From: Halobacteriovorax sp.
GTDB taxonomy: Bacteria > Bdellovibrionota > Bacteriovoracia > Bacteriovoracales > Bacteriovoracaceae
DNA length: 64,000 nucleotides
Assembly (NCBI GenBank): GCA_002720865.1
Contig: PBIO01000014.1
Span: forward strand, 929,793-993,792
Direction: 5' to 3'
The position numbers and the translations under genes were made by a program. Positions 1 to 64,000 of this stretch are shown in pieces. Below the pieces are notes generated by a model. The model was not told the DNA's origin. It saw nothing but the letters and a program-made list of their open reading frames with translations, and made no database searches. Each line of letters opens with the position of its first letter. Position 1 is the first letter of the stretch.

Positions 1-283
1 GGTCAAAGTCTTTCAAGAAGGAAGTATCTTATTTGCTCCCGCAAAAGCAGCAAATGCTGGCGGAGTCGCTGTCTCAGGCCTTGAACAAAGTCAGAATGCT
101 TTAAGAATTCCATGGACCAGAGAGGAAGTTGATAATCGGCTTAAGCAAATTATGGAGCATGTACACCAACAATGTGTTGAGTACGGTGAAGATAAAGGTA
201 GTGCTATTAACTATGTAAAAGGTGCTAATATTGCCGGCTTTGTTAAAGTTGCTGATGCTATGTTGGCCTATGGGATTGCTTAG
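1..283 (+). CDS. gdhA: NADP-type glutamate dehydrogenase, C-terminal part (cut by window edge)
   Basis: Reading from base 2, the frame gives the last 93 residues of a GdhA-type glutamate dehydrogenase and stops at TAG 281-283. The conserved blocks LFAPAKAANAGGVAVSGLE and NYVKGANIAGFVKVADAM are those of the hexameric enzyme that interconverts 2-oxoglutarate plus ammonium and glutamate. Only the 3' end is in the window, so the start and coenzyme site are not visible. It is a core nitrogen-metabolism gene and marks the boundary of the metal-resistance region to its right. The next gene starts 10 bases downstream, so co-transcription is possible but functionally unlikely. Confidence 0.93.
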   Translation, partial: VKVFQEGSILFAPAKAANAGGVAVSGLEQSQNALRIPWTREEVDNRLKQIMEHVHQQCVEYGEDKGSAINYVKGANIAGFVKVADAMLAYGIA

Positions 284-293
284 GAAGGTTTTT

Positions 294-674
294 ATGAAAA
301 AAATAATTTATATACTATCTCTTTTAATTTTATCTAGCTGTGCACATACATTTATGAGAGGCAGTGTTGCTAAGAAACTAAGTGCAACTGAGGCCATCGT
401 TTGCCTCGGGAAAAATGAAGTTAAAGTTGGAGATACCATCAAATTTGAAAGATCAGATTGTAGTTGGACAGCTGATAATAATATTACAATGCATGAAAAT
501 ACAAGTATGGGAGGCAATATTGAGCATACAGGATATGGTCGATCAGTATGTGAACTTGTTTATTTGGGACGGGGAAAAGTGATAAAGTTAATTAATAATC
601 ATTTCTCAGTTGTTAAAACAAATAATAAATTTGAATTTAAAGAGTCAACACAAGTTGAAGTAATTCGTAAATAA
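294..674 (+). CDS. Small lipoprotein of the MRGSVA family (copy 1 of 3)
   Basis: 126 residues. The start is ATG 294, 10 bases after gdhA and behind an AGGAAGG-like ribosome site; an upstream in-frame ATG at 222 lies inside gdhA. A signal peptide ends in a lipobox (LILSSC), so the mature protein is a lipid-anchored periplasmic or outer-membrane protein. After the Cys comes a block (MRGSVA, then VCLGKNEVKVGD) shared with the proteins at 45761-46105 and 51442-51783. The C-terminal half has a small beta-rich look (G-KVIKLINNHFSVVKT). I recognise no named domain. All three copies lie beside copper genes, so a metal-stress role is inferred. This copy is the most diverged (KK in place of MK after MRGSVA). 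Confidence 0.8.
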   Translation: MKKIIYILSLLILSSCAHTFMRGSVAKKLSATEAIVCLGKNEVKVGDTIKFERSDCSWTADNNITMHENTSMGGNIEHTGYGRSVCELVYLGRGKVIKLINNHFSVVKTNNKFEFKESTQVEVIRK

Positions 675-692
675 TTATACATGGGAGAAAAA

Positions 693-923
693 ATGAAAAT
701 TCTATTTTTAACATTATCACTAGCTCTGGCCTCATCCTGTAGCGGATTGGGCACTAACAATCAGGAAACGAATCTTTGTCAATTGGGAAAATGTAGATTG
801 GACAAGTCATGTTGTCATAATGCATGTGAAAAATGTGATGGAAAGTCGAGCTGTAAAGATTCTGACTGTCATAGTTGTACAACTGGTAAATCGTGCAAAC
901 TAAAACACAAGAAAAAATCTTAG
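693..923 (+). CDS. Cys-rich lipoprotein, metallothionein-like composition
   Basis: 76 residues from ATG 693, chosen because GGGAGA at 683-688 is a good ribosome site for it; the in-frame ATG at 681 has no such site. The signal peptide ends at a probable lipobox (ALASSC). The mature part has ten further cysteines in about 45 residues in CxxC, CxxxxC and CC patterns, with Lys and Asp between them. This composition suits binding of soft metals such as Cu(I) or Hg(II), or a disulfide-rich fold. No family is recognised. It lies 18 bases after the MRGSVA lipoprotein and 14 bases before the LOG-family gene, so all three probably form one transcript. Confidence 0.7.
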   Translation: MKILFLTLSLALASSCSGLGTNNQETNLCQLGKCRLDKSCCHNACEKCDGKSSCKDSDCHSCTTGKSCKLKHKKKS

Positions 924-937
924 AAAATAGGACATAA

Positions 938-1672
938 ATGAGTAAGGAAAGATTACTGAATAAATCTAGTGAGTGGGGCAAATGTTGCTGCGATAAAAAT
1001 GATGAGTTCCTGCTTAATGCAAGCTCTCCTATATTTGGAGATATCCTACGGATAATTAGAATAACATGGGAGATTGTAAAAGGATTTTATGTATTTAGAA
1101 AGCTTGGCCCTTGTGTGACCGTTTATGGTTCGGCAAGGTTTGGAGAAGAATATGAATATTATGATTATGATTATAGTTTAGGGGAACAATTGGCCAAGGC
1201 AGGTTTTACAGTTTTAACTGGTGGTGGTCCTGGACTTATGGAAGCTGCTAATAGAGGTGCAAAAAATGCAGGAGGTAGGTCAATTGGTTGTAATATTAAA
1301 CTTCCTAAAGAGCAAAAACCAAATCCTTATCTTGATACATTTTTGGAATTTAAATATTTTTTTGCAAGGAAGCTGATACTTGCGAAATATTCGTATGCCT
1401 TTATAGCAGCTCCAGGTGGGTTTGGTACTCTAGATGAAATGTTTGAAGTAGTTACCCTAATCCAAACAGGAAAAATGAAAGCATTCCCAGTTATTCTTTT
1501 AGGAAAAAAATATTGGACGCCATTAATAAATTTTCTTGAATTGACTCTTCTAGAGAATAAGGCGATCAGCAAAATAGACTTGGAACTTATTACAATTACG
1601 GACTCCCCTGTCGAGGCGGTTGAATTAATTAAGAAAAAGGTCACTTCAAAATTTGGTTTGAAATATGTTTAA
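938..1672 (+). CDS. LOG-family protein (nucleoside 5'-monophosphate phosphoribohydrolase-like)
   Basis: 244 residues. The Rossmann-like LOG (lysine decarboxylase-like) fold is shown by GGGPGLMEAANRGA (about residues 97-110) and PGGFGTLDEMFE (about 159-170). This PGGxGTxxE motif holds the catalytic Arg/Glu region that cleaves ribose 5-phosphate from nucleotide monophosphates. The N-terminal 60 residues (with CCC) extend beyond the usual family start and contain a hydrophobic stretch near 35-50. LOG proteins are normally cytoplasmic; why one sits among copper genes is unclear. It is close to the preceding Cys-rich gene and has an AGGA site just before ATG 938. The family call is secure, the substrate unknown. 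Confidence 0.88.
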   Translation: MSKERLLNKSSEWGKCCCDKNDEFLLNASSPIFGDILRIIRITWEIVKGFYVFRKLGPCVTVYGSARFGEEYEYYDYDYSLGEQLAKAGFTVLTGGGPGLMEAANRGAKNAGGRSIGCNIKLPKEQKPNPYLDTFLEFKYFFARKLILAKYSYAFIAAPGGFGTLDEMFEVVTLIQTGKMKAFPVILLGKKYWTPLINFLELTLLENKAISKIDLELITITDSPVEAVELIKKKVTSKFGLKYV

Positions 1673-1738
1673 GAGTATTTGATAAAAAAAATGTTAACTT
1701 GAGTGTTTTTTATTCACTCTTTAAAATTGGAGAAAAAA

Positions 1739-2218
1739 ATGAAAATTAGAAAAGTGTTATTTTTGGTTGTATTAGGAGTTACTTTTGCAACTGTCGTTAA
1801 TGCAGGAATGGGAAAAAACAAAGGACATGGTATGAAGATGGACATGTCTAAAGACAGCTCAGAAGATATGATGGCAAAGCACATGAAAGAAATGGAGGCC
1901 CACATGGCTTCAATGCACAAAACAATGAATGAGATGCATAAAGCAACTAAGCATGAAACAAAAATGGTTTTATGGAGTCAACATGCAAAAGAAATGAAGT
2001 TACATATGGACTCGATGGAAAAAATGATGGGGATGATGAGTATGAAAATGAAGCCGATGGGAATGATGATGAAAGATATGAAAATGGGAGGAATGAAAGA
2101 AATGGGAATGGATAAAATGAAAAATATGATGGGGAAAATGAAAAATATGATGGGCAACATGGAGAATATGATGGAAAAATCATCTGAAATGGAAATGTCT
2201 TCAGACCATAAACATTAG
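1739..2218 (+). CDS. Met/His-rich secreted protein, probable periplasmic copper sponge
   Basis: 159 residues from ATG 1739, which follows GGAGA at 1729-1733; the in-frame ATG at 1703 lacks a site. The signal peptide ends near VVNAG (residues 1-21). The rest is a low-complexity, probably helical chain of Met, Lys, Glu and His with repeats of the type MKNMMG-K-MKNMMG. Thioether-rich chains of this kind bind Cu(I)/Ag(I) in the periplasm in known copper systems (CopC/PcoE-like composition); binding here is inferred. A related Met-rich gene is at 31636-32046. The 3' tail of this gene is duplicated as a relic at 3967-4058. Confidence 0.8.
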   Translation: MKIRKVLFLVVLGVTFATVVNAGMGKNKGHGMKMDMSKDSSEDMMAKHMKEMEAHMASMHKTMNEMHKATKHETKMVLWSQHAKEMKLHMDSMEKMMGMMSMKMKPMGMMMKDMKMGGMKEMGMDKMKNMMGKMKNMMGNMENMMEKSSEMEMSSDHKH

Positions 2219-2254
2219 ATTGATTACTTTATTTTTTTTCAATGAAGGCGTGGT

Positions 2255-2430
2255 ATAAGAGGCAGTTTAATTTTATTATCATTAGGAGTATCGTGCACAA
2301 ATGATACTCCTAATTTGAAAAAAGTCAGTAAAGCTTCTTAGTTGGAAAAAACGCTATATGTATTAAATACTTGGAATTTATACGAGTAACTGGAACTGAT
2401 CATGAGGCAGCTCAATATATAAAGAGTGGG
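2255..2430 (+). pseudogene. Decayed first copy of the DUF411/CopG gene
   Basis: The stretch between the Met-rich gene and the transporter matches the 5' end of the intact DUF411 gene at 4095. Codon by codon, SLILLSLGVSCTNDTP here aligns with SLILAFSLLMGVACTNDSS there. The start codon has become ATA (2255-2257), three bases of the signal region differ, and TAG at 2339-2341 ends the frame after SKAS. Weaker similarity (the shared GATCAT block) may continue to about 2430. The lipobox GVSC is kept. The remaining bases up to 2458 hold nothing else I recognise. No product is expected. Confidence 0.72.
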
Positions 2431-2471
2431 CTCTTAAGAATTTTGGCTTGAAATGCTCAAAAGGATATTAA

Positions 2472-3893
2472 TTGAAAGCATTGCTTAATAGACTCCAATA
2501 TCTACTGGGGCCAATTATTTTTCTAGTCATCCTCTTTTCCCCTTTGGAAATTGAGCAAGACGCACAACAATTTCTAGCAATTTTTTCGTTGGTTATATCA
2601 CTTTGGCTTTTTACAGATGTACCCTTATTTATTTCAGGAATATTGGGTGTAACTCTTTCTGTTATATTGGGCGTAGTTAAACCAATAGAAGCATTTTCTT
2701 CGTTTGCAGATCCAATAATTTTCCTATTTCTTGGTGGCTTTCTTTTGGCCAAGGCATTAGAGATAACTGAGCTTGATAAAAGACTTGCATATAAAGCACT
2801 ATCTCATAACTTTGTCCAAGGTTCGCCTCAAAGGATAGTACTGGCCTTTTTATCTCTTAGTTTTGTTCTTTCCATGTGGATTTCAAATACAGCAGCAGTC
2901 GCTATGCTATTGCCCCTTACCTTTGGTGTTTTAAAAAATCTTAAAGATTCCTATGGTATAGATGATCCACAATTAAGTGAACACCTTTTGCTAGGACTCG
3001 CTTATAGTGCAACAGTAGGAGGTAATGTTACACCAATAGGTTCACCACCAAATATAATAGCAATCGGTCATTTAAAAAACCTAGTTGGTATTGAAATTGG
3101 ATTCTTGCAGTGGATGGTTATGGCATTGCCAATTTCTTTAATTGTTTTTGTTTATATTTATAAGCGCACAGTTTCAAAAATACCGAAAAATACTATATTG
3201 AAAAATATCGAAGAAGTTGAAAACTACAAAGATTTAACTAAAAATCAAAAAAATGTAATAGTAATATTTTCACTCACAGTATTTTTTTGGATAATACCAA
3301 ATTTTTTAACTCTTGCTTTACCTGCTCAGTCTTCTTTTTCTCTTTTTTTAAAAAACAATATTTCAGCACCTATTGTTGGAATATTTTTTGCATCTCTATT
3401 ATTTTTGTTACCTTTTAGTTCTAGTAAAAAAATCTTAACAAGCAAAGACACCTCTCAAATAGATTGGCCAGCTTTGTTATTATTTGGTTCAGGCCTTTCT
3501 CTTGGGAAAATTTTATTTAAAACGGGTCTTTCTGGACATTTTTCTTCTTGGATAATCCAGATGACAGGGGCAACGGGGACACTTTCCCTTATTGTTGGGA
3601 TAGTGTTTTTTACGATATTATTTACTGAATTGGCCTCTAACACAGCATCAGCAAATATCATCATCCCTATTATGATCGCATTTAGTAAAGATACAGGTAC
3701 TAATCCATTGGTGATTATTTTTGTTTTGGCAATTGCCTGTAATTCGGCATATATGTTGCCCGTGGCTACCCCACCCAATATTATTGTTTATGGAACTAAT
3801 AAAATTACGAAATCAACTATGGTTAGTGCAGGATTTGGAATTAATATTTTATGTGCCTTTATACTTTCTTTAATTATTGTTATTTTAGTATAG
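2472..3893 (+). CDS. DASS/SLC13-type sodium:anion symporter
   Basis: 473 residues, beginning with TTG at 2472 behind AAAAGGAT (2459-2466); no ATG fits better. About 11-12 hydrophobic segments are visible. The two family signature pairs are SNTAA (about 138) with GSPPNII (about 190), and SNTASA (about 390) with ATPPNII (about 432). These SNT and TPPN loops bind Na+ and carboxylate in DASS carriers. Substrates in the family are di- and tricarboxylates, sulfate or phosphate; none can be assigned here. The gene lies between two copies of a Met-rich/CopG pair, each half decayed, so it looks like an insertion into, or duplication product of, that pair. Confidence 0.9.
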   Translation: MKALLNRLQYLLGPIIFLVILFSPLEIEQDAQQFLAIFSLVISLWLFTDVPLFISGILGVTLSVILGVVKPIEAFSSFADPIIFLFLGGFLLAKALEITELDKRLAYKALSHNFVQGSPQRIVLAFLSLSFVLSMWISNTAAVAMLLPLTFGVLKNLKDSYGIDDPQLSEHLLLGLAYSATVGGNVTPIGSPPNIIAIGHLKNLVGIEIGFLQWMVMALPISLIVFVYIYKRTVSKIPKNTILKNIEEVENYKDLTKNQKNVIVIFSLTVFFWIIPNFLTLALPAQSSFSLFLKNNISAPIVGIFFASLLFLLPFSSSKKILTSKDTSQIDWPALLLFGSGLSLGKILFKTGLSGHFSSWIIQMTGATGTLSLIVGIVFFTILFTELASNTASANIIIPIMIAFSKDTGTNPLVIIFVLAIACNSAYMLPVATPPNIIVYGTNKITKSTMVSAGFGINILCAFILSLIIVILV

Positions 3894-3966
3894 GGAGATA
3901 TTTTTTTATTCCAGATATTGAGTAAGTATTTAATAACTTTAATTGTAATAAGACATTCAAATAAAA

Positions 3967-4058
3967 ATGAAAAAGTTACAACAGATGATGACTAAAGAAA
4001 CTGAGGAGATAATGGAAAATAATCAAAAGTTAAAAACCTTTCAGATCATAAACATTAG
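3967..4058 (+). pseudogene. Decayed second copy of the Met-rich gene (3' tail)
   Basis: This stretch aligns with the end of the intact Met-rich gene at 1739-2218. The last codons (TTCAGATCATAAACATTAG here, TTCAGACCATAAACATTAG there) and the following GATTACT are nearly the same. A one-base frame change separates the upstream Met/Lys/Glu-rich part (ATG 3967, MKKLQQMMTKETEEIME) from the ancestral SDHKH ending. The 5' part, including the signal peptide, is gone. The upstream stretch 3894-3966 shows nothing recognisable. Confidence 0.68.
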
Positions 4059-4094
4059 AAAGATTACTAAATATTTTCAAAACAAGGACTTGGC

Positions 4095-4565
4095 ATGAAA
4101 AAAAGTTTAATTTTAGCATTTTCATTATTAATGGGAGTAGCATGCACAAATGACTCTTCAACCTCAAAAAAAACAAGTAAAGCATCATACTTACAGCAAG
4201 AGATGGTAGTTTATAAAAACCCCAGCTGTGGATGCTGTACAAAGTGGGTTGATCATATGAGAGAATATGGATTCAAATTAACAGAGAAGCCAATTGATAA
4301 TTTATCAGAAATGAAGGACTCCTTAGGTGTTCCGCAAGATAAAAGAAGTTGTCACACCGCTGTTATGGGGGAATTTGTTTTTGAAGGACATGTTCCTGCC
4401 GCTAGCATCAAAAAATTTCTTGAAGATGAAAATCGTGAAAAAGGTTTAGTTGTTCCTGATATGCCCATGGGAAGTCCCGGAATGGAGTATGGAAAACATA
4501 AAGAGAAGTTCTATGTTTATTCTTTTGATAGTACAGGACACACAAAAATATTTGAAAGATATTAA
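4095..4565 (+). CDS. copG: DUF411/CopG-type periplasmic copper-binding lipoprotein
   Basis: 156 residues. A lipobox (GVAC, Cys17) follows a short signal peptide. The thioredoxin-like DUF411 domain begins at about residue 37 with MVVYKNPSCGCC; Cys45, Cys47 and Cys48 form the CxCC motif. Further conserved parts are SCHTAV, GHVPA, and the C-terminal PxMPxGSPGM. CopG proteins bind a small Cu cluster through these cysteines and help in Cu(I)/Cu(II) handling in copper-resistance clusters; this is known for the family, not shown here. The start ATG 4095 follows AAGGACTTGGC. A decayed copy lies at 2255. The gene lies downstream of the Met-rich relic with which it once formed a pair. Confidence 0.85.
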   Translation: MKKSLILAFSLLMGVACTNDSSTSKKTSKASYLQQEMVVYKNPSCGCCTKWVDHMREYGFKLTEKPIDNLSEMKDSLGVPQDKRSCHTAVMGEFVFEGHVPAASIKKFLEDENREKGLVVPDMPMGSPGMEYGKHKEKFYVYSFDSTGHTKIFERY

Positions 4566-5004
4566 AATGATTAATTATAGAACACAGAACTTTAATACGT
4601 TTTGAATCTGAAAAATTCAGTTTTGTCTAGCTATGATAGCCTCTTTAGTACAGGGCTTGTGGAGGTGGATTAAATGGTCTTATGGGAGGATTGATCGAGT
4701 GACATGTAAAAGAACATGTGATGAAAAATTCTACAGCTCCAAAAAGTCCTCAAGTTTGCTTTTGAACTAATTAAGTTAATAAAAACGTATTGGAAATAAG
4801 GAATATATAAATGTCACATGCAACTCACAAACATAATCATGATTATGTAATCCAAGATAGTAAGATTGGAGCGAATGAAAAGAAAACAATGTTTGTATTG
4901 AGAAAAAATAACGATAAATGGAAAATAATTAATATTCATTGGTCTTAAACTTATTGTTAGTTTGAGTGAATAGGCATACCCTTGAGGGGATACTTGGAGG
5001 TATT
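4566..5004. other. Gene-free stretch with gene fragments
   Basis: About 440 bases without an intact gene. Two coding-like fragments are visible. At 4661-4770 a frame reads GGGLNGLMGGLIE, a TGA at 4700, then HVKEHVMKN and a stop; its origin is unknown. At 4811-4948 an open frame of 45 codons is described separately. ATACCCTTGAGGGGATA at 4976-4992, just before the ribosome site of the next gene, is a poor match to the CsoR-type boxes found further right. I see no RNA gene. Confidence 0.45.
4811..4948 (+). pseudogene. Fragment of an NTF2/SnoaL-like (DUF4440-type) protein
   Basis: A 45-codon frame starts at ATG 4811 without a clear ribosome site and ends with TAA at 4946. Its second half (TMFVLRKNNDKWKIINIHWS) resembles the last beta strands of SnoaL-like NTF2-fold proteins, which end in VLxKxxGKWKIVHxHxS. 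The first 20 residues are His-rich and could be unrelated sequence. The catalytic-pocket half of the fold is missing, so it is most likely the surviving 3' end of a lost gene. The family guess rests on this short ending only. Confidence 0.4.
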
Positions 5005-5433
5005 ATGAAAAGTAAACTGTTAGTTATTTTAATGTCATTATTAATATCAATAAATTTCGCCTTTGCTCATGGTGATGAGCACTCTGAAAAAAAGAAAGAT
5101 CACTCAAGTCATTCGGGACATGATTCAATGGAGAAGAAGGATGATATGATAAAGGGAAATTTGGTGGGTTTGACATGCTTTGTGAAGCACGCCTCAAAAG
5201 GTCCAAGCCATAAAGATTGTTTTAAGGAATGTGCTGAAAAAGGCCTCCCTATAGGGATTTTAACAAAAGATAATAAAATTTATCAAATTTCAGGCGAAGG
5301 ACATGGAGATTTAAAAGAAACTAATAAGAAGTTTTTAAAATATGCAGAAGAGGAAGTTATGGCCAAGGGAAAAGTTTTTACTAGCAATGGTATGAATATG
5401 ATTGTTGTTAAAGGAATAAAGAAGGTAAATTAA
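5005..5433 (+). CDS. His-rich secreted protein of copper operon
   Basis: 142 residues from ATG 5005, behind GGAGG at 4996-5000; the in-frame ATG at 4966 has no site. The signal peptide ends at INFAFA, followed by a His/Asp/Lys-rich segment (HGDEHSEKKKDHSSHSGHD). The C-terminal domain (about 50-142) carries GLTCFVKHASKGPSHKDCFKEC followed by GLPIGILT, a small domain often seen in secreted metal-resistance proteins with paired Cys and His. I infer periplasmic metal binding. It is the first gene of a tight operon (3-base gap, then 16-base gap) with the haem-binding protein and the multicopper oxidase. Confidence 0.75.
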   Translation: MKSKLLVILMSLLISINFAFAHGDEHSEKKKDHSSHSGHDSMEKKDDMIKGNLVGLTCFVKHASKGPSHKDCFKECAEKGLPIGILTKDNKIYQISGEGHGDLKETNKKFLKYAEEEVMAKGKVFTSNGMNMIVVKGIKKVN

Positions 5434-5436
5434 TAA

Positions 5437-5958
5437 ATGTCTTACTTGTTACCTATTTTATTATTAATTTTCGTAAATATTTCTCAAGTCTATGGACATG
5501 GTGGAGAAGATCATGAAAATTCAACACCTAAAAACGATATAGAGCTTGATGCTGATGGCTTTGAAATCGTGTCCACTGCTCCATCTCAAAAAATACTAGT
5601 TAAAATAAACAAAAATTACTTGAGAAACGTAAAAAAGATATTCTCAAATAAATGTCTTTCTTGCCATGGAGTTAATGATTCTCCTCCATGGTATTACAAT
5701 ATTCCTGGGCCAAAACAATTAATGGATTATGATATGAGGGAAGCAAAGAAACATATGAATATGACTAATGACTTTCCTTTTGAAGGGCATGGTAGTCCGG
5801 TGGATGATTTAAATGCACTTACGAAGACTATTCAAAAAGATGACATGCCACCAATGAAGTATAGACTGATGCACTGGGACTCTAAATTAACGGAAGCCGA
5901 AATTAAAGTGATTAATAATTGGATAAAAGAGTCTCAAAAGATTCTAATTCAGAAATAA
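5437..5958 (+). CDS. Haem-binding domain protein with one CxxCH (copy 1)
   Basis: 173 residues with a signal peptide (about 1-20, ending VYGHGG). The central motif is KCLSCHG (Cys73, Cys76, His77), followed by PPWYYNIPG and the DFPF, MPP and LTEAEIKVINNWI blocks of the haem_bd family. It should carry one covalent c-type haem in the periplasm. The protein at 39541-40041 is a clear paralogue with the same PWYY-IPG layout. The position between a His-rich protein and a multicopper oxidase suggests electron exchange with copper chemistry, which is inference. The start ATG 5437 lies 3 bases after the previous stop. Confidence 0.85.
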   Translation: MSYLLPILLLIFVNISQVYGHGGEDHENSTPKNDIELDADGFEIVSTAPSQKILVKINKNYLRNVKKIFSNKCLSCHGVNDSPPWYYNIPGPKQLMDYDMREAKKHMNMTNDFPFEGHGSPVDDLNALTKTIQKDDMPPMKYRLMHWDSKLTEAEIKVINNWIKESQKILIQK

Positions 5959-5974
5959 AATTTGGAGAAATATT

Positions 5975-8134
5975 TTGAAGTTATTTATTTTTATATTTTC
6001 AGTGCTTATAAGCCTTACCAGTTTTGCAAAAAGTTATAATCTGTCAATAAGTGAAAAAATAGTTTCTTTTTCAGGTAAAGAAAAGAAAGGAATGGCAGTA
6101 AATGATTCTATTCCGGGACCTATATTAACATTTACTGAAGGTGACACTGCCGAGATTAATGTAACTAATAATATGAATGTTGAAACCTCTGTTCATTGGC
6201 ATGGACTAATTTTGCCAAATTTTCAAGATGGCGTCCCTTACTTAACAACTCCACCAATCAGGCCCGGTAAAACTTTTACATACCGTTTCCAAATCACTCA
6301 TTCGGGTACATACTGGTATCACTCACATACAGGCTTGCAGGAACAACAAGGTGTTTACGGCTCAATTGTTATAAAACCTAAAAAACAAAAATTAAAATAC
6401 GATAGAGATCTTGTACTCGTACTATCAGACTGGACAGACGAAGATCCTAATGAAGTTTTGCGGACTCTAAAAAGAGGAAGTGATTGGTACTCTATAAAAA
6501 AGAAAACGGCCGTCAGTATAAGTGATGCAATCTCAAATGGTGCTTTCGGAGGTCTTTTAGGGCTTTGGAAGATGAGAATGCCGGGAATAGACATTTCTGA
6601 TGTCTATTATGATGCTTTTTTAATAAATGGAAAAAAAGAGATTCAATACTCTGAATTAAAGGCAGGAGAAAGGGTTCGAGTGAGAGTCATAAATGCAGCG
6701 GCTTCAACTTATTTCTGGACAACAATTGGAGATGCTAATGCAAAGCTGGTTTCCTCTGATGGTGTCGATGTGGTTCCCGTAAAGGCATCGAAGGTATTAC
6801 ATGCAATCGCCGAGACCTATGACTATATTGTTACGATTCCTAAAAATGGAAGTATTGAATTTAGAGCATCTGCCCAAGATGGTTCTGGCCATGTGACAGC
6901 AATACTTGGAAGTGGCAAAATTCGTAAAGCGATGATCGTAAAAGCTCCAGATTATATTGAAAGGACTAAGAATTCGGCTGGCATGAGTCATAGCATGGAT
7001 ATGACTTCTGGCAAGAAAATGGATCATTCAATGCCTGATATGAAAATGACGGACCACTCATCACATAAAATGATGAATCATGATATGAAAAAAGAAAACA
7101 TGAAGATGAAGGAGGGAATGAACTCTAAAGGTTCAGAGTTTAGCTATGATATTTTAAAATCTCCTATCAAAACGAATCTTAAGGATAATAATGTTAAAAA
7201 TATTGAATTAAACCTTACGGGAAACATGTGGCGTTATGTTTGGAGTTTAAATGGAAAAACTCTATCTGAGGTTGATAAGATTAAGATAAGCAGAGGAGAG
7301 GTTATTCGGGTTGTTTTAAATAATAAAACAATGATGCATCATCCGATGCATCTGCACGGACATTTTTTCAGAGTATTAAATAAGAATGGAGAATATTCAC
7401 CTCTTAAACATACTGTTGACGTTGAACCCATGAAGTCAGTAACAATTGAATTTCCAGCAAACGAAACAGGAGATTGGTTCTTTCACTGCCACGTTCTTTA
7501 TCATATGAAAGGTGGAATGGCGCGGATCTTTAGTTATGGAGATAAAAGAGATTCAAGGTTAAATAATTTTGCACTTTCAAACGTTTTAGATATGGATCGA
7601 CATTGGTATACGTGGACTGAGACAAAAGCTGCAAGTCATTATGGATCAATTGAGTTAACCAGCTCAAATACTCGTAATCAATTTAACCTTGGTGCAGAGT
7701 ACGGTTGGAATAAAAACCTTGAAGCAGATATAAGTTATGATCGTTTTTTATCTGATTATTTTAGGGTTTATTTGGGCGCAAATACAGAAAATAAAATAGA
7801 AGAAGAACTTGGTGCTACTGAGACTGTTGGAACATTGGGACTTAAATGGCTCTTGCCTTACTTTATTGATTCAAATTTCAGAATTGACTCCGATTTAAAC
7901 CTCCAACTTTCTTTCGATGTGGATTATTTGCTTTTTTCAAGAGTTGCAATTTTTGGTTACTGGGAAGTTACTAATGATTTTGGTTGGAAAACTAAGTTGC
8001 CAAATAATAATTCTTGGGAAAAAGATTATGTATGGAACTTAGGGCTTGAATATATAGCAACAAAGAATTTATCAATCTTTACAAGTTATGAAAGTCGTTT
8101 TGGAGCAGGAGCTGGGATTTCATATATTTGGTAA
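5975..8134 (+). CDS. CopA-type multicopper oxidase fused to an outer-membrane barrel domain
   Basis: 719 residues, TTG start at 5975 behind GGAGAAA. After the signal peptide come three cupredoxin domains: HWHG (about 74-77) and WYHSHTG (about 110-116), then HHPMHLHGHFF (about 456) and HCHVLYHMKGGM (about 507), the four copper-ligand blocks that oxidise Cu(I) with O2. A Met/His insert (about 335-385, MSHSMDM, MDHSMPDM) resembles that of plasmid CopA/PcoA. Beyond about residue 540 the chain is not oxidase. It alternates polar and aromatic residues (RHWYTWTE, NQFNLGAEYGW, GISYIW at the end), as in CopB/PcoB-type outer-membrane barrels. The oxidase would thus be tethered to the outer membrane. 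A second fusion is at 25373. Confidence 0.88.
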   Translation: MKLFIFIFSVLISLTSFAKSYNLSISEKIVSFSGKEKKGMAVNDSIPGPILTFTEGDTAEINVTNNMNVETSVHWHGLILPNFQDGVPYLTTPPIRPGKTFTYRFQITHSGTYWYHSHTGLQEQQGVYGSIVIKPKKQKLKYDRDLVLVLSDWTDEDPNEVLRTLKRGSDWYSIKKKTAVSISDAISNGAFGGLLGLWKMRMPGIDISDVYYDAFLINGKKEIQYSELKAGERVRVRVINAAASTYFWTTIGDANAKLVSSDGVDVVPVKASKVLHAIAETYDYIVTIPKNGSIEFRASAQDGSGHVTAILGSGKIRKAMIVKAPDYIERTKNSAGMSHSMDMTSGKKMDHSMPDMKMTDHSSHKMMNHDMKKENMKMKEGMNSKGSEFSYDILKSPIKTNLKDNNVKNIELNLTGNMWRYVWSLNGKTLSEVDKIKISRGEVIRVVLNNKTMMHHPMHLHGHFFRVLNKNGEYSPLKHTVDVEPMKSVTIEFPANETGDWFFHCHVLYHMKGGMARIFSYGDKRDSRLNNFALSNVLDMDRHWYTWTETKAASHYGSIELTSSNTRNQFNLGAEYGWNKNLEADISYDRFLSDYFRVYLGANTENKIEEELGATETVGTLGLKWLLPYFIDSNFRIDSDLNLQLSFDVDYLLFSRVAIFGYWEVTNDFGWKTKLPNNNSWEKDYVWNLGLEYIATKNLSIFTSYESRFGAGAGISYIW

Positions 8135-8157
8135 AGTACTCGTATTGAAAGTGAGGG

Positions 8158-8325
8158 CTATCTTTTATGAGTCATTTTATTTGTAAACAACTCTAATGAA
8201 GGTAGACCTTTTTGAACTTTCAAAAGAGCTTCTCGCTTTACCATTTTGTTAATGAGGTGAAGTGACCCAGATCCGAGAGCCACAGAAAAAATTATTGCAA
8301 GAAATATGTCAATTATTGCACGCAT
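8158..8325 (-). CDS. Small membrane peptide of recombinase cassette (copy 1)
   Basis: 55 residues, too short for many gene callers. ATG at 8325 (reverse strand) sits 2 bases beyond the stop of the recombinase-like gene, so the two are tightly coupled. The N-terminal half is one hydrophobic segment (IIDIFLAIIFS..LGSGSLHLI) and the C-terminal half is basic (KMVKREALLKVQKGLPSLE). A second copy at 16281-16445 keeps frame and length with mainly conservative changes, which supports real translation. No family is recognised; a single-pass inner-membrane peptide is likely. Confidence 0.62.
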   Translation of the reverse strand: MRAIIDIFLAIIFSVALGSGSLHLINKMVKREALLKVQKGLPSLELFTNKMTHKR

Positions 8326-8327
8326 GA

Positions 8328-8819
8328 TTAAGCCTTCCTTTTTTGTATTCGTTTAATGATTTCTTTAACTGTGGATGGGTGCCATGATCCACCACGCTTT
8401 GTTGGTATGTTTTTACTATTTAAGTATTTTGAGATTTGAGAAAAGTTTTGCTCTTCATCTAGTAAAGCCAGCATCTTCTCGATGATTTTTTGCTCACCTT
8501 TATGAACTACACGCGTAGTCCCAATGAGCTTTTCACCGTAAGATAGGACAGGTGCTTTTCTATTTGATTTTTCAATTCCTAGAGTCCGTAGGGCATCGCT
8601 TATCGAAGTTCGTGACCAGTTAGTTTTTCTATGGATTTCATAGCTAGAAAGGTCTTTTTCTAAATACAGTTTCCGCAAAAGTCCGCTGTTTTGAATGGGT
8701 TTATTGAAAAAATGAGTAATGATAATAGGAACATACGGTTCGGCGTTACAGAGTTCGTCTAGCAGTTCAGATCGCCCACCAAATTTCGCAAGGGATTTGG
8801 TGGAAACCCACCCCTTCAA
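8328..8819 (-). CDS. Truncated serine-recombinase-like protein (copy 1)
   Basis: 163 residues as an open frame. The C-terminal 50 residues (SQISKYLNSKNIPTKRGGSWHPSTVKEIIKR) match the Recombinase-domain segment of large serine recombinases. A helix-turn-helix-like part (LSSYEIHRKTNWSRTSISDALRTLGI) lies before it. The catalytic resolvase domain with its serine is absent. The copy at 16448-16885 is conserved only from DELCNAEPY onward. The first 20 residues here (from ATG 8819) are read through a CCACCA junction and an inverted repeat, so the real start may be further in, near 8760. A DNA-binding helper or a decayed recombinase are both possible. Confidence 0.62.
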   Translation of the reverse strand: MKGWVSTKSLAKFGGRSELLDELCNAEPYVPIIITHFFNKPIQNSGLLRKLYLEKDLSSYEIHRKTNWSRTSISDALRTLGIEKSNRKAPVLSYGEKLIGTTRVVHKGEQKIIEKMLALLDEEQNFSQISKYLNSKNIPTKRGGSWHPSTVKEIIKRIQKRKA

Positions 8820-8964
8820 TTCTTAAGTAATTTAAATCATTCAATTAGGTTTCAGTAGGTTAGATCAATCACTCCAAGTTCAACGTGTCTGGAAATGTCT
8901 CGGCATTACCCTCGTTGGCTTAGTTGTGGCTTATTTTTGGCTTACACCAAAAAGTTAGTCGTCA
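8776..8964. repeat. 188-bp direct repeat, left copy
   Basis: 8776-8964 aligns without gaps with 21869-22057 (offset 13,093). I count only about four mismatches over the first 180 bases. Both copies start at CCACCA. The left copy forms a perfect inverted repeat at its start: CCACCAAAT, a 10-base loop, then ATTTGGTGG. Inside is an open stretch 8836-8958 without a start codon, coding for a short membrane-like tail (TLVGLVVAYFWLTPKS). The two copies differ there by amino-acid-changing bases, so this is probably a relic. Each copy leads into a paralogous XRE regulator gene. Confidence 0.85.
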
Positions 8965-8969
8965 TCTAA

Positions 8970-9040
8970 AGAGCTACGCAGTGTAATTCAGTATTGCCTA
9001 CACAGCGTAGCCCTATGAATTTAAAGGATACAATACGTAT
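8970..9040 (+). promoter_or_regulatory. Inverted repeats before the XRE gene (probable operators)
   Basis: GCTACGCAGTGTA (8972-8984) and TACACAGCGTAGC (about 8998-9010) are inverted copies with one mismatch. A small GGATAC/GTATCC hairpin follows near 9025-9041. The paralogous gene at 22175 has CTACACTTGTAG and CTACACGTGTAG in the same place. The half-site CTACRC is common to all, which suggests binding sites for the XRE proteins themselves (autoregulation). This is inference from symmetry and position only. Confidence 0.45.
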
Positions 9041-9083
9041 CCAAAAAAGAGCGTTTCAACCATTTATTAAAAGGAGAAGCGTT

Positions 9084-9431
9084 ATGGCAAAGAAGAAGAG
9101 AAGAAGATCAGACACGAAGAAAATAACAAAAGAAGCTCTCATTTTGAGATATATGAGAGAGTCTCGCCATTTATCTATGAGAAAGGCTGCCAAAGTTATT
9201 GGTATAAGCGAAGCTAAAATAAATCATTCAGAGAATGGACGTAGAGACCTAAAGCCAGATTATATTTTGAAGGTAGTCGTTGCATTAGGTTATAGCTATC
9301 AAGACTTTTTAGACTTTCTCAACGATAAAAAAGATGTTCCTGAGCATACACTTTCAGAGTGCATTGAAATTTTAAAACGACTTACCCCTGACAAACTAAA
9401 GACAGTCAGGACGATTTTAGAAAGCTTTTAG
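9084..9431 (+). CDS. XRE-family helix-turn-helix regulator (copy 1)
   Basis: 115 residues from ATG 9084, directly after AAAAGGAGAAG; the in-frame start at 8994 would add 30 unlikely residues. A basic N-terminus (KKKRRRSDTKK) is followed by an XRE-type HTH (about 19-75: LRYMRESRHLSMRKAAKVIGISEAKINHSENGRRDL). A C-terminal helix (LSECIEILKRLTPDKLKTVRTILESF) probably forms the dimer contact. It is about 55% identical by eye to the protein at 22175-22528, with the same upstream palindromes and the same 188-bp repeat. A control gene for the mobile modules is the natural guess. Confidence 0.8.
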   Translation: MAKKKRRRSDTKKITKEALILRYMRESRHLSMRKAAKVIGISEAKINHSENGRRDLKPDYILKVVVALGYSYQDFLDFLNDKKDVPEHTLSECIEILKRLTPDKLKTVRTILESF

Positions 9432-9475
9432 AAATAAAAGCTGTAAGTATCTAAAATTTTTGCATATCTAAACTC

Positions 9476-9507
9476 TTGACTCTGGTCTATACTCCATGGT
9501 TTACAAT
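9476..9507 (+). promoter_or_regulatory. MerR-type promoter/operator
   Basis: TTGACT (9476-9481) and TACAAT (9502-9507) are separated by 20 bases, the over-long spacer typical of promoters activated by MerR-family proteins through DNA twisting. The spacer holds an imperfect dyad, ACTCTGG and CCATGGT. The promoter lies 18 bases before merR, so merR is the first gene of the transcript it controls. Confidence 0.65.
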
Positions 9508-9524
9508 AAGCTGAGGAGTTAATA

Positions 9525-9941
9525 ATGGATGAGTTATTAAAGATTGGTCAATTAGCAAAGAAGTCAGGGGCGTCTATAGATGCGATTCGTTTTTATGAAG
9601 ATAAAGGGCTTATAAAACCCACTTCTAGATCATCAAGTGGATACCGATATTATAACTTGGATGCTGTTAATACTTTAAATTTTGTACAGAGTGCAAAAGA
9701 ATTAGGCTTTACTCTTTCTGAAATATCGGACTTTCTTGAAATTCAAATATCAAAGAATGGCAAATGCTCCTTAGCACAAGAAAAAATTAACGATAAGCTA
9801 AATGATATAGAGACAAAAATATCTAATCTCAAGTCGATAAAAAAAGCACTAACTAAAGTTTCTAAAAAATGTGAGACCTCAGAAAATAGTGACCCTTGCC
9901 ATTTTTTAGAAGTACTAGGTGGAATTAAAAATGGAAGATAA
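9525..9941 (+). CDS. merR: MerR, mercury-type transcriptional activator
   Basis: 138 residues. The winged HTH (about 5-75, KIGQLAKKSGASIDAIRFYEDKGLI) is followed by a long dimer helix. The three mercury ligands are in place: a Cys near 84 (NGKCSL), and the pair CETSENSDPC in which exactly eight residues separate the cysteines, as in classical MerR. CueR-type proteins have seven, ZntR differs. It should bind its promoter as a repressor and activate it when Hg(II) bridges the two subunits. merT overlaps its end by 11 bases. Cadmium or lead sensing cannot be fully excluded. Confidence 0.87.
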   Translation: MDELLKIGQLAKKSGASIDAIRFYEDKGLIKPTSRSSSGYRYYNLDAVNTLNFVQSAKELGFTLSEISDFLEIQISKNGKCSLAQEKINDKLNDIETKISNLKSIKKALTKVSKKCETSENSDPCHFLEVLGGIKNGR

Positions 9942-10278
9942 AGCACAAAAGGCGACTCTTGTTGGAAGTGTGATTGCTGCTCTTGTCGCATCAGCGTGCT
10001 GTGTTGGGCCTGTTATTTTTGCTGTTTTAGGAATATCTAGTGCAGGATTATTAACAACGCTGGAGCCGTATAGACCGATAGTTTCAATAATTACTTTAGG
10101 CTTATTAGCATTTGCATTTTATCTTACTTACAGGGATAAACCGGCAAAAGAATGTGAAGAAGGCTCTTACTGTGCAGATCCAAGGTCAAATAAGTGGAAT
10201 AAGCGTATTCTTTGGATTGCAACAATTTTAATAGTTGGATTTTTAACATTTCCATATTGGAGCATTTATTTAGTTTAA
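9931..10278 (+). CDS. merT: MerT-type mercuric ion transporter
   Basis: 115 residues from ATG 9931, inside the end of merR; AGGTGGA upstream fits this start better than the GTG at 9919. Three hydrophobic segments are seen. The first carries the Cys pair in SACCVGPVIF, the second loop carries CEEGSYC on the cytoplasmic side, and both are the MerT ligands that pass Hg(II) inward. Usual MerT length is about 116. It is followed by merP after 10 bases. Inward transport makes sense only with a cytoplasmic detoxifier, and no merA is present in the window. Confidence 0.87.
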   Translation: MEDKAQKATLVGSVIAALVASACCVGPVIFAVLGISSAGLLTTLEPYRPIVSIITLGLLAFAFYLTYRDKPAKECEEGSYCADPRSNKWNKRILWIATILIVGFLTFPYWSIYLV

Positions 10279-10288
10279 GAGGTGATTT

Positions 10289-10636
10289 ATGAAATTCGTT
10301 ACTATGCTTTTATTATTGACCTCGTTAGCTTCTTGCTTTGCAAGTGAAAGAGAAAGCAAAGAAGCATCAGACATAAACTTAACCTCTAAGAAGTATTTCG
10401 TTAAGGGAATGACCTGTGGTGGTTGTATTATTGGGGTGAAAATGGCCTTAAAGAAATCAGACGAATTATTATTTGAGGATAAAGATATTAGTGTTGGAGA
10501 AGCAACAATAAAATTTAAGAAGAAAGATTATAAAGGTGATAAGACCGATTGTGCAGTAACAAGCTCGATTGAAAAAGTAACCGATTTTAAAGTATTTCTT
10601 GATAAGGAACACACTAAAAGGGCCTGTGGCTCATAG
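10289..10636 (+). CDS. merP: MerP-like periplasmic metal-binding protein
   Basis: 115 residues. The signal peptide ends at a possible lipobox (LASC at about 13-16). The HMA fold contains GMTCGGCIIGVK (about 42-53), the CxxC pair of MerP/Atx1-type proteins. The rest is longer and more acidic or basic than classic MerP (91 residues), and two extra cysteines (DKTDCA and RACGS) are unusual. It should take Hg(II), or another soft metal, in the periplasm and hand it to MerT. The gene lies between merT and a CopZ-like chaperone in one transcript. Confidence 0.8.
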   Translation: MKFVTMLLLLTSLASCFASERESKEASDINLTSKKYFVKGMTCGGCIIGVKMALKKSDELLFEDKDISVGEATIKFKKKDYKGDKTDCAVTSSIEKVTDFKVFLDKEHTKRACGS

Positions 10637-10644
10637 AGGTAAAT

Positions 10645-11121
10645 ATGGGATGCTGTGATTCCAAGGACAAACCAAAAAGAGAAGAAGACCAAACTGTCAG
10701 TTTTTCTTGCCCTAGTTGTCAAAATAAAGGTGTAAAGGTTCAAACTATAACTCTTCAGGCCTTACTTAAAGATTGTTGTAAGGAAAAAATTAATGTGGAA
10801 TTACAGTATAAGTTTTGCAAAAATTCAGACTGTGAAACAGTTTACTTCTCAGCAGATACTTCTCATTATTTCTTAAAAGATGAGTTAACAGTTAAGGCCA
10901 CTCTCAAAGATGAGGGCTTAGAGGTGAATGTTTGTTATTGCTTTGGACACACTAGAGCAAGCGTATTAGATGAAATAAAAAGAACAGGGAAATCAACTGT
11001 TTTAGAAGATATAAAAGCTAAAATGAAAGACCCCGGTTGTTTCTGTGAAACAAGTAATCCCCAAGGTGGTTGTTGCTTAGGCAATGTTATAAGCTGGATT
11101 GCAGAAGCAAAAAAACTCTAA
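10645..11121 (+). CDS. Iron-sulfur/zinc CopZ-type metallochaperone N-domain protein
   Basis: 158 residues, cytoplasmic, with many cysteines. The middle (about 18-105) reads SCPSCQNKG, CKNSDCETVYF and VCYCFGHT, as in the [2Fe-2S]/zinc domain found in Archaeoglobus-type CopZ. The C-terminal HMA domain of full CopZ is missing. Instead there are Cys clusters at both ends (MGCCDSKDK and DPGCFCETSNPQGGCCLG). In other genomes such proteins accompany merT/merP. It could hold or reduce the imported metal. It is the last gene before an att-like joint at 11199. Confidence 0.72.
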   Translation: MGCCDSKDKPKREEDQTVSFSCPSCQNKGVKVQTITLQALLKDCCKEKINVELQYKFCKNSDCETVYFSADTSHYFLKDELTVKATLKDEGLEVNVCYCFGHTRASVLDEIKRTGKSTVLEDIKAKMKDPGCFCETSNPQGGCCLGNVISWIAEAKKL

Positions 11122-11159
11122 TTTTTAACAATAAATCAGTGCTATTTTTGTGCTATATA

Positions 11160-11180
11160 GATCGTAACTATAGACGATCG
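11160..11180. other. Hairpin before module joint
   Basis: GATCGT and ACGATC are perfect inverted 6-base arms around AACTATAG, 38 bases downstream of the metallochaperone gene and about 20 bases before the CACCACCTCCACCA joint. No T-run follows, so it is a weak terminator candidate and may belong to the joint. The rest of 11213-11350 holds only a 17-codon open frame (ATG 11289) that I cannot support as a gene. Confidence 0.3.
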
Positions 11181-11198
11181 TTAGATTAACTTCGAGTC

Positions 11199-11212
11199 CA
11201 CCACCTCCACCA
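11199..11212 (+). other. att-like joint 1 (CACCACCTCCACCA)
   Basis: The 14-base core CACCACCTCCACCA occurs here and at 12155-12168 and 21861-21874, each time between functionally unrelated gene groups. TTCGAGT in front of it here makes the region look like the 3' end of a tmRNA (T-loop, acceptor strand CACCTCC, ACCA), a common island insertion site. One base is missing for a canonical T-arm, and no complete tmRNA gene is in the window. Confidence 0.55.
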
Positions 11213-11350
11213 CCACGAATGCTTCGCGTCGTTTGCTATATCTTTTTTCTAGATTAAAGTTTTTAAAATTAATTGATTGAGTTTCTTATGAAAGTTCTTA
11301 ATGTTTTTGGCATAGAGATATTAAGAAAGTTTGTAAGCTAAAGGTTAAAA

Positions 11351-12070
11351 ATGAAAAATAAGCTATTGGCTGGAACCACACTTCTTATTATTATTTTGTT
11401 ATTTTTTCTTTATTTAATTAAAGATTCAGATCTTTCTGCAGTTAAAAATCCTGATTTAAAGATTGATACAAATCAAATATATTCAAAATCAGGATCAATA
11501 ATAAATGAAAGTCTTAAAGAAGAGAGTCATCCAGAGTCAGAGCCTCAGGCTTTTTTAAATAATAATAAGAATTTAAAGACTACTGCTTTTGTCGAGGAAG
11601 AGATTGATAAGAGAAAGGCTAGTGATATTTTTTTAAATAAACTAAATAAACTTTCTGAACATAAAAAAAATTATATGTTGGGATTGTTGTCAGGACGTAG
11701 AAATCCTCCCCAAATGATGAATTTTTCAAATTATTGGGATGCTAGAAGAAATGATGTCATTCGTTGTCAAGAAGGTGATGGTGGCCGATTTTTCTTTGTA
11801 ATGGACCTTACAAAGAAAGTAACAATATTCTTTGATCAAAAGGAACAAAAATACATTCAGCATATAGAGGGAATTGAAAAGACTAAGAATGGTTCAGATT
11901 CTGTTTACAAAAGTAATGGTTCTAATAATAAACTATTTGTACACTATCAATTTATTATTAACTTTTCAGAAGAGCAACAAATTGGAGAGGGTACTTTAAG
12001 ATATAAATATGAAAAGGCTGACAAAATCAAAGAAAAGGTTTGGCCTTTTACTTGTGAAATAACTCCATAG
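11351..12070 (+). CDS. Membrane-anchored protein of unknown function
   Basis: 239 residues. Residues about 5-24 form a single hydrophobic segment (LLAGTTLLIIILLFFLYLI) that anchors a mostly polar, Lys/Asn-rich periplasmic part. The C-terminal 110 residues (from MNFSNYWDARRNDVIRCQEGDGGRFFFVMDL) look like a compact beta domain with two cysteines. I recognise no family. It is the only gene of a module lying between att-like joints at 11212 and 12168, so it is a cargo gene of a small mobile unit. The start ATG 11351 has only a weak site (AAGGTTAAAA). Confidence 0.6.
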   Translation: MKNKLLAGTTLLIIILLFFLYLIKDSDLSAVKNPDLKIDTNQIYSKSGSIINESLKEESHPESEPQAFLNNNKNLKTTAFVEEEIDKRKASDIFLNKLNKLSEHKKNYMLGLLSGRRNPPQMMNFSNYWDARRNDVIRCQEGDGGRFFFVMDLTKKVTIFFDQKEQKYIQHIEGIEKTKNGSDSVYKSNGSNNKLFVHYQFIINFSEEQQIGEGTLRYKYEKADKIKEKVWPFTCEITP

Positions 12071-12093
12071 CCTACATTAAAATTAAATTAACT

Positions 12094-12126
12094 TGTAGTA
12101 ATCTGTAGTAATCCTAAAAAATCACT
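12094..12126 (+). repeat. Arm-type repeats of att-like site 2
   Basis: TGTAGTAATCTGTAGTAA begins a block that ends AAAAATCACT at 12126. It contains a tandem 10-base repeat (TGTAGTAATC, TGTAGTAATC). The same block occurs at 21800-21832. In both places its first base is exactly 61 bases before the 14-base core, the kind of fixed geometry expected of recombinase arm sites. Confidence 0.6.
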
Positions 12127-12154
12127 CAATAATTAAGGAGAGTTGCATAGCTCT

Positions 12155-12168
12155 CACCACCTCCACCA
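12155..12168 (+). other. att-like joint 2 (CACCACCTCCACCA)
   Basis: This is the 14-base core, followed at once by TCGATAGTGG. CCAC and GTGG thus face each other across eight bases, as if two module ends of opposite direction meet here. The arm block at 12094 accompanies it. Confidence 0.58.
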
Positions 12169-12185
12169 TCGATAGTGGCGAACAG

Positions 12186-12245
12186 CTGGACGAACTCTGT
12201 TATTCTAAGCGCCTAGAAATACAGAGAAAAGTAAAGTTCGTTTAG
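12186..12245 (+). pseudogene. Third, truncated recombinase-cassette start
   Basis: From CAGCTGGACGAACTCTG onward a frame reads QLDELC and a few more residues, then stops at TAG 12243-12245. The intact cassettes on the reverse strand have GACGAACTCTG and DELC at the same distance (about 16-20 bases) from their CCACCA ends. This looks like the first few codons of another such gene, now on the plus strand and cut short. The remaining bases to 12299 hold a GGCC/GGCC mini-hairpin and a T-run (GGGCCGAACTTTTTT), perhaps a terminator for the LysR gene side. Confidence 0.4.
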
Positions 12246-12299
12246 CAATTCACCACTAAGGCCATTGCACAAGGGCCGAACTTTTTTCGTAGTTAAGCT

Positions 12300-13169
12300 T
12301 TATAATTCTTTTTTTAGTGCATCAAAAATAAAATCTTTAAAGATTTTTACATGCCTTGGCGTATATGTAGTTGATGGAGAAAGGAGATATAAATTTCGGT
12401 TTACATAGGTATGCTTCGGTAAAACATGGGAAAACTCATTAGTTACAAGTTCCTTTTTGCAGAGAAAACTTGGCAGAGTAGCTATACCTTTATCTCTAAA
12501 AACGAATTCTTTAAGTGCTGACATAGAGTTGGATGAAAACTTGGGTTTGAGGCCTTTATGGAAATCTTTATTTAGAGGTGTGCCATGGACATCTTTGATT
12601 ATGGCACACGAATTATTTTCTAAATCATTGATAGATTTAATCTGACTATTCGCTTTTATATAATGATTGGATGCTACAAAAATTACATCTACTTCGGTAA
12701 CCTTTCGTTGAATAAGAGTTGAATCTTCAAGTCGTCCGATTCTTAGAGCTAAATCTATATCGTTCTTTTTAAAGTCTAAAAATTCTGTCGTTGAATATAA
12801 TTCAATAGAGACTTCTTGGTATAGATCCATAAATTCTGAAATCAGCCGAGTGAGAATGAATATAGACAAGTCTTCAGGAGCAGTTAATTTAATGTTTCCT
12901 TTTATCTCGTTGGAGTGACTCTTGATTTTCTGTATTGAAGATTCCAATTTTTCTAATTGAACTCTTGTTGATTGAAGCAGCATAAAGCCTTGCTCAGTGA
13001 GAGTGATTCCTCTTGGAGTTCTGGTCAATAATGTTTGCTCCAATTCATTCTCAAGCTTTACCAAGTCTCTACTAATCTTAGATTTAGGGTGATTTAATAG
13101 CTTTGAGGCCCGAGATAAACTGCCACAGTCAGCTACTTTAACGAATATTTTCAATAAGTTAAGGTTCAT
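12300..13169 (-). CDS. LysR-family transcriptional regulator
   Basis: 289 residues. The N-terminal winged HTH (about 1-60: LNLLKIFVKVADCGSLSRASKLLNHPKSKISRDLVKLE) is followed by the two-lobed periplasmic-binding-like effector domain (about 90-285). It is read away from the YceI gene at 13273 with a 103-base gap, the usual divergent arrangement in which a LysR protein controls its neighbour and itself. The neighbours (YceI, glutathionyl-hydroquinone reductase, YgiD, TRIC-type protein) suggest a redox or quinone signal. The effector is unknown. Confidence 0.88.
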   Translation of the reverse strand: MNLNLLKIFVKVADCGSLSRASKLLNHPKSKISRDLVKLENELEQTLLTRTPRGITLTEQGFMLLQSTRVQLEKLESSIQKIKSHSNEIKGNIKLTAPEDLSIFILTRLISEFMDLYQEVSIELYSTTEFLDFKKNDIDLALRIGRLEDSTLIQRKVTEVDVIFVASNHYIKANSQIKSINDLENNSCAIIKDVHGTPLNKDFHKGLKPKFSSNSMSALKEFVFRDKGIATLPSFLCKKELVTNEFSHVLPKHTYVNRNLYLLSPSTTYTPRHVKIFKDFIFDALKKEL

Positions 13170-13272
13170 TGAAGTGTTCCTTTATAGGAACAGTATATTG
13201 CATTAATGTGGTCTTTTGCAACATTAAAATCTGGTCGATAATGAATATATCAACTTAACAAAGGAAAAAATT

Positions 13273-13800
13273 ATGAAAACAAAAATTATCTTAGCAGCTC
13301 TACTTTTAACTTCATTTTCGGCAATGGCCGAAAATATTGACCTCGGCAAGAGTTCATTTACATGGCGAGGTTCGAAAATTGTTGGAGACTTTCACACGGG
13401 TCCTATTGGAATGAAAAAAGCGACGCTGAAGGACGGTAAAGGAGAATTTGTAGCGGACATGAATACAATTGAAGAGACAACCTTAGAAGGAGAATGGAAA
13501 GCTAAATTTCTAGGTCATATAAAAAGTGAGGATTTTTTCAATGTGAAGAAGTACCCATCAGCTAAGTTAAAAATTGAAAAAATAGACAATGGTTACTTGT
13601 ACGGGACGCTTACAATAAAAAATAAAACTCATGATGTAACTGTTCCTTTTACTAAAAATGGAAATACATATACTGGAGAGCTAGGATTTGACCGAACTAA
13701 ATATGACATAGTGTATGGTTCAGGTAATTTCTTTAAAAACTTAGGAGATAAAGTAATTGCTGATACTGTGACATTAAAATTTAAAATTGTAACTAAATAA
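13273..13800 (+). CDS. YceI-family periplasmic lipid-binding protein
   Basis: 175 residues with a clear signal peptide ending AMA (about 19). The mature part starts IDLGKSSFTWRGSKIVGDFHTG and continues with the beta-barrel pattern of YceI (DSxxxEGEWKAKFLGHIKSEDFFNVKKYP, TVPFTKNGN). YceI proteins hold isoprenoid-type lipids such as quinones in a lipocalin-like barrel. It heads a four-gene run (gaps of 11, 1 and 17 bases) opposite the LysR gene. A second YceI-type protein is at 30840-31349. Confidence 0.88.
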   Translation: MKTKIILAALLLTSFSAMAENIDLGKSSFTWRGSKIVGDFHTGPIGMKKATLKDGKGEFVADMNTIEETTLEGEWKAKFLGHIKSEDFFNVKKYPSAKLKIEKIDNGYLYGTLTIKNKTHDVTVPFTKNGNTYTGELGFDRTKYDIVYGSGNFFKNLGDKVIADTVTLKFKIVTK

Positions 13801-13811
13801 GGAGGCGGATA

Positions 13812-14714
13812 ATGGCACTTGGAATGTTAGTAAATGGTAAATGGACAACTGATTGGACTGAACATGATGAAAAAGGGAATTTTCAAAGAATGCAAACAAA
13901 GTTTAGAAATACGGTTAAAGACTTAAAAGAAGATGATAGAGGGAGATACTCCCTCTATGTCTCTTACGCTTGCCCATGGGCACATAGAACAATTATGACT
14001 TATGAACTTTTGGGATTAAGTGGTTTTGTAAATTTGGTAGTGGTGGAACCTCATATATCAGAAAAAGGATGGTTTTTTTCAGAAGACTTTGCCGATACAA
14101 ATTATAGTTTTTCTTTTCTACAAGAACTTTATCTTAAGCATGATCGAAATTATACCGGGCGTGTTACGGTGCCTGTATTGTGGGATGGTAAAAAAGAAAA
14201 AATAGTTAACAATGAGTCCCTCGAAATAATCAAGCTTTTTAATGGAATTTTTCGTGAATTTTCTAACAAGAAGTACAATCTTTTTGCTGATAAAAATTTA
14301 GCTGCAATTGAAAATGAAATTGAATACAACTACGATGCGATTAATAACGCTTGCTATAGGACCGGATTTGCAAATTCTCAGAAAGTTTACGAGAGTGAAG
14401 TAACAAAGCTTTTTAGGGAACTTGAGAGATTAGATAAAAAACTTGAGAAGAGAAATTTTCTAATTGGTAATGAATTATCTGGCGCAGATTTATCTCTCTT
14501 ACCAACGCTTCTAAGGTTCGATGTTGCTTATCATGGAATTTTTAAGTGTAACTTAAAGAGACTAAAAGATTTCAAGAATATCGAAAAATTTAAAGATAAC
14601 TTACTTGATATACCTGAGATTCAAAAAACTTTTAAGTCAGATCAAATCAAGACGCTTTATTATAAAATTATTGAGTTAAACCCATCAGGAATTGTTCCAT
14701 TAGGACAGGCTTGA
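13812..14714 (+). CDS. yqjG: Glutathionyl-hydroquinone reductase (Xi-class GST, YqjG/ECM4-like)
   Basis: 300 residues. The catalytic motif of Xi-class enzymes, ACPWAHRTIM, is near residue 55. The thioredoxin-like N-domain is followed by an all-helical C-domain with the N-capping GADLSLLPTLLRFD (about 222-235). These enzymes reduce glutathionyl-hydroquinones. The start ATG 13812 has GGAGGCGG ahead of it. Its partners YceI and YgiD suggest quinone or aromatic stress as the role of this group. Confidence 0.88.
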   Translation: MALGMLVNGKWTTDWTEHDEKGNFQRMQTKFRNTVKDLKEDDRGRYSLYVSYACPWAHRTIMTYELLGLSGFVNLVVVEPHISEKGWFFSEDFADTNYSFSFLQELYLKHDRNYTGRVTVPVLWDGKKEKIVNNESLEIIKLFNGIFREFSNKKYNLFADKNLAAIENEIEYNYDAINNACYRTGFANSQKVYESEVTKLFRELERLDKKLEKRNFLIGNELSGADLSLLPTLLRFDVAYHGIFKCNLKRLKDFKNIEKFKDNLLDIPEIQKTFKSDQIKTLYYKIIELNPSGIVPLGQA

Positions 14715-14793
14715 TATGCTTAAGATTTGCAGGCGTAAGGCCATCGTGGGAGCAATACTCACTTTAGCTTCAGCTACGTTATGGAGGAAAATT

Positions 14794-15591
14794 ATGACAG
14801 ATACTAAAAGCAGCAAGGAACGGATGCCCATTTTATTTATTGGCCATGGTTCCCCAATGAATGCCATCGAAAAAAATGAGTTTACCGAATCATTGAGTAA
14901 ACTCTCAAGTGCCCTACCTCGGCCGAAAGCTGTGTTGATGATTTCTGCTCATTGGGAGACTGAGGGAACGTGGGTGACCGGGATGAATAATCCAAAAACT
15001 ATTCATGATTTTTACGGTTTTCCAAAACCTCTTTTTGATGTGCAATACCCAGCACCTGGAGATTCATCTTTAGCTATAGATATTTCTTCATCGGTAAGAG
15101 ACTTTAAAATTGAAATTGATAAAAATAATTGGGGATTAGATCATGGGACGTGGTCCGTTCTTCGACATATCTATCCAGAAGCAGATGTACCTGTGATTCA
15201 ACTCAGTTTGGATAAAACTAAATCAATAGAATACCATTTTGAGTTGGGGCAAAAGATTAAATACTTACGGGACAATGGTGTAATGATTATTGGGAGTGGA
15301 AATATAGTTCATAATCTCGGTGAATTAAATTGGGGCGAAAATGCCAAGCCTCATGAGTGGGCCATCGAATTTGATGAATGGGTCAAGGGAAAATTGGTAG
15401 AGAGAAATTTTAACTCTCTTGTCACCGACCCACTGAAGTCAAGAGAGGGGAAGTTAAGTATTCCAACATTAGAACATTATTTACCACTGCTTTATGTTCT
15501 TGGAGCAAGTGGGAAAGATGACAAATTATTGTTTGACTATGAAGGAATTCAAAATTCATCAATATCGATGAGGTGTTTAAGGCTTACTTAA
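14794..15591 (+). CDS. ygiD: YgiD-type extradiol dioxygenase
   Basis: 265 residues from ATG 14794, which follows GGAGG at 14783-14787. The in-frame ATG at 14716 would add a hydrophobic, Arg-Arg-containing leader (CRRKAIVGAILTL), a possible but less likely export signal. The family signature MPILFIGHGSPMN (about 12-24), SAHWE (about 58) and GSGNIVHNL (about 163) carries the zinc/iron ligands of LigB-fold dioxygenases such as DOPA 4,5-dioxygenase. Length agrees with E. coli YgiD. Native substrate unknown. Confidence 0.88.
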   Translation: MTDTKSSKERMPILFIGHGSPMNAIEKNEFTESLSKLSSALPRPKAVLMISAHWETEGTWVTGMNNPKTIHDFYGFPKPLFDVQYPAPGDSSLAIDISSSVRDFKIEIDKNNWGLDHGTWSVLRHIYPEADVPVIQLSLDKTKSIEYHFELGQKIKYLRDNGVMIIGSGNIVHNLGELNWGENAKPHEWAIEFDEWVKGKLVERNFNSLVTDPLKSREGKLSIPTLEHYLPLLYVLGASGKDDKLLFDYEGIQNSSISMRCLRLT

Positions 15592-15608
15592 CTAAAGCTA
15601 AGTGATTT

Positions 15609-16214
15609 ATGAGTGAAATCTTTAACTACATTGATTATATTGGGACATTTGTCTTTGCAATTACTGGAGCTTCTATTGCTGGAAAGTCGAAGTTCGATTT
15701 TTTTGGGATGCTTTTTTTAGCTTTTTTGACTGCTGCTGGAGGAGGAACTGTTAGAGATTTAATTATTGGACAACCTGTTTTTTGGACTAATAATTCAATT
15801 TATTTGTATTTAATATTTATCTCTACTTTATCTACATTTTTTTTAGTCAAATTTTATGATAAAAATAAAACACTATTGCTGATTTTAGATACTCTAGGGG
15901 TTGGAACATTCGTCATAATAGGTACCCACAAAACTTTAATTCATGGATTTAACAATGAGACGGCCCTTATTATGGGGACAACCAGTGCTGTGTTGGGTGG
16001 TATTCTTCGATCTGCATTTAGCAAGGAGTTTTCAATATTAGCAAGTAAAGAGCTTTATGCGACTATTGCTGCTATATCTTCGCTTATTTTCATAATGCTT
16101 ATTAAAGTTAATATCGCCCTTAACAGTTGCGCTTTTATTGTGATTGCCGTGACCTTCGTGGTGAGATACATCTCAATAAAATTAAAAATCCAACTTCCAT
16201 TGTTTAAAGGATAA
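15609..16214 (+). CDS. TRIC/UPF0126-type membrane channel protein
   Basis: 201 residues with about seven hydrophobic segments arranged as two similar halves. The first half carries FAITGASIAG and TAAGGGTVRDLIIG, the second TTSAVLGGILRSAF, which are the glycine-rich family repeats. Bacterial homologues form trimeric cation-permeable pores. It ends the LysR-neighbour gene run and is followed, facing it, by the second recombinase cassette. The gap 16215-16280 holds no feature. Confidence 0.87.
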   Translation: MSEIFNYIDYIGTFVFAITGASIAGKSKFDFFGMLFLAFLTAAGGGTVRDLIIGQPVFWTNNSIYLYLIFISTLSTFFLVKFYDKNKTLLLILDTLGVGTFVIIGTHKTLIHGFNNETALIMGTTSAVLGGILRSAFSKEFSILASKELYATIAAISSLIFIMLIKVNIALNSCAFIVIAVTFVVRYISIKLKIQLPLFKG

Positions 16215-16280
16215 AGGATTCATAATTCCTCCTTGTCGATGAGATCATTAAGCTTTAAAAGGATTGATTGATAAAGAGTG

Positions 16281-16445
16281 CTATTTGGTAGTTAACTTCT
16301 TAGTATACTTTTCCAATGATGGAAGCCCTTTTTGAATTTTAATAAAGGCCTCTTTTTTCACTTTTGCATTAAAAACATAAAGTGATCCAGACCCAAGTAG
16401 TGTGGAGAAAATTATTGCAAGAAATATGTCGATGATTGCACGCAT
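16281..16445 (-). CDS. Small membrane peptide of recombinase cassette (copy 2)
   Basis: 54 residues, ATG at 16445. It has the same layout as the copy at 8158-8325: a hydrophobic N-terminal segment (IIDIFLAIIFSTLLGSGSLY), then a basic tail with IKIQKGLPSLEKY. Residues at hydrophobic and charged positions are kept although the DNA has diverged, which argues for selection at the protein level. It begins 2 bases after the stop of the recombinase-like gene. Confidence 0.62.
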   Translation of the reverse strand: MRAIIDIFLAIIFSTLLGSGSLYVFNAKVKKEAFIKIQKGLPSLEKYTKKLTTK

Positions 16446-16447
16446 GA

Positions 16448-16885
16448 TTAAACCTTCCTTTTTTGTTCACGTTTTATGATTTCTTTTACAGTTGAGGGAT
16501 ACCAAGACCCTCCGCGTTTAGTTGGTATGTTTTTACTATTTAAATATTTTGAGATTTGAGAGAAGCTCTGCCCCTCATTTAATAAGGCCAGCATCTTGTT
16601 GATTACTTTTTGCTCACCCTTGTGAACTACACGCATAGTCCCAATTAGCTTTTCACCATAAGATAGGACAGGTGCTTTTCGGTTTTGTTTTTCAATTCCG
16701 AGTGATCGTAAAGCATCACTTATTGAAGTACGAGACCAATTAGTTTTCTTGTGGATTTCATAGCTAGAAAGGTCTTTTTCTAAGTAGAGCTTCCGCAAAA
16801 GACCGCTGTTTTGAATAGGCTTATTGAAGAAATGAGTAATAAAAATAGCGACATACGGTTCAGCGTTACAGAGTTCGTCTGGCAA
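16448..16885 (-). CDS. Truncated serine-recombinase-like protein (copy 2)
   Basis: 145 residues from a TTG at 16885. It is highly similar to the protein at 8328-8819 from DELCNAEPYV to the end, including the C-terminal SQISKYLNSKNIPTKRGGSW segment of large serine recombinases. Again there is no catalytic domain. The CCACCA at its right end (16896-16901) lies at exactly the same offset (8,120 bases) as in copy 1, so the cassette boundary is precise. DNA beyond that point is unrelated in the two copies. Confidence 0.62.
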   Translation of the reverse strand: MPDELCNAEPYVAIFITHFFNKPIQNSGLLRKLYLEKDLSSYEIHKKTNWSRTSISDALRSLGIEKQNRKAPVLSYGEKLIGTMRVVHKGEQKVINKMLALLNEGQSFSQISKYLNSKNIPTKRGGSWYPSTVKEIIKREQKRKV

Positions 16886-16895
16886 ATCGCAGGGC

Positions 16896-16901
16896 CCACC
16901 A
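16896..16901. other. CCACCA module joint 3
   Basis: Homology between the two recombinase cassettes stops here. CCACCA is at the corresponding place in both (8776-8781 and 16896-16901). Unlike joints 1, 2 and 4, the longer CACCACCT core is not present, so it is a half site or a degenerate site. Confidence 0.45.
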
Positions 16902-16936
16902 TCTCGTATAGAGTTGAATAATAATAAAGTTGATTA

Positions 16937-17614
16937 TTAAGCAAACAACTTTTTTTGCGATACTGCTATTGTTTGTCTTAATGTTGAATGGTCTGAAATA
17001 GATTTGGCCAAAAAATTCCCTACGAGACGTCTTGAAACTTGCCATTGTGAAACTTGATTATTATTTGATGTGTGTAGCAGTCCACATGCTTCTTTGGAAT
17101 CATTTAAATGGACAGGTTGTGAGATCGTCCAGTCTAGACCACTTTCTCTAATATATTTATCTTGTTTTTCAGTGTCTTTAATTTGTGGCTTTAATAGGAG
17201 AGTGAAGAAAAGCTTATCTACTAACCTAAGGTTGTTCTTTGAGGGACCAGATCCATACGTAGTTTGGACAAGAAGTCTCTTTATGTTTAGCTCTTTCATT
17301 ACTTCAATTGCTAATCTTGTACCTTCGCTTCTAATATTCATTGGTGTTTTTGATGGACCAAAAAATCTTACTCGAAAGGGATTTTCGCTAATACCCAAAG
17401 TTATAATGACGACTTCCTGACCCTTCATCGCTTCTCTTAAGGTATTTTTATCGAGTGCAGAGCCGTCTATTGTTCTAACTTCTTTTCCAAACACCTTGGA
17501 CGCACTTCTGGATAAAGCTGTGACCTTATGGCCTTCCCCGAGAAGCGCTTCGACTGTTTTTCTACCTGAACCACCAGATGCTCCAATTACCAATACTTTT
17601 TTTGATATTTTCAT
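16937..17614 (-). CDS. NAD(P)-binding protein (atypical SDR, NmrA/YwnB-like)
   Basis: 225 residues. It begins with a Rossmann fold (KKVLVIGASGGSGRKTVEALL, about 5-25, with GxSGGxG), followed by LSRSASKVF, the pattern of PF13460-type NAD(P)H-binding proteins. The later part (LLVQTTYGSGPS, LDWTISQPVHL) agrees. Such proteins serve as quinone or flavin reductases or regulators; no reaction can be set. It lies 24 bases after the DUF4345 gene on the same strand and both diverge from an AraC regulator. Confidence 0.83.
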   Translation of the reverse strand: MKISKKVLVIGASGGSGRKTVEALLGEGHKVTALSRSASKVFGKEVRTIDGSALDKNTLREAMKGQEVVIITLGISENPFRVRFFGPSKTPMNIRSEGTRLAIEVMKELNIKRLLVQTTYGSGPSKNNLRLVDKLFFTLLLKPQIKDTEKQDKYIRESGLDWTISQPVHLNDSKEACGLLHTSNNNQVSQWQVSRRLVGNFLAKSISDHSTLRQTIAVSQKKLFA

Positions 17615-17638
17615 TTTAATTCTCCTTTTTGTTTTTCC

Positions 17639-18040
17639 TTAAACTAGTATTTTTTGTTTTGGGTTTGTTATTAAGAGTGCCAATCCTAAAATTGCAAAAA
17701 TGATTTCAATTCCAATTGCTCCCAAAATTGCTGTTCCTGGAATTCCGTCTAGGACAATGGCCGCGATTCGAAAGATTGAGTAAGAGCCAAAGACAGCTAG
17801 TGAAGCCATTATCGCCGCATCTTCAATCCTTTTAATGATTGAACCTGCTAGAGCGATCAATCCAAAAATAAAGAGACATCCGCCCATGGACCTTAGATCG
17901 CTAAAGAAGTTGATGTTACTATCTACCCTCAAACCGAACTGATTGAGGTAGGAGTTGGGGCTTATACTGATGTAGCCCCCAACTAGCATGAGGATAATTC
18001 CTGATAGTAATAAGTAAGCTTTTTTCTTGGTAACTTTCAT
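17639..18040 (-). CDS. DUF4345-type four-helix membrane protein
   Basis: 133 residues with four hydrophobic segments. LLSGIILMLVGGYISISPNSYLNQFG at the start and DLRSMGGCLFIFG in the middle are typical of the DUF4345 family. Function is unknown. Together with the NAD(P)-binding gene it forms a two-gene transcript facing away from the AraC regulator at 18151 (110-base gap), which probably controls it. Confidence 0.75.
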   Translation of the reverse strand: MKVTKKKAYLLLSGIILMLVGGYISISPNSYLNQFGLRVDSNINFFSDLRSMGGCLFIFGLIALAGSIIKRIEDAAIMASLAVFGSYSIFRIAAIVLDGIPGTAILGAIGIEIIFAILGLALLITNPKQKILV

Positions 18041-18150
18041 ATCTTGTTCCTTTGTTATTTACGGTGTGTTCATTATTTGTTATTCTTGTGGTATTATGAA
18101 TGCCAGTTTGTTCTTGATTTTATGCAGATCGTACATTTAAAGGGTGTTTA

Positions 18151-19098
18151 ATGAATTCGAATAGTTACAACGAAATCCTTCACTACCTAAAGCTTGATAG
18201 TGTCTTTTACAGTCGCTCCACTTTAGGTGGAGATAAATGGGGAGTAGACCTTCCGGCTTTTGAAAATACCAGCATGTTTCATATCGTTACTAGTGGAAGT
18301 TGTGTGGTCCATATCAATGAAAAGTATCACCACTTAAGTACAGGAGACTTAGTTTTTATTTCGAGGGCCTGCGGTCATAGCGTTAAGGGAAGTGAAGAAG
18401 CCAAAGCTATCGATTTGTTTTCTCAACCTGTAAAGCAGATTAGTAATTGCTATGAAACTTTAGAGCTCAATAAAGATAATAAAGATCAAACAACTATTCT
18501 TTGTGGGATTGTTCGAATTAATCACCCCGCCGGGACAATGTTGATCAATGAGATGCCTGACATCATAGTCATGCGGCAAGAAGAACATATGTTTGGTAGC
18601 ATGATGAATGAGATTGTAAGGTTGATTGCTCGTGAAGCTGCAGGAGAGTTTATCGGTGGAGAAACAGTGATCACAAGGCTTTCCGATGTGTTGGCCATCC
18701 AGGCTATAAGAAGCTGGATTGAAAGTAGCGATAGCTTTAAATCGAGATGGATTCAAGCCATTAAGGATGAAAAAATTGGGAAGGCCCTATCCTGTTTGCA
18801 TAATGAACCTGGAAAGACTTGGACAGTAGAAAGCCTAGGCAAAGAAGTTGGGATGTCGAGAACGGCTTTTTCAAATAAGTTCTCAGAAATTGTTGGTGAT
18901 TCTGTCCTGAACTATTTGACGAAATGGCGCATGAACCTTGCTGGGATGAGAATAAAAGAAGGTGTTTCAGTCGATTTAGAGTTTGTCGAAAATTTGGGTT
19001 ATAAATCAGAGTCAGCCTTTCGCAGAACTTTTAAAAAAATCATGGGAAAAAATATCTCCGAGTTCAAGAATAAAGAAGATTCATTCCAACTTGAGTAA
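18151..19098 (+). CDS. AraC-family regulator with cupin sensor domain
   Basis: 315 residues. The N-terminal cupin (about 1-190) has HIVTSGSCVVHINEKYHHLSTGDLVFI and HSVKG; the C-terminal double HTH (about 215-305) has WTVESLGKEVGMSRTAFSNKFSEIVG and LGYKSESAFRRTFKKIMG. This Cupin_6/AraC layout is common for regulators placed next to, and opposite, short oxidoreductase genes, as here. The signal molecule is unknown. The upstream gap (18041-18150) should hold both promoters. Residue conservation is good, so the gene looks intact. Confidence 0.88.
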   Translation: MNSNSYNEILHYLKLDSVFYSRSTLGGDKWGVDLPAFENTSMFHIVTSGSCVVHINEKYHHLSTGDLVFISRACGHSVKGSEEAKAIDLFSQPVKQISNCYETLELNKDNKDQTTILCGIVRINHPAGTMLINEMPDIIVMRQEEHMFGSMMNEIVRLIAREAAGEFIGGETVITRLSDVLAIQAIRSWIESSDSFKSRWIQAIKDEKIGKALSCLHNEPGKTWTVESLGKEVGMSRTAFSNKFSEIVGDSVLNYLTKWRMNLAGMRIKEGVSVDLEFVENLGYKSESAFRRTFKKIMGKNISEFKNKEDSFQLE

Positions 19099-19153
19099 CA
19101 CTAGACTCCCTATTACCTGAAAGGTCAGCAATTTCAATAGCTTGAATTACCTC

Positions 19154-19184
19154 TTGACCTTCCAGCGGTTGGAAGCTTTATGAT
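19154..19184 (+). promoter_or_regulatory. CueR-type promoter/operator of copA
   Basis: TTGACC (19154-19159) and TATGAT (19179-19184) are 19 bases apart. Between them lies the dyad CTTCCAGCGGTTGGAAG. This is nearly the textbook CueR box (ACCTTCC-N7-GGAAGGT). It lies 23 bases before the copA start, and cueR is the downstream gene of the same transcript. Confidence 0.85.
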
Positions 19185-19206
19185 AGTATGCAAAAGGAGA
19201 TAAACT

Positions 19207-21405
19207 ATGGAAACAAATATTCAAATAGAAGGCATGAGCTGTGGAAGTTGCGTAGGAAGGATTGAGAGTGCTCTTTCGAAAGTAGATGGAGTTGAGAAGG
19301 TTTCAGTTAATCTTGCTTCTGAAAAGGCAAATGTCGTAACTCAGGATTCAATAAGTGAAGAGACATTAATTGAGGCGATTAAAGATGCCGGATACAAGGC
19401 TAAGGTTTCAGTTAAAAGCCAGGATCTTGAACAAAAACAAAAGGACAATCTGGAAAAAGAAAAAATACGTCTAACAATATCTGCTGTCCTGACTTTCCCA
19501 CTAGTTGTTCCGATGATCTTTATGCCTTTTGGAATAGATGTAATGCCTCCGGGATGGGTTCAACTTCTTTTAACATTACCGGTTCAGTTTTGGATTGGTC
19601 TTCGCTTCTACAAAGCTGCTTGGGGCGCCGTTAAAGCAAAAAGCGGAAATATGGACTTGTTGGTTGCGCTTGGTACCTCTGCAGCCTTCTTTTTAAGTCT
19701 TTATCATTTGATTAGGTTTGGCAGTCACGCTGGTCATGGAGGTCAAGGTGCTCTTTACTTTGAAAGTGCCGCAGTCATTATTACTCTCATACTTTTAGGG
19801 AAGTACTTTGAATCCAAGGCAAAAAACCAAACAACTGAAGCTATCAAGTCCTTACAAAAATTAATGCCTGAAGTGGCAAGAGTGAGAAGAGGTGATGAGG
19901 TTGTTGAAGTCGAAATAGAAAAAGTAAAGAAAGGTGAAACTGTTATTGTAAGACCTGGAGAGAAGATACCTGTGGATGGAAATGTTACTGTTGGACAAAG
20001 TGAAGTTGATGAATCTCTTATAACAGGAGAAAGCTTACCTGTTCATAAAGATATTGGAGATAAGGTTATTGCTGGTTCCATTAATGCAGATGGTGTGATT
20101 GAGGTCGAGACAATTTCTTCTAAAGATGAATCAACTCTATCAAAAATCATAAATTTAATTGAATCGGCGCAGGCTGAAAAAGCTCCTATTCAACGCCTTG
20201 TTGATAAAGTGAGTGCCATCTTTGTACCCATTGTATTAGCAATTAGTTTTGGCACATTTTTAGTTTGGGGAATGACTCAAGGGAATTGGGAAGTCGCTCT
20301 TATTAATGCGGTCGCTGTTTTAGTCATAGCTTGCCCGTGCGCTCTTGGCTTGGCGACTCCTACTTCCATTATGGTCGGAACTGGTCTTGCAGCAAAGGCG
20401 GGAATACTAATTAAAGATGCTGAAGCTCTCGAAATGGCCCATTCTGTAACGACTGTGGCCTTTGATAAGACGGGAACCTTAACTCAAGGAAATCCTAAAT
20501 TAGTTTCGATTCACGTTGAAAGTCTAGATGAAAAATCTCTATTAGAGATTACGGCGGGTATCCAGGAAGGATCGGAACATCCACTTGCTAAGGCTGTATT
20601 AGAAAAATGTGAAAGCTCTAAGATTGCACTTAAGAAAGCTCAAAATATTAAAGCTATTGCGGGTAAAGGTATTAAAGGTGAGGTTGAAGGCGAGCAATAT
20701 CTAATAGGTACAAAAAAACTAATGCTTGAATCAAATATCAAAGTCGAAAACTATGAATCCAATTTTAACGAACTCGTTTCAAAGGGACATACCGTCTCAT
20801 TTGTTGCCAGGGAAGGGAGTCCTAATGCACTCGCTATGATGGCCTTCAAAGACGAACTAAAATCAGAAGCAAAGTCTACAATAGAAACACTTAATAAACT
20901 TAAGATAAGGTCATTGATGATTAGTGGTGACAGTTTTGGAGCTGCAAAAACGATTGCTAAAGAAGTTGGCATTAGTGACTTTAAGGCGGAGGTTTTACCA
21001 GATGAGAAAGAGAAAGTGATCTCGGAATTGAGAAGTTCTGGTAAAATTGTTGCAATGGTGGGAGATGGTATTAACGATGCTCCCGCTTTGGCCAGCGCTG
21101 ATATTGGATTTGCTATGTCAACAGGAACAGATGTAGCAATGCATACAGCGGGTGTTACCCTCATGCGGGGGAATCCAAAACTCATTGCAGATACTTTTGA
21201 TATTTCTAGACGAACATATCGTAAAATTCAACAAAACCTTTTTTGGGCCTTTATTTATAATATAATTGGAATTCCACTAGCGGCACTAGGTTATTTAAGT
21301 CCTATTGTTGCTGGTGCAGCGATGGCCTTTAGTAGTGTCAGTGTTGTTTCAAATTCTTTGTTGTTAAGAAGTTGGAAACCTCTTTCAACGAGGAGAGAAA
21401 GATGA
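19207..21405 (+). CDS. copA: Cu(I)-exporting P1B-type ATPase CopA
   Basis: 732 residues. One HMA domain with GMSCGSC (residues 9-15) leads into eight membrane helices. CPC (about 377-379, [12 protein letters not shown]) is the Cu(I) gate in helix 6, DKTGT (about 421) holds the phosphorylated Asp, and the SEHP and GDGINDAP motifs complete the P-type machine. It pumps Cu(I) from cytoplasm to periplasm. An MgHGG segment ([10 protein letters not shown]) between helices 3 and 4 is a His-rich external loop. cueR overlaps its stop by 4 bases, and a CueR box precedes it. A second copper ATPase with a different N-terminus is at 32068. Confidence 0.95.
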
Positions 21406-21788
21406 ATATAGGCGAGTTGGCAAAAAACTCTGGTGTAAACTCAAAAATGATCAGACACTATGAGTCCATTAAGCTCATACCTAAAGCGCAACGTAATAGC
21501 TCAGGATATAGAGTTTATGGAGACAAGGATGTACACACACTTTCATTTGTAAGACGGGCCAGAAGTTTAGGATTTCCTCTAGAAGAGATAAAGCTTTTAT
21601 TAGGTTTGTGGAAAAATAAGAAGAGAACAAGCTCTAAAGTAAAAGAGCTCGCTCAAAAGCATATTGATGAACTTCAAAACAAAATTGATGATCTGCAGTC
21701 GATGAGAGATTCATTGGATCACCTGGTGAAAAATTGTCATGGAGATGACAGGCCCGATTGTCCCATTATTGAGTCTCTTTCTAAATGA
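21402..21788 (+). CDS. cueR: CueR-type Cu(I)-responsive activator
   Basis: 128 residues from ATG 21402, after AGGAGAGAAAG and overlapping the copA stop (ATGA); a longer in-frame start at 21372 lies within copA. MerR-type HTH ([25 protein letters not shown]), dimer helix, and a metal loop CHGDDRPDC with exactly seven residues between the cysteines, followed by PII, as in CueR. It senses cytoplasmic Cu(I) and activates the 19-base-spacer promoter at 19154. Autoregulation through copA-cueR co-transcription is expected. An att-like site begins 12 bases after its end. Confidence 0.92.
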
Positions 21789-21799
21789 AATCTAAATTT

Positions 21800-21832
21800 T
21801 GTAGTAATCTGTAGTTACTTTCAAAAATCACT
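21800..21832 (+). repeat. Arm-type repeats of att-like site 4
   Basis: TGTAGTAATCTGTAGTTA begins a block that ends AAAAATCACT at 21832. It matches the block at 12094-12126 and has the same 61-base distance to the following core. Confidence 0.6.
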
Positions 21833-21860
21833 GAGCAAATTTAATTAGTTACGAGGCTTC

Positions 21861-21874
21861 CACCACCTCCACCA
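21861..21874 (+). other. att-like joint 4 (CACCACCTCCACCA)
   Basis: This is the third full 14-base core. Its last six bases (CCACCA, 21869-21874) are also the first bases of the right copy of the 188-bp repeat. The core therefore marks both the end of the copA-cueR module and the start of the next one. Confidence 0.6.
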
Positions 21875-22057
21875 GATTTCGCAAGGGATTTGGTGGAAAC
21901 CCACCCCTTCAATTCTTAAGTAATTTAAATCATTCAATTAGGTTTCAGTAGGTTAGATCAATCACTCCAAGAACAACGTGTCTGGAAATGTCTCGACATT
22001 ACCCTCGTTGGCTTAGTTGTGGCTTATTTTTGGCTTACACCAAAAAGTTAGTCGTCG
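21869..22057. repeat. 188-bp direct repeat, right copy
   Basis: This is the partner of 8776-8964. The inverted repeat at its left end is slightly damaged (CCACCAGAT against ATTTGGTGG). The short open stretch inside ends at the same stop. Recombination between the two copies would remove about 13.1 kb, from the mer operon to cueR. Confidence 0.85.
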
Positions 22058-22063
22058 TCCAAA

Positions 22064-22135
22064 AGACTACACTTGTAGCTTTAGGGTCTAAAAATAGACC
22101 TATCTCTTTAAAAACAAAGGGACTACACGTGTAGC
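22064..22135 (+). promoter_or_regulatory. CTACAC palindromes before second XRE gene
   Basis: CTACACTTGTAG (about 22067-22078) and the perfect palindrome CTACACGTGTAG (about 22123-22134) flank a small GGTCTA/TAGACC hairpin. They occupy the position of the CTACRC repeats before the XRE gene at 9084. They are probable operators for one or both XRE proteins. Confidence 0.5.
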
Positions 22136-22174
22136 AAACAAAGAGCATCTTTATTAATTTTTATGGAGGTGTTT

Positions 22175-22528
22175 ATGAATACAAAAAAGAAGAAGACTAG
22201 AAGAAGTGACACGAAGATCCTTACAAAGGAGGCGAGCGTTCTTAAATATTTAAGGGAGTCTCGTAAACTTTCCATTAGGAACGCTGCAAAAGTAATTGGT
22301 GTCTCTGATACTAAGGTCAATCATATTGAGAATGGCAGGTGTGACCTTAATCCTCAGTTAACTTTGAAGTTCTTAAATGGATATGGGTACACTTACGAAG
22401 AATTTATGGAGCTTATCAATGGGAAAAAGGCGCTACCGTCTAATGATTATGCTGAGTGTTTAGAAATTTTAAAGAGATTAAGTAAAGATAAATTGAAAAC
22501 TGTTAAGGCTATTTTACAAAGCTTCTGA
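22175..22528 (+). CDS. XRE-family helix-turn-helix regulator (copy 2)
   Basis: 117 residues from ATG 22175, with GGAGG inside the upstream ATGGAGGTG; the in-frame ATG at 22163 is therefore too early. The layout is that of the protein at 9084: basic N-terminus (KKKKTRRSDTK), HTH (LKYLRESRKLSIRNAAKVIGVSDTKVNHIENGRCDL), and C-terminal helix (LEILKRLSKDKLKTVKAILQSF). Both follow a copy of the 188-bp repeat and CTACAC palindromes. It ends at a strong terminator shared with the opposing gene. Confidence 0.8.
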   Translation: MNTKKKKTRRSDTKILTKEASVLKYLRESRKLSIRNAAKVIGVSDTKVNHIENGRCDLNPQLTLKFLNGYGYTYEEFMELINGKKALPSNDYAECLEILKRLSKDKLKTVKAILQSF

Positions 22529-22542
22529 TTTTTAGAATATGG

Positions 22543-22582
22543 AATGAGGCACCAACAATGATGCCTCATTAAGCCTTTTTTA
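22543..22582. terminator. Terminator between converging genes
   Basis: AATGAGGCA (22543-22551) and TGCCTCATT (22562-22570) form a perfect 9-base stem with a 10-base loop, followed by AAGCCTTTTTT. It lies between the XRE gene and the reverse-strand small secreted protein gene. Confidence 0.82.
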
Positions 22583-22849
22583 ATTCTCGTGACACTCAAA
22601 TGGTTCTGAAGCACTGTGACGGTGACAACCGTACTTAGTTTTTGAACCTGACTTTAGGTAAACAGTAACGCTAACACCGTGACCATTAGGTGAAGCCTTT
22701 ACTCCTTTGAAATCAGCGATAGTTGCTTCATCATTATCAGCTTCAAAGGTAGCAATCGTTTCTGTAACAGCTTCAGCTGTGTCAGATGCTCCTGAAGCAA
22801 ATACATTAAGAGATGTTAGTAGGGCGAGGGCAAGTAAAATTGTTTTCAT
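22580..22849 (-). CDS. Small secreted protein with Cys/His-rich end
   Basis: 89 residues from ATG 22849 (AAGGAG-type site before it); the longer open frame to 23002 overlaps the upstream gene's coding end. The signal peptide ends at VFASG. The mature protein begins with an acidic Glu/Thr/Ala-rich helix and ends in a beta-like segment and CHRHSASEPFECHEN, a compact Cys/His cluster that could bind metal. I recognise no family. It is the second gene of a transcript with the monohaem lipoprotein, under a CsoR-type box. Confidence 0.65.
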   Translation of the reverse strand: MKTILLALALLTSLNVFASGASDTAEAVTETIATFEADNDEATIADFKGVKASPNGHGVSVTVYLKSGSKTKYGCHRHSASEPFECHEN

Positions 22850-22868
22850 GTTTTTCTCCTTTGGTTCG

Positions 22869-23405
22869 TTAGAACTCATCATTATCGAAATCATCTTCTT
22901 CGTTATCTTCATCAAAATCGTCATTATCAAAATCATCGTCGTCATCATCTCCATCTTCTTCACAATTTTCAGGAATAGTGGTGACTTCTTCTTTTGGGGC
23001 ACAGGCCTTAATCCAATTAGCTATGAATTTAATTTCTTTATCGTGTAACCTTCCTCTTATAGGCATTTCTCCTGACTCTACAGTTTCATATAGCCTGCTT
23101 TTTTCTGGGAGACCTTTTTTTAGTAAGGGAATAAATCTATCTATCATTGTCGTTTCATAGGAATCAAAATCAATAGGATCATTCTCAGGCTCAATACGAC
23201 CTGCTTTTGTTGAGTGGCAGGACATGCATTTTGGTTTCAATATGTATTTTTGAAGTGAGTTGAAACTAAGTGGTGCTTTGCCTTGAACTAGGAGGCTTCC
23301 TTTGAAGGGAAGGGTATTATCCTTAAACTTCAATTCACCTTTTTCTCTAACACAAGAAGAAAGTGCACTTATTAATATTAATATTTTAATAACTCTTAAC
23401 AGCAT
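22869..23405 (-). CDS. Monohaem c-type lipoprotein with acidic tail
   Basis: 178 residues. The lipobox LSSC (about 15-18) is followed by a short linker and a cytochrome-like domain. KCMSCHS (about 63-69) binds the haem, and GEMPIRGRLHDKEIKFIANWI (about 113-133) supplies the distal Met and the last helix. The C-terminal 30 residues are almost only Asp, Glu, Asn and Phe (DDDDDFDNDDFDEDN). The same DDDFDNDDF block is found in the oxidase at 25373. A CsoR-type box lies 36 bases before the start. A decayed copy of the 5' part is at 25075-25225. Confidence 0.78.
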   Translation of the reverse strand: MLLRVIKILILISALSSCVREKGELKFKDNTLPFKGSLLVQGKAPLSFNSLQKYILKPKCMSCHSTKAGRIEPENDPIDFDSYETTMIDRFIPLLKKGLPEKSRLYETVESGEMPIRGRLHDKEIKFIANWIKACAPKEEVTTIPENCEEDGDDDDDDFDNDDFDEDNEEDDFDNDEF

Positions 23406-23440
23406 AAAGTATATGTACCTCTATATGCTATCTTTTTCAA

Positions 23441-23457
23441 GTACCCCGTGGGGGTAT
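23441..23457. promoter_or_regulatory. CsoR-type operator 1
   Basis: GTACCCCGTGGGGGTAT is a 17-base near-palindrome of the RTACCY-N5-GGGTAT type, 36 bases before the monohaem lipoprotein gene (reverse strand). The CsoR protein is encoded at 27632. A relic of this region, box included, is at about 25240-25300. Confidence 0.8.
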
Positions 23458-23644
23458 GTAATAAAGTAATAGTTTTTGCAATTTATACATAACCAAGTAA
23501 TTTGTTTCTTTTTGCATACACTAATGCGCGATAACGGTACTTAAGCAGTTGATTAACTGTTGAATTTATTTGAGTAGAAAAATTGCCCATTTTAAATGGC
23601 ATTAGTTTTTATCGGAATTAGCGTAAGTTCCTATAATTACGTTA

Positions 23645-24532
23645 ATGCTAATATACGATTCGAACTTCTCCGATAATAGAGGAGTGAGTGATTGTAGAAA
23701 AATAGGTTTCTTAACCTTTCTGTTATTTAATTTAGTCTCCTGTGAAGACCCTTCACTGGGGCAGGGTAGTATTAGGAAAGACTATGGAGAAAATAATGAA
23801 GCTCGCCCAGCTTTCATAAACAGGTTAAATCATTCTCCAAGTCCCTTGTTGAGAAGTAGTGCTTCGAGGGAATTGAATGAGATGATGTCAGGACCGACAA
23901 GTGGGCTTCTGTGTGGAAGCTATTCTTCCCATCATTTAGATATTGGTCCAGATGTTAATATTGATATGACCGATGAACAACGTGCTTTCCTAGAGAGTGA
24001 ATTGGGCCCTCCTCCTCCTTCTGGAGGAGCTGTAAATAAGGAAATCCCTGATTCACATAACGGAACAAGTGATGCAGCTAAGTTTGGCTACTATCGATAT
24101 AAAGACGGAGATAGAAGAGTTTTTGGTACCGAGAGAACAATATGGAGAATTAGAGCAGCCGGTAAAGTTTTGGCACAAAAGGGACTAGTAATGGGGATTG
24201 GTGATATCTCCCAGCGTGGCGGCGGGAAAATTGCTCCTCATAGTTCTCATAGGGAAGGAAGAGATGTCGACTTAAGGCTTTTGGGCTCCAATGGAAAGGC
24301 TACTCCTTGTACTGTAGATAACCCGTCTTGCTTTTCAGTAGAAAATACTTTTCAAATGTTAAAAGCTTTCGTTGATATTGACCCTAGTAAAGTTAAACTC
24401 ATGTACATTAATAGCAAGGCCCTAAGAGATAAAATTAATACTTATTATAAAAAATTAACTGGTACTTCTCAGAATATCTCTAAATACATGACTGGTCATA
24501 ACGCCCATATACACTTAAGTTGGAAAAAATAA
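23645..24532 (+). CDS. mepA: MepA-like murein endopeptidase lipoprotein
   Basis: 295 residues. A hydrophobic leader with lipobox LVSC (about 29-32) is followed by an M74-type domain. The LAS metallopeptidase motifs are visible: HSSHREGRDVDLR (about 201-213) and GHNAHIHL (about 285-292), whose His and Asp bind zinc. Homologues cut D-Ala-meso-DAP cross-links in murein. The start is uncertain: ATG 23645 has no clear site and a GTG at 23684 is an alternative. It overlaps the next gene (TAATG). The pair seems inserted between a cytochrome gene and its former partner oxidase. Confidence 0.82.
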   Translation: MLIYDSNFSDNRGVSDCRKIGFLTFLLFNLVSCEDPSLGQGSIRKDYGENNEARPAFINRLNHSPSPLLRSSASRELNEMMSGPTSGLLCGSYSSHHLDIGPDVNIDMTDEQRAFLESELGPPPPSGGAVNKEIPDSHNGTSDAAKFGYYRYKDGDRRVFGTERTIWRIRAAGKVLAQKGLVMGIGDISQRGGGKIAPHSSHREGRDVDLRLLGSNGKATPCTVDNPSCFSVENTFQMLKAFVDIDPSKVKLMYINSKALRDKINTYYKKLTGTSQNISKYMTGHNAHIHLSWKK

Positions 24533-25068
24533 TGAAACCTGTTTTTGTTACGCTATTCTTGTTAATAACTATAAACGCTTCTTTAGCTGAAGATTGCAAA
24601 ATTGATGATAGTAATGCTTACTTTGAAGACTTAGTTGGTGAACCTTATGGGGATCCAGGTTCGGGTCAATATAAAGTTATCTTTGAAAAAATATTAACTT
24701 TTTCCCCCGATCCACCACTTGAAGCTTCTCTTGTTTTCCCATTTAAGGGAAACTGTTCAGGTCTTATTTTTCATAAAGTCGAGGTATTTGGAGCTATAGG
24801 GCCAGATTCATTTCCAAAAGGATATAATAAAGACAACCTGGAAAAAAAATATCTAACTTGGCAAAAGAAGCCTCTTTCTTTTGAAAAAAAGCATCTAATC
24901 CTGAGGAGTAACCTCGCAATATTAAAGACATTTAAAATTTTGAATATGATGAAAAAAGCTCCTGAAGGAAAACATATATGGAAGTTCAAGTTTGTGGTGA
25001 GATATCAAGAAACGGATGGGGTAACTAAGGTATATAAGAAAATTATAGATTCTCATCTAATACATTAG
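24532..25068 (+). CDS. Secreted protein of unknown function
   Basis: 178 residues, ATG 24532 overlapping the mepA stop (TAATG), so its translation depends on mepA. The signal peptide ends at SLAED. The mature chain is mixed alpha/beta with two cysteines and a long Lys-rich middle (LEKKYLTWQKKPLSFEKKHLIL). No family is recognised. It probably works with the murein endopeptidase, for example as a partner or inhibitor, which is inferred only from coupling. Confidence 0.65.
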   Translation: MKPVFVTLFLLITINASLAEDCKIDDSNAYFEDLVGEPYGDPGSGQYKVIFEKILTFSPDPPLEASLVFPFKGNCSGLIFHKVEVFGAIGPDSFPKGYNKDNLEKKYLTWQKKPLSFEKKHLILRSNLAILKTFKILNMMKKAPEGKHIWKFKFVVRYQETDGVTKVYKKIIDSHLIH

Positions 25069-25074
25069 TCATAT

Positions 25075-25300
25075 GTATTAAAATCGTTAGGATCATTCTC
25101 TGGTAAAATTTAGCATATTTGTTAACCTTAAATTTAAGTTTTCCCTTCTCTCTAGAACAAGAGATGCGGGTACTTATAAGGATTAATATTCCTAAAACCT
25201 AACTTAACATTAACTACCTGTTTATTCATAATGCTTTAAGCTTAATACCTCCCCTGCGAGCTATGTAAAAAATAATAGTTTATGAAATTAATACATGCAC
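25075..25300 (-). pseudogene. Relic of the monohaem lipoprotein gene and its promoter
   Basis: On the reverse strand this stretch repeats, in degenerate form, the 5' half and promoter of the gene at 22869-23405. AGGATCATTCTC (25090) equals an internal part of that gene, followed after a deletion by CCTTAAATTTAAGTTTTCCCTTCTCTC, which matches the first codons. Beyond the lost start, AATACCTCCCCTGCGAGCTATGTAAAAAATAATAG matches the CsoR-box region with the box ruined. The gene-free stretch 25069-25372 holds this and a weak box at 25340. Confidence 0.7.
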
Positions 25301-25339
25301 TTATCTAAAGGCTTGCTTAAATGCTGTGTTGTGGCATAT

Positions 25340-25356
25340 ATACCCCCTGTACGTAT
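25340..25356. promoter_or_regulatory. Weak CsoR-type site before second oxidase
   Basis: ATACCCCCTGTACGTAT has the left arm and outer GTAT of the 17-base CsoR-type boxes but lacks the G-run of the right arm. It lies 16 bases before the start of the multicopper oxidase-csoR operon. It could allow looser repression of csoR itself. Confidence 0.4.
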
Positions 25357-25372
25357 CTTATTGGAGCAGTTT

Positions 25373-27622
25373 ATGAAGAATCTTATTCTACTAATGACCC
25401 TTTTTAGTTCTCTTGCCTTTGGAGGGGAACGAAAATATGAGCTTAACGTCGAGCACGTCACAAAAAATATAACAGGGGTGGATGTAACCCACGCGCTGGC
25501 GATAAATGGCAGCATCCCTGCCCCAACACTAAGATTCAAGGTTGGTGATACGGCAGTAATAAAAGTTGTCAATAAAACTACCGAACCTACGACGCTTCAC
25601 TGGCATGGGCTTCTTCTACCTTGGGATCAAGATGGTCCTTCATTTTCAAATACAAAACTGATTCTACCAGGAACTTCTCATACCTTTAAATTTCCCATTA
25701 TTCACTCAGGAACTTTTTGGTATCACTCACATACTGAACTTCAAGAGCAGCGAGGATTGTATGGTGCCATCGTAATTGAAGATGAAAAAGAAATCGCTAA
25801 GGTTGATCATGACCTGGTTTTTCTAATGAGTGATTGGACTAATGAAAGGCCGATGCAGGTGTTAAAGAACCTAAAAAAAGATGGTGATTATTACGCCTTG
25901 AAAAAGAAATTTCTACCTTCAGTATTAGGTGCGATTAGAGCTGGAGTGGTTTGGGATTATATCAAAGCTGAATGGACTCGAATGGGACCTATGGATCTAA
26001 GTGATGTTGGATACGATGCTTTTTTAATTAATGGAAAGCAAAAAGAGATGCTTAAAAATATTAAGCATGGAGAAAAAGTTCGCTTAAGAGTTATCAATGC
26101 CTCGGCCTCAACGTATTTCTATTTTAATATTGGAAATCTAAGAAACTTTAAAGTTATTACTAAAGATGGCATTGAGGTTATGCCAGTTGAAGTAAATGAG
26201 CTTAGAGTGGCCATCGCAGAGACCTATGACATTGTTTTTACAATGCCACATGAAATGAAAACCTTTGAAATTAAAGCGACAGCTCAGGATATTACAGGAT
26301 CAGCTAGCTGGATGGTTGGAAATGGTCCAATGGAACATGTTCCAATGAAAATGAAGCCAAGTCCTTACGGGATGGGAGATATGGATCATGGCGGTGGAGG
26401 TCATGGAGACCATGATGATGGTGGAGATGATGGTGGAGGCCACGGGGACCACGATGATGGTGGGGACAATGGTGATGAAGATGATGATTTTGATAACGAC
26501 GATTTTGGAGATGAAGATGAGTCTGATGGTGGACATGATAACCATTTGATTGGAAAAAAAGAGGTTGAGTCTCAGATGGAAGATGATCTCATGTTTGCTG
26601 AGATGGAAGAAGGTAATGGAATGCCAATGCCTCCCATGAAAAAAACGAAGCGATTAACTTACGATATGCTAATGGCAAAAAAGATAACTGCTTTTGATCC
26701 AGAGCTTCCTACAAGAGAAATAACTTTAGAGTTATCTGGAGATATGGATCGTTATACTTGGCATATTAATGGAAAACCTTTTTCGGAAGAAAAGTATATT
26801 ATGATCAAGTACGGAGAGGTCGTAAAAATTAAATTTGTAAATAAAACGATGATGCATCACCCGATGCACTTACATGGACACTTCTTTCGAGTGATTAATA
26901 AGATGGGAAAAAAGTCTCCTCTTATGCACACTGTAGACGTCGCTCCTATGCAAACCGTGGATATTGAGTTTTATGCAAATGAGCCAGGAATTTGGTTTCT
27001 TCATTGTCACAACCTTTATCATATGAAGATGGGAATGGCGCGATTGGTAAAGTATGAAGGATTTGAAAGACCCGACGATTTAATTCAGCAAGAAATGGAG
27101 TGGGGACCAAGATTAACTCACGATAATGATGCCTTTGGTAGAGGTGAGGTTTTTCTTGGCTCTAATAATGTTGAAGTTAATCTTGGAATAAATGCTGGAC
27201 GTTATGAAGTAGAACTTAATATCGAGATTGATGAATATGACATAGATAACCTTGAAGCCGATCTACTATTTAAAAGATACTTTAGTCGCTTTTTAGCGGG
27301 CGTCATTGGTGCTGAGTATGATGAAAATAGTATTTATGGACTTCTCGGGGTTCAATACATGCTACCTCTTAATGTCGAAATGCTGGGGTATGTAAGAACT
27401 GATGGAAAAGTTATAGTAAAACTTAGAAAAGAAATACCGTTGACTTCTAGATTGGCCCTTGAGCTTGAGCCTACTATCGAATATCTGAGTAACGAAATAG
27501 AATTTGGTATGGAAGCAGGGTTAAATTATGTTATAAATGAGCGATGGGAAGCTGGCATTACTTATGGGTACGATGAGCAAGAGGGACACCGAGTTGGCTT
27601 TGGAATTAGATTTAAATTTTAA
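25373..27622 (+). CDS. CopA-type multicopper oxidase fused to an outer-membrane barrel (copy 2)
   Basis: 749 residues from ATG 25373, after TTGGAGCAG; the longer frame from 25295 crosses the promoter. The signal peptide ends at LAFGG. Copper-ligand blocks are HWHG (about 77), WYHSHTE (about 115), HHPMHLHGHFF (about 496) and HCHNLYHMKMGM (about 544). The insert between domains 2 and 3 is Gly/His/Asp-rich (about 335-390) and includes DDDFDNDDF, shared with the cytochrome at 22869. From about 600 the chain alternates as a barrel with periodic charged turns and ends GHRVGFGIRFKF, an aromatic C-terminus as in outer-membrane proteins. csoR follows after 9 bases. Confidence 0.88.
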   Translation: MKNLILLMTLFSSLAFGGERKYELNVEHVTKNITGVDVTHALAINGSIPAPTLRFKVGDTAVIKVVNKTTEPTTLHWHGLLLPWDQDGPSFSNTKLILPGTSHTFKFPIIHSGTFWYHSHTELQEQRGLYGAIVIEDEKEIAKVDHDLVFLMSDWTNERPMQVLKNLKKDGDYYALKKKFLPSVLGAIRAGVVWDYIKAEWTRMGPMDLSDVGYDAFLINGKQKEMLKNIKHGEKVRLRVINASASTYFYFNIGNLRNFKVITKDGIEVMPVEVNELRVAIAETYDIVFTMPHEMKTFEIKATAQDITGSASWMVGNGPMEHVPMKMKPSPYGMGDMDHGGGGHGDHDDGGDDGGGHGDHDDGGDNGDEDDDFDNDDFGDEDESDGGHDNHLIGKKEVESQMEDDLMFAEMEEGNGMPMPPMKKTKRLTYDMLMAKKITAFDPELPTREITLELSGDMDRYTWHINGKPFSEEKYIMIKYGEVVKIKFVNKTMMHHPMHLHGHFFRVINKMGKKSPLMHTVDVAPMQTVDIEFYANEPGIWFLHCHNLYHMKMGMARLVKYEGFERPDDLIQQEMEWGPRLTHDNDAFGRGEVFLGSNNVEVNLGINAGRYEVELNIEIDEYDIDNLEADLLFKRYFSRFLAGVIGAEYDENSIYGLLGVQYMLPLNVEMLGYVRTDGKVIVKLRKEIPLTSRLALELEPTIEYLSNEIEFGMEAGLNYVINERWEAGITYGYDEQEGHRVGFGIRFKF

Positions 27623-27631
27623 GGGAATGAT

Positions 27632-27916
27632 ATGAGTAAAAAAGGTGCCGATCATAAAGCGAACTTAACCAGAGTCAATCGTGTTGAGGGTCAGGTTCGT
27701 GGTATTGGTAAAATGATTGAAGAGGAAAAATACTGCATTGATATTTTGACTCAAATTAAGGCAGTAAGGAGTGCGCTAAAGTCTCTAGAGTTAGAGGTTT
27801 TAGAGTCACATCTAAACTGCTGCCTCAAAAACGCAGTTGAGTCTGGCTCAAAAGAAGATATGAATGAAAAAATTGAAGAAATTCTTACTGTAGTAAAAAG
27901 AGTAAGTAAGTCTTAA
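27632..27916 (+). CDS. csoR: CsoR-family Cu(I)-responsive repressor
   Basis: 94 residues, all helical. The family opening NLTRVNRVEGQVRGIGKMIEE is followed by YCIDILTQIKAVRSALKSL, and ESHLNCC gives the C-H-C ligand set (Cys near 36, His near 61, Cys near 65) of Cu(I) sensors; RcnR or FrmR types differ in the first ligand or N-terminal residues. Apo-CsoR binds G/C-tract palindromes and leaves DNA when it binds Cu(I). The window has seven strong such sites, so this protein probably controls the 23-52 kb copper genes. Co-transcribed with the oxidase. Confidence 0.9.
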   Translation: MSKKGADHKANLTRVNRVEGQVRGIGKMIEEEKYCIDILTQIKAVRSALKSLELEVLESHLNCCLKNAVESGSKEDMNEKIEEILTVVKRVSKS

Positions 27917-27918
27917 GC

Positions 27919-27943
27919 TATTCACAAAGTGAACTTTTTATTT
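27919..27943 (+). terminator. Terminator after csoR
   Basis: TTCAC and GTGAA (27921-27933) form a 5-base stem with a 3-base loop, followed by CTTTTTATTT. It lies directly after the csoR stop and before the converging small gene at 27984. Confidence 0.6.
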
Positions 27944-27983
27944 AAAGAACAAAGCTTAGACCTAGTATACTTATACTTAAGTG

Positions 27984-28196
27984 CTACTTTGAAATAGTAG
28001 TGGAATTTATTATTGGTCCCTCAATCACAATGTTGCTTTTAGCCTTCTCGGCTGCTGCTCTTGCTAAAGGACATAGTGTTTTCCCTTCTCCAGGAACTGA
28101 TAAATTTTCTCCATATGAGCTTTCCATACTATCAGCTGCAAAACTAAAGTTTACTGTGATGACAAACAGTATTGAAACTAGAACTAACTTTTTCAT
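27984..28196 (-). CDS. Small secreted peptide
   Basis: 70 residues from ATG 28196, which follows CTGAGGAGTATATT on the reverse strand; the longer frame to 28238 lacks a site. The signal peptide ends at SFAAD. The mature 48 residues contain one Cys (KTLCPLARAAAEKAKSN), which could bind metal or form a dimer. No family is recognised. The start region shares the 28197-28448 gap with the divergent cytochrome-barrel gene, where a CsoR-type box lies. Confidence 0.6.
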   Translation of the reverse strand: MKKLVLVSILFVITVNFSFAADSMESSYGENLSVPGEGKTLCPLARAAAEKAKSNIVIEGPIINSTTISK

Positions 28197-28354
28197 AATA
28201 TACTCCTCAGTTTGTTTATATACTTTTATATAGAGCAAGACTTATGCCAGTTCTTAGGGCTAATTCAACGTTTATTCAGATAGTTATATCTGTTGCATTG
28301 TAAAAATTACTTAAGTGTACAAATAGTTTACACTTTTTTAGTCTATTTACAGAC

Positions 28355-28371
28355 ATACCCCCTTGGGGTAT
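28355..28371. promoter_or_regulatory. CsoR-type operator 2
   Basis: ATACCCCCTTGGGGTAT is a near-perfect 17-base box, 77 bases before the monohaem-barrel gene at 28449 and 158 bases before the reverse-strand peptide gene. Confidence 0.82.
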
Positions 28372-28448
28372 AGGTGGGTTGTGAGTTTACTCATATTTTA
28401 GGCACGCAAAACGTTTTTTTATAATTTTTTACCCATGATAAAACTAGA

Positions 28449-29603
28449 ATGAAGAAATTTCTTTTTATAATATTCCTAGTATTGATGATACCTTCTGAAA
28501 ATGCTTGGAGTTATCCTAATTTTATAGGGTACGGATATTCATCATGTATGACCTGCCATTATAACCCTTACGGCAATGGTCCGTTGACTGATTACGGGCG
28601 TGCCTTATCGGCGACAACTATTTCAGACCGTCTTATTCACAGTAAAAGTAAGAGCGAGGAAGAGTTGGCTGAAAAAAGCAACTTTCTATACATGAAAGCT
28701 TTCAATAGTAGAGTTCGACCATCGGTAGATTACAGAGGTTTAAGACTAATTAGAGATCTAAAGAAAGATAATCCAAAATATGAAACGATTCATATGCAAG
28801 CAGATTTTAACACTGTTATACGCTTTGACGGAACGGATAAATATATTGCTTCTATTTCATTTGGTTATGCACCTACACCCAAATCACAAAAGGGTAAGGA
28901 CGTTGGGAACTACCGTTCAAGAGAGCACTATATAGGAATAAGGCCAAATAATAAAATTGGATTTTACTTGGGGATGATGGACAAAGTGTTTGGTATTCGG
29001 GTTCCTGATCATATTGCTTTTAGTCGCTCTATAACTGGCTTAGCTCAGAATGATCAAGCACATGGTGCCTTAATTCATTTTATGAATGAAGATTTTGAAT
29101 TAGGGCTTCACTCTTTCTTGGGGAACTTAGATCAAGAGAGTGACCTTAGACAGGCCGGAGGTTCGACTAAGTTAGAGTATACTTTTTCAACAAAATTAAA
29201 GCCAGGGATCTCATTACTTTGGTCTCGATCTGATCATACTGAATTATTTATGAAATCACTTCATGTTAAAATGGGATTCTCGAAGGGGTCTAGCCTTTTA
29301 TTTGAGGTGGGGTCTAAAACTCAATTGATCGAATCGACTAAAAAGAGTACCGATTCAGGATATGGGCTAATTCAAAATCATATTTTACTGAGAAGAGGAT
29401 TATTTTCTCTTGTTACCTTTGAGTACTTTCGTCCGGACTTTGAAAAAGATGCAAATACCTTGAGATTAGGGCCGGGAATTCAATATTTTCCTTTTCAAGG
29501 AGTGGAAGTTCGCTTTGACCTGTACAATACCAAAAATTACAGTAGCAGCTCTGCTACAAAGGATAATTGGGATATGGGGGGACAGTTACACTTATGGTTT
29601 TAG
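28449..29603 (+). CDS. Outer-membrane barrel with N-terminal c-type haem site
   Basis: 384 residues. The signal peptide ends near AWSYP. SSCMTCHYNPYGNG (about 31-44) is one CxxCH haem site with a short family-typical surrounding. The remaining 300 residues are a beta-barrel: alternating strands such as KLEYTFSTKLKPGISLLWSRS and a C-terminal QLHLWF. A haem held just inside an outer-membrane barrel suggests electron transfer across or at the outer membrane, inferred. It follows CsoR-type box 2. The next gene overlaps its end by about 10 bases. Confidence 0.78.
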   Translation: MKKFLFIIFLVLMIPSENAWSYPNFIGYGYSSCMTCHYNPYGNGPLTDYGRALSATTISDRLIHSKSKSEEELAEKSNFLYMKAFNSRVRPSVDYRGLRLIRDLKKDNPKYETIHMQADFNTVIRFDGTDKYIASISFGYAPTPKSQKGKDVGNYRSREHYIGIRPNNKIGFYLGMMDKVFGIRVPDHIAFSRSITGLAQNDQAHGALIHFMNEDFELGLHSFLGNLDQESDLRQAGGSTKLEYTFSTKLKPGISLLWSRSDHTELFMKSLHVKMGFSKGSSLLFEVGSKTQLIESTKKSTDSGYGLIQNHILLRRGLFSLVTFEYFRPDFEKDANTLRLGPGIQYFPFQGVEVRFDLYNTKNYSSSSATKDNWDMGGQLHLWF

Positions 29604-30472
29604 GAAAATATTATGGAAAATTCTTACTCACCCTTTTTGTTAGCGGAAATCTCATATTCGGATATAGCGAAGCATCTGAGTTATTGAAATCAATAAAAAT
29701 AATAGATGATGAAATAAAAGGTAAATTCTCTAGTTATGAAAAACTTTTAGAACAAGATACGTTACCAGTAAAAATACAGATTTTACTTTATAAAAAGATA
29801 AAGAGTTTGATAGTCCAAGTTAAAGAAAAATCATATATTGGTGAAAATGATAAGAAAATTGCTAAATTGATTATAGATAAAGCAGAGGATTTTGAATTAG
29901 AAGATTACGATTTCGATGAGGTTTCAGAAGAGATGCTTCTTTCACTTAATGAAATTGAAAAAATACAATTTAAACTAAACTACTTTGCTTCGGTTCACTT
30001 TATAACATGGAACTATCTCTTAAGCATGGTTGACTCTCAAGGAAGGCAGGCGGGTCTTTATTCTAAAGAAAAAGGGCCATGTATAGGAGGTGGATTAAAT
30101 TATTCTAATCATTATTGGGGTGTATCACTATCAGGATGCTACGCCTATATGGCAGCAACTGTAGGGGAGGACTCCACTTCCATAAAATATAGTCAAGATA
30201 ATGTATCAGTAGATGCGGTAGTATTTAAATTTCCTATTTTTTGGAAGCCTCAGGATGACATATCAATTGGAGTTGCACCCCTTATTATCTACCATCGAGG
30301 GGATTATACAGCACCTGTTGGAGGTCAAATAATGGATGAAAATGATATTTCTGTTGGGTATGTCGTTAGAGGTACTTGGAGATTATCTAATGTAGAGCTT
30401 GATGTAGGCTTAGGTGATGTAAAAGAATATAAATCAGGCCTATGGGAACTTGGTCTGAGCTATTCTTTTTAG
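29594..30472 (+). CDS. Probable outer-membrane beta-barrel protein
   Basis: 292 residues if started at ATG 29594, within the end of the previous gene; an in-frame start at 29567 is possible. A signal-like segment (FLLTLFVSGNLIFGYSEA) is followed by a helical, Lys/Glu-rich part (about 30-130) and then a barrel-like C-terminal half (GGGLNYSNHYWGVSLSGCYAY) ending ELGLSYSF. No family is recognised. Coupling with the haem-barrel protein suggests a joint role. Confidence 0.65.
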   Translation: MVLGKYYGKFLLTLFVSGNLIFGYSEASELLKSIKIIDDEIKGKFSSYEKLLEQDTLPVKIQILLYKKIKSLIVQVKEKSYIGENDKKIAKLIIDKAEDFELEDYDFDEVSEEMLLSLNEIEKIQFKLNYFASVHFITWNYLLSMVDSQGRQAGLYSKEKGPCIGGGLNYSNHYWGVSLSGCYAYMAATVGEDSTSIKYSQDNVSVDAVVFKFPIFWKPQDDISIGVAPLIIYHRGDYTAPVGGQIMDENDISVGYVVRGTWRLSNVELDVGLGDVKEYKSGLWELGLSYSF

Positions 30473-30843
30473 ATATTATCAATCCAGTTTGTAATCAAAT
30501 CAAATTCGGCTTCAGAGATTTGTGGTTTGTCTTTAGGCATATTTCCTCCAATATTTTTTAATCTGATTACAAGAGAAGAGGAATAAGAATCATTTGGCTC
30601 AATTTGCCCAGAACTGATCCAACCTTGGTCTGTTTTGTTTGAGTTCCAGTCGTTGTGATAACCTGTATGGCATGACATACAATTTTCTTTTAACACTATG
30701 TAAGCTTGATATAGCCTTTCTCCTTTAGGGGTAGATCTGTCAATTCCTATGTTTTCAGAAAATGCCCTGTCAAATGTGTTAGAGTTATCAGACTGAATAC
30801 AAGAGCTAGCTACTAGTAAATATAAAAGAATTGCGAATCTCAT
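30469..30843 (-). CDS. Monohaem c-type lipoprotein
   Basis: 124 residues. A lipobox (VASSC, about 11-15) precedes a small cytochrome domain. ENCMSCHTGYH (about 53-63) is the haem site and NMPKDKPQISEAEFDLITNWI provides Met and the final helix. It resembles the cytochrome at 22869 but has no acidic tail. Its ATG overlaps the stop of the YceI-type gene (ATGA), so the two are coupled. Its 3' end overlaps the converging barrel gene by four bases. Confidence 0.78.
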   Translation of the reverse strand: MRFAILLYLLVASSCIQSDNSNTFDRAFSENIGIDRSTPKGERLYQAYIVLKENCMSCHTGYHNDWNSNKTDQGWISSGQIEPNDSYSSSLVIRLKNIGGNMPKDKPQISEAEFDLITNWIDNI

Positions 30844-31349
30844 TTTTCAAATTTTAAAGGGAGAGTAATCGAAATATCAACTAGCTTTTTAACACCAACC
30901 CCCATGTAGCTAATTCCTTTTACATCAAACTTAGTTAAATCTAATTTAAAAGATGCCTTAGCATATTTTTTAGATAAAATTTTATACTTGAAAGGAGACT
31001 CTTGTGTTTTTCCTAAAACTTTGAATAACCCCTTGCCGGTTTGGTTCTTACCAGTAGCGCTCACAAGAAGAAGCATCCCTCTAGGGTTTTTTTCTATTCC
31101 GAGCTTCTTTTTTAAATGTTGGTCTCTTAATTCTATACCTGTTACTAAGGATTTTATGGGCACACGTATGTTTTTAGCAACTATCGAGCCGTTCTTCATT
31201 ACTAAAACCTTTCCTTTGATCTTTGAAGAGGAGGCAGTGAATGACCCTGCAGGGGAAAGGGATATTCCGATATCAATTTTCTTCTTAGGCTGGGAAGCAC
31301 TTATTGATGTAGCTGCCAGTATCGTCAAAATTAAAAAGTAAACCTTCAT
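30840..31349 (-). CDS. YceI-like periplasmic protein
   Basis: 169 residues from ATG 31349, after CTAGGAGGATAT on the reverse strand. The signal peptide ends at SISAS. The mature protein shows the YceI pattern (SFTASSSKIKGKVLVMKNGSI, FDVKGISYMGVGVKKLVDISITLPLKF). It is coupled with a monohaem lipoprotein, which fits YceI proteins of the type that carry quinones for cytochromes. A CsoR-type box lies 30 bases before the start. Confidence 0.8.
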   Translation of the reverse strand: MKVYFLILTILAATSISASQPKKKIDIGISLSPAGSFTASSSKIKGKVLVMKNGSIVAKNIRVPIKSLVTGIELRDQHLKKKLGIEKNPRGMLLLVSATGKNQTGKGLFKVLGKTQESPFKYKILSKKYAKASFKLDLTKFDVKGISYMGVGVKKLVDISITLPLKFEK

Positions 31350-31378
31350 ATATCCTCCTAGGCAGTTTAACAACTAGC

Positions 31379-31395
31379 ATACCCTATGGGGGTAT
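31379..31395. promoter_or_regulatory. CsoR-type operator 3
   Basis: ATACCCTATGGGGGTAT, 30 bases before the YceI-cytochrome pair on the reverse strand. The following 190 bases to box 4 show no other feature. Confidence 0.8.
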
Positions 31396-31588
31396 GCAAG
31401 GGGGCTTGTTAGTATTACATGCCTTTAGCATACAAATTTATTTATCTGAATTGTTTAGACTCATACAGCTGTTAACTATTAATCAAAAGAGGGGTGGTTG
31501 TTCCTAACTGGCTGATTCTACATATATTCTTTGTAAGTTAGGCTTTTTATTTTGCAAATAAATTCTAGTTAATGATTTATGTCATGTT

Positions 31589-31605
31589 GTACCCTTGGGG
31601 GGTAT
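31589..31605. promoter_or_regulatory. CsoR-type operator 4
   Basis: GTACCCTTGGGGGGTAT, 31 bases before the Met-rich/ATPase operon. With box 3 it makes the divergent region 31350-31635 a two-sided CsoR control point. Confidence 0.78.
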
Positions 31606-31635
31606 GGTATCGTCTATCAAACTAAAGGAGATTTT

Positions 31636-32046
31636 ATGATCAAATTAATAAAAGTATTTACAGTATTAACGCTACTAACACTTTCTTATCAATCTTTTTC
31701 ATCAGACAAGAAACACTCAAATATGGCGAAAATGTCAGGGCATATGTCAAAAATGATGAAAACTATGAAGATGATGAAAAAAGAAAAAAATCCGAAGAAA
31801 AAACAACTACTCATGGAAAAGCATATGAAGCAGATGAAGACCCATATGGGAATGATGAAAAATATGATGGGAAAAATGAAAGGAATGATGAAAGAGCATA
31901 AGGGCATGGAAATGATGGAAAACATGGAAGGCATGATGGGAAATATGCAAAACATGATGGGTAAGAATATGGCCATGTGTACGGGGAATACTATGAATAA
32001 AAAAGTTAAGGCTAAGCAAGAGGATCACTCTTCGCATAATCACTAA
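31636..32046 (+). CDS. Met-rich secreted protein (copper sponge type)
   Basis: 136 residues from ATG 31636 (site AAAGGAG); the frame from 31579 crosses the operator. After the signal peptide the chain is mainly Met, Lys and Gly with MMKNMMGKMKGMM-like repeats and one Cys near the end (AMCTGN), and ends in HSSHNH. It is similar in build to the protein at 1739. It precedes the copper ATPase by 21 bases, so it may receive Cu(I) in the periplasm. Confidence 0.8.
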   Translation: MIKLIKVFTVLTLLTLSYQSFSSDKKHSNMAKMSGHMSKMMKTMKMMKKEKNPKKKQLLMEKHMKQMKTHMGMMKNMMGKMKGMMKEHKGMEMMENMEGMMGNMQNMMGKNMAMCTGNTMNKKVKAKQEDHSSHNH

Positions 32047-32067
32047 TAATTTTTAAGTAGGGAATAT

Positions 32068-34260
32068 ATGGAAAACACCCATTCTAGTTGTCACGACGCA
32101 AGTAAATCAAATAGTCATAGTAGTGGAGCCAAGCTTTCAGCTGACCCGAATGCTATTTATACCTGTCCGATGCATCCTGAGGTCAGACAGGTAGGTCCTG
32201 GCAGTTGTCCTAAGTGTGGAATGGGTCTTGAACCACTGATCGCAGATGATAGTGAAAATGAAGAATTAAAGGATATGACCAAAAGATTTTGGTTGGCGGC
32301 ACTTTTTACTGTACCACTATTCATAATATCAATGGGCGATTTGTTACCAGGTCAGCCTATTTCGAAATTGCTTTCACCTAAGTTCAAGATTTATCTTGAA
32401 CTTCTTCTAGCCACTCCAGTTTGTCTATATTCAGTGTGGCCTTTTTATGTGAGGGGAATCGATTCCATAATTAGAAAAAGTCTGAATATGTTCACCTTGA
32501 TTGGTATTGGTGTAAGTGTCGCCTTTATCTATAGTTTAATTGCGACTCTGCTGCCCGGATTATTTCCAGTATCTTTTAAAGACTCTACTGGGCACGTTGC
32601 GGTTTATTTTGAGGCTGCTGGAGTTATTGTGACCTTAATACTATTAGGACAGGTTCTAGAGCTCAGGGCGAGAGATCAAACAGGTGAAGCGATAAAAAAA
32701 TTATTAGGTTTAGCTGCAAAAACTGCCAAACGTATACTAGATAACGGTGATGAGGAGGATATTCCTTTAGAGGATGTTCAGTTAAATGACAAATTAAGAG
32801 TTAGGCCCGGAGAGAAAGTTCCAGTTGATGGCATCGTAGTCGAAGGCAAAAGTAATGTAGACGAATCTATGATTTCAGGAGAGCCCATTCCTGTTGAAAA
32901 AAAGGTTGGAAGTTTAGTTGTTGGTGCAACTGTTAACGGAACTGGAAGTTTTGTTATGGAAGCGCAAAAGATTGGTGCGGACACATTGCTATCTAGAATA
33001 ATTCATATGGTAGCAGAGGCTCAAAGAAGTAAGGCTCCCATTCAGAAGTTGGCAGATATTGTGTCTGGTTACTTTGTTCCGATTGTAATACTCATAGCTG
33101 TTGCCACATTCTTCACTTGGGCAAAATTTGGCCCCGAACCATCTATGGCCTACGCCATTATAAATTCAGTAGCTGTTCTTATCATCGCTTGTCCTTGCGC
33201 TCTTGGCCTAGCGACGCCAATGTCGATTATGGTCTCTACAGGAAGAGCAGCGTCAATGGGAGTATTGTTTAAAAACGCTGAGGCAATAGAAGTCTTGCGG
33301 AAAGTTAATACTTTAGTTGTAGATAAAACTGGAACCTTAACAGAGGGCCGTCCAGAGCTTGTGACAATTCAACCAGAAGACTCTTTTAATAAAGAGTCGT
33401 TTATATCTCTAGTTGCAAGTTTAGAGAAAGGAAGTGAGCACCCATTAGCGGAAGCTATTGTTAGAGGTGCCGAAAAGTTAAGCATTGATTTAAAAGCAGT
33501 TGAAAGTTTTAATTCAGTTACTGGAAAAGGTGTCATTGGAGTGGTTGAAGGGAAGACTGTAGCTCTTGGAAATAAAGCCTTGATGAATGACGAAGGCGTA
33601 GAATTCAAGCATGCTATTGAGAATGCAGAAAATTTTCGAAAAGAAGGGCAAACAGTGATGTTTGTATCGATAGACAAAAAGTTTGCTGGTTTAATCGGTG
33701 TCGCAGACCCAATCAAAAAAACCTCAAAAGAAGCAATCGTAGAATTGCATAAAGAGGGCTTAGAAATAGTAATGTTAACGGGAGACAGTAAAACAACTGC
33801 AGAGGCAGTGGCGAGTAGTCTAGGCATTGATAAAGTCGTTGCTGAGGTTTTACCAGAGCAAAAAGTTGAGGTTGTAAACAGGTTACAGTCAGAAGGAAAT
33901 ACTGTTGCTATGGCAGGAGACGGTATTAATGATGCTCCAGCTTTAGCGAAGGCCCATGTTGGCATTGCCATGGGAACAGGTACAGATGTTGCAATGGAAA
34001 GTGCCGGAGTAACCCTTGTAAAAGGAGATTTACGAGGAATTGTTAGGGCCAGGAAACTAAGTAGAGCAACTATGGCGAATATAAAGCAAAACTTATTTTT
34101 TGCTTTTATCTACAATGCAGCGGGTGTGCCAATAGCAGCTGGATTACTTTTTCCATTTTTTGAAATTCTGCTATCCCCTATGATTGCTGCAGCGGCAATG
34201 AGCTTTAGCTCTGTCTCTGTTATAGCAAATTCTCTAAGGTTGAGAGCGACAAAAATTTAA
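32068..34260 (+). CDS. Copper-translocating P1B ATPase with N-terminal CPMHP metal-binding domain
   Basis: 730 residues. Instead of an HMA domain, the N-terminus has [15 protein letters not shown] and [10 protein letters not shown] (about 30-55), the heavy-metal-binding domain also used by Cus adaptors. The membrane part carries CPC (about 374-376, [12 protein letters not shown]), DKTGT (about 418), SEHP and GDGINDAPA. It is a P1B-1 type Cu(I)/Ag(I) exporter. Controlled by CsoR-type box 4, whereas the other ATPase at 19207 uses CueR, giving two independent inputs. Confidence 0.93.
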
Positions 34261-34284
34261 GACTTCAATAATAAAGAGGTTATT

Positions 34285-34533
34285 ATGAATATCAATGAAG
34301 CGAAAAACTTTTGAAAAAATCCGATTGTTTTAGTGTGCGTTTTAGCTATCGGATATTGGGTTTATACCTACCATCTTGAACATGCTCTAGGTTTCTTGCC
34401 TTATGGAATCCTATTACTCTGTCCACTTATGCACATCTTTATGCATGGAAACCACGGCCACGGAGGACATGGCCATTCACACAATGAAAACTCAGATGAA
34501 TGTGATCATAAAGATGAAGTAAAGGAGAAATAA
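34285..34533 (+). pseudogene. DUF2933 membrane protein with in-frame TGA
   Basis: ATG 34285, behind AAAGAGG, opens MNINEAKNF, then TGA at 34312-34314, then KNPIVLVCVLAIGYWVYTY and a His-rich end (HGNHGHGGHGHSHNEN). DUF2933 proteins have FW at this point, so TGG has become TGA. The only in-frame restart nearby is GTG 34333 without a ribosome site. TGA is a normal stop elsewhere here (for example at 45766). The gene is either inactivated by one base, read through, or translated weakly from GTG 34333 (66 residues). The rest of the gene is undamaged, so the change is recent or tolerated. Confidence 0.7.
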
Positions 34534-34534
34534 A

Positions 34535-35194
34535 ATGCACGGCGAATCAGGTTATGGACTATGGACTCTTGTAGTTTTAAATTCAGCAATTTTTATAATT
34601 TTTGCATTTAGCTTTGTAAAACCTAAATCTGCAACAGACTGGAGGTCTTTAGGTGCATTTTCAGCATTTATTCTAGCTCTCTTTACAGAGATGTATGGCT
34701 TTCCCTTAACAATATATTTCTTATCTGGATGGTTGAGTAAGAAATTTCCTGGATTAAATATTTTTTCACATGAAAATGGTCATATCTGGAATGCTTTTTT
34801 GGACTCCAAAATTGATCCTCATTTTCATCCTATACATATAGCGGCTAATGTCTTTATTGTTTTTGGATTTGTGATGCTATCTAGGGGTTGGAAAGTACTC
34901 CATACGGCTCAGAAAAACCATACTCTCGCGACAACTGGTCTATATGCAAAGGTAAGACATCCTCAATACATAGGTTTTATCGCAATAATGTTTGGCTTTC
35001 TACTGATGTGGCCAACTTTGCTTACTCTCGCAATGTTTCCAGTTCTTTTAGTTATGTATAACTACTTAGGAAAAAGTGAAGAGAAAAAGATGATAGAAGA
35101 ATTCGGAGAACATTACTTAGATTATAAAAGAAAGGTGCCAGCATATATACCAAAATGGAAGGACCTATTCAGCAATGAAAAAGCTAAGGTTTAA
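34535..35194 (+). CDS. ICMT-type membrane methyltransferase-like protein
   Basis: 219 residues with about five to six hydrophobic segments. The C-terminal part has LATTGLYAKVRHPQYIGFI (about 130-148) and EEKKMIEEFGEHYLDYKRKVP, the cofactor-binding region of isoprenylcysteine/phospholipid methyltransferases. Such genes often travel with copper ATPases, but their substrate is unknown. It begins one base after the DUF2933 gene. A smaller relative is at 54936. Confidence 0.83.
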   Translation: MHGESGYGLWTLVVLNSAIFIIFAFSFVKPKSATDWRSLGAFSAFILALFTEMYGFPLTIYFLSGWLSKKFPGLNIFSHENGHIWNAFLDSKIDPHFHPIHIAANVFIVFGFVMLSRGWKVLHTAQKNHTLATTGLYAKVRHPQYIGFIAIMFGFLLMWPTLLTLAMFPVLLVMYNYLGKSEEKKMIEEFGEHYLDYKRKVPAYIPKWKDLFSNEKAKV

Positions 35195-35199
35195 TTAAA

Positions 35200-35319
35200 A
35201 TGGAATTGCATGAAATAGACATCCACAACCACATAATGGGTATTAGTATAATCTCATCAGTCGTTTTTTTTGGATTGTCATTTGTGGTTTATAAAATAAT
35301 TAAAAAAAAGGATGAATAA
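35200..35319 (+). CDS. Tiny single-pass membrane peptide
   Basis: 39 residues (ATG 35200, TAA 35317-35319). MELHEIDIHNHIMG is followed by one hydrophobic stretch (ISIISSVVFFGLSFVVYKI) and a basic end (KKKDE). It begins 5 bases after the methyltransferase stop and its stop overlaps the next ATG (TAATG). This tight packing supports translation. No family is recognised. Confidence 0.55.
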   Translation: MELHEIDIHNHIMGISIISSVVFFGLSFVVYKIIKKKDE

Positions 35320-35561
35320 TGGCTGAATTCTTAGGCGACATAGCATTTATGATTGAGATTTTAGTTTTAGGATTAGGACTCGTCGTTATTCATTATGGGA
35401 AAAAGGAAAAGTCTAAACTATTAAAAACGTCTGGATATTTAATGAGTATTTTTTCAATTTTGGCTTTAATTTGTACAACTTTTTTTTATTTTAAATACTA
35501 CTTCAATGGAGATTTTGATTCAGCCTACCCAAAGAGCACTTTTTCAACAGATAATAGATAA
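35319..35561 (+). CDS. Small two-helix membrane protein
   Basis: 80 residues with two hydrophobic segments (FMIEILVLGLGLVVIHYG and YLMSIFSILALICTTFFYF) and a short polar tail. Its start overlaps the stop of the tiny peptide at 35200. No family is recognised. It belongs to the string of small membrane genes after the copper ATPase. Confidence 0.62.
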   Translation: MAEFLGDIAFMIEILVLGLGLVVIHYGKKEKSKLLKTSGYLMSIFSILALICTTFFYFKYYFNGDFDSAYPKSTFSTDNR

Positions 35562-35575
35562 AATTGGAGAAATCG

Positions 35576-36076
35576 ATGATGATGATGAATCTCGAAATAC
35601 CTAAGGTAAAAGATATAACAGTTAAGAAGGTTATTGCCTTTAAACCTGATCACGCGACATCTGACATAATTCGTATTTTTAATGAGTACAGAATCTCTTC
35701 AGCCCCTGTTGTAAATGATTCGAATGAAGTAATAGGATTTGTCTCGGAAAGTGATTCAATGAAGTGCATGGGGAATTGCCTGTTTTTTGATGAGCAAAGG
35801 AACCCTACAGTTGAATCTATAATGTCAAAAAAAATATACTCAGCTAATTCTGAATGGGATATTTTTGAGTTAGATAATTTTTTCATTAAAAACCATATTA
35901 GATCAGCCCCCGTGGTTGATAATGAAGGACATTTAATAGGAATCGTAACTCGAAGAGATGCACTACTTTCTTTACAAAGACTTCTTGAAGAAAGGTCAGA
36001 TTATAAACGAAATTTAAAAGAGCCAATTGAACTGAGTATGCACCAAAAATTAATGGTGAAGCTTAAAAATTATTAA
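35576..36076 (+). CDS. Two-CBS-domain protein
   Basis: 166 residues from ATG 35576, behind TTGGAGAAATCG; a TTG at 35564 overlaps that site. Two CBS motifs (about 12-65, RISSAPVVNDSNEVIGFVSESD, and about 80-130, HIRSAPVVDNEGHLIGIVTRRDAL) should bind an adenine nucleotide. A C-terminal basic helix follows. It is soluble and precedes a P-loop kinase-like gene by 18 bases, so the pair may sense energy state. Confidence 0.85.
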   Translation: MMMMNLEIPKVKDITVKKVIAFKPDHATSDIIRIFNEYRISSAPVVNDSNEVIGFVSESDSMKCMGNCLFFDEQRNPTVESIMSKKIYSANSEWDIFELDNFFIKNHIRSAPVVDNEGHLIGIVTRRDALLSLQRLLEERSDYKRNLKEPIELSMHQKLMVKLKNY

Positions 36077-36094
36077 TTTAAAAAAGAGTTTAAG

Positions 36095-36751
36095 ATGACT
36101 GATATCATTAAATCATTTAGCTGTGAAAAATCTTGCGATTGCGAGGTGAAATCACATGATTGTGAGCTGATTGTTCTTACTGGAGGCCCGGGAGCAGGAA
36201 AGACAGCGGTGCTGGAGTCAGTTAAGAAGGATCTTTGTGAGCACATTACAATTATGCCTGAGGCGGCAAGTATTGTCTTTGGTGGTGGATTTTGGCGTCT
36301 AAGTAGTATAAGTGCTCAGATGGCATCTCAAAGAGCAATTTTTCACATACAAAGGGAAATGGAAAACCTTGTAAAAGAGGAAAAGGAGTGGGGGCTTGGC
36401 CTTTGCGACCGAGGAAGTCTTGATGGTCTTGCATATTGGAAAGGAAGCGAAGATCAGTTCTGGAAAACCTTTAATACAAACCTAGAAAGTGAATATTCAC
36501 GTTACAAAGCTGTTATTCACCTCAGATCTCCCAGCGCTCAGAATGGATACAATCATGAAAATCCAATACGTATTGAATCAGCCGAAGAAGCTATGTTGAT
36601 TGATAATAGGATTCACGATATTTGGAAAAACCACCCTTCTTATATCATGGTCAGTAGCCAGGAAAGCTTTTTGGACAAACTCGCTTTAGCTTATAAAAGT
36701 ATAAAGGCTAATGTTCCCGATTGCTGTGGAGGTCATTTCGAAATTAGTTAA
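36095..36751 (+). CDS. P-loop nucleotide-binding protein (AAA_28 type)
   Basis: 218 residues. The Walker A is LTGGPGAGKTAVLE (about 30-43); CDRGSLDGLAYW (about 108-119) is a Walker B/DRxxxD site as in small kinases. The N-terminal 25 residues contain five cysteines (SCEKSCDCEVKSHDC), an unusual head that may bind metal, and DCCGG is near the C-terminus. Family members phosphorylate nucleotides or nicotinamide riboside, but the substrate here is unknown. Confidence 0.78.
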   Translation: MTDIIKSFSCEKSCDCEVKSHDCELIVLTGGPGAGKTAVLESVKKDLCEHITIMPEAASIVFGGGFWRLSSISAQMASQRAIFHIQREMENLVKEEKEWGLGLCDRGSLDGLAYWKGSEDQFWKTFNTNLESEYSRYKAVIHLRSPSAQNGYNHENPIRIESAEEAMLIDNRIHDIWKNHPSYIMVSSQESFLDKLALAYKSIKANVPDCCGGHFEIS

Positions 36752-36787
36752 GTTAAAAAATCATTTTCTTTTCTTCTATTCAAGTAA

Positions 36788-37684
36788 ATGAGCAGTATTA
36801 ACAAACTTCAATTCTTGACGATTATCTTTATCACTCTCGCATGGGCAGCGTGCTTTCCTTTAATTGAATTAGGGCACAGGGCTGCTCCCCCTCTGATGTT
36901 TGCAGCTTTTAGAAGTTTGATCGCTGGGCTTACTATTATTTTCCCTCTTTTATTTTTTAATAGATTTAGATTTTTTGATCTAGGGCTTTGGAAAAGCTCT
37001 TTTTATATAGCAATCACTTATACCGTCCTCGGGTTTGGAGGGATGTTTCTGGCAGACGGAAGAGTTCCTTCTGGAATAGCAACGGTATTAACCAACACTC
37101 AACCTCTTATCACGGCAGTTTTAGCTTACTTTTTTCTAAGTGAAAGCTTAAATAAGCAAAGCCTATTGGGATTACTGGTGAGTTTTTTAGGAATTCTTTT
37201 TATCGCATCTGGCAAATTTTCAGATACTTCGAGTTCAGGTAGTTTTATCGGCTTTTTATTTGTTTTGCTAGGTGCTTTTGGAACGGGAGCTGGCAATGTC
37301 TTTATGAAAAGACTTGTAGATAAGTTTGACCCTATTGTATTGATTGGTATGCAGTACGTGATCGGCTCCATGATCCTATTTCCACTGTCATATGTTTTTG
37401 AAAATAATACCCCTATCGATTGGCATCCATCTTTCTTTTGGTCTCTTATTACACTTGCTATCCCTGGAACTGCTGTCGCAACAATCCTTTGGATTAGGCT
37501 ACTTAAAAAGATTGAATTGGTTAAGTTGAACATGTTTACTTTTTTAACACCTACCTTTGGGCTCATAATCGGCTACATAGTGTTTAATGAGAGATACTTT
37601 GGTAACGATATTTTCGGGATTGTGTTAATACTACTTGGAATTTTCCTAACAATGTATAAGTCAAAAGAAGTAAAGCCGGATTAA
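36788..37684 (+). CDS. EamA/DMT-family exporter
   Basis: 298 residues with ten hydrophobic segments in two five-helix halves, each ending in a typical EamA turn (ITAVLAYFFLSESLNKQSLLGLLVSFLGI and FGLIIGYIVFNERYFGNDIFGIVLILLGI). This is the drug/metabolite transporter superfamily. The substrate cannot be told. No CsoR-type box precedes it. Confidence 0.85.
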   Translation: MSSINKLQFLTIIFITLAWAACFPLIELGHRAAPPLMFAAFRSLIAGLTIIFPLLFFNRFRFFDLGLWKSSFYIAITYTVLGFGGMFLADGRVPSGIATVLTNTQPLITAVLAYFFLSESLNKQSLLGLLVSFLGILFIASGKFSDTSSSGSFIGFLFVLLGAFGTGAGNVFMKRLVDKFDPIVLIGMQYVIGSMILFPLSYVFENNTPIDWHPSFFWSLITLAIPGTAVATILWIRLLKKIELVKLNMFTFLTPTFGLIIGYIVFNERYFGNDIFGIVLILLGIFLTMYKSKEVKPD

Positions 37685-37712
37685 CTTCAAAAAGATATAG
37701 GTACCAATAATA

Positions 37713-37868
37713 ATGAAGAAAAATAAAGTTAAAAATATTAAAAAATTCTTTATATCCGAGAGTAAAGTGAATGTTATTGTTTGTCTTATCGTTATAGCGG
37801 TATTGATCGTTCCACTTCACATACTTGGATTAAAACTGCTTGGGTACTTGTTTGGAGATATTCCTTAA
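37713..37868 (+). CDS. Small membrane peptide coupled to the next gene
   Basis: 51 residues (ATG 37713, TAA 37866-37868). A basic N-terminus (MKKNKVKNIKKF) is followed by one hydrophobic segment (VNVIVCLIVIAVLIVPLHIL). Its stop overlaps ATG 37868 (TAATG). No family is recognised, but the coupling and a coding-like composition support it. Confidence 0.52.
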   Translation: MKKNKVKNIKKFFISESKVNVIVCLIVIAVLIVPLHILGLKLLGYLFGDIP

Positions 37869-38311
37869 TGAAAAAAATATTTAGATTAATTTCGATTATT
37901 TCTATTATCAGCTTTATTCTTCATTTGATTTGGGAGTATGCCCAATGTGCCCCATTTTTCAACCACCTAAACTTAAAGCCCACTCGTCAGTCGATGCTAA
38001 TTGCAACTTTAGGAGATGTTAATCTCACATATATAGCATTTTTTGTAATATCCACGGTAAAAAGGGATTGGTTATGGGTTATGGAGCCTTGGGATAAAAA
38101 AGTTTTTCTTTCTATGTTCACTATAGCTTTGGTTTTAAGCATTGGAATTGAGTTTCGAGCACTGAGCACCGAAAGATGGAGCTATTCTTCTAGCAACCCT
38201 TTACTGTTTGACTATATTTCCATAATTCCAATTCTTCAATTATTGATACTTTTTCCTCTAAGTTTTTACCTGTCTAGGTTGGTGATAACTTTACTTAAAA
38301 ATAAAGACTAG
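37868..38311 (+). CDS. Conserved four-helix membrane protein
   Basis: 147 residues from ATG 37868; the longer frame from 37781 overlaps the small peptide gene in another frame. About four hydrophobic segments. LHLIWEYAQCAPFF near the start, IATLGDVNLTYI, and IGIEFRALSTERWSYSS form a pattern I have seen in uncharacterised bacterial membrane proteins, with no known function. Its end overlaps the converging anti-sigma-like gene by four bases. Confidence 0.65.
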   Translation: MKKIFRLISIISIISFILHLIWEYAQCAPFFNHLNLKPTRQSMLIATLGDVNLTYIAFFVISTVKRDWLWVMEPWDKKVFLSMFTIALVLSIGIEFRALSTERWSYSSSNPLLFDYISIIPILQLLILFPLSFYLSRLVITLLKNKD

Positions 38312-38838
38312 TTTGGAAGGAGCGAATTTCGAAAGTAGCTATTTAATTCAAACATTGATAATCCACCGAGGACAGCCCCGATTAACCATGCTCCTGCAGC
38401 TGTAAAATAAATATTTGCACCAAAAAGGAGAAAAAATGAAACAGCAACCATTGAAATTGAAAGAAAGTATAAAAACCTTGATGTTCTGATTTTTCTAACT
38501 TCAGATCTTTTTAAAATATAAGAAGCAAGTACAGCACCCGATCCAATAAAAAGCGCTCCACAGGCAGCAAAGCAACCATAGGTTCCAAAAGCGTAATGAA
38601 AGTAATGATAAAGCTTATGATTATTAGTCAAACTAAGCTCAAACTGTGGACAAAATAATAGAGTAAGTAAGCCAATAAATAACTGAATCACAAGTAACTT
38701 TAGGAATACTATTTTATGCTCTGGATTTAGGTCTCTATGGACAAAATCTACTATTTTTTTGCTGATGCCAGTAGGGGGCTGGTTACCTTCAGAGCTTAAA
38801 AAATCGTTATAGTCATTTTCATTATAAGGATTATTCAC
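38308..38838 (-). CDS. Polytopic membrane protein, probable anti-sigma factor
   Basis: 176 residues. A soluble N-terminal 40 residues are followed by about five hydrophobic segments. Its start overlaps the end of the ECF sigma gene by 8 bases, the usual order sigma then anti-sigma. The build is like NrsF/DUF1109-type membrane anti-sigma factors, though sequence identity cannot be judged here. It would hold the sigma factor at the inner membrane until a periplasmic signal, perhaps metal, arrives. Confidence 0.65.
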   Translation of the reverse strand: MNNPYNENDYNDFLSSEGNQPPTGISKKIVDFVHRDLNPEHKIVFLKLLVIQLFIGLLTLLFCPQFELSLTNNHKLYHYFHYAFGTYGCFAACGALFIGSGAVLASYILKRSEVRKIRTSRFLYFLSISMVAVSFFLLFGANIYFTAAGAWLIGAVLGGLSMFELNSYFRNSLLPN

Positions 38839-39361
38839 TTTGTCCTCCCAATAATTTAAGGCGAATTTTTTTTATTCCTCTAGAAATTGTTTTTCGAGCA
38901 TTAGTCTCTGTAATATTTAAAAGCTCTGAAATTTCAGAATAATCTTTGTCTGAGTAAAATCTGAGAGAAATAGCTTCCCTCTCTCTTTCACTGAGATTCT
39001 TGAATTCTTCTAAATCTATTTCAGGTAGCAGGTTTGGATCTGATACTTTTAAGTGCTCATCTTTGATCTCTTCAAACTGCACCTTTCTTTTTTTTAAATA
39101 GTCCAATAGTTCACTTTTACAAATAGTATAAAGCCACTTTCCAAGTGGGAATTTTGAATCATAATTCATACGACTTTTGTGGAACTTAATCATAATATTT
39201 TGAAATATCTCGTCTACGGAGATGTCATCAGAAACTCTCTTCTTTAAGTAGCTGTAAACTCGACCTTTGTTTCTGCTATAAATTACGTCAAATGCCATAC
39301 TTTCACCTTTTTGGTAAAGCTTCATTAGCTCTTCGTCAGATAAGTGTGAAAATGGATTCAC
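38831..39361 (-). CDS. ECF-type sigma factor
   Basis: 176 residues. Region 2 (about 8-75: LMKLYQKGESMAFDVIYSRN, DEIFQNIMIKFHKSR) and region 4 (about 120-172: LSEREREAISLRFYSDKDYSEISELLNITETNARKTISRGIKKIR) are both present with a short linker, and no region 1 or 3. It recruits RNA polymerase to a small gene set. It faces away from the Cus operon across CsoR-type box 5, so metal or envelope stress are the likely signals. Confidence 0.9.
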   Translation of the reverse strand: MNPFSHLSDEELMKLYQKGESMAFDVIYSRNKGRVYSYLKKRVSDDISVDEIFQNIMIKFHKSRMNYDSKFPLGKWLYTICKSELLDYLKKRKVQFEEIKDEHLKVSDPNLLPEIDLEEFKNLSEREREAISLRFYSDKDYSEISELLNITETNARKTISRGIKKIRLKLLGGQSE

Positions 39362-39420
39362 TTTCCCTTACTCCTAATTACGATTGAAATGGCCATTTTG
39401 TGACATTTTTATTTTCATAC

Positions 39421-39437
39421 GTACCCCCATGGGGTAT
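39421..39437. promoter_or_regulatory. CsoR-type operator 5
   Basis: GTACCCCCATGGGGTAT, between the ECF sigma gene (60 bases to its left) and the Cus operon (104 bases to its right). Confidence 0.82.
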
Positions 39438-39540
39438 AACCCCTTAAAACTACATTAATTTTACTAAAAAGATAAGTTATTTGTCACAAAACAAGAGGCT
39501 TACTCGTAATAAGAGTTAAGGCGCAATATAGGAGGCTGAA

Positions 39541-40041
39541 GTGAGGATTATAATAGCAATTCTTTGTACCATGATTTTTCAAAATTCATGGGGGCATGGT
39601 GGAGAAAATCACAGTGAAGAAAAAACAGCCTCACCTGCTGTTCATAACCAAATTGTGTCTTCAAATAAAAATCTCGAGAATATTTATAAAACAATTAACA
39701 CTAATTATAAAAAGAGAGTTAAACCGATCTTTGAAAAGTCTTGCTTTGACTGCCATTCAGGTGAAACAAATTACCCTTGGTATTACAAGATACCGGGAAT
39801 TAAGCAGTTAATTGATTCTGATATAAAAGAAGCAAAAGTCCATTTGGATTTTTCAAATGATTTCCCTTTTTTAAGTCATGAGACACCAATTAAAGATCTT
39901 AAGAGCATTTTTAATAGTCTAGAAGAAGAAAGAATGCCACCTCAAAGATATTTATGGTTCCATGGTGAAAACAACTTAACAGAGAAAGAGTTTAAAGAAG
40001 TTAAAAGGTGGATAAGTGAATCTTTGGAGGCAATGGAATGA
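39541..40041 (+). CDS. Haem-binding domain protein with one CxxCH (copy 2)
   Basis: 166 residues, GTG start at 39541 behind TAGGAGGCTGAA. The signal peptide ends at SWGHGG. The family pattern is SCFDCHSGETNYPWYYKIPG and DFPFLSH, MPPQRYLWFHG. It is a close paralogue of the protein at 5437, including the unusual HGGE(D/N)H after the signal peptide. It opens the Cus operon and overlaps the TolC gene (ATGA), so a role in the pump or in keeping copper in a given oxidation state is inferred. Confidence 0.84.
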   Translation: MRIIIAILCTMIFQNSWGHGGENHSEEKTASPAVHNQIVSSNKNLENIYKTINTNYKKRVKPIFEKSCFDCHSGETNYPWYYKIPGIKQLIDSDIKEAKVHLDFSNDFPFLSHETPIKDLKSIFNSLEEERMPPQRYLWFHGENNLTEKEFKEVKRWISESLEAME

Positions 40042-41258
40042 AGATTACGACTTTGTTAAAAGGAACCTTCATCAGTATTTTTGTAATACCTCAGTTCGCT
40101 CACTCTTATACATTCTTAGAGGCTGTTGAAAGCATTAGAAAACATGAGAGTGTTGGTGCTCTTGAAAGTAAATCAAGAGCATTAAAAGAGGAAGGTGAAA
40201 GTAGAGGTTCTTGGGGGGATCCAATGCTTAAGATAGCAGCTAAAAACTTTCCCAAAGATAGTCTAGAAGACGATGAGACTCCAATGACAGGAATAGAATT
40301 TGGGATTGCTCAAAAGATATCCTTAACCACAAAATATGGAAATATTGAAGATGCCTTCTTAGCTTTTGGTGAATCAAAAAAACAGGAGTCAGCAAATAAA
40401 GTTCAAGAACTGATTAAGTCATTGTGGGATATATTAATTGAAAATAAAAAGCTTGGTGAGGAAATCGGAATTATTAAAGAAAATATAAGCTGGATAAAAA
40501 ATATTTTGAAAGTTTCTAAACGGCTTTATGCTAACGGGAAGATATCTCAACAGGCTCTTCTAGATATACAAATTAGGAAATCAGAATTAGAAGCTCTTTT
40601 AAGCAATAAAGAATATGGATTGAAACAACAGTTAGACAAACTATCTTATGTGTTAGATTTTAAGAATAAAAGCATTGTTCATAAATCTATACCTTGGAGT
40701 ATCTTTAAAGACAAAGAATCTGAAACAACAGATCTGAAAGAATTAAGCTTGCAGTCTAGGTTGATGGCTAAATCAAAAATGCTAACGGCAAAAAAACTCG
40801 CCTATGTTCCAGACTTAACATTTTCTATTGGCTATACGAAGAGATCTAACATTGATAACAAAGGAGACTTTGTCTCTGCAATGGTTACATTCCCATTACC
40901 CCTCTCAAGTCAAAAATACTCAGGTCACTCGCAGGCTGTTTTTGAAAAAACTTCTGCTGAAAAGCAGCTAACTAACTATAGAAAGTTTAAAAGAAGTGAG
41001 CAGGAACGACTAATACATCAAATTGATAAACTTAAAGAGGAACTAAATATTTTGAAGAGTAGAACTTTGAGATTTGCTGAAAACTCGAGAAACATTACAT
41101 CAAAGTCCTATAGCCTAGGAGATTCCACTTATATTGAACTGTTACAATCAGAATTAAAGCTTCAAAGTTTATTACTAAAACGTGCCAAATTAGATGCTCT
41201 AATCCTCAAGACTAAAGCTAAGTATAAGTACTTAATTGGAGAAAAGTTATATGAATAA
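40038..41258 (+). CDS. TolC-family outer-membrane efflux protein (CusC role)
   Basis: 406 residues with a signal peptide and two long coiled-coil repeats typical of TolC (AVESIRKHESVGALESKSRALKEEG, IKNILKVSKRLYANGKISQQALLDIQIRKSELEALL). The Gly-rich strand TFSIGYTKRSN and VTFPLPL mark the barrel parts. It forms the trimeric duct of the tripartite pump with the adaptor and RND proteins that follow. Length is near the family norm. Confidence 0.85.
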   Translation: MKITTLLKGTFISIFVIPQFAHSYTFLEAVESIRKHESVGALESKSRALKEEGESRGSWGDPMLKIAAKNFPKDSLEDDETPMTGIEFGIAQKISLTTKYGNIEDAFLAFGESKKQESANKVQELIKSLWDILIENKKLGEEIGIIKENISWIKNILKVSKRLYANGKISQQALLDIQIRKSELEALLSNKEYGLKQQLDKLSYVLDFKNKSIVHKSIPWSIFKDKESETTDLKELSLQSRLMAKSKMLTAKKLAYVPDLTFSIGYTKRSNIDNKGDFVSAMVTFPLPLSSQKYSGHSQAVFEKTSAEKQLTNYRKFKRSEQERLIHQIDKLKEELNILKSRTLRFAENSRNITSKSYSLGDSTYIELLQSELKLQSLLLKRAKLDALILKTKAKYKYLIGEKLYE

Positions 41259-42639
41259 GCACATTATTGTTATTTCCATAATAGCAACTCTCTTTGTGTC
41301 CTGTGATAAACTCATTGTTGACTCTAGTAAGTCAGGTACAGAGAGTGCTCACTCTAAAGAAACTGTGAAGAGTTATTATACCTGCTCTATGCATCCTCAA
41401 ATACGAGAAGATAAGCCAGGTAAATGTCCCATCTGTCATATGAACCTTACTAAGGTTGAGATTGATGACTCAGAGGATATCGTAACTCAGGGAACTGTTA
41501 AAGCAGAGAAAGATCTATGGCAATGTGCGAACTTTCCTGATGTCACTAGTGAAAAAGAAGATGTGTGTCCTATCGACGGGACTCCGATGGTAAAAAAACC
41601 TAAAGAGAACAAAGCAGGAAAAGTAATCGCAAAAGTAAAACTTAGAAAGGCTCAATTAAGCCACTTTAAGCCTGATTATTTTCCAACAACATCTATGATG
41701 ATGAGTAAAAAGATTAGACTTCTTGGAACTATACTTCAATCTGAAGATAAAGAGAGCAATATTCCTGCTCGAATTGGTGGTCGAGTGGAAAAGGTATTCA
41801 TTAAGTCAACTGGAAGTTTTGTAAAAGTGGGAGAGCCTGTTTTAGATCTCTATAGTCCGAAGCTTATTAGTGCTGGTGAAGAATACTTAATTGCAAGAAA
41901 AACTTATTCAAAATCGAGATCTAAAGAATTTAAAGATATGTTAAATCAGAGTGAAGAAAGATTAAAACTTTGGGGGATCAAACCTGTTCAGTTTGAATCA
42001 TGGTTTAAGGAGGGGGAAGTTCCCAGAAAGATAACTATCTACTCACCGGCAACAGGAATTGTTAGGAAACGAAATGCTGTCGTTGGAAAGTACTTCAAAG
42101 AGGGGCAAAACTTTTTTGAACTTTCTGATCTTTCTGAAATTTGGGTTGAGATGGATGTATATGAGAATGATGCTGCTTTAGTTACCCTAGGTCAAAAAGT
42201 AAATATGAAATTTACGTCACTCCCAGGCGAGATTCTTGAGGGAGAGATTGATTTTGTTAATCCTGTATTGAATCCAATTTCACGAACCTTAAAAATTAGA
42301 ACAACAATTTCAAACGCTACAGGAAAGTTAAAACCAGGAATGGTTGCCGATGCGACTTTGGATATAACACTCGAAGGTCAGCCACTTGTTATTCCAAGAA
42401 CAGCGATTATTGATACGGGCAAAAGAAAAGTTGTCTGGATAAAATTATCAAATAAGCAGTTTCAGGCAAAAGAAATACATACTGGTCATGAGTCTGAAGG
42501 TTATGTTGAGGTTAAGCACGGCTTAATGGAAGGGGAAGAAGTTGTGATTGAAGGTAATTTTCTTCTTGACGCCCAAGCGCAACTCTTTGGTGGTTATGAG
42601 GACATGAAAGAACAAAAGTCTGGTGGACATAATCACTAA
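41251..42639 (+). CDS. cusB: CusB-type periplasmic adaptor with two metal-binding heads
   Basis: 462 residues from ATG 41251, which overlaps the TolC stop. Lipobox LFVSC is followed by the CPMHP-type domain YTCSMHPQIREDKPG and CPICHMNL (about 45-72). A second, related Cys block (WQCANFPDV and CPIDGTPM) follows. Then come the barrel-sandwich, hairpin and beta-barrel domains (GGRVEKVFIKSTGSFVKVGEPVLDLYSP, GMVADATLDI) and a His-rich end. It links the RND pump to TolC and passes Cu(I)/Ag(I). Confidence 0.9.
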   Translation: MNKHIIVISIIATLFVSCDKLIVDSSKSGTESAHSKETVKSYYTCSMHPQIREDKPGKCPICHMNLTKVEIDDSEDIVTQGTVKAEKDLWQCANFPDVTSEKEDVCPIDGTPMVKKPKENKAGKVIAKVKLRKAQLSHFKPDYFPTTSMMMSKKIRLLGTILQSEDKESNIPARIGGRVEKVFIKSTGSFVKVGEPVLDLYSPKLISAGEEYLIARKTYSKSRSKEFKDMLNQSEERLKLWGIKPVQFESWFKEGEVPRKITIYSPATGIVRKRNAVVGKYFKEGQNFFELSDLSEIWVEMDVYENDAALVTLGQKVNMKFTSLPGEILEGEIDFVNPVLNPISRTLKIRTTISNATGKLKPGMVADATLDITLEGQPLVIPRTAIIDTGKRKVVWIKLSNKQFQAKEIHTGHESEGYVEVKHGLMEGEEVVIEGNFLLDAQAQLFGGYEDMKEQKSGGHNH

Positions 42640-42651
42640 ACGAGGCGTTAT

Positions 42652-45600
42652 ATGATTCAAAAATTAATAGAAGCATCCATTCGAAATAGAGTTCTCGTTG
42701 TTATTTTGTTTGTTTTAATTGCACTATTGGCCGTCTTTAGCCTAAAGACAGCCAGAATTGATGCAATACCAGATATCGGAGAAAACCAACAGATAGTCTT
42801 CACTGAATGGCCGGGACGTTCTCCAAAAGATATAGAAGAACAGGTCACCTATCCCATGAGTATTCTTCTTCAAGGAATACCTGGAGTAAAAAATATTCGT
42901 GGCATTTCAGCTTTTGGGTTTTCTACAATATACGTTATTTTTAAAGATGATATTGATTTTTATTGGAGTCGTTCTCGAGTTCTAGAGAAGTTATCTACAG
43001 CTGGGAGTGCTCTTCCTGCTGGCGTGGTTCCTCAGATGGGACCTGATGCTACAGGGCTAGGACAAATATTTTGGTACACCGTCGAAAATGATGAGAATAG
43101 TATTAAGCCTAAGTCTCTTGCTGAACTTAGATCGATTCAAGATTTTTATGTCAGGTATTTACTGCAGGGAGTAGATGGTGTCAGTGAAGTTGCCAGTGTT
43201 GGTGGTTTTGTAAAAGAATATCAAATTGACGTCGATCCTAAAAAGCTTTTTGCTTATAACATTCATTTTAACAAATTAATAAAATCAATTCAAAATAGTA
43301 ACATCGATGTTGGTGCTGAAGTTGTTGAGGATGGGGATAGGGAATTTATAGTTCGTGGGAAAGGCTTTTTTAAATCCCTTTCGGATATTGAGAATGTTGT
43401 TTTAGCAATCAAAAACAAGACACCTATTCGGGTGAAAGATGTCGCAACAGTTGGCTTTGGTCCAGGGTTTAGAAGAGGAGCTCTCGATAAAAATGGGAGT
43501 GAAGCCGTAGGCGGTGTTGTTACTATGAGATTCGGAGAGAATCCCAAACAAGTAATCGATAAAGTAAAAGAAAGACTAAAGGTTATAGAAAGAGGGCTGC
43601 CTAAAGGAGTAAAGGTCGTTTCATTTTATGATAGGACTGAATTGATTGAAAATACTATTGGCACAGTATACTCGGCCTTAAGTGAAGAGATCATCATTAC
43701 CGTATTTGTTATTCTTCTATTCTTACTACATTTTCAATCTTCTATTCTTGTTACTCTTACTCTTCCATTTGGCGTCGGAATTAGTTTTATCTTAATGAAG
43801 TTGATTGGCGTTGATTCCAACGTGATGAGCTTGTCAGGTATGGTGATCGCGATTGGATCGATGGTAGATATGGGAATAATTATGACTGAGAATATTTATT
43901 CTCATTTATCTGAAAAACCTAATGTTTCGAAAAAAGAACGAATTGAAATCATCATTAAATCGGCCAGGGAAGTTGGACCGGCAATTTTAACAGCAGTTAT
44001 GACGACGATCGTTACTTTCTTGCCTGTTTTTGGGCTAGAGGGGAGCGAAGGGAAGCTTTTTGGTCCTTTAGCTTGGGCTAAGACATTAGCAATGTTTGGT
44101 TCTGTTGTCGTTGCTATTGTTCTTGTACCTGCACTTTCTGTTTTCTTACTGAAAGGAAAACTAAAACCAATTGAAAATAATAAAGTTAGTTTCTTAATTA
44201 TTAAAAGTTATCGTCCAGCTTTAAATTGGGTATTGAAAAACAGAAAGAAGTTTTTGATTGCTCCGACTATTTTACTGATATTAGGAGCTTTTGCATTATC
44301 TAATCTAGGTAAGGAGTTTATGCCTTCTTTAAATGAAGGTGATATCCTCTATATGCCTACAACTACGCCAGATATTAGCATGACTAAAGCAAGAGAGCTT
44401 TTAGCCTATACTGATAAAGTCCTTAAAGAGCATCCTCTAGTTGAATACTCGGTAGGTAAATTAGGTAGAGCAAACACAGCAATCGATCCAGCACCAGTTG
44501 CGATGTTTGAAACTGTAATTAAACTTATCCCGAAAGAAAAATGGCCTAAAGGGAAGACTATTTATGAGATTATGCAAGATCTAGATCAGGCGGTCCAAGT
44601 TCCAGGACTAGTGAATTCTTGGGATTTTCCGATACAGACAAGAATTGGGATGATTTCTACCGGCATAAAAACACAAATTGGAATCAAGATATTTGGAAGC
44701 GATCTTAAAGAACTTGAGAGTTTAGCTGGAAAAATAGGGAAGGAAGTAGAAAAAATCAAAGGAGCTTATGGGGTTTACGCCGAGCAAATTACTGGTAAGC
44801 CATATATTGAGTTTGATATTGATCGAATTGCAGCATCTAGGTACGGCATCAATACAGGTACGGTTAATAAAATACTTCAAACTGCCGTGGGTGGAATGCC
44901 TATTGGGCAGTTTTACGATGGAAGAGAGCGCTATCCAATTAGAGTAAGATATAAAAAGGAATTAAGAGACCGAATAGACGAATTGAAAAAAGTTTTAGTT
45001 CCTAGCCCATTGGGACAACATATTCCTCTAGAACAATTAGCTCATATAAAAGTTGTTACTGGGCCTGCAGCGATTCAATCGGAAAATGGTTTACTTCGAT
45101 CGGTCGTATTATTAAATGTAAAGGGGCGAGATCTAATCGGCTTCGTAGAGGAAGCGAAGAAGCATATTGGTAAAACAGTAGAATTGCCAAAAGGATACTC
45201 CATTGTTTGGGCTGGTCAATATGAAAACCAAGTAAGAGCGACCAACAGATTAAAAATGCTTGTTCCAATCGCTCTGATTATTAATCTCGTGATTATTTTT
45301 CTCGGAATTAAGAATTTAAGAAATTCGGCAATTATTTTTAGTGCCGTTCCAATTGCAATGGCAGGTGGCCTAATTCTTCTTTGGATTGGTGGGTTTAATA
45401 CTTCGGTCGCCGTTTGGGTTGGTTTTATCGCACTTTTTGGAATTGCTGTTGATGATGGTGTTGTAATGATGACTTACCTTCAAGAGTCTATAAAAAAACA
45501 CACACCAAAGAACTGGGAAGAATTGAAGGGGTGTATCGTTGAAGCAGGATCAAGAAGAATAAGACCTCTAGTGATGACAACAACTACAACTGTTGTTGCA

Positions 45601-45768
45601 CTCGTCCCCGTTATGTGGGCAACTACGACAGGTAGCGAAGTAATGAAGCCGATGGCCATTCCAACACTTGGTGGAATGTTAGTTGAATTAATCACATTAT
45701 TTATAGTTCCTGTAACCTTTAGCTATTTTGAACAAAGACGAATTGAACAAGGAGAAAGTCATGCTTGA
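42652..45768 (+). CDS. cusA: CusA-type Cu(I)/Ag(I) RND pump
   Basis: 1038 residues with twelve membrane helices and two large periplasmic loops. The helix-4 motif IAIGSMVDMGIIMTEN (about 398-413) is that of the monovalent (Cu/Ag, HME4) subgroup, whereas the other pump in this window (58769) has the divalent type. ARIDAIPDIGENQQIVFTEW near residue 33-52 is family-typical. It uses the proton gradient to push copper from periplasm or cytoplasm through the duct. The stop overlaps the next gene's start by 8 bases. Confidence 0.93.
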   Translation: MIQKLIEASIRNRVLVVILFVLIALLAVFSLKTARIDAIPDIGENQQIVFTEWPGRSPKDIEEQVTYPMSILLQGIPGVKNIRGISAFGFSTIYVIFKDDIDFYWSRSRVLEKLSTAGSALPAGVVPQMGPDATGLGQIFWYTVENDENSIKPKSLAELRSIQDFYVRYLLQGVDGVSEVASVGGFVKEYQIDVDPKKLFAYNIHFNKLIKSIQNSNIDVGAEVVEDGDREFIVRGKGFFKSLSDIENVVLAIKNKTPIRVKDVATVGFGPGFRRGALDKNGSEAVGGVVTMRFGENPKQVIDKVKERLKVIERGLPKGVKVVSFYDRTELIENTIGTVYSALSEEIIITVFVILLFLLHFQSSILVTLTLPFGVGISFILMKLIGVDSNVMSLSGMVIAIGSMVDMGIIMTENIYSHLSEKPNVSKKERIEIIIKSAREVGPAILTAVMTTIVTFLPVFGLEGSEGKLFGPLAWAKTLAMFGSVVVAIVLVPALSVFLLKGKLKPIENNKVSFLIIKSYRPALNWVLKNRKKFLIAPTILLILGAFALSNLGKEFMPSLNEGDILYMPTTTPDISMTKARELLAYTDKVLKEHPLVEYSVGKLGRANTAIDPAPVAMFETVIKLIPKEKWPKGKTIYEIMQDLDQAVQVPGLVNSWDFPIQTRIGMISTGIKTQIGIKIFGSDLKELESLAGKIGKEVEKIKGAYGVYAEQITGKPYIEFDIDRIAASRYGINTGTVNKILQTAVGGMPIGQFYDGRERYPIRVRYKKELRDRIDELKKVLVPSPLGQHIPLEQLAHIKVVTGPAAIQSENGLLRSVVLLNVKGRDLIGFVEEAKKHIGKTVELPKGYSIVWAGQYENQVRATNRLKMLVPIALIINLVIIFLGIKNLRNSAIIFSAVPIAMAGGLILLWIGGFNTSVAVWVGFIALFGIAVDDGVVMMTYLQESIKKHTPKNWEELKGCIVEAGSRRIRPLVMTTTTTVVALVPVMWATTTGSEVMKPMAIPTLGGMLVELITLFIVPVTFSYFEQRRIEQGESHA

Positions 45769-46105
45769 AAAATTATTTATTCTCAGTATCCCTTTTATAT
45801 TAGCTTCGTGTGCTTCTACCAACCACAAGTATATGCGGGGATCAGTTGCTATGAAATTAGATAAGAAGACTGCACATGTTTGTCTTGGTGATAATGAAGT
45901 TAAAAATGGAGATAAAATATTGTTTTACTACAATGATTGTGAACAAATTGACCCAGAAGTGGGAGGTCTAAAAGGTTTGTGTACTCTAAAGGAGCTGGGA
46001 ACAGGAGAAGTCACAAAAGTTCATAATAGCCACTACTCAACAGTGAAAACTGATGGTTCGTTTAGCTTTAAGGAAGGAACCCTAGTTCAAAGAGAGAAAC
46101 TGTAA
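45761..46105 (+). CDS. Small lipoprotein of the MRGSVA family (copy 2 of 3)
   Basis: 114 residues from ATG 45761 (site AAGGAGAAAG) inside the end of cusA. Lipobox LASC is followed by YMRGSVAMKLDKKTAHVCLG, DNEVKNGDKI, two Cys, and the ending HNSHYSTVKTDGSFSFKEGTLV. It is nearer to the copy at 51442 than to that at 294. In all three the order is lipobox, MRGSVA, VCLG, HYS-VKT. Coupling with the Cus pump makes a role in copper handling likely. Confidence 0.78.
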   Translation: MLEKLFILSIPFILASCASTNHKYMRGSVAMKLDKKTAHVCLGDNEVKNGDKILFYYNDCEQIDPEVGGLKGLCTLKELGTGEVTKVHNSHYSTVKTDGSFSFKEGTLVQREKL

Positions 46106-46791
46106 TGGATAAGACAGATGAATGTTGTAAATCAGGATGCGAAGGCTGTCCCTGGAATTATAAACCAAATGAAAGAGAAAACATAAAAAAGGAGAATATT
46201 ATGTGCCCTAAATGTGAAAAAAAAGTGTCGTTTAAAAAATCGCTACTTGCTCTATTCTTAGTGATGGTAGCAGTTTGGAGCCTGGATAGCTTTGCTTCTG
46301 GAAATATGGATCATTCCAAGATGGATCATAGTAAAATGGATCACTCAAAAATGAAAAAAGATAGTAAGCGCAAACAGCTTACTGAAGGTGCAAAAAAATC
46401 CGTTATAAATGTTCTTCAGGCGAACGAGGAACTTCATAATTCTTTTTTTAAATATGATGGTAAAAAAGTGGAAGAAGCAGCCCAAAAATTGAAAAGTGCG
46501 ATTGATAGAATTAATGATTCCGAATTAACGAAACTGTTGAAATTTTCTAAGACAAAGTTGGCAGATATTAAAGCTTCCAGTTCAAGAGATGATAATAATC
46601 AAAATTACCATTTAGTATCAATGGCATTAATTCATATAGTAAATACATATGATGTTGGGTCAAAATACAATGCATACTCTTGCCCTATGGTTAAAAAGAA
46701 ATGGGTTCAAAATAGTAAGAAAATGGCAAAAGTCCATAATCCATATGCACCAAATATGCCTCACTGTGGTTCAAAAGACAGTAATCATTAA
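46105..46791 (+). CDS. DUF3347-type copper-site protein with optional Cys-rich leader
   Basis: 228 residues from ATG 46105, which overlaps the previous stop (TAATG). The first 32 residues (CCKSGCEGCPWNYKPNE) match the oxidoreductase-like CCxxGCxxCxW motif. A strong site (AAAAAAGGAGAATATT) then precedes ATG 46201, which starts MCPKCEKKV, a signal-like helix and a triple MDHSK repeat. The DUF3347 domain (about 90-228) carries SCPMVKKKWVQNS and NPYAPNMPHCG, the Cu-binding ending often fused to or paired with CusB. Two start sites may give a long cytoplasmic and a short exported form. Confidence 0.78.
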   Translation: MDKTDECCKSGCEGCPWNYKPNERENIKKENIMCPKCEKKVSFKKSLLALFLVMVAVWSLDSFASGNMDHSKMDHSKMDHSKMKKDSKRKQLTEGAKKSVINVLQANEELHNSFFKYDGKKVEEAAQKLKSAIDRINDSELTKLLKFSKTKLADIKASSSRDDNNQNYHLVSMALIHIVNTYDVGSKYNAYSCPMVKKKWVQNSKKMAKVHNPYAPNMPHCGSKDSNH

Positions 46792-46802
46792 TAATGGAGT
46801 AT

Positions 46803-47195
46803 ATGATGACTAAAACAAATCTAGTTAAATCCTTAGTGCTGACTTGTTTTGCTTTACTAATTTCGTTCAGCCTTTATGCAAAGAGTAGTGTTGACAACTT
46901 TATTCAGGTGACCGAAATGAACAAAGTTTGCATGGTAAATGATTTTTATAATCCAATGGCAGACTTTAGTAAATTTATGGTTCAGGTAGAGAAAAAGAAA
47001 TACTATGGCTGCTGTGCAATGTGTAAAGATAAATTACAAAAAAGTATTAAACACAGAGTAGCTAAAGACCCTTACACTTACGAAAAAATTACTAAATCAG
47101 ATGCTTTCATAGTTGCTGACAAAGCAGACAATGGAAAAACCTTTTACTTCAAAAATAAAGAAAATTTTGTTAAATGGGTTAAGTTTAAATTTTGA
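46803..47195 (+). CDS. Secreted YHS/TRASH-like metal-binding protein
   Basis: 130 residues from ATG 46803, behind TGGAG; ATG 46794 overlaps that site. The signal peptide ends at SLYAKS. The mature part has YYGCCAMCKDKLQKSI (about 71-86) with the CCxxC cluster and FYFKNKENFVKWVKFKF at the end, the strand-helix pattern of YHS/TRASH metal domains. It is the last gene of the Cus operon and ends before a clear terminator. Confidence 0.75.
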   Translation: MMTKTNLVKSLVLTCFALLISFSLYAKSSVDNFIQVTEMNKVCMVNDFYNPMADFSKFMVQVEKKKYYGCCAMCKDKLQKSIKHRVAKDPYTYEKITKSDAFIVADKADNGKTFYFKNKENFVKWVKFKF

Positions 47196-47206
47196 TTAAT
47201 AATACT

Positions 47207-47230
47207 GGCAGGTATCATTTTCAACCTGCC
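47207..47230 (+). terminator. Terminator of the Cus operon
   Basis: GGCAGGT (47207-47213) and ACCTGCC (47224-47230) form a perfect 7-base stem with a 10-base loop, followed by GGTAATATTTTGTTT. It lies between the operon end and the converging HMA-MauE gene. Confidence 0.7.
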
Positions 47231-47321
47231 GGTAATATTTTGTTTAAATATAGTTTAAACATTATGGCGCTCTATATAGGGAACTGCTTCTTAATGACTA
47301 AAGCGTTGCTTTCATTTGGCT

Positions 47322-48050
47322 TCACATGGTAATCATTAAAAGGGCCATCGCTATCATTGATACATTTTCTACAATCGTTACTTTTGTCATTGGCAAATTA
47401 AATATTGTACCAAGGCAAGCGCACTGTATCTGACTTTTCTTTTTTACAGCTTTATATACACCCACGGATGATATGCTCAATAGAAGTAAAACTAAAAAAT
47501 TGAGAATTATCGATCTCGGGTAAAATAAGTATCCAATACCTGCTAATGCTTCAAATGAGGCATAGATATAACCATATCCTCTGAATTTTGAAGCGATAGG
47601 GTCATATGTTTGAAACGCATCAGCAAATCCCTCAATGTTTAGTAATTTAAAAAAGGAGAAAATTAAAAAGAAGCCTGCCATATAGTGAGACATTAAACTT
47701 AAGTAGGTATAGTCTGAAGTATGGATTGCTACCATTGTTACAGTTCCAGTTAAATAGCTAATTACTAATATTAACGGAAATAATTTTTTTACGAGACTTT
47801 CATTTTTCGTTAGTTTTTCAAGTTTTGGGTTTGTTATATTTGAAACGGTGTATTTGCTGAGGTCATTTTCTTTAAATAAATGATTTAACTCACGCGACTG
47901 AATTGTCTTTCTAGAGCTGATCTTTAACCTATCAGGGTTTCTAAAAAATTTAACAGAGTTAAGATCTTCTAATTTTGATAACCCGTCTTCAATTTGTTTA
48001 ATACAACTACCACAAGTTATTCCCTTTACGAGAAACATGCTATTTTCCAT
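47322..48050 (-). CDS. HMA domain fused to MauE/DoxX-like membrane protein
   Basis: 242 residues. The N-terminal HMA domain has VKGITCGSCIKQIEDGL (about 8-24) with CxxC. After a linker come about five membrane segments; YASFEALAGIGYLF and QIQCACLGTIFNLPM (about 208-222) are the MauE family blocks, with a Cys pair likely redox-active. The fusion suggests transfer of metal or electrons between cytoplasm and periplasm. CsoR-type box 6 lies 41 bases before its start. Confidence 0.82.
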   Translation of the reverse strand: MENSMFLVKGITCGSCIKQIEDGLSKLEDLNSVKFFRNPDRLKISSRKTIQSRELNHLFKENDLSKYTVSNITNPKLEKLTKNESLVKKLFPLILVISYLTGTVTMVAIHTSDYTYLSLMSHYMAGFFLIFSFFKLLNIEGFADAFQTYDPIASKFRGYGYIYASFEALAGIGYLFYPRSIILNFLVLLLLSISSVGVYKAVKKKSQIQCACLGTIFNLPMTKVTIVENVSMIAMALLMITM

Positions 48051-48090
48051 TTTAAACCTTCCTTAAATGATAACTTATCTTTTATTTCAT

Positions 48091-48107
48091 ATACCCCATG
48101 GGGGTAT
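48091..48107. promoter_or_regulatory. CsoR-type operator 6
   Basis: ATACCCCATGGGGGTAT, a near-perfect palindrome 41 bases before the HMA-MauE gene (reverse strand) and 166 bases before the YiiX-like gene. The rest of the 48051-48272 gap shows nothing else. Confidence 0.83.
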
Positions 48108-48272
48108 TTTGATCAATAGTTTATATGTTAAGTTTTTAAATCTTCCGTCACTTCTAAACATAAGACGAAGCCATGGAAACCCTATACAAGTGATTGAGAT
48201 TAAAGAGTTGTTGCGCTGTGTAATTTTTACGCTTTTGTATCTTGTAAGTGCGTATTGTGAGATATTGAGTCT

Positions 48273-49799
48273 ATGAGATCCGTAATGTGTGCACTTATCT
48301 TTAGCCTACTTATTAGTTCTAACTTGTATGCTAGTGATATTTCAACAATCGAAGTGAAAGTTAAAAGACTTCAAAAAGAACAAGATTCTGGTGTGGCAGA
48401 TATTTTTTTTTCATTGTCGAAAGAGTTCCAAGCTGTTTCGAGAAAATTTCATAAGTCGGTAGAGAAAGATATATCAAATAATACAAATCTAACTGGGGAT
48501 CAATTAACATCCCTACACAGGCTAGTTTCTAGCTATATTACGTTGAGTTATCAAATATTTAAGAAATCAGAAAGTACCCATAACTTAGAAACGAAAACCC
48601 TACTTCGATTTGAGATTCTTCGTCTCGCAGGAAATACATACTTACCTTTATTCTTTAAGAAAAAGTTAAGGCTGCTACTTAATGCTGAGGACATGGCCTT
48701 TAATATATCTAAAGAAGAGCTAAGAAAGCATTTATTAGTAATATTATCTTCTTCGGAAATTGATAAGAATAAGGCCTTGCTTGAGAAATTAAAAAAAGTG
48801 CTTCCAGAGTATGATTATAGAAAAATTGATAACCATATTGTTACTAAAAAATTAAATGTGCATAGGTATTTTTCTAATCTTCGTAGGATAATTGAAAGAA
48901 CTAAGTTTTCAGACTTTGGTGCCAGATCGACCCAATTCTTGGTCCACCATTTGAGTGGAGCATTTGGAAATAGTGCAGGTGCAATTAAATGGCGAAAAGG
49001 ATATCTTTATAACAATGAAAAAATCATTAAGGAGTTACGAGATAACTTGAAACCTCTTGATATCATAACTGAAAAAGCAGGTTTTGCTTTGACTGATACT
49101 TTTATCCCAGGGCACTTTGGTCATAATGCAATTTGGCTCGGAGGCAAAGATGAACTTATAAAACTGGGATTGTGGGATAATCTTATTCCTGATCATATAA
49201 AAAAGGGGATTGAAGAAGGTAAGCAAATCATTGAAACAGACCGAAGCGGAACACACTTAAAATCTCTTGAAGATTTTATGAATGTAGATGATTTCGCTAT
49301 ATTAAGACTAGGCGATAAAACTCTCGGGAAAAAACTATTTGAAAATGTTTACAAGGTAGCATTTTCACAACTCGGAAAAACGTATGATTTCAATTTTGAC
49401 GTCGAGACAACAGATAAATTGGTTTGTTCTGAACTTTTATATCAGAGTTTTGGAATGATAAATTGGCCGACGAGGAAATACCTTGGAAGAACCACTATTT
49501 CACCGGACAATATTGGCTCATTACTATTTTATGAAGACTCACCCTTAGAGCTAGTACAGTACTTTTCAGGGAGCCCACAGGGTTATATATCGAAAACTTT
49601 TGATGACCTTGCATCAGACATAGGGTTATTAAAAAAAGGCGAGAAGTTCTTTGAGAAGATTGAAACTTGTAAAGTTAGAAAAATAAAAAAGCCAGGACCT
49701 AGAAGAAGAGGTTCCCGTAGTTCAGACTTTATAAATGTTAAATCTTGTAAAAAGAATCTGAGAAACCTTCGTTACACTGAGAGAGAAATAGTACATTAA
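48273..49799 (+). CDS. YiiX/NlpC-P60-like secreted enzyme (copy 1)
   Basis: 508 residues with a signal peptide (ending NLYAS). A helical N-terminal half (about 30-230) precedes a papain-like domain of the YiiX type. AGFALTDTFIPGHFGHNAIWLG (about 270-291) and KLVCSELLYQSFG (about 386-398) carry His and Cys of the likely active pair, and PLELVQYF follows. Such enzymes act on lipids or acylated molecules. The C-terminal basic tail is rich in Arg/Lys. The paralogue at 56461 keeps all these motifs. The role next to copper genes is unknown. Confidence 0.75.
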   Translation: MRSVMCALIFSLLISSNLYASDISTIEVKVKRLQKEQDSGVADIFFSLSKEFQAVSRKFHKSVEKDISNNTNLTGDQLTSLHRLVSSYITLSYQIFKKSESTHNLETKTLLRFEILRLAGNTYLPLFFKKKLRLLLNAEDMAFNISKEELRKHLLVILSSSEIDKNKALLEKLKKVLPEYDYRKIDNHIVTKKLNVHRYFSNLRRIIERTKFSDFGARSTQFLVHHLSGAFGNSAGAIKWRKGYLYNNEKIIKELRDNLKPLDIITEKAGFALTDTFIPGHFGHNAIWLGGKDELIKLGLWDNLIPDHIKKGIEEGKQIIETDRSGTHLKSLEDFMNVDDFAILRLGDKTLGKKLFENVYKVAFSQLGKTYDFNFDVETTDKLVCSELLYQSFGMINWPTRKYLGRTTISPDNIGSLLFYEDSPLELVQYFSGSPQGYISKTFDDLASDIGLLKKGEKFFEKIETCKVRKIKKPGPRRRGSRSSDFINVKSCKKNLRNLRYTEREIVH

Positions 49800-49881
49800 G
49801 AAGACTTTATGTAGTTGACTGCTCTACTCTGTACTGTAGATAGGTAAAATCTTCTGCAAATTCAATAATCCATTTTCTGCT

Positions 49882-49898
49882 ATACCCCGTATCCGTAT
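49882..49898. promoter_or_regulatory. Weak CsoR-type site before subtilase
   Basis: ATACCCCGTATCCGTAT keeps the left arm and outer GTAT but not the G-run of the right arm, like the site at 25340. It lies 41 bases before the subtilase gene. Confidence 0.35.
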
Positions 49899-49939
49899 AT
49901 TCCGAAGAGAAAGTATATCTAGTAATCAGGAGGATTATT

Positions 49940-51241
49940 ATGAAAGTTGTACTTTCTCTCAATATATTTGCGCTAATCTTTTATTCGTTCTCAGCCTACT
50001 CTAGTGAACATCGGTTAATTCTTAAAATAGATAAAGATAAAGATAAAGAGTACCGAGGGTGTCAGGTTGGTGAACCAATTTTTGAAGCCCTAAATCTATA
50101 TGACGCTATCTGCACGGATAGTGGCTTTGCACTAGTTAAAAAAAATAGATCAAACAATTACATTCTAAACTCTAAGGTTACCAGCCGAAGTATTCCTAAC
50201 GACCCACGGTTTTCAGAATTATGGAACTTTTTACCAAACGCAAATGGTGCAGATGTTTCTGCTACAAAAGCTTGGAAATTATTTAAAGAAATGAAAGCTA
50301 GTCAAAACGATTTTGTTGTAGCTGTCATCGATGGAGGGGTAGATTATAATCATCCTGACTTAAAAGAAAATATTTGGATTAATAAAAATGAAATTCCCAA
50401 TAACGGAATAGATGATGATGGAAATGGCTATATCGATGATGTTACTGGCTGGAATGCTTACACAGACAGTGGAGAGGTTGATTCTGATTATCATGGAACA
50501 CATGTGGCAGGTATCATTGGAGCTAAAGGAAATAATTCCATCGGCGTGACTGGAATAAACTGGGATGTCAAAATTATGGGGTTGAGTGGCTCGTCGGGCG
50601 ATACCAAAACGGTTCTTAAAGCCTATAACTATATTTTAAAACAAAAAAAGTTATATATCAGTTCTGGCGGAGCGAGGGGGGCTAATATTGTCTCGACGAA
50701 CTCAAGTTTTGGGGTAGATCTGGCTGACTGTAGCTCTAGGGACTTTAGGTTATGGAATGATGTTTATGATGAGCTTGGTAAACTCGGCATTCTTAATGCG
50801 GCGGCAACGATAAATGATGAAGTTAATGTAGATGATGAGGGAGATGTTCCAACGGGGTGTACGAGTGATGCTATTATTTCAGTGACTAATACCAATAGTT
50901 ATAATGCGAAGTACAAGTACTCTGGGTTCGGCGAAGTTAGTATAGATATAGGAGCACCAGGAACTAATATACTTTCTACGGTGCCCGATAGTGGCTATGA
51001 GCTTTTGACGGGCACATCGATGTCTACACCTCACGTTGCCGGAGCAGTTGCTTTTCTACACAATCTTGATAACAAAAAATTCAAAGAGTTCTATATGAAA
51101 AACCCATTTGCTGGAGCTAAAAAAATAAAAAAAATAATTTTAAACTCAGTGGATAAAAATAAAACTCTTCAAGGAAAGACTCTGTCAGGTGGCAAATTAA
51201 ATTTATATAAGAGCGCGAGTGCTTTTTTGAAATTTAGGTGA
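49940..51241 (+). CDS. Subtilisin-like secreted serine protease (S8)
   Basis: 433 residues from ATG 49940 behind AGGAGGATT. The signal peptide ends at SAYSS and a short propeptide-like part follows. The catalytic triad is visible: Asp in VAVIDGGVDYNHPDL (about 130), His in DYHGTHVAGIIG (about 185) and Ser in GTSMSTPHVAGAVA (about 360). No C-terminal extra domain is present. It is probably secreted or periplasmic. Its inclusion in a copper island, with a weak CsoR-type site, is unusual. Confidence 0.88.
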   Translation: MKVVLSLNIFALIFYSFSAYSSEHRLILKIDKDKDKEYRGCQVGEPIFEALNLYDAICTDSGFALVKKNRSNNYILNSKVTSRSIPNDPRFSELWNFLPNANGADVSATKAWKLFKEMKASQNDFVVAVIDGGVDYNHPDLKENIWINKNEIPNNGIDDDGNGYIDDVTGWNAYTDSGEVDSDYHGTHVAGIIGAKGNNSIGVTGINWDVKIMGLSGSSGDTKTVLKAYNYILKQKKLYISSGGARGANIVSTNSSFGVDLADCSSRDFRLWNDVYDELGKLGILNAAATINDEVNVDDEGDVPTGCTSDAIISVTNTNSYNAKYKYSGFGEVSIDIGAPGTNILSTVPDSGYELLTGTSMSTPHVAGAVAFLHNLDNKKFKEFYMKNPFAGAKKIKKIILNSVDKNKTLQGKTLSGGKLNLYKSASAFLKFR

Positions 51242-51386
51242 GTCTTTAAATCGCTCTGGGTATAAGGCTTAAATGGAGGGGCATTGCAGCAATGCTCTTC
51301 TGTTATTTTGAGATCGTAATTTCAATAGCTTGTTATTGAAGTTCTTCAGTTAAAACTTAATTATATGACTTACATCATTGTCTACT

Positions 51387-51403
51387 ATACCTCGGTAGGG
51401 TAT
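51387..51403. promoter_or_regulatory. CsoR-type operator 7
   Basis: ATACCTCGGTAGGGTAT fits the 17-base frame with one change in each inner arm. It lies 38 bases before the lipoprotein-oxidase operon at 51442. Confidence 0.65.
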
Positions 51404-51441
51404 CTTTGCTCGAGTAAAACATAAATCTAAAAGGAGCCCAA

Positions 51442-51783
51442 ATGAAAAGCTTAATAGCAATTACACTTGCAGTACTTATTCTAAATGGTTGTGCGCATAG
51501 TTTTATGCGAGGAACAGTCGCAATGAAGATGGATAAAAAGACGGCACATGTTTGCCTTGGTAATAATGATGTAAAGGTCGGAGATAAAATAGATTTTTTC
51601 CATAACCTTTGTAGCGGCGCTAATGCTGGTGGGAAGGAAGAAGCAGGAGATGTTAGATCTTGTGAAATGAAGATATTAGGAACCGGAACAGTCACTAAGC
51701 TTCTAAATGCTCATTACTCTGAAGTTAAAACAGATAGTAACTTTAAGCTAACCGAAGGGACCATGGTTCAAAAAAGAAGATAG
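51442..51783 (+). CDS. Small lipoprotein of the MRGSVA family (copy 3 of 3)
   Basis: 113 residues (site AAAAGGAG). Lipobox LNGC is followed by FMRGTVAMKMDKKTAHVCLG and NNDVKVGDKI, one Gly-rich loop (SGANAGGKEEAG) and the family ending NAHYSEVKTDSNFKLTEGTMV. Very close to the copy at 45761 in the core, different in the middle loop. It is the first gene of an operon with the Tat-exported multicopper oxidase (4-base gap), under CsoR-type box 7. Confidence 0.78.
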   Translation: MKSLIAITLAVLILNGCAHSFMRGTVAMKMDKKTAHVCLGNNDVKVGDKIDFFHNLCSGANAGGKEEAGDVRSCEMKILGTGTVTKLLNAHYSEVKTDSNFKLTEGTMVQKRR

Positions 51784-51787
51784 GCTT

Positions 51788-53224
51788 ATGATTAATTTTT
51801 CTAGAAGAGATTTTTTACAAAAAGGTGCAATTGGAGCAGGAACTGCCTTTGCTATCTCAAATAGCTGGGCAAGCATTTTTACTTCCTCGGACTTAAAAAA
51901 TAGTGAGGTTGATATCATTATCGAGCTCACTGCTAAATCCCAAAAGAAAACTTCAGGAAATGAGTTTAAAACAGAATATTGGACTTACGAGGGTAAGCTA
52001 GTTAAAGGGACTCGTGAGAATTTAGTTAGTTTACCTAATAGTTACCTCGGTCCTACAATCCAGGTCAATACTGGTGATAAAGTAAGGGTAATTTTTAAAA
52101 ACGAATTAAGTGAAAAATCAATCGTCCATTGGCATGGATTAGATGTTAGCCACGAGAACGATGGCCATCCACATTATGCGATTAAAAATGGTGATTCTTA
52201 TCAATACGATTTCGTTGTTGAAAATAGAGCAGGGATGTACTGGTATCATCCACACCCACATGGAAGGACAGGCTTTCAGGTTTACCAAGGCTTAGCAGGA
52301 CTGTTTATAGTTAGAGACAAGGAAGAGGAGAAACTTCAACTTCCTACTGGTGACCAAGAATTAAATTTTGTAATACAAGATAGAAGTTTCAAAGCCAGTG
52401 GAGAACTCGATTATAGGCCATCTATGATGGGGGCCTTTGGTGACACCTTGATGATTAATGGCATAAAGAAATCAGATCCTATAAAAGTCAAAAAAGGCTT
52501 ATATCGATTACGTTTCTTAAATGGATGTAATGCTAGAATTTTTAATATGTCCTTTACTGGAGGTCAGTTTAGACAGATCGGAAGTGACGGAGGTCTTCTA
52601 CGTACTGCCGTTAGTATCGACCGATTTTATTTTGCTCCGGCTGAAAGATTTGATTGTCTAGTCGACTTCTCGAATTTTGAGATCGGTCAAAAACTTAGTA
52701 TCGATAGTCTTCCTTTAGTAGAAGGGCGGGGTGATAAATATTCTCTATTAGAGTTTGAGATTACTGATGGTAATTCTGTTACTTTTAAGAAACCAGCTTT
52801 GCTATCTAATATGGAACAAATAAAAAAAACCGAAGCACAGAACTTAAACAACCCAAAGAAATTTGAACTTATCCCGAAAAGAGGACTTGGTTGGACCATT
52901 AGTGGTAGGGCCTACGAAGATGATAGTTACGTGGATGATGAGATTGTTAAGTTTGGTAGTACTGAAATCTGGGAATTCTATAATCCTACAGGTATGCCTC
53001 ATCCAATGCATATTCATGGTACACAGTTTCAAATAGTAAAAAGGGAGTCTGGCCAATTAAAGGGTTGCTTAGATCTTGGTTGGAAAGATGTTGTTTTGGT
53101 TATGCCAGGGGACAGGGTTCAAGTCATAAAAAGGTTTAATACCTTTAAGGGAACTTTTATCTATCATTGTCATAACTTAGAGCATGAAGATATGAGTATG
53201 ATGAGAAATTTTAAAATTATCTGA
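51788..53224 (+). CDS. Tat-exported multicopper oxidase (CueO-like, no barrel)
   Basis: 478 residues. The leader MINFSRRDFLQKGAIGAG has the twin-arginine SRRDFL motif, so the enzyme is folded before export. The copper blocks are HWHGLDV (about 117), YWYHPHPHGRTG (about 154-165), HPMHIHGTQF (about 400) and YHCHNLEHEDMSMM (about 459-472). No Met-rich helix as in E. coli CueO is present. It oxidises Cu(I), or another small donor, in the periplasm. The two other oxidases in the window (5975, 25373) are of a different subtype. Confidence 0.9.
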   Translation: MINFSRRDFLQKGAIGAGTAFAISNSWASIFTSSDLKNSEVDIIIELTAKSQKKTSGNEFKTEYWTYEGKLVKGTRENLVSLPNSYLGPTIQVNTGDKVRVIFKNELSEKSIVHWHGLDVSHENDGHPHYAIKNGDSYQYDFVVENRAGMYWYHPHPHGRTGFQVYQGLAGLFIVRDKEEEKLQLPTGDQELNFVIQDRSFKASGELDYRPSMMGAFGDTLMINGIKKSDPIKVKKGLYRLRFLNGCNARIFNMSFTGGQFRQIGSDGGLLRTAVSIDRFYFAPAERFDCLVDFSNFEIGQKLSIDSLPLVEGRGDKYSLLEFEITDGNSVTFKKPALLSNMEQIKKTEAQNLNNPKKFELIPKRGLGWTISGRAYEDDSYVDDEIVKFGSTEIWEFYNPTGMPHPMHIHGTQFQIVKRESGQLKGCLDLGWKDVVLVMPGDRVQVIKRFNTFKGTFIYHCHNLEHEDMSMMRNFKII

Positions 53225-53247
53225 TTACTTGTAAAGATTTGTTGAAA

Positions 53248-53622
53248 ATGAGTATAATTACTCCAATGCACAATGTTCTGAAATTCCTTATATGTCTTAG
53301 TCTTTGTTTGCAAAATGGTATTGAGTTTGAGGGGACGGACAAGCATCTTTTCAGTTACTCAAAATTTAATCAAACAGCACATGACAATATAGATGACACA
53401 GCTGAAGATCATGCTCATAGACATAAGCACTCTGATGATGGAGAAGAGCATGAACATAAACATAGTCATACTGAAATCAACTACTCTCAACTTAAGATGT
53501 TTTTCTCCGAACAAACATTAAACCTTAGTTTCAATATTATTAAAGCGAAACGCCATTTTTCATATAAATCACATCTTTCCTCACCACCAATTTTTGGTAT
53601 CTTTCGACCTCCAATCTCATAA
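53248..53622 (+). CDS. His-rich exported or membrane-anchored peptide
   Basis: 124 residues from ATG 53248 (a TTG at 53239 and ATG 53263 are alternatives, none with a strong site). A hydrophobic N-terminus (VLKFLICLSLCL) is followed by a His/Asp/Glu cluster (DHAHRHKHSDDGEEHEHKH, about 53-71) and a basic, proline-rich end. Such clusters bind Ni, Zn or Cu. It lies between the oxidase and a HupE-like gene, often found with nickel or cobalt transport. No named family. Confidence 0.55.
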   Translation: MSIITPMHNVLKFLICLSLCLQNGIEFEGTDKHLFSYSKFNQTAHDNIDDTAEDHAHRHKHSDDGEEHEHKHSHTEINYSQLKMFFSEQTLNLSFNIIKAKRHFSYKSHLSSPPIFGIFRPPIS

Positions 53623-53671
53623 GCTAACTTAAATAACTTTAAGCTTATTAAATAAATTAATGGAGGTTTTC

Positions 53672-54448
53672 TTGAAAAAATTAATTTTTAGTTTAATTCC
53701 ACTTATGTGGTCTATAAACTCATACGCTCACGGCATAAGTGAAGAAGCCAAAAGAGCAATGATTGAAGGTGGGTATTTAAAGTATATCTGGCTCGGTGCT
53801 GAACACATGGTTACAGGTTATGATCACTTACTATTCTTATTTGGTGTGGTCTTCTTTTTAACGACTTTCAAAGATATTGTGAAGTTCATAAGCATTTTTA
53901 CTATTGGTCATAGTATCACCTTAATTTTTGCAACCTTTTTGGGAATTACTGCAAACTATTGGTTAATAGATGCCGTTATTGCCATCAGTGTTTGTTATAA
54001 AGGATTTGATAATAATGAAGGCTTTCAAAAATACTTTGGAATGAAGAAGGCTCCAAATCTATTAATGATGGTCTTTATCTTCGGACTCATACACGGCTTT
54101 GGACTTTCAACTAGGCTTCAGCAATTGCCATTAGGTGAAAAAGGGACAGGTATGCTTATGCGTATTGTTTCTTTCAATGTAGGTGTTGAGTTAGGTCAAA
54201 TTGCAGCATTAGTGATTATGTTAGCTATCCTTTCTGGAGTAAGGCATACAAATGCTTTTAAAAGATTTTCAAGAGTTGCTAATGATGGTCTGATATTGGC
54301 TGGTTTCATGTTACTTTTAATGCAGCTACATGGATATCTCCATACATCAAGCCCTGATGAATTTGGCTTCAGTGAAGACAACCATCTTCATCATCACATG
54401 AAAATTGAGCAATCTAAGTTACCAACAAATAAACACGACACATTATAA
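53672..54448 (+). CDS. HupE/UreJ-type membrane protein
   Basis: 258 residues starting with TTG 53672, because GGAGG at 53663-53667 directly precedes it; the ATG at 53660 overlaps this site. The signal-like start ends SYAHGIS. Then come six or seven hydrophobic segments with GAEHMVTGYDHLLFLFGVVFF and HGFGLS, the His-rich HupE/UreJ pattern tied to nickel, cobalt or copper entry. A His-rich C-terminus (DNHLHHHMKIE) ends it. Metal not assignable. Confidence 0.82.
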   Translation: MKKLIFSLIPLMWSINSYAHGISEEAKRAMIEGGYLKYIWLGAEHMVTGYDHLLFLFGVVFFLTTFKDIVKFISIFTIGHSITLIFATFLGITANYWLIDAVIAISVCYKGFDNNEGFQKYFGMKKAPNLLMMVFIFGLIHGFGLSTRLQQLPLGEKGTGMLMRIVSFNVGVELGQIAALVIMLAILSGVRHTNAFKRFSRVANDGLILAGFMLLLMQLHGYLHTSSPDEFGFSEDNHLHHHMKIEQSKLPTNKHDTL

Positions 54449-54457
54449 GGAGTAATC

Positions 54458-54811
54458 ATGAAACTATTATTAATATTTATTACATTAGCTTTTTCTGCAT
54501 CTGCATTTTCAGGACCTGGACATGGTCACTCACATGGGCCTGTTGATACTTGTAAAAAGCTTGCTACGAAAGACCTTAAAAAAAGCTCTATTAAAATCGG
54601 GAAGTGTCATATCTTACGCTTTGTAAAGGCTGGGAAAATTGAATCTTCTTGGAGGGCTGCAAAACATCTCCAAAGTGAAATTAAGAAGTTCGGTGGAAAA
54701 GAAGAATGGATTGTAACCTTTCATAATGAAAAAGGTACTAAGGGAAAAAAGCTATTCGTTTTTTTAAATATGAAAGGCGGCTTCATAGCAGCTAACTTTA
54801 CTGGAAAATAG
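54458..54811 (+). CDS. Small secreted protein, possibly DUF6488-type
   Basis: 117 residues with a signal peptide ending SAFSG. The mature N-terminus GPGHGHSHGPVD is His-rich and is followed by a compact alpha/beta domain (KIESSWRAAKHLQS, KEEWIVTFHNEKGTKGKKLFVFLNMKGGF). The HGHSHGPV plus ESSW layout resembles DUF6488 proteins; this is from memory and not certain. It is 9 bases after the HupE-like gene and before a strong terminator. Confidence 0.6.
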   Translation: MKLLLIFITLAFSASAFSGPGHGHSHGPVDTCKKLATKDLKKSSIKIGKCHILRFVKAGKIESSWRAAKHLQSEIKKFGGKEEWIVTFHNEKGTKGKKLFVFLNMKGGFIAANFTGK

Positions 54812-54833
54812 TAATAACCAGAAAACGATGATT

Positions 54834-54869
54834 GATAACGGCAAAAGGGGGTCTCGTTTTGCCGTTATC
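54834..54869 (+). terminator. Strong hairpin terminator
   Basis: GATAACGGCAAAA (54834-54846) and TTTTGCCGTTATC (54857-54869) are a perfect 13-base stem with a 10-base loop. It lies 22 bases after the small secreted protein gene and closes the lipoprotein-oxidase-HupE operon. Confidence 0.82.
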
Positions 54870-54935
54870 CTGCAATACTTCTTTATCTGACCGGAATGAA
54901 TGGTACTATTAATTGATTAAGAGGAGGAGTGTGAA

Positions 54936-55388
54936 ATGAAGCGATTAAAATTGAAGATACCTCCTTTGATTTTGATGATTGTTTTTGGAATCCTCTCATT
55001 TTTTGTTTCAAAGTTTGATCCTTTTATATTTGGAAACTTTAGGCTCCTCCCACTTTTTATGGGTGGGGTTGGTGGAGTAATTTCCTTATGGTCTGTTGTA
55101 ATATTTAAAAATGAGAAGACCACTGTAGACCCAATGAATCCCAATAAAAGTAATAATTTGGTTGTGAATGGAGTCTATAAATATAGCCGAAACCCAATGT
55201 ATTTAAGTTTTTATTTGTGGTTGCTTGCTTGGTCTATTTATCTAAGTAGCCCATTGTCGATATTATTCAGTCTGTTTTTTGTTTTGTATTTAAATATTTT
55301 TCAGATTTTGCCTGAAGAAAAGGTCTTGATAGAGAAATTTGGAAAAAGTTATAAAGACTATATAGAATCTGTTCGCAGGTGGATTTAG
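54936..55388 (+). CDS. ICMT-family membrane methyltransferase-like protein
   Basis: 150 residues with about four hydrophobic segments. VNGVYKYSRNPMYLSFYLWL (about 72-91) and EEKVLIEKFGKSYKDYIESVRRW at the end are the cofactor-binding region of the isoprenylcysteine methyltransferase family. It is shorter than the related protein at 34535. It faces the CDF transporter gene on the other strand. Function unknown. Confidence 0.8.
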   Translation: MKRLKLKIPPLILMIVFGILSFFVSKFDPFIFGNFRLLPLFMGGVGGVISLWSVVIFKNEKTTVDPMNPNKSNNLVVNGVYKYSRNPMYLSFYLWLLAWSIYLSSPLSILFSLFFVLYLNIFQILPEEKVLIEKFGKSYKDYIESVRRWI

Positions 55389-55405
55389 CAATATCTATCC
55401 CAGGT

Positions 55406-56287
55406 CTATGATTTATAGTTGCATCCATCATTGTCGCAGCTTTCGAACTCAATTGTTGAATGTTGAACATTATAATCAAAAAGAATTCCCTTAATGCTTT
55501 GCTTGAGTTGGTCAATATCTTTCAGGATTGTTCCTTCGGGGAGACTTACATGAAAACTTAGGTAGAAATTGTCTTCATCTAAAGACCAGCCTTTTATTGC
55601 ATGGACATCTTTTACTATCGAATGTTCTTTAATCTTTTCTTCAATCTGTGAAATTTTTAAATCGTTTGGAAATTTTTGTAAAAATATCTCACCAACTTTA
55701 ACTACATTTTTATAAACGCCTCTCAAAATAACAATGGAGATTAAAATTGAAAGGATCGAATCTAATATATACCAAGGCTTAAATAGCAAAACGATACTTA
55801 CTATAAATACAGCAACCCAGCCGAGTATATCTTCAAGGAGATGAAGCATAACCATTCTCTGGTTAATACCAGAATCTTTAGAGAGCCTATAAGCAGCTAT
55901 TGAGTTGACTACGATACCGAGTATGGCCAAAGCAAGCATTCCTTCAGGTTTTACGGCCTCAGGAGAGCTGAGTCTGTTGACTGCTTCATAAATAACAAAG
56001 AGACTTCCAGATAATAGTATAATTCCGTTTATAAGAGCCGACAGGACAGAGAACCTTCTATAACCATAAGTAAACTTTGAGTCAGCCTCCTTGTGACTTA
56101 GCTTCTCTGCAAAGTATGAAAATAAGAGGGCAATGCTGTCACCCAGATCATGAAGAGCATCTGAATAAATAGCGACACTATTAGTTAAATAACCACCAAT
56201 AAACTCAATAACAGCAAACGTAGCATTCAAAAAGAATGCTATCAGTATATTCTTGCTTCCTGTTGGATGGCTGTGGTTGTGACCCAA
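55406..56287 (-). CDS. Cation diffusion facilitator (Zn/Co/Cd-type exporter)
   Basis: 293 residues from TTG 56287, which follows AAGAGGTG; the longer open frame to 56377 has no good start and would be unlike the family. The His-rich N-terminus (GHNHSHPTG) is followed by six membrane helices. SDALHDLGD (about 44-52, helix 2) and the matching His/Asp in helix 5 (HLLEDILGW) form the metal site. A cytoplasmic domain follows. CDF proteins export Zn2+, Co2+ or Cd2+ by proton exchange. With the CzcA-type pump at 58769 it forms a divalent-metal group. Confidence 0.85.
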   Translation of the reverse strand: MGHNHSHPTGSKNILIAFFLNATFAVIEFIGGYLTNSVAIYSDALHDLGDSIALLFSYFAEKLSHKEADSKFTYGYRRFSVLSALINGIILLSGSLFVIYEAVNRLSSPEAVKPEGMLALAILGIVVNSIAAYRLSKDSGINQRMVMLHLLEDILGWVAVFIVSIVLLFKPWYILDSILSILISIVILRGVYKNVVKVGEIFLQKFPNDLKISQIEEKIKEHSIVKDVHAIKGWSLDEDNFYLSFHVSLPEGTILKDIDQLKQSIKGILFDYNVQHSTIEFESCDNDGCNYKS

Positions 56288-56460
56288 ATTAAACACCTCT
56301 TGGCTGAGTAGAGTTATAGGGAGTAGTTCTATTCTAGTACAGAGAACAAGGCTTGACGAGACAATAAAATTAGTCACTTATAGGTGTTGAAACTTTATAC
56401 ACCCCTTGTTTTTTTTACTCCTCATCTCTATAGAATCAATAGATTTGCTAGAATTTAAGG

Positions 56461-57972
56461 ATGAAATATTTTTTATTAGTTATTCTGGTTCTTTTAACTC
56501 AGGGCTTCGCTTTAGGTGACGATGTAATCAAGTTACAATCCGAAATAGACAGTGAAATGGGTAAGAAGGTACTTGCTGTAGAAAAGGCTCACGAGTTAAC
56601 TAAAAAATTTCGAGAAGTGGCCAACCCATTTCACGAATCGCTTATTCAAGATTTAAAAGAAGAGAAACCATTAACTGGGGCACAACTGACCTCTATGCAT
56701 GGACTTGTGTCATCATTTATTTCCTTAGCTTACAGAATTGAGCGAGAGTACGAACAAAGAGAAGATGGATTCGTTAAGCTTTTCTATGGTGTAACTCTTT
56801 TGGAGTTAATTAGAAATACATATATAAAAGCTTTCCGTAATAAAAAGCTAAGAGTACTTTTAAACGATAAAGATTCATCTTTTGGAATAGAAAAGAAAGA
56901 ATTGAAAAAATACCTATTAAACGTTTTAAGTAGGAAATTCCTTAGTGAAGTCGAGTCACTTTACATCTCGTATAAGAGTGAGGCGGGAGAGAAGTTAGAA
57001 AAAGCTTGGAATGGTCATTCTAGGGTTATTGAGAAGATTCGCAATAATGAATTTTTGAAATTTAGGAAGTTTATTTTAGATTCGACTGCTTCTGATTGGG
57101 GGAGAGAATTCTCAAAGTTTCTTCTTCACCATGTTAGTGGAGCATTTGGAAATAGTGCAGGATCTATTAAGTGGAGAAGGGGTTACCTTGAAAATAACTT
57201 TAAAGTGATTAGAGATATAAAGCTAAAGATACAACCTCTTGACGTAATTACAGAAAAAGCAGGCTTTGCCTTAACAGACACATTTATTCCAGGTCACTTC
57301 GGTCATAATGCGATTTGGTTGGGATATGAAAGTGAGCTTATTGAGATGGGTATTTGGAACACACTTCCATCTTCAGTACAAAAAGGTATACGACAGGGGA
57401 AAAATATTTTAGAGACGGATAGATCAGGCACACATTTAAAGTCACTGGAAGATTTTATGAATGTCGACGAATTCGCTATACTACGATTCAAAGAAGGAAT
57501 TATTAAAGAAGAACAAATTGAAAAAATCTATAAAGTAGCGGTATCTCAGTTAGGGAAAAAGTACGACTTTAACTTTGATGTCGAAACAACTGATCGATTA
57601 GTTTGCTCTGAGTTGCTATACCAAAGTTTTGGGAAAATAAACTGGCCGACGGAAAAGTATTTAGGAAGAACGACAATTTCACCTGATAATGTTGGATCTC
57701 TAATTCTTTATAATAACTCACCACTAGAGATGATATATTTTGTAGCAGGTTCCGAATCTGGTCTATATGAAAAGGATATTTTTGATTTTGCTAACGATAT
57801 TGGATTTAAAACGACTTCTGAGGGATTCTTAAAACCTAGAAAGGTTTGTACAGTAAGAACAATAAAAAGACCCGGTGGATTCAGGCAGAGAGGCACTTCA
57901 AGAAAAAGAGAAACAATAAATATCAAAGATTGCGAGACAGTATTTGACGAATTGAATTATGAGACTCGCTGA
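56461..57972 (+). CDS. YiiX/NlpC-P60-like secreted enzyme (copy 2)
   Basis: 503 residues, signal peptide ending FALGD. It matches the protein at 48273 along the whole length: helical N-half, AGFALTDTFIPGHFGHNAIWLG, DRSGTHLKSLEDFMNVDEFAILR, RLVCSELLYQSFG, YLGRTTISPDN, and an Arg/Lys-rich C-terminus with KPGGFRQRGTSRKR. The two genes bracket the 49.9-56.3 kb block. The family is papain-like with likely Cys and His active residues; substrate unknown. Confidence 0.75.
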   Translation: MKYFLLVILVLLTQGFALGDDVIKLQSEIDSEMGKKVLAVEKAHELTKKFREVANPFHESLIQDLKEEKPLTGAQLTSMHGLVSSFISLAYRIEREYEQREDGFVKLFYGVTLLELIRNTYIKAFRNKKLRVLLNDKDSSFGIEKKELKKYLLNVLSRKFLSEVESLYISYKSEAGEKLEKAWNGHSRVIEKIRNNEFLKFRKFILDSTASDWGREFSKFLLHHVSGAFGNSAGSIKWRRGYLENNFKVIRDIKLKIQPLDVITEKAGFALTDTFIPGHFGHNAIWLGYESELIEMGIWNTLPSSVQKGIRQGKNILETDRSGTHLKSLEDFMNVDEFAILRFKEGIIKEEQIEKIYKVAVSQLGKKYDFNFDVETTDRLVCSELLYQSFGKINWPTEKYLGRTTISPDNVGSLILYNNSPLEMIYFVAGSESGLYEKDIFDFANDIGFKTTSEGFLKPRKVCTVRTIKRPGGFRQRGTSRKRETINIKDCETVFDELNYETR

Positions 57973-57994
57973 TATCAATAAGTGGGAGATAAAA

Positions 57995-58031
57995 AAGAGA
58001 AGTAATACTTAATCGAAATACCACTTCTCTC
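57995..58031. terminator. Bidirectional terminator
   Basis: AGAGAAGT (57996-58003) and ACTTCTCT (58023-58030) pair around a 19-base loop, with A-rich sequence before and a T-run (58041-58047) after. It lies between the converging YiiX-like gene and the small secreted protein at 58055. Confidence 0.65.
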
Positions 58032-58054
58032 TTATGCTACTTTTTTTAATCGAA

Positions 58055-58483
58055 CTATTCGCTAACTACAAATTGAGTCGTTGTATAGCCAGAGTTTTTT
58101 AGGTTTTCCAGTTTACAACTTTTACTCATCTTTATTTTCTGACCAAGCCAAGTATCTTTGACGTAACCACAATTTACGGTCATCGCACCATTATCATAAA
58201 CGATATCACTACCTTCTAATGAAAGGTTGGGTATAGTAACTCTTGTTGTGGATACTCTACACTTTCTAGTTGAAATAGTCCCTCGGTGCATTCTACACCC
58301 GTTTAGACCTCTTCTTTCAGTTTTCTTTGCGATTAACACATAAAGATTGTCATTTTTGTTGATTCTGACAAATGAATCGACATGCGAACGAAAACTCGTT
58401 TTTGTGTTTGCAATAAACTCAGTAGAGCTATTTGCGAATGCCCCGAATGATATAGTCATTAAAGCAATTAAAGTTATTTTCAT
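58055..58483 (-). CDS. Small secreted protein, Cys-containing, unknown
   Basis: 142 residues with a signal peptide ending AFANSS. The mature part has four cysteines (GCRMHRG, KCRVST, VNCGYV, SKSCKL) spaced for two disulfides and a beta-rich look. No family is recognised. It is 16 bases after the stop of the YHS lipoprotein gene and may belong to the same transcript as the divalent-metal pump. Confidence 0.6.
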   Translation of the reverse strand: MKITLIALMTISFGAFANSSTEFIANTKTSFRSHVDSFVRINKNDNLYVLIAKKTERRGLNGCRMHRGTISTRKCRVSTTRVTIPNLSLEGSDIVYDNGAMTVNCGYVKDTWLGQKIKMSKSCKLENLKNSGYTTTQFVVSE

Positions 58484-58499
58484 TTAATCCCCCCTTGTT

Positions 58500-58772
58500 T
58501 TAACGTCTACGAGACCAATATTTATTAGCCTTCGTTATATTTTTAGCAATATCGGTATCAAACTTCTTTTTCTTTTCTTTGCTTGAAAAGAAATAGGTTT
58601 TTCCATCATGTTCAGTTTTATATTCTTCTTTTCCTTCAACGTTCATCTTCCCGTGTGAAACGCTGTAGGCACATTGTTTCATGTACTGATGGTGGTGATG
58701 TTCTGGTTCTTTGTGATGATGAGCACAAGAAACAATGAATAACGAAAGTATTGTTAGTAATACTAATTTCAT
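58500..58772 (-). CDS. YHS-domain lipoprotein
   Basis: 90 residues. Lipobox IVSC is followed by a His cluster (AHHHKEPEHHHHQY) and a YHS-type domain (CAYSVSHGKMNVEGKEEYKTE, TYFFSSKEKKKKFDTD), where Cys and the YFFSS strand mark the family. YHS domains bind transition metals. Its start overlaps the stop of the RND pump gene (ATGA), so it is a coupled accessory of that pump. Confidence 0.78.
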   Translation of the reverse strand: MKLVLLTILSLFIVSCAHHHKEPEHHHHQYMKQCAYSVSHGKMNVEGKEEYKTEHDGKTYFFSSKEKKKKFDTDIAKNITKANKYWSRRR

Positions 58773-61700
58773 GCTGATTCTCCTTTAATTAATTCTGGTT
58801 GCATTTGTTTTATAAATAATCCGTATAAACTTGGTAACACGATAAGAGTAAGAGCAGTTGCAGATAATATCCCTCCTACAACAACAGTCGCGAGAGGCTT
58901 TTGCACTTCAGCTCCTAACCCTGTTGAAAACATCATAGGTAAAAAGCCAAAAATGTCGGTTAGAGCGGTCATGAGAACAGGCCTCAATCTAGTCATTGCT
59001 CCCTCCTTAACGACTTCCTCAGGGCTTTTACCATCTTTAATGAGTCTATTGAAATAGGTTACGAGGACGACCCCATTTAATATACTAATTCCACAGAGAG
59101 CGATGAAGCCAACTCCAGCAGAAATACTAAAAGGCATGTTCATAACATTTAGAGCAATAACCCCACCGATGAGTGCCATTGGAGCACAAGCAAAAATAAG
59201 AACTACTTGAGCAAAGTTTTTAAAGGCTGCGTAAAGCATCGCTAGGATTATGAGCAGGGCCATTGGAACTAAAATCCCTAACCTTTCTTTGGCACTTTGA
59301 AGGTTCTTAAAGGTTCCACCCCATTCAACATAGTATCCTTCAGGTAGTTTTACTTTTTCTTCAACTAATTTTTTTGCCTTATTAACAAAACTTTCGATAT
59401 CCCTTACTTCCGGATTGATAAGAACTGCTATTCTTCTCTGAGAGTTTTCTCTACTTACGGCAGAAAAGGTTTCAACAAAGTCTATATCGGCAACTTGCTC
59501 AATAGGTACGGTGTAACCTTCAGAAATACCAACTGGTAATTTTCTTACAGTCATTACATCTTTTCGTTCTAACTCTGAAAGCCTTGTCACAATGGGATAT
59601 TTTCTAACCCCATCATAAACATGACCTACTTCACGGCCACCAATCGCAGTGCTAATTGCGTCGAGAACTGGTCTTGCTGTAACTCCTAATTCTGCAAGAG
59701 CTTGCATTTTAGGGGTATATTGAAGAAGTGGTGACTTTCCTTTTGACTCTGACTCAGCCTCTCCAGCTCCTTCTATCCCTCCAACTATTTCAGCGACCTC
59801 TTTTGAATAAGCGATTATTTTATCTAAATCATCACCAAATATCTTTGCCGATACATCAGCTCTAGTTCCTTCAAGTAACTCATTGAAACGAAGCTCAACT
59901 GGTTGAGAGAGCATCATTACCTGTCCAGGCACATGAAGATCTAACTTATCTTTCACGGCTTTCATGAGTTCCTTTTTATTTGTGATCTTTGGGTCATCTG
60001 GCCACTCATCAAACTCTTTTAGCATGACGTACGAATCAGAAATATTAACTCCCATAGGGTCAGTCGCTACTTCTGCGGCTCCAGTTCTTGCAAAGACATC
60101 TTTAACTTGTGGGAACTCTGCAATAATTTTCTCCGACACCCTTTGAAGTTTGACCGAGTTCTCCATACTAATATTTGCAGGGCGAATAAACTGAAGTGCG
60201 AAATCTCCTTCATCCAATTGAGGAATAAACTCAGCTCCTAATCTTGAGAATAAAAATACTCCAGTCACAATTGAAGCGATTCCAATTCCTAATACAAGCT
60301 TTTTTACTCGAAGAGCTTTTTCTAAAGTTGGTTTAAAGGCCTTTTCTGCAAGACCCATAAGATAAGGTTTTTTGTCTTTTGTTTTCCCACTTAAGAAGGT
60401 CGCAGCCAGTGCAGGAACTAAAGTAAAGGAAAGAACTAGAGCAGCTCCAAGGGCCATAATAAATGTAGTGGCCATAGGACCAAACATTTTCCCTTCAACT
60501 CCTGTTAAGGCAAAAAGAGGTATAAATACGACAATAACGATAAGTTCACCAAAACCAGCAGCAGATCGAATTTCAATTGCTGAATCAATGACGACTTTTT
60601 TGACTTCCTCTCGTGTGAGTTCTCTTCCTGCGGCTTTACCTTTTATTTGTAAGCGGTGGACGCAGTTTTCAATCACAATAACAGCGCCATCAACAATAAT
60701 ACCAAAATCGAGAGCACCTAAACTCATAAGATTTCCAGAAACATTTTGCCATTTCATTAAAATGAAAGTCATAAGTAACGAAATAGGTATCGTTATTGAT
60801 GTAATAATGGCGGCCCTAAAGTTACCTACTAGCAGAAGCAAGAACAAGATAACAAGACCAGCACCCATGAGTAAGTTGTGCTCAACTGTCCCCAGTGTCG
60901 CATCAACCATGTTGGATCTGTCATATAGGACTTTTAACTTCACCCAAGAGGGTAGGTCTTTTTTTATATTATCTAATTTTCCAGAAACTCTTTGAGCCAC
61001 GGCCCTAGAGTTTTCTCCAAGAAGCATGAAAGCCGTTCCGATAATAGACTCTTCACCGTTTACTGTAGCTGCTCCTGTTCTAATCTGTTTGTCATATTTA
61101 ACATTAGCAATATCTTTGATTTTTATGATTTGGTATGAAGAAGTTCTTTTAACAACAACTGATTCAATATCTTTGATATTTTGAAGTAAGCCAACTCCAC
61201 GCACTAGAAGTTGCTCACCTGTTTGCTGAATATAACCACCTCCAACATTTAGGTTAGTCTTTTCAATGGCAGATTCTATATCATCAAAATGGATTCCATA
61301 CTTGGTCATTTTGCGAATATCAGGTTGAATGAAGAATTGTTTTTCATATCCACCAATCGTATTGACCTCAGTGACACCTTTTACAGTTAGTAATCTAGGT
61401 TTAATAAACCAATCTTGCAGTGAACGAAGTTCCATTAACTGGACAAGTCGTTTTTCAGGATCAGTTTCTACAACAACTGCCTCAATGGAGTAGTGAAAAA
61501 TTTCACCTAACCCAGTACTTATGGGTCCCATTTCAGGAACGACACCATTTGGCAGTTCAATGTTTTGGAGCTTTTCTGAGGCAAGCTGCCTCGCTTTGAA
61601 AATATCCATGTCTTCTTCAAAAATTACTGTAACTTGAGATATACCGTATCTAGAAATAGACCGAATAGTTTCAACTCCTGGAATTCCATTCATAGAGTAT

Positions 61701-61909
61701 TCGATAGGGAAGGTTACCATCCTTTCGACTTCTTCTGGAACAAGCCCTTTCACTTGGGTATTGATTTGAACCTGAGTATTAGTAATATCAGGAACAGCAT
61801 CAATTGAGAGTTCTTGGAAAGATTTAGCTCCAAAAATTATTAGTAATAGAGTCGCCATAAAGACGAACATTCTATTATTTACTGAAAATTCGATAACCTT
61901 ATTAATCAT
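58769..61909 (-). CDS. czcA: CzcA-type divalent-metal RND pump
   Basis: 1046 residues with twelve membrane helices and two large periplasmic loops. In helix 4, GALDFGIIVDGAVIVIEN (about 396-413) has the DFG-xxxD-xxxxxEN pattern of the Zn/Co/Cd (HME1) subgroup, unlike the Cu/Ag type at 42652. The N-terminal LSIDAVPDITNTQVQINTQV and the later SISAGVGFIALCGI agree. It should expel Zn2+, Co2+ or Cd2+ with the adaptor piece and TolC protein encoded upstream of it (62525-64000). Confidence 0.93.
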   Translation of the reverse strand: MINKVIEFSVNNRMFVFMATLLLIIFGAKSFQELSIDAVPDITNTQVQINTQVKGLVPEEVERMVTFPIEYSMNGIPGVETIRSISRYGISQVTVIFEEDMDIFKARQLASEKLQNIELPNGVVPEMGPISTGLGEIFHYSIEAVVVETDPEKRLVQLMELRSLQDWFIKPRLLTVKGVTEVNTIGGYEKQFFIQPDIRKMTKYGIHFDDIESAIEKTNLNVGGGYIQQTGEQLLVRGVGLLQNIKDIESVVVKRTSSYQIIKIKDIANVKYDKQIRTGAATVNGEESIIGTAFMLLGENSRAVAQRVSGKLDNIKKDLPSWVKLKVLYDRSNMVDATLGTVEHNLLMGAGLVILFLLLLVGNFRAAIITSITIPISLLMTFILMKWQNVSGNLMSLGALDFGIIVDGAVIVIENCVHRLQIKGKAAGRELTREEVKKVVIDSAIEIRSAAGFGELIVIVVFIPLFALTGVEGKMFGPMATTFIMALGAALVLSFTLVPALAATFLSGKTKDKKPYLMGLAEKAFKPTLEKALRVKKLVLGIGIASIVTGVFLFSRLGAEFIPQLDEGDFALQFIRPANISMENSVKLQRVSEKIIAEFPQVKDVFARTGAAEVATDPMGVNISDSYVMLKEFDEWPDDPKITNKKELMKAVKDKLDLHVPGQVMMLSQPVELRFNELLEGTRADVSAKIFGDDLDKIIAYSKEVAEIVGGIEGAGEAESESKGKSPLLQYTPKMQALAELGVTARPVLDAISTAIGGREVGHVYDGVRKYPIVTRLSELERKDVMTVRKLPVGISEGYTVPIEQVADIDFVETFSAVSRENSQRRIAVLINPEVRDIESFVNKAKKLVEEKVKLPEGYYVEWGGTFKNLQSAKERLGILVPMALLIILAMLYAAFKNFAQVVLIFACAPMALIGGVIALNVMNMPFSISAGVGFIALCGISILNGVVLVTYFNRLIKDGKSPEEVVKEGAMTRLRPVLMTALTDIFGFLPMMFSTGLGAEVQKPLATVVVGGILSATALTLIVLPSLYGLFIKQMQPELIKGESA

Positions 61910-61925
61910 TTTAATTACCTATCTT

Positions 61926-62525
61926 TTAATGTGAGTGACCATACTCAGACTTATCTGTACTATAAACGTCAGTGACCCTTAGCAATCCAACGCCATTCAC
62001 AACGATTTGATCTCCAAAGTCGACACCTTTAACTTCAACCATATATCCACTAGGCAGTTCTTTAATAATTTTTGCTTGCATGAATTTAAAGTAACCTGCA
62101 CGAAACCTATAGACACCCTTCTTGTTTTTGGAAGCAACGAGAGTGTTTTTTTCGATTTTAAAACTTGAACCATCAACGGTATTCAATTTTAATTTGAGAG
62201 TTTTGATAGCTTCTTTAGACAGTTTGAACCCTTTCTTTTCGTCTACATCAACAATGGCTTTGCCTTTACCAATCGCCTTTCCACCACCGTGATTATGTCC
62301 ATCATCACCTTCTTTGTGATCATCATGTCCTTTATGATCGTCATGGTCGTCGTGATCTTTGTGGCCAATGGAGTCATGCTTTTTTCCATGATCGTGCCCA
62401 TCACCCTCTTTGTGTTCTGCATGTGGTTTGCTTCCATGAGCATGACCACTATGGTCTTCTTCAGAAAAAGCGCTATTTAAATTTAGTAATCCAAAAAACA
62501 ATAATAGTAGTGAAATCTTTTTCAT
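61926..62525 (-). CDS. His-rich, shortened RND adaptor-like protein
   Basis: 199 residues with a signal peptide ending NSAFSE. The first half after that (about 23-85) is a His/Asp/Gly/Lys cluster. The second half (GVYRFRAGYFKFMQAKIIKEL, GYMVEVKGVDFGDQIVVNGVGLLRV, STDKSEYGHSH) matches the C-terminal domain of CzcB-like adaptors. The hairpin and barrel-sandwich parts are missing. It sits exactly where a full adaptor gene belongs, between TolC and pump genes, so it is either a working minimal adaptor or a metal chaperone; a full adaptor may lie outside the window. Confidence 0.7.
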   Translation of the reverse strand: MKKISLLLLFFGLLNLNSAFSEEDHSGHAHGSKPHAEHKEGDGHDHGKKHDSIGHKDHDDHDDHKGHDDHKEGDDGHNHGGGKAIGKGKAIVDVDEKKGFKLSKEAIKTLKLKLNTVDGSSFKIEKNTLVASKNKKGVYRFRAGYFKFMQAKIIKELPSGYMVEVKGVDFGDQIVVNGVGLLRVTDVYSTDKSEYGHSH

Positions 62526-62536
62526 ATAATCCTCAT

Positions 62537-64000
62537 TTAATTGTTGAAGGCTTTACAACCAGTGGCTGCGAAATCTTCAGATTCATAAATCGTCTTTAAA
62601 TTTTTAATCAAGTTATCCTTAATCTCGTCATAATCTACAAATGACTGTGGACAGGAGTTAAATCTTCCATCAGAGCATTCTCTGGAGAATTGCTCATTAT
62701 TAACTTCTGAAATTAAGATATTTTGACAGAGATTTTTTTTCATACCCTTTCGTCGGATATACTTTCTAAACCTTCTACGATCAGAACTCTTTTTAACCAA
62801 TTCGTTTAAATACTCATTTCCCTTTAGAACTGAGTCGGAATAAGTTTTTAAATTTTGTAAATTAAACTCTGCTCCTGCTTTTTCAAGCTTGCTTTGAATT
62901 CCAGCAAAGTAATCTACGGCATCTTTAGCTTTGATTTCGGTGGTTGCCTTAGAGAAATTTCTTTTATTGAGATAATCGCCAGTAAAAGTCATTCGTTTAA
63001 GCTTTTCAACTAAATCGGCATATCTTAGTCGGTAAGAAACCTGAAGTATTTTTGATGCGTAGAGGTTGTCTAAAATCTCAATCATCTCAAGAGCATCTAT
63101 CTCACCACCAATCGAAATATAATCAACCATAGCTTGATAGTTTGATTCTGCAAGTGTCGCTCTTTGTTTCATGATATCGAAGTTCTCAATCAGAGAGTTG
63201 TGCTCATTTACAAGTAGATTGACTTGCTTCTTTAAAGTTTCAATTGTTGCCTTTAGCTGAATTTTAAGAATCCTTCCTTCAGATTTACTAATCCTTAAGC
63301 TAGCACCTAGTCCGAAACCTAGGCCGTCTTGAACAGGTATATCTTCAAAAGCTCCATTACCTGAAGAGAAGGTAGAAGCACCCAAGACATTAAAGTAAAT
63401 CTCACCTTTAACTTTCCCTAGGGCGTTAAACATATGCTCAAATTGCTTTGCTTCTGGGGATGCATCAATAACTTTAAAGATTATCTTTGAGAAATCCAAA
63501 AGTTCAGCCTCTTCGAGGTTTGGTAAAGACGGGGGAACAATACTTATTTCTAGCTCATTGTTGATTCCAGTTAGAAATTGAAGCTCCTTTTTTTCAGAGA
63601 AAGTTAAATTCTTCAGGTTTCTTGAATCTTCAACTAGTGCGAGATGCCTATCCTTAATTAGGTTGTAAGCAAAAATATTTCCTTCACCAAAAACATTTCT
63701 AGATTCTGCCAAATCAAGTAACTCACTATATTGACTAGCTTTAGAATTAAGCAGTTTTTGAAATTCCATATCTCTATAAACACTCATATAAAGAAGCTTT
63801 GCTGTACTAACTTCATTGGCCCATACTGCTCTATATTGCTCTTGTTGTGATTTATAAAGATGCTTAGCTTGACCAACCTTGAACCAGTTTGCTGGGACGA
63901 GGAAAGGTGCAACATCTTGAATAATATCTCCTACTGCTAGGGGATCGATAATTATAGCGGGAATTTTTAAGAGATTCCAAATATTGAGTTTTGGAAGTAG
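62537..64000 (-). CDS. TolC-family outer-membrane efflux protein, start outside window
   Basis: The frame is open from the stop at 62537 to the window edge (488 codons); the ATG at 63787 is internal, because the codons before it continue without a stop (KSQQEQYRAVWANEVSTAKLLY). Two coiled-coil repeats of the TolC type are seen (about 72-100 and 200-290 from the ATG). The C-terminal part has Cys (KNLCQNILIS, RECSDGRFNSCPQ) that are unusual for TolC. Upstream residues (LKIPAIIIDPLAVGDIIQDVAPFLVP) look like a mature N-terminal part. It serves the CzcA-type pump. Confidence 0.78.
   Translation of the reverse strand, partial: LLPKLNIWNLLKIPAIIIDPLAVGDIIQDVAPFLVPANWFKVGQAKHLYKSQQEQYRAVWANEVSTAKLLYMSVYRDMEFQKLLNSKASQYSELLDLAESRNVFGEGNIFAYNLIKDRHLALVEDSRNLKNLTFSEKKELQFLTGINNELEISIVPPSLPNLEEAELLDFSKIIFKVIDASPEAKQFEHMFNALGKVKGEIYFNVLGASTFSSGNGAFEDIPVQDGLGFGLGASLRISKSEGRILKIQLKATIETLKKQVNLLVNEHNSLIENFDIMKQRATLAESNYQAMVDYISIGGEIDALEMIEILDNLYASKILQVSYRLRYADLVEKLKRMTFTGDYLNKRNFSKATTEIKAKDAVDYFAGIQSKLEKAGAEFNLQNLKTYSDSVLKGNEYLNELVKKSSDRRRFRKYIRRKGMKKNLCQNILISEVNNEQFSRECSDGRFNSCPQSFVDYDEIKDNLIKNLKTIYESEDFAATGCKAFNN

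Follow-up and report, generated by a model that had tools for sequence, protein, structure and literature searches.

Partial tandem duplications across a gene junction leave a recognizable set of remnants in bacterial genomes: repeats in direct orientation whose breakpoints fall within genes, inner copies that are truncated and outer copies that are intact. The locus described here shares these features, but differs in that a transporter gene lies between the copies and one remnant is conserved across genera beyond the level of synonymous sites. Its downstream gene is a full member of the CopG/DUF411 family of periplasmic copper proteins (PF04214; structures 6wis and 6wje), with a CGCC motif and a multicopper oxidase gene nearby; what sets it apart from that family is a lipoprotein-like leader, which is duplicated upstream as a relic. 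The transporter is a full-length member of the DASS/SLC13 anion transporters (PF00939), whose nearest relatives (52-56% identical) stand in unrelated contexts, whereas here the gene is placed between two junction copies. RNA elements of 3′ untranslated and intercistronic regions provide a further likeness, namely conserved non-coding sequence with stable hairpins past a stop codon; in contrast to those elements, the segment at this locus comes from a dead coding leader and has no Rfam match. The listings returned by a literature search contained no description of this locus.

Gene order in a metal-resistance region

The window, i.e., the whole stretch of 64,000 nucleotides analysed here, is G000:C14:929793-993792 from a Halobacteriovorax sp. 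assembly of 4.9 Mb. It is rich in metal genes, including two multicopper oxidases, two P-type ATPases, RND pumps and a second Met-rich protein (several of them named from their translations). The features at and around the junction, in window coordinates, are:

1739-2218, + strand: Met-rich secreted protein gene, intact (open reading frame of 159 aa with signal peptide; Met/His/Lys-rich)
2135-2368, + strand: repeat copy 1, consisting of Met-rich tail, spacer and CopG leader relic; aligns with 3964-4219
2219-2477, + strand: non-coding segment (relic plus ~135 nt), ending just past the first codons of the transporter
2255-2341, + strand: CopG leader relic, with ATA (2255) as start, 28 codons and a TAG stop (2339-2341); CopG core absent
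2281-2314, + strand: strong hairpin in the relic
2368-2388, + strand: second, weaker hairpin
2472-3893, + strand: DASS/SLC13-type transporter (473 aa, TTG start, AAAAGGA ribosome-binding site)
3964-4058, + strand: frameshifted relic of the Met-rich tail, with which repeat copy 2 (3964-4219) opens
4095-4565, + strand: CopG/DUF411 gene, intact (lipoprotein-like leader, CGCC motif)
5005-8134, + strand: genes 3′ of CopG, encoding a small secreted protein (p5005), a haem-binding protein (p5437) and a multicopper oxidase

This is the order given in the preliminary description (intact Met-rich gene, CopG relic, transporter, relic of the Met-rich tail, intact CopG), and the open reading frames, the PF00939 and PF04214 matches and the alignment of the two copies bear it out, together with the ATA start and early stop that it had reported for the CopG relic.

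The Met-rich protein matched no Pfam family; from its composition and the neighbouring copper genes, we presume a periplasmic metal-binding protein with a role in copper handling. The transporter matches PF00939 (E = 8e-53; residues 10-469, most of the protein) and PF03600 (E = 6e-53). The intact CopG gene is the only DUF411 gene in the whole window genome. It scores 77.6 bits against PF04214 (E = 6e-22), well over the curated cut-off of 27, and matches the solved DUF411 structures at E = 7e-26 (6wis: 6.9e-26, residues 39-156). According to work on DUF411 proteins, CopG binds copper via its cysteine motif. The family and the surrounding copper genes suggest that this CopG is a periplasmic thiol/copper protein.

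The Met-rich tail relic also opens a frame of 43 codons (3967-4098), the TGA of which overlaps the CopG ATG (ATGA). Such a frame could couple translation to CopG; a clear ribosome-binding site is absent.

The demonstrable duplicated unit: a junction of ~240 bp

Local alignment of 2135-2368 with 3964-4219 gave a score of 148, compared with at most 80 in 500 dinucleotide-preserving shuffles and at most 57 in 154 comparisons with other segments of the window. Chance similarity of AT-rich DNA is thereby ruled out as the cause of the repeat, and the preliminary observation of a match between the two stretches holds. Ungapped blocks reach 70% identity (2176-2275 against 4016-4115) and 73% (2271-2343 against 4120-4192). 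Translated, the relic reads IRGSLILLSLGVSCTNDTPNLKKVSKAS followed by a stop, against MKKSLILAFSLLMGVACTNDSSTSKKTSKASY in the leader of intact CopG. The second Met-rich copy comprises only the 3′ end of the gene and is, as described before, shifted in frame, here by a one-base indel near 4015. A multicopy mobile element was rejected within the window genome, where the leader of CopG is the sole other clear match of the repeat.

The two copies lie in direct orientation on either side of the transporter, and their homology covers ~85 bases of the Met-rich tail, continues through the spacer and takes in the CopG leader as far as the metal-binding core, stopping at about CopG codon 42, where the conserved core starts. 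The relic (2255-2341) lacks the DUF411 core, and no core homology was detected beyond it (2345-2480 against 4190-4600, p = 0.93; 2369-2480 against 4210-4600, p = 0.77). Likewise, no homology to the 5′ part of the Met-rich gene precedes the second copy (1675-2134 against 3893-3963, p = 0.70), and neither a second transporter remnant nor any transporter-like sequence 3′ of CopG was found. The demonstrable duplicated unit is thus the junction of ~240 bp, and the gene pair itself is not demonstrably duplicated.

That homology halts inside both genes, with the missing parts leaving no trace, counts in favour of a junction duplication around the transporter, in which the outer genes are intact and the inner ones truncated by geometry. 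We give this reading about an even chance of being correct. In the ancestor, the Met-rich gene would have been followed directly by CopG, as the two junction copies imply. A segment of ~240 bp across this junction would then have been duplicated, with breakpoints inside both genes, and the transporter would have come to lie between the copies in the same event or later. The duplication alone would yield an intact Met-rich gene with a truncated CopG upstream and a truncated Met-rich gene with an intact CopG downstream; two separate losses are therefore not needed. If a single junction duplication did make the reciprocal pattern, the locus is a cautionary case in which apparent complementary gene loss is a by-product of breakpoint positions. 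The single ancestral junction is deduced rather than seen, as no genome with it was found among 369 of the phylum, and at ~30% divergence, deletion could have removed every sign of a full second pair.

The preliminary description had proposed one tandem duplication of the pair, with the transporter between the copies, followed by loss of opposite members. A duplication that flanks the transporter, with each gene present once intact and once as a dead copy, stands; what is doubled is only the junction, and remnants of the supposedly lost parts are lacking. We consider duplication of the whole pair, with opposite members later decayed or deleted, unlikely though worth keeping in view. It accords with the two direct junction copies around the transporter and with two features that set CopG apart from the shared relic state, in-frame gaps and an excess of changes at third codon positions (6/4/11, p = 0.036). 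The gaps and the excess do not separate the two models, because the lineage of intact CopG alone could produce both. Against duplication of the whole pair stand the absence of any surviving homology to the lost parts and the need for two independent losses that both, by coincidence, spared the outer members; moreover, an intact or doubled pair was found in no genome.

Relatives of the locus

CopG is present in 12 of the 369 phylum genomes, counting that of the window. A similarity search of nine of these, fetched with their flanks and excluding the window, found no Met-rich gene upstream of CopG. The expectation, raised with the proposal of pair duplication, that relatives without the transporter would carry a single intact pair was thus disappointed: in no case did a Met-rich gene precede one of the CopG genes examined. 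Elsewhere, CopG differs both in its leader and in the genes upstream of it. The Met-rich gene may thus have had an ancestral partner other than CopG, which weighs against the junction duplication. In G113, a genome of another genus, the three genes that come after CopG in the window (p5005, p5437 and the multicopper oxidase) come after it as well, and neither the Met-rich gene nor the transporter precedes it. Two genomes of the window's own genus lack both the Met-rich gene and CopG. Plasmids, phages and viral contigs searched for the junction yielded nothing, as did a pattern scan for CopG in genome and viral contigs. A junction-motif match at L066 was dismissed as chance, since it lies inside an unrelated gene.

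The patchiness of the metal region (neither gene in the two same-genus genomes), the resemblance of the CopG operon to that of G113 and the ~30% divergence between the copies, which makes them old, would suit a history in which horizontal transfer of a metal-resistance region juxtaposed two diverged Met-rich-CopG loci, each of which then lost one member. A donor-like junction locus was encountered in none of the genomes, plasmids, phages or viral contigs, and we regard this history as very improbable.

The Met-rich gene has one close ortholog (78-79% identical), in Halobacteriovoraceae bacterium SAT2788 (G029; contig G029:C15 = PAMZ01000011.1; assembly ~88% complete), which belongs to the same family as the window genome and to another genus. 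There, glutamate dehydrogenase, a Cys-rich lipoprotein and the Met-rich gene stand in the window's order, and the relic comes next, again with that TAG and without an ATG. Synteny upstream of the Met-rich gene (926193-930068 of G000, 71% nucleotide identity) makes the locus orthologous by position. The shared stop and missing ATG indicate that, barring a later exchange, the upstream CopG stub was already dead when the copies in the window and G029 parted. The two stubs are about equally distant from intact CopG (26/90 and 23/88 sites), which places the duplication before that separation. This sharing of the Met-rich gene and its stub, in a segment that reaches the start codon of the transporter, also speaks for the junction duplication. 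G029 departs from the window just after the TTG of the transporter, at a repeat that also begins contig C2, so that the far side is not comparable. No match to the transporter was reported in this assembly, in which the contig breaks off at the repeat.

Two G029 contigs end in the same ~93 bp (L058 10530-10623 and L089 1-93), which begins where similarity to the window ends; this shared sequence is probably a mobile repeat inserted there.

G029 contains the Met-rich gene and the relic and, in its ~88% complete assembly, gave no CopG match. Together with the varied leaders and upstream genes of CopG relatives and the end of repeat homology right at the start of the conserved core, this would fit a reversed direction of events, in which copy 1 (the Met-rich end with a small leader of lipoprotein type) came first and was then copied to a position before the CopG core, so that the gene acquired a new leader and a new upstream region. 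Such a leader has no known source gene, the relic being without a start in both genomes and frameshifted in G029, and the Met-rich tail before CopG has no evident use there; we therefore hold this course to be distinctly unlikely.

A dead leader conserved across two genera

Under a junction duplication around the transporter, the reciprocal look of the locus is ordinary, and the part worth following is the conservation of the stub across genera. Between the window and G029, 218 of 255 positions of segment 2219-2477 are identical (85.5%), compared with 109 of 196 (55.6%) in the local synonymous pool (Fisher p = 2e-12; p = 8e-5 against the synonymous sites of the Met-rich gene). At synonymous sites, the five syntenic orthologs that lie upstream of the Met-rich gene are 38-56% identical, and the first 120 codons of the Met-rich gene itself 57% (34/60); in the last 41 codons of that gene, 18 of 21 synonymous sites match. 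The tract of high identity thus seems to begin inside the Met-rich gene, near 2126, and to end just past the TTG start of the transporter. Like a neutral pseudogene, the relic and the sequence downstream of it have no ATG in either genome, a common TAG and frame-breaking indels (2, 1 and 1 nt within 2219-2477); unlike one, they do not diverge as synonymous sites do. Coding in another frame of 2345-2471 was rejected, as all six frames are about equally conserved (62-68%), and in a frame of 26 codons at 2371-2451 the changes, read by eye, fall mostly at second positions.

Part of the segment folds stably. The hairpin at 2281-2314 reaches -19.2 kcal/mol in the relic, whereas the leader of intact CopG reaches -5.9 kcal/mol and does not form it; among 2367 segments of 54 nt taken from the window, 4 are as stable. 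Its closing pair is A-U in the window and U-A in G029, and base pairs changed on both sides number two in this comparison of only two sequences. When the same number of changes was placed at random, 6.9% and 2.0% of trials left the two hairpins equally stable, so that both are preserved better than under chance placement. Folded as a whole, the segment has only a mild advantage over shuffles (z = -1.45 and -1.90). No Rfam match was obtained in 1600-5000 up to E = 1, and a covariance model of the relic found no third copy in 129 genomes of the family. An intrinsic terminator at the strong hairpin was considered and discarded: the scan returned none, and a T run after the hairpin is absent.

The conserved tract is either the product of recent recombination or an RNA or DNA element under selection, and two sequences cannot decide between the two. 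Under recombination, the Met-rich tail should have diverged at its synonymous sites about as much as the non-coding part has, and the counts agree (3/21 and 37/255). Selection is suggested by the very stable relic hairpin that intact CopG lacks, by its closing pair changed on both sides and by the second hairpin (2368-2388), which is kept in both genomes. The CopG stub has, since its death, stayed conserved as non-coding, hairpin-bearing DNA between the Met-rich gene and the transporter. Tentatively, and with more doubt than confidence, we suggest from the sequence that the dead CopG leader and what follows it may act as a functional intercistronic RNA, with hairpins 2281-2314 and 2368-2388, that would control either the Met-rich message at its end or the transporter at its start and be selected across two genera while coding nothing. 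If so, the stub would make a readable example of how a dead coding leader can be put to new use, as a regulatory hairpin, in a copper-resistance region.

Further repeats in the window

Another duplicated segment with an insert was seen in the same window. A contiguous block of recombinase fragment plus HTH (8192-9272) has split relatives, the first half at 16312-16901 (82%) and the second at 21869-22369 (75%), with ~5 kb between them that carry a P-type ATPase and a MerR-type regulator. The second Met-rich secreted protein (31636-32046) lies directly before a P-type ATPase, in an arrangement similar to one in G113. A small lipoprotein of MRGSVA type has three paralogs across the metal region (294-671, 45728-46105 and 51442-51783; no Pfam match for the two tested), and in G113, G125 and G115 relatives of it lie close to genes of the Met-rich or CopG kind. 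Finally, two paralogs of ~505 aa (48273-49799 and 56461-57972) lie ~8 kb apart and share 70% DNA identity over 600 bp; the protein encoded at 48273-49799 contains a C92 peptidase (YiiX-like) domain.
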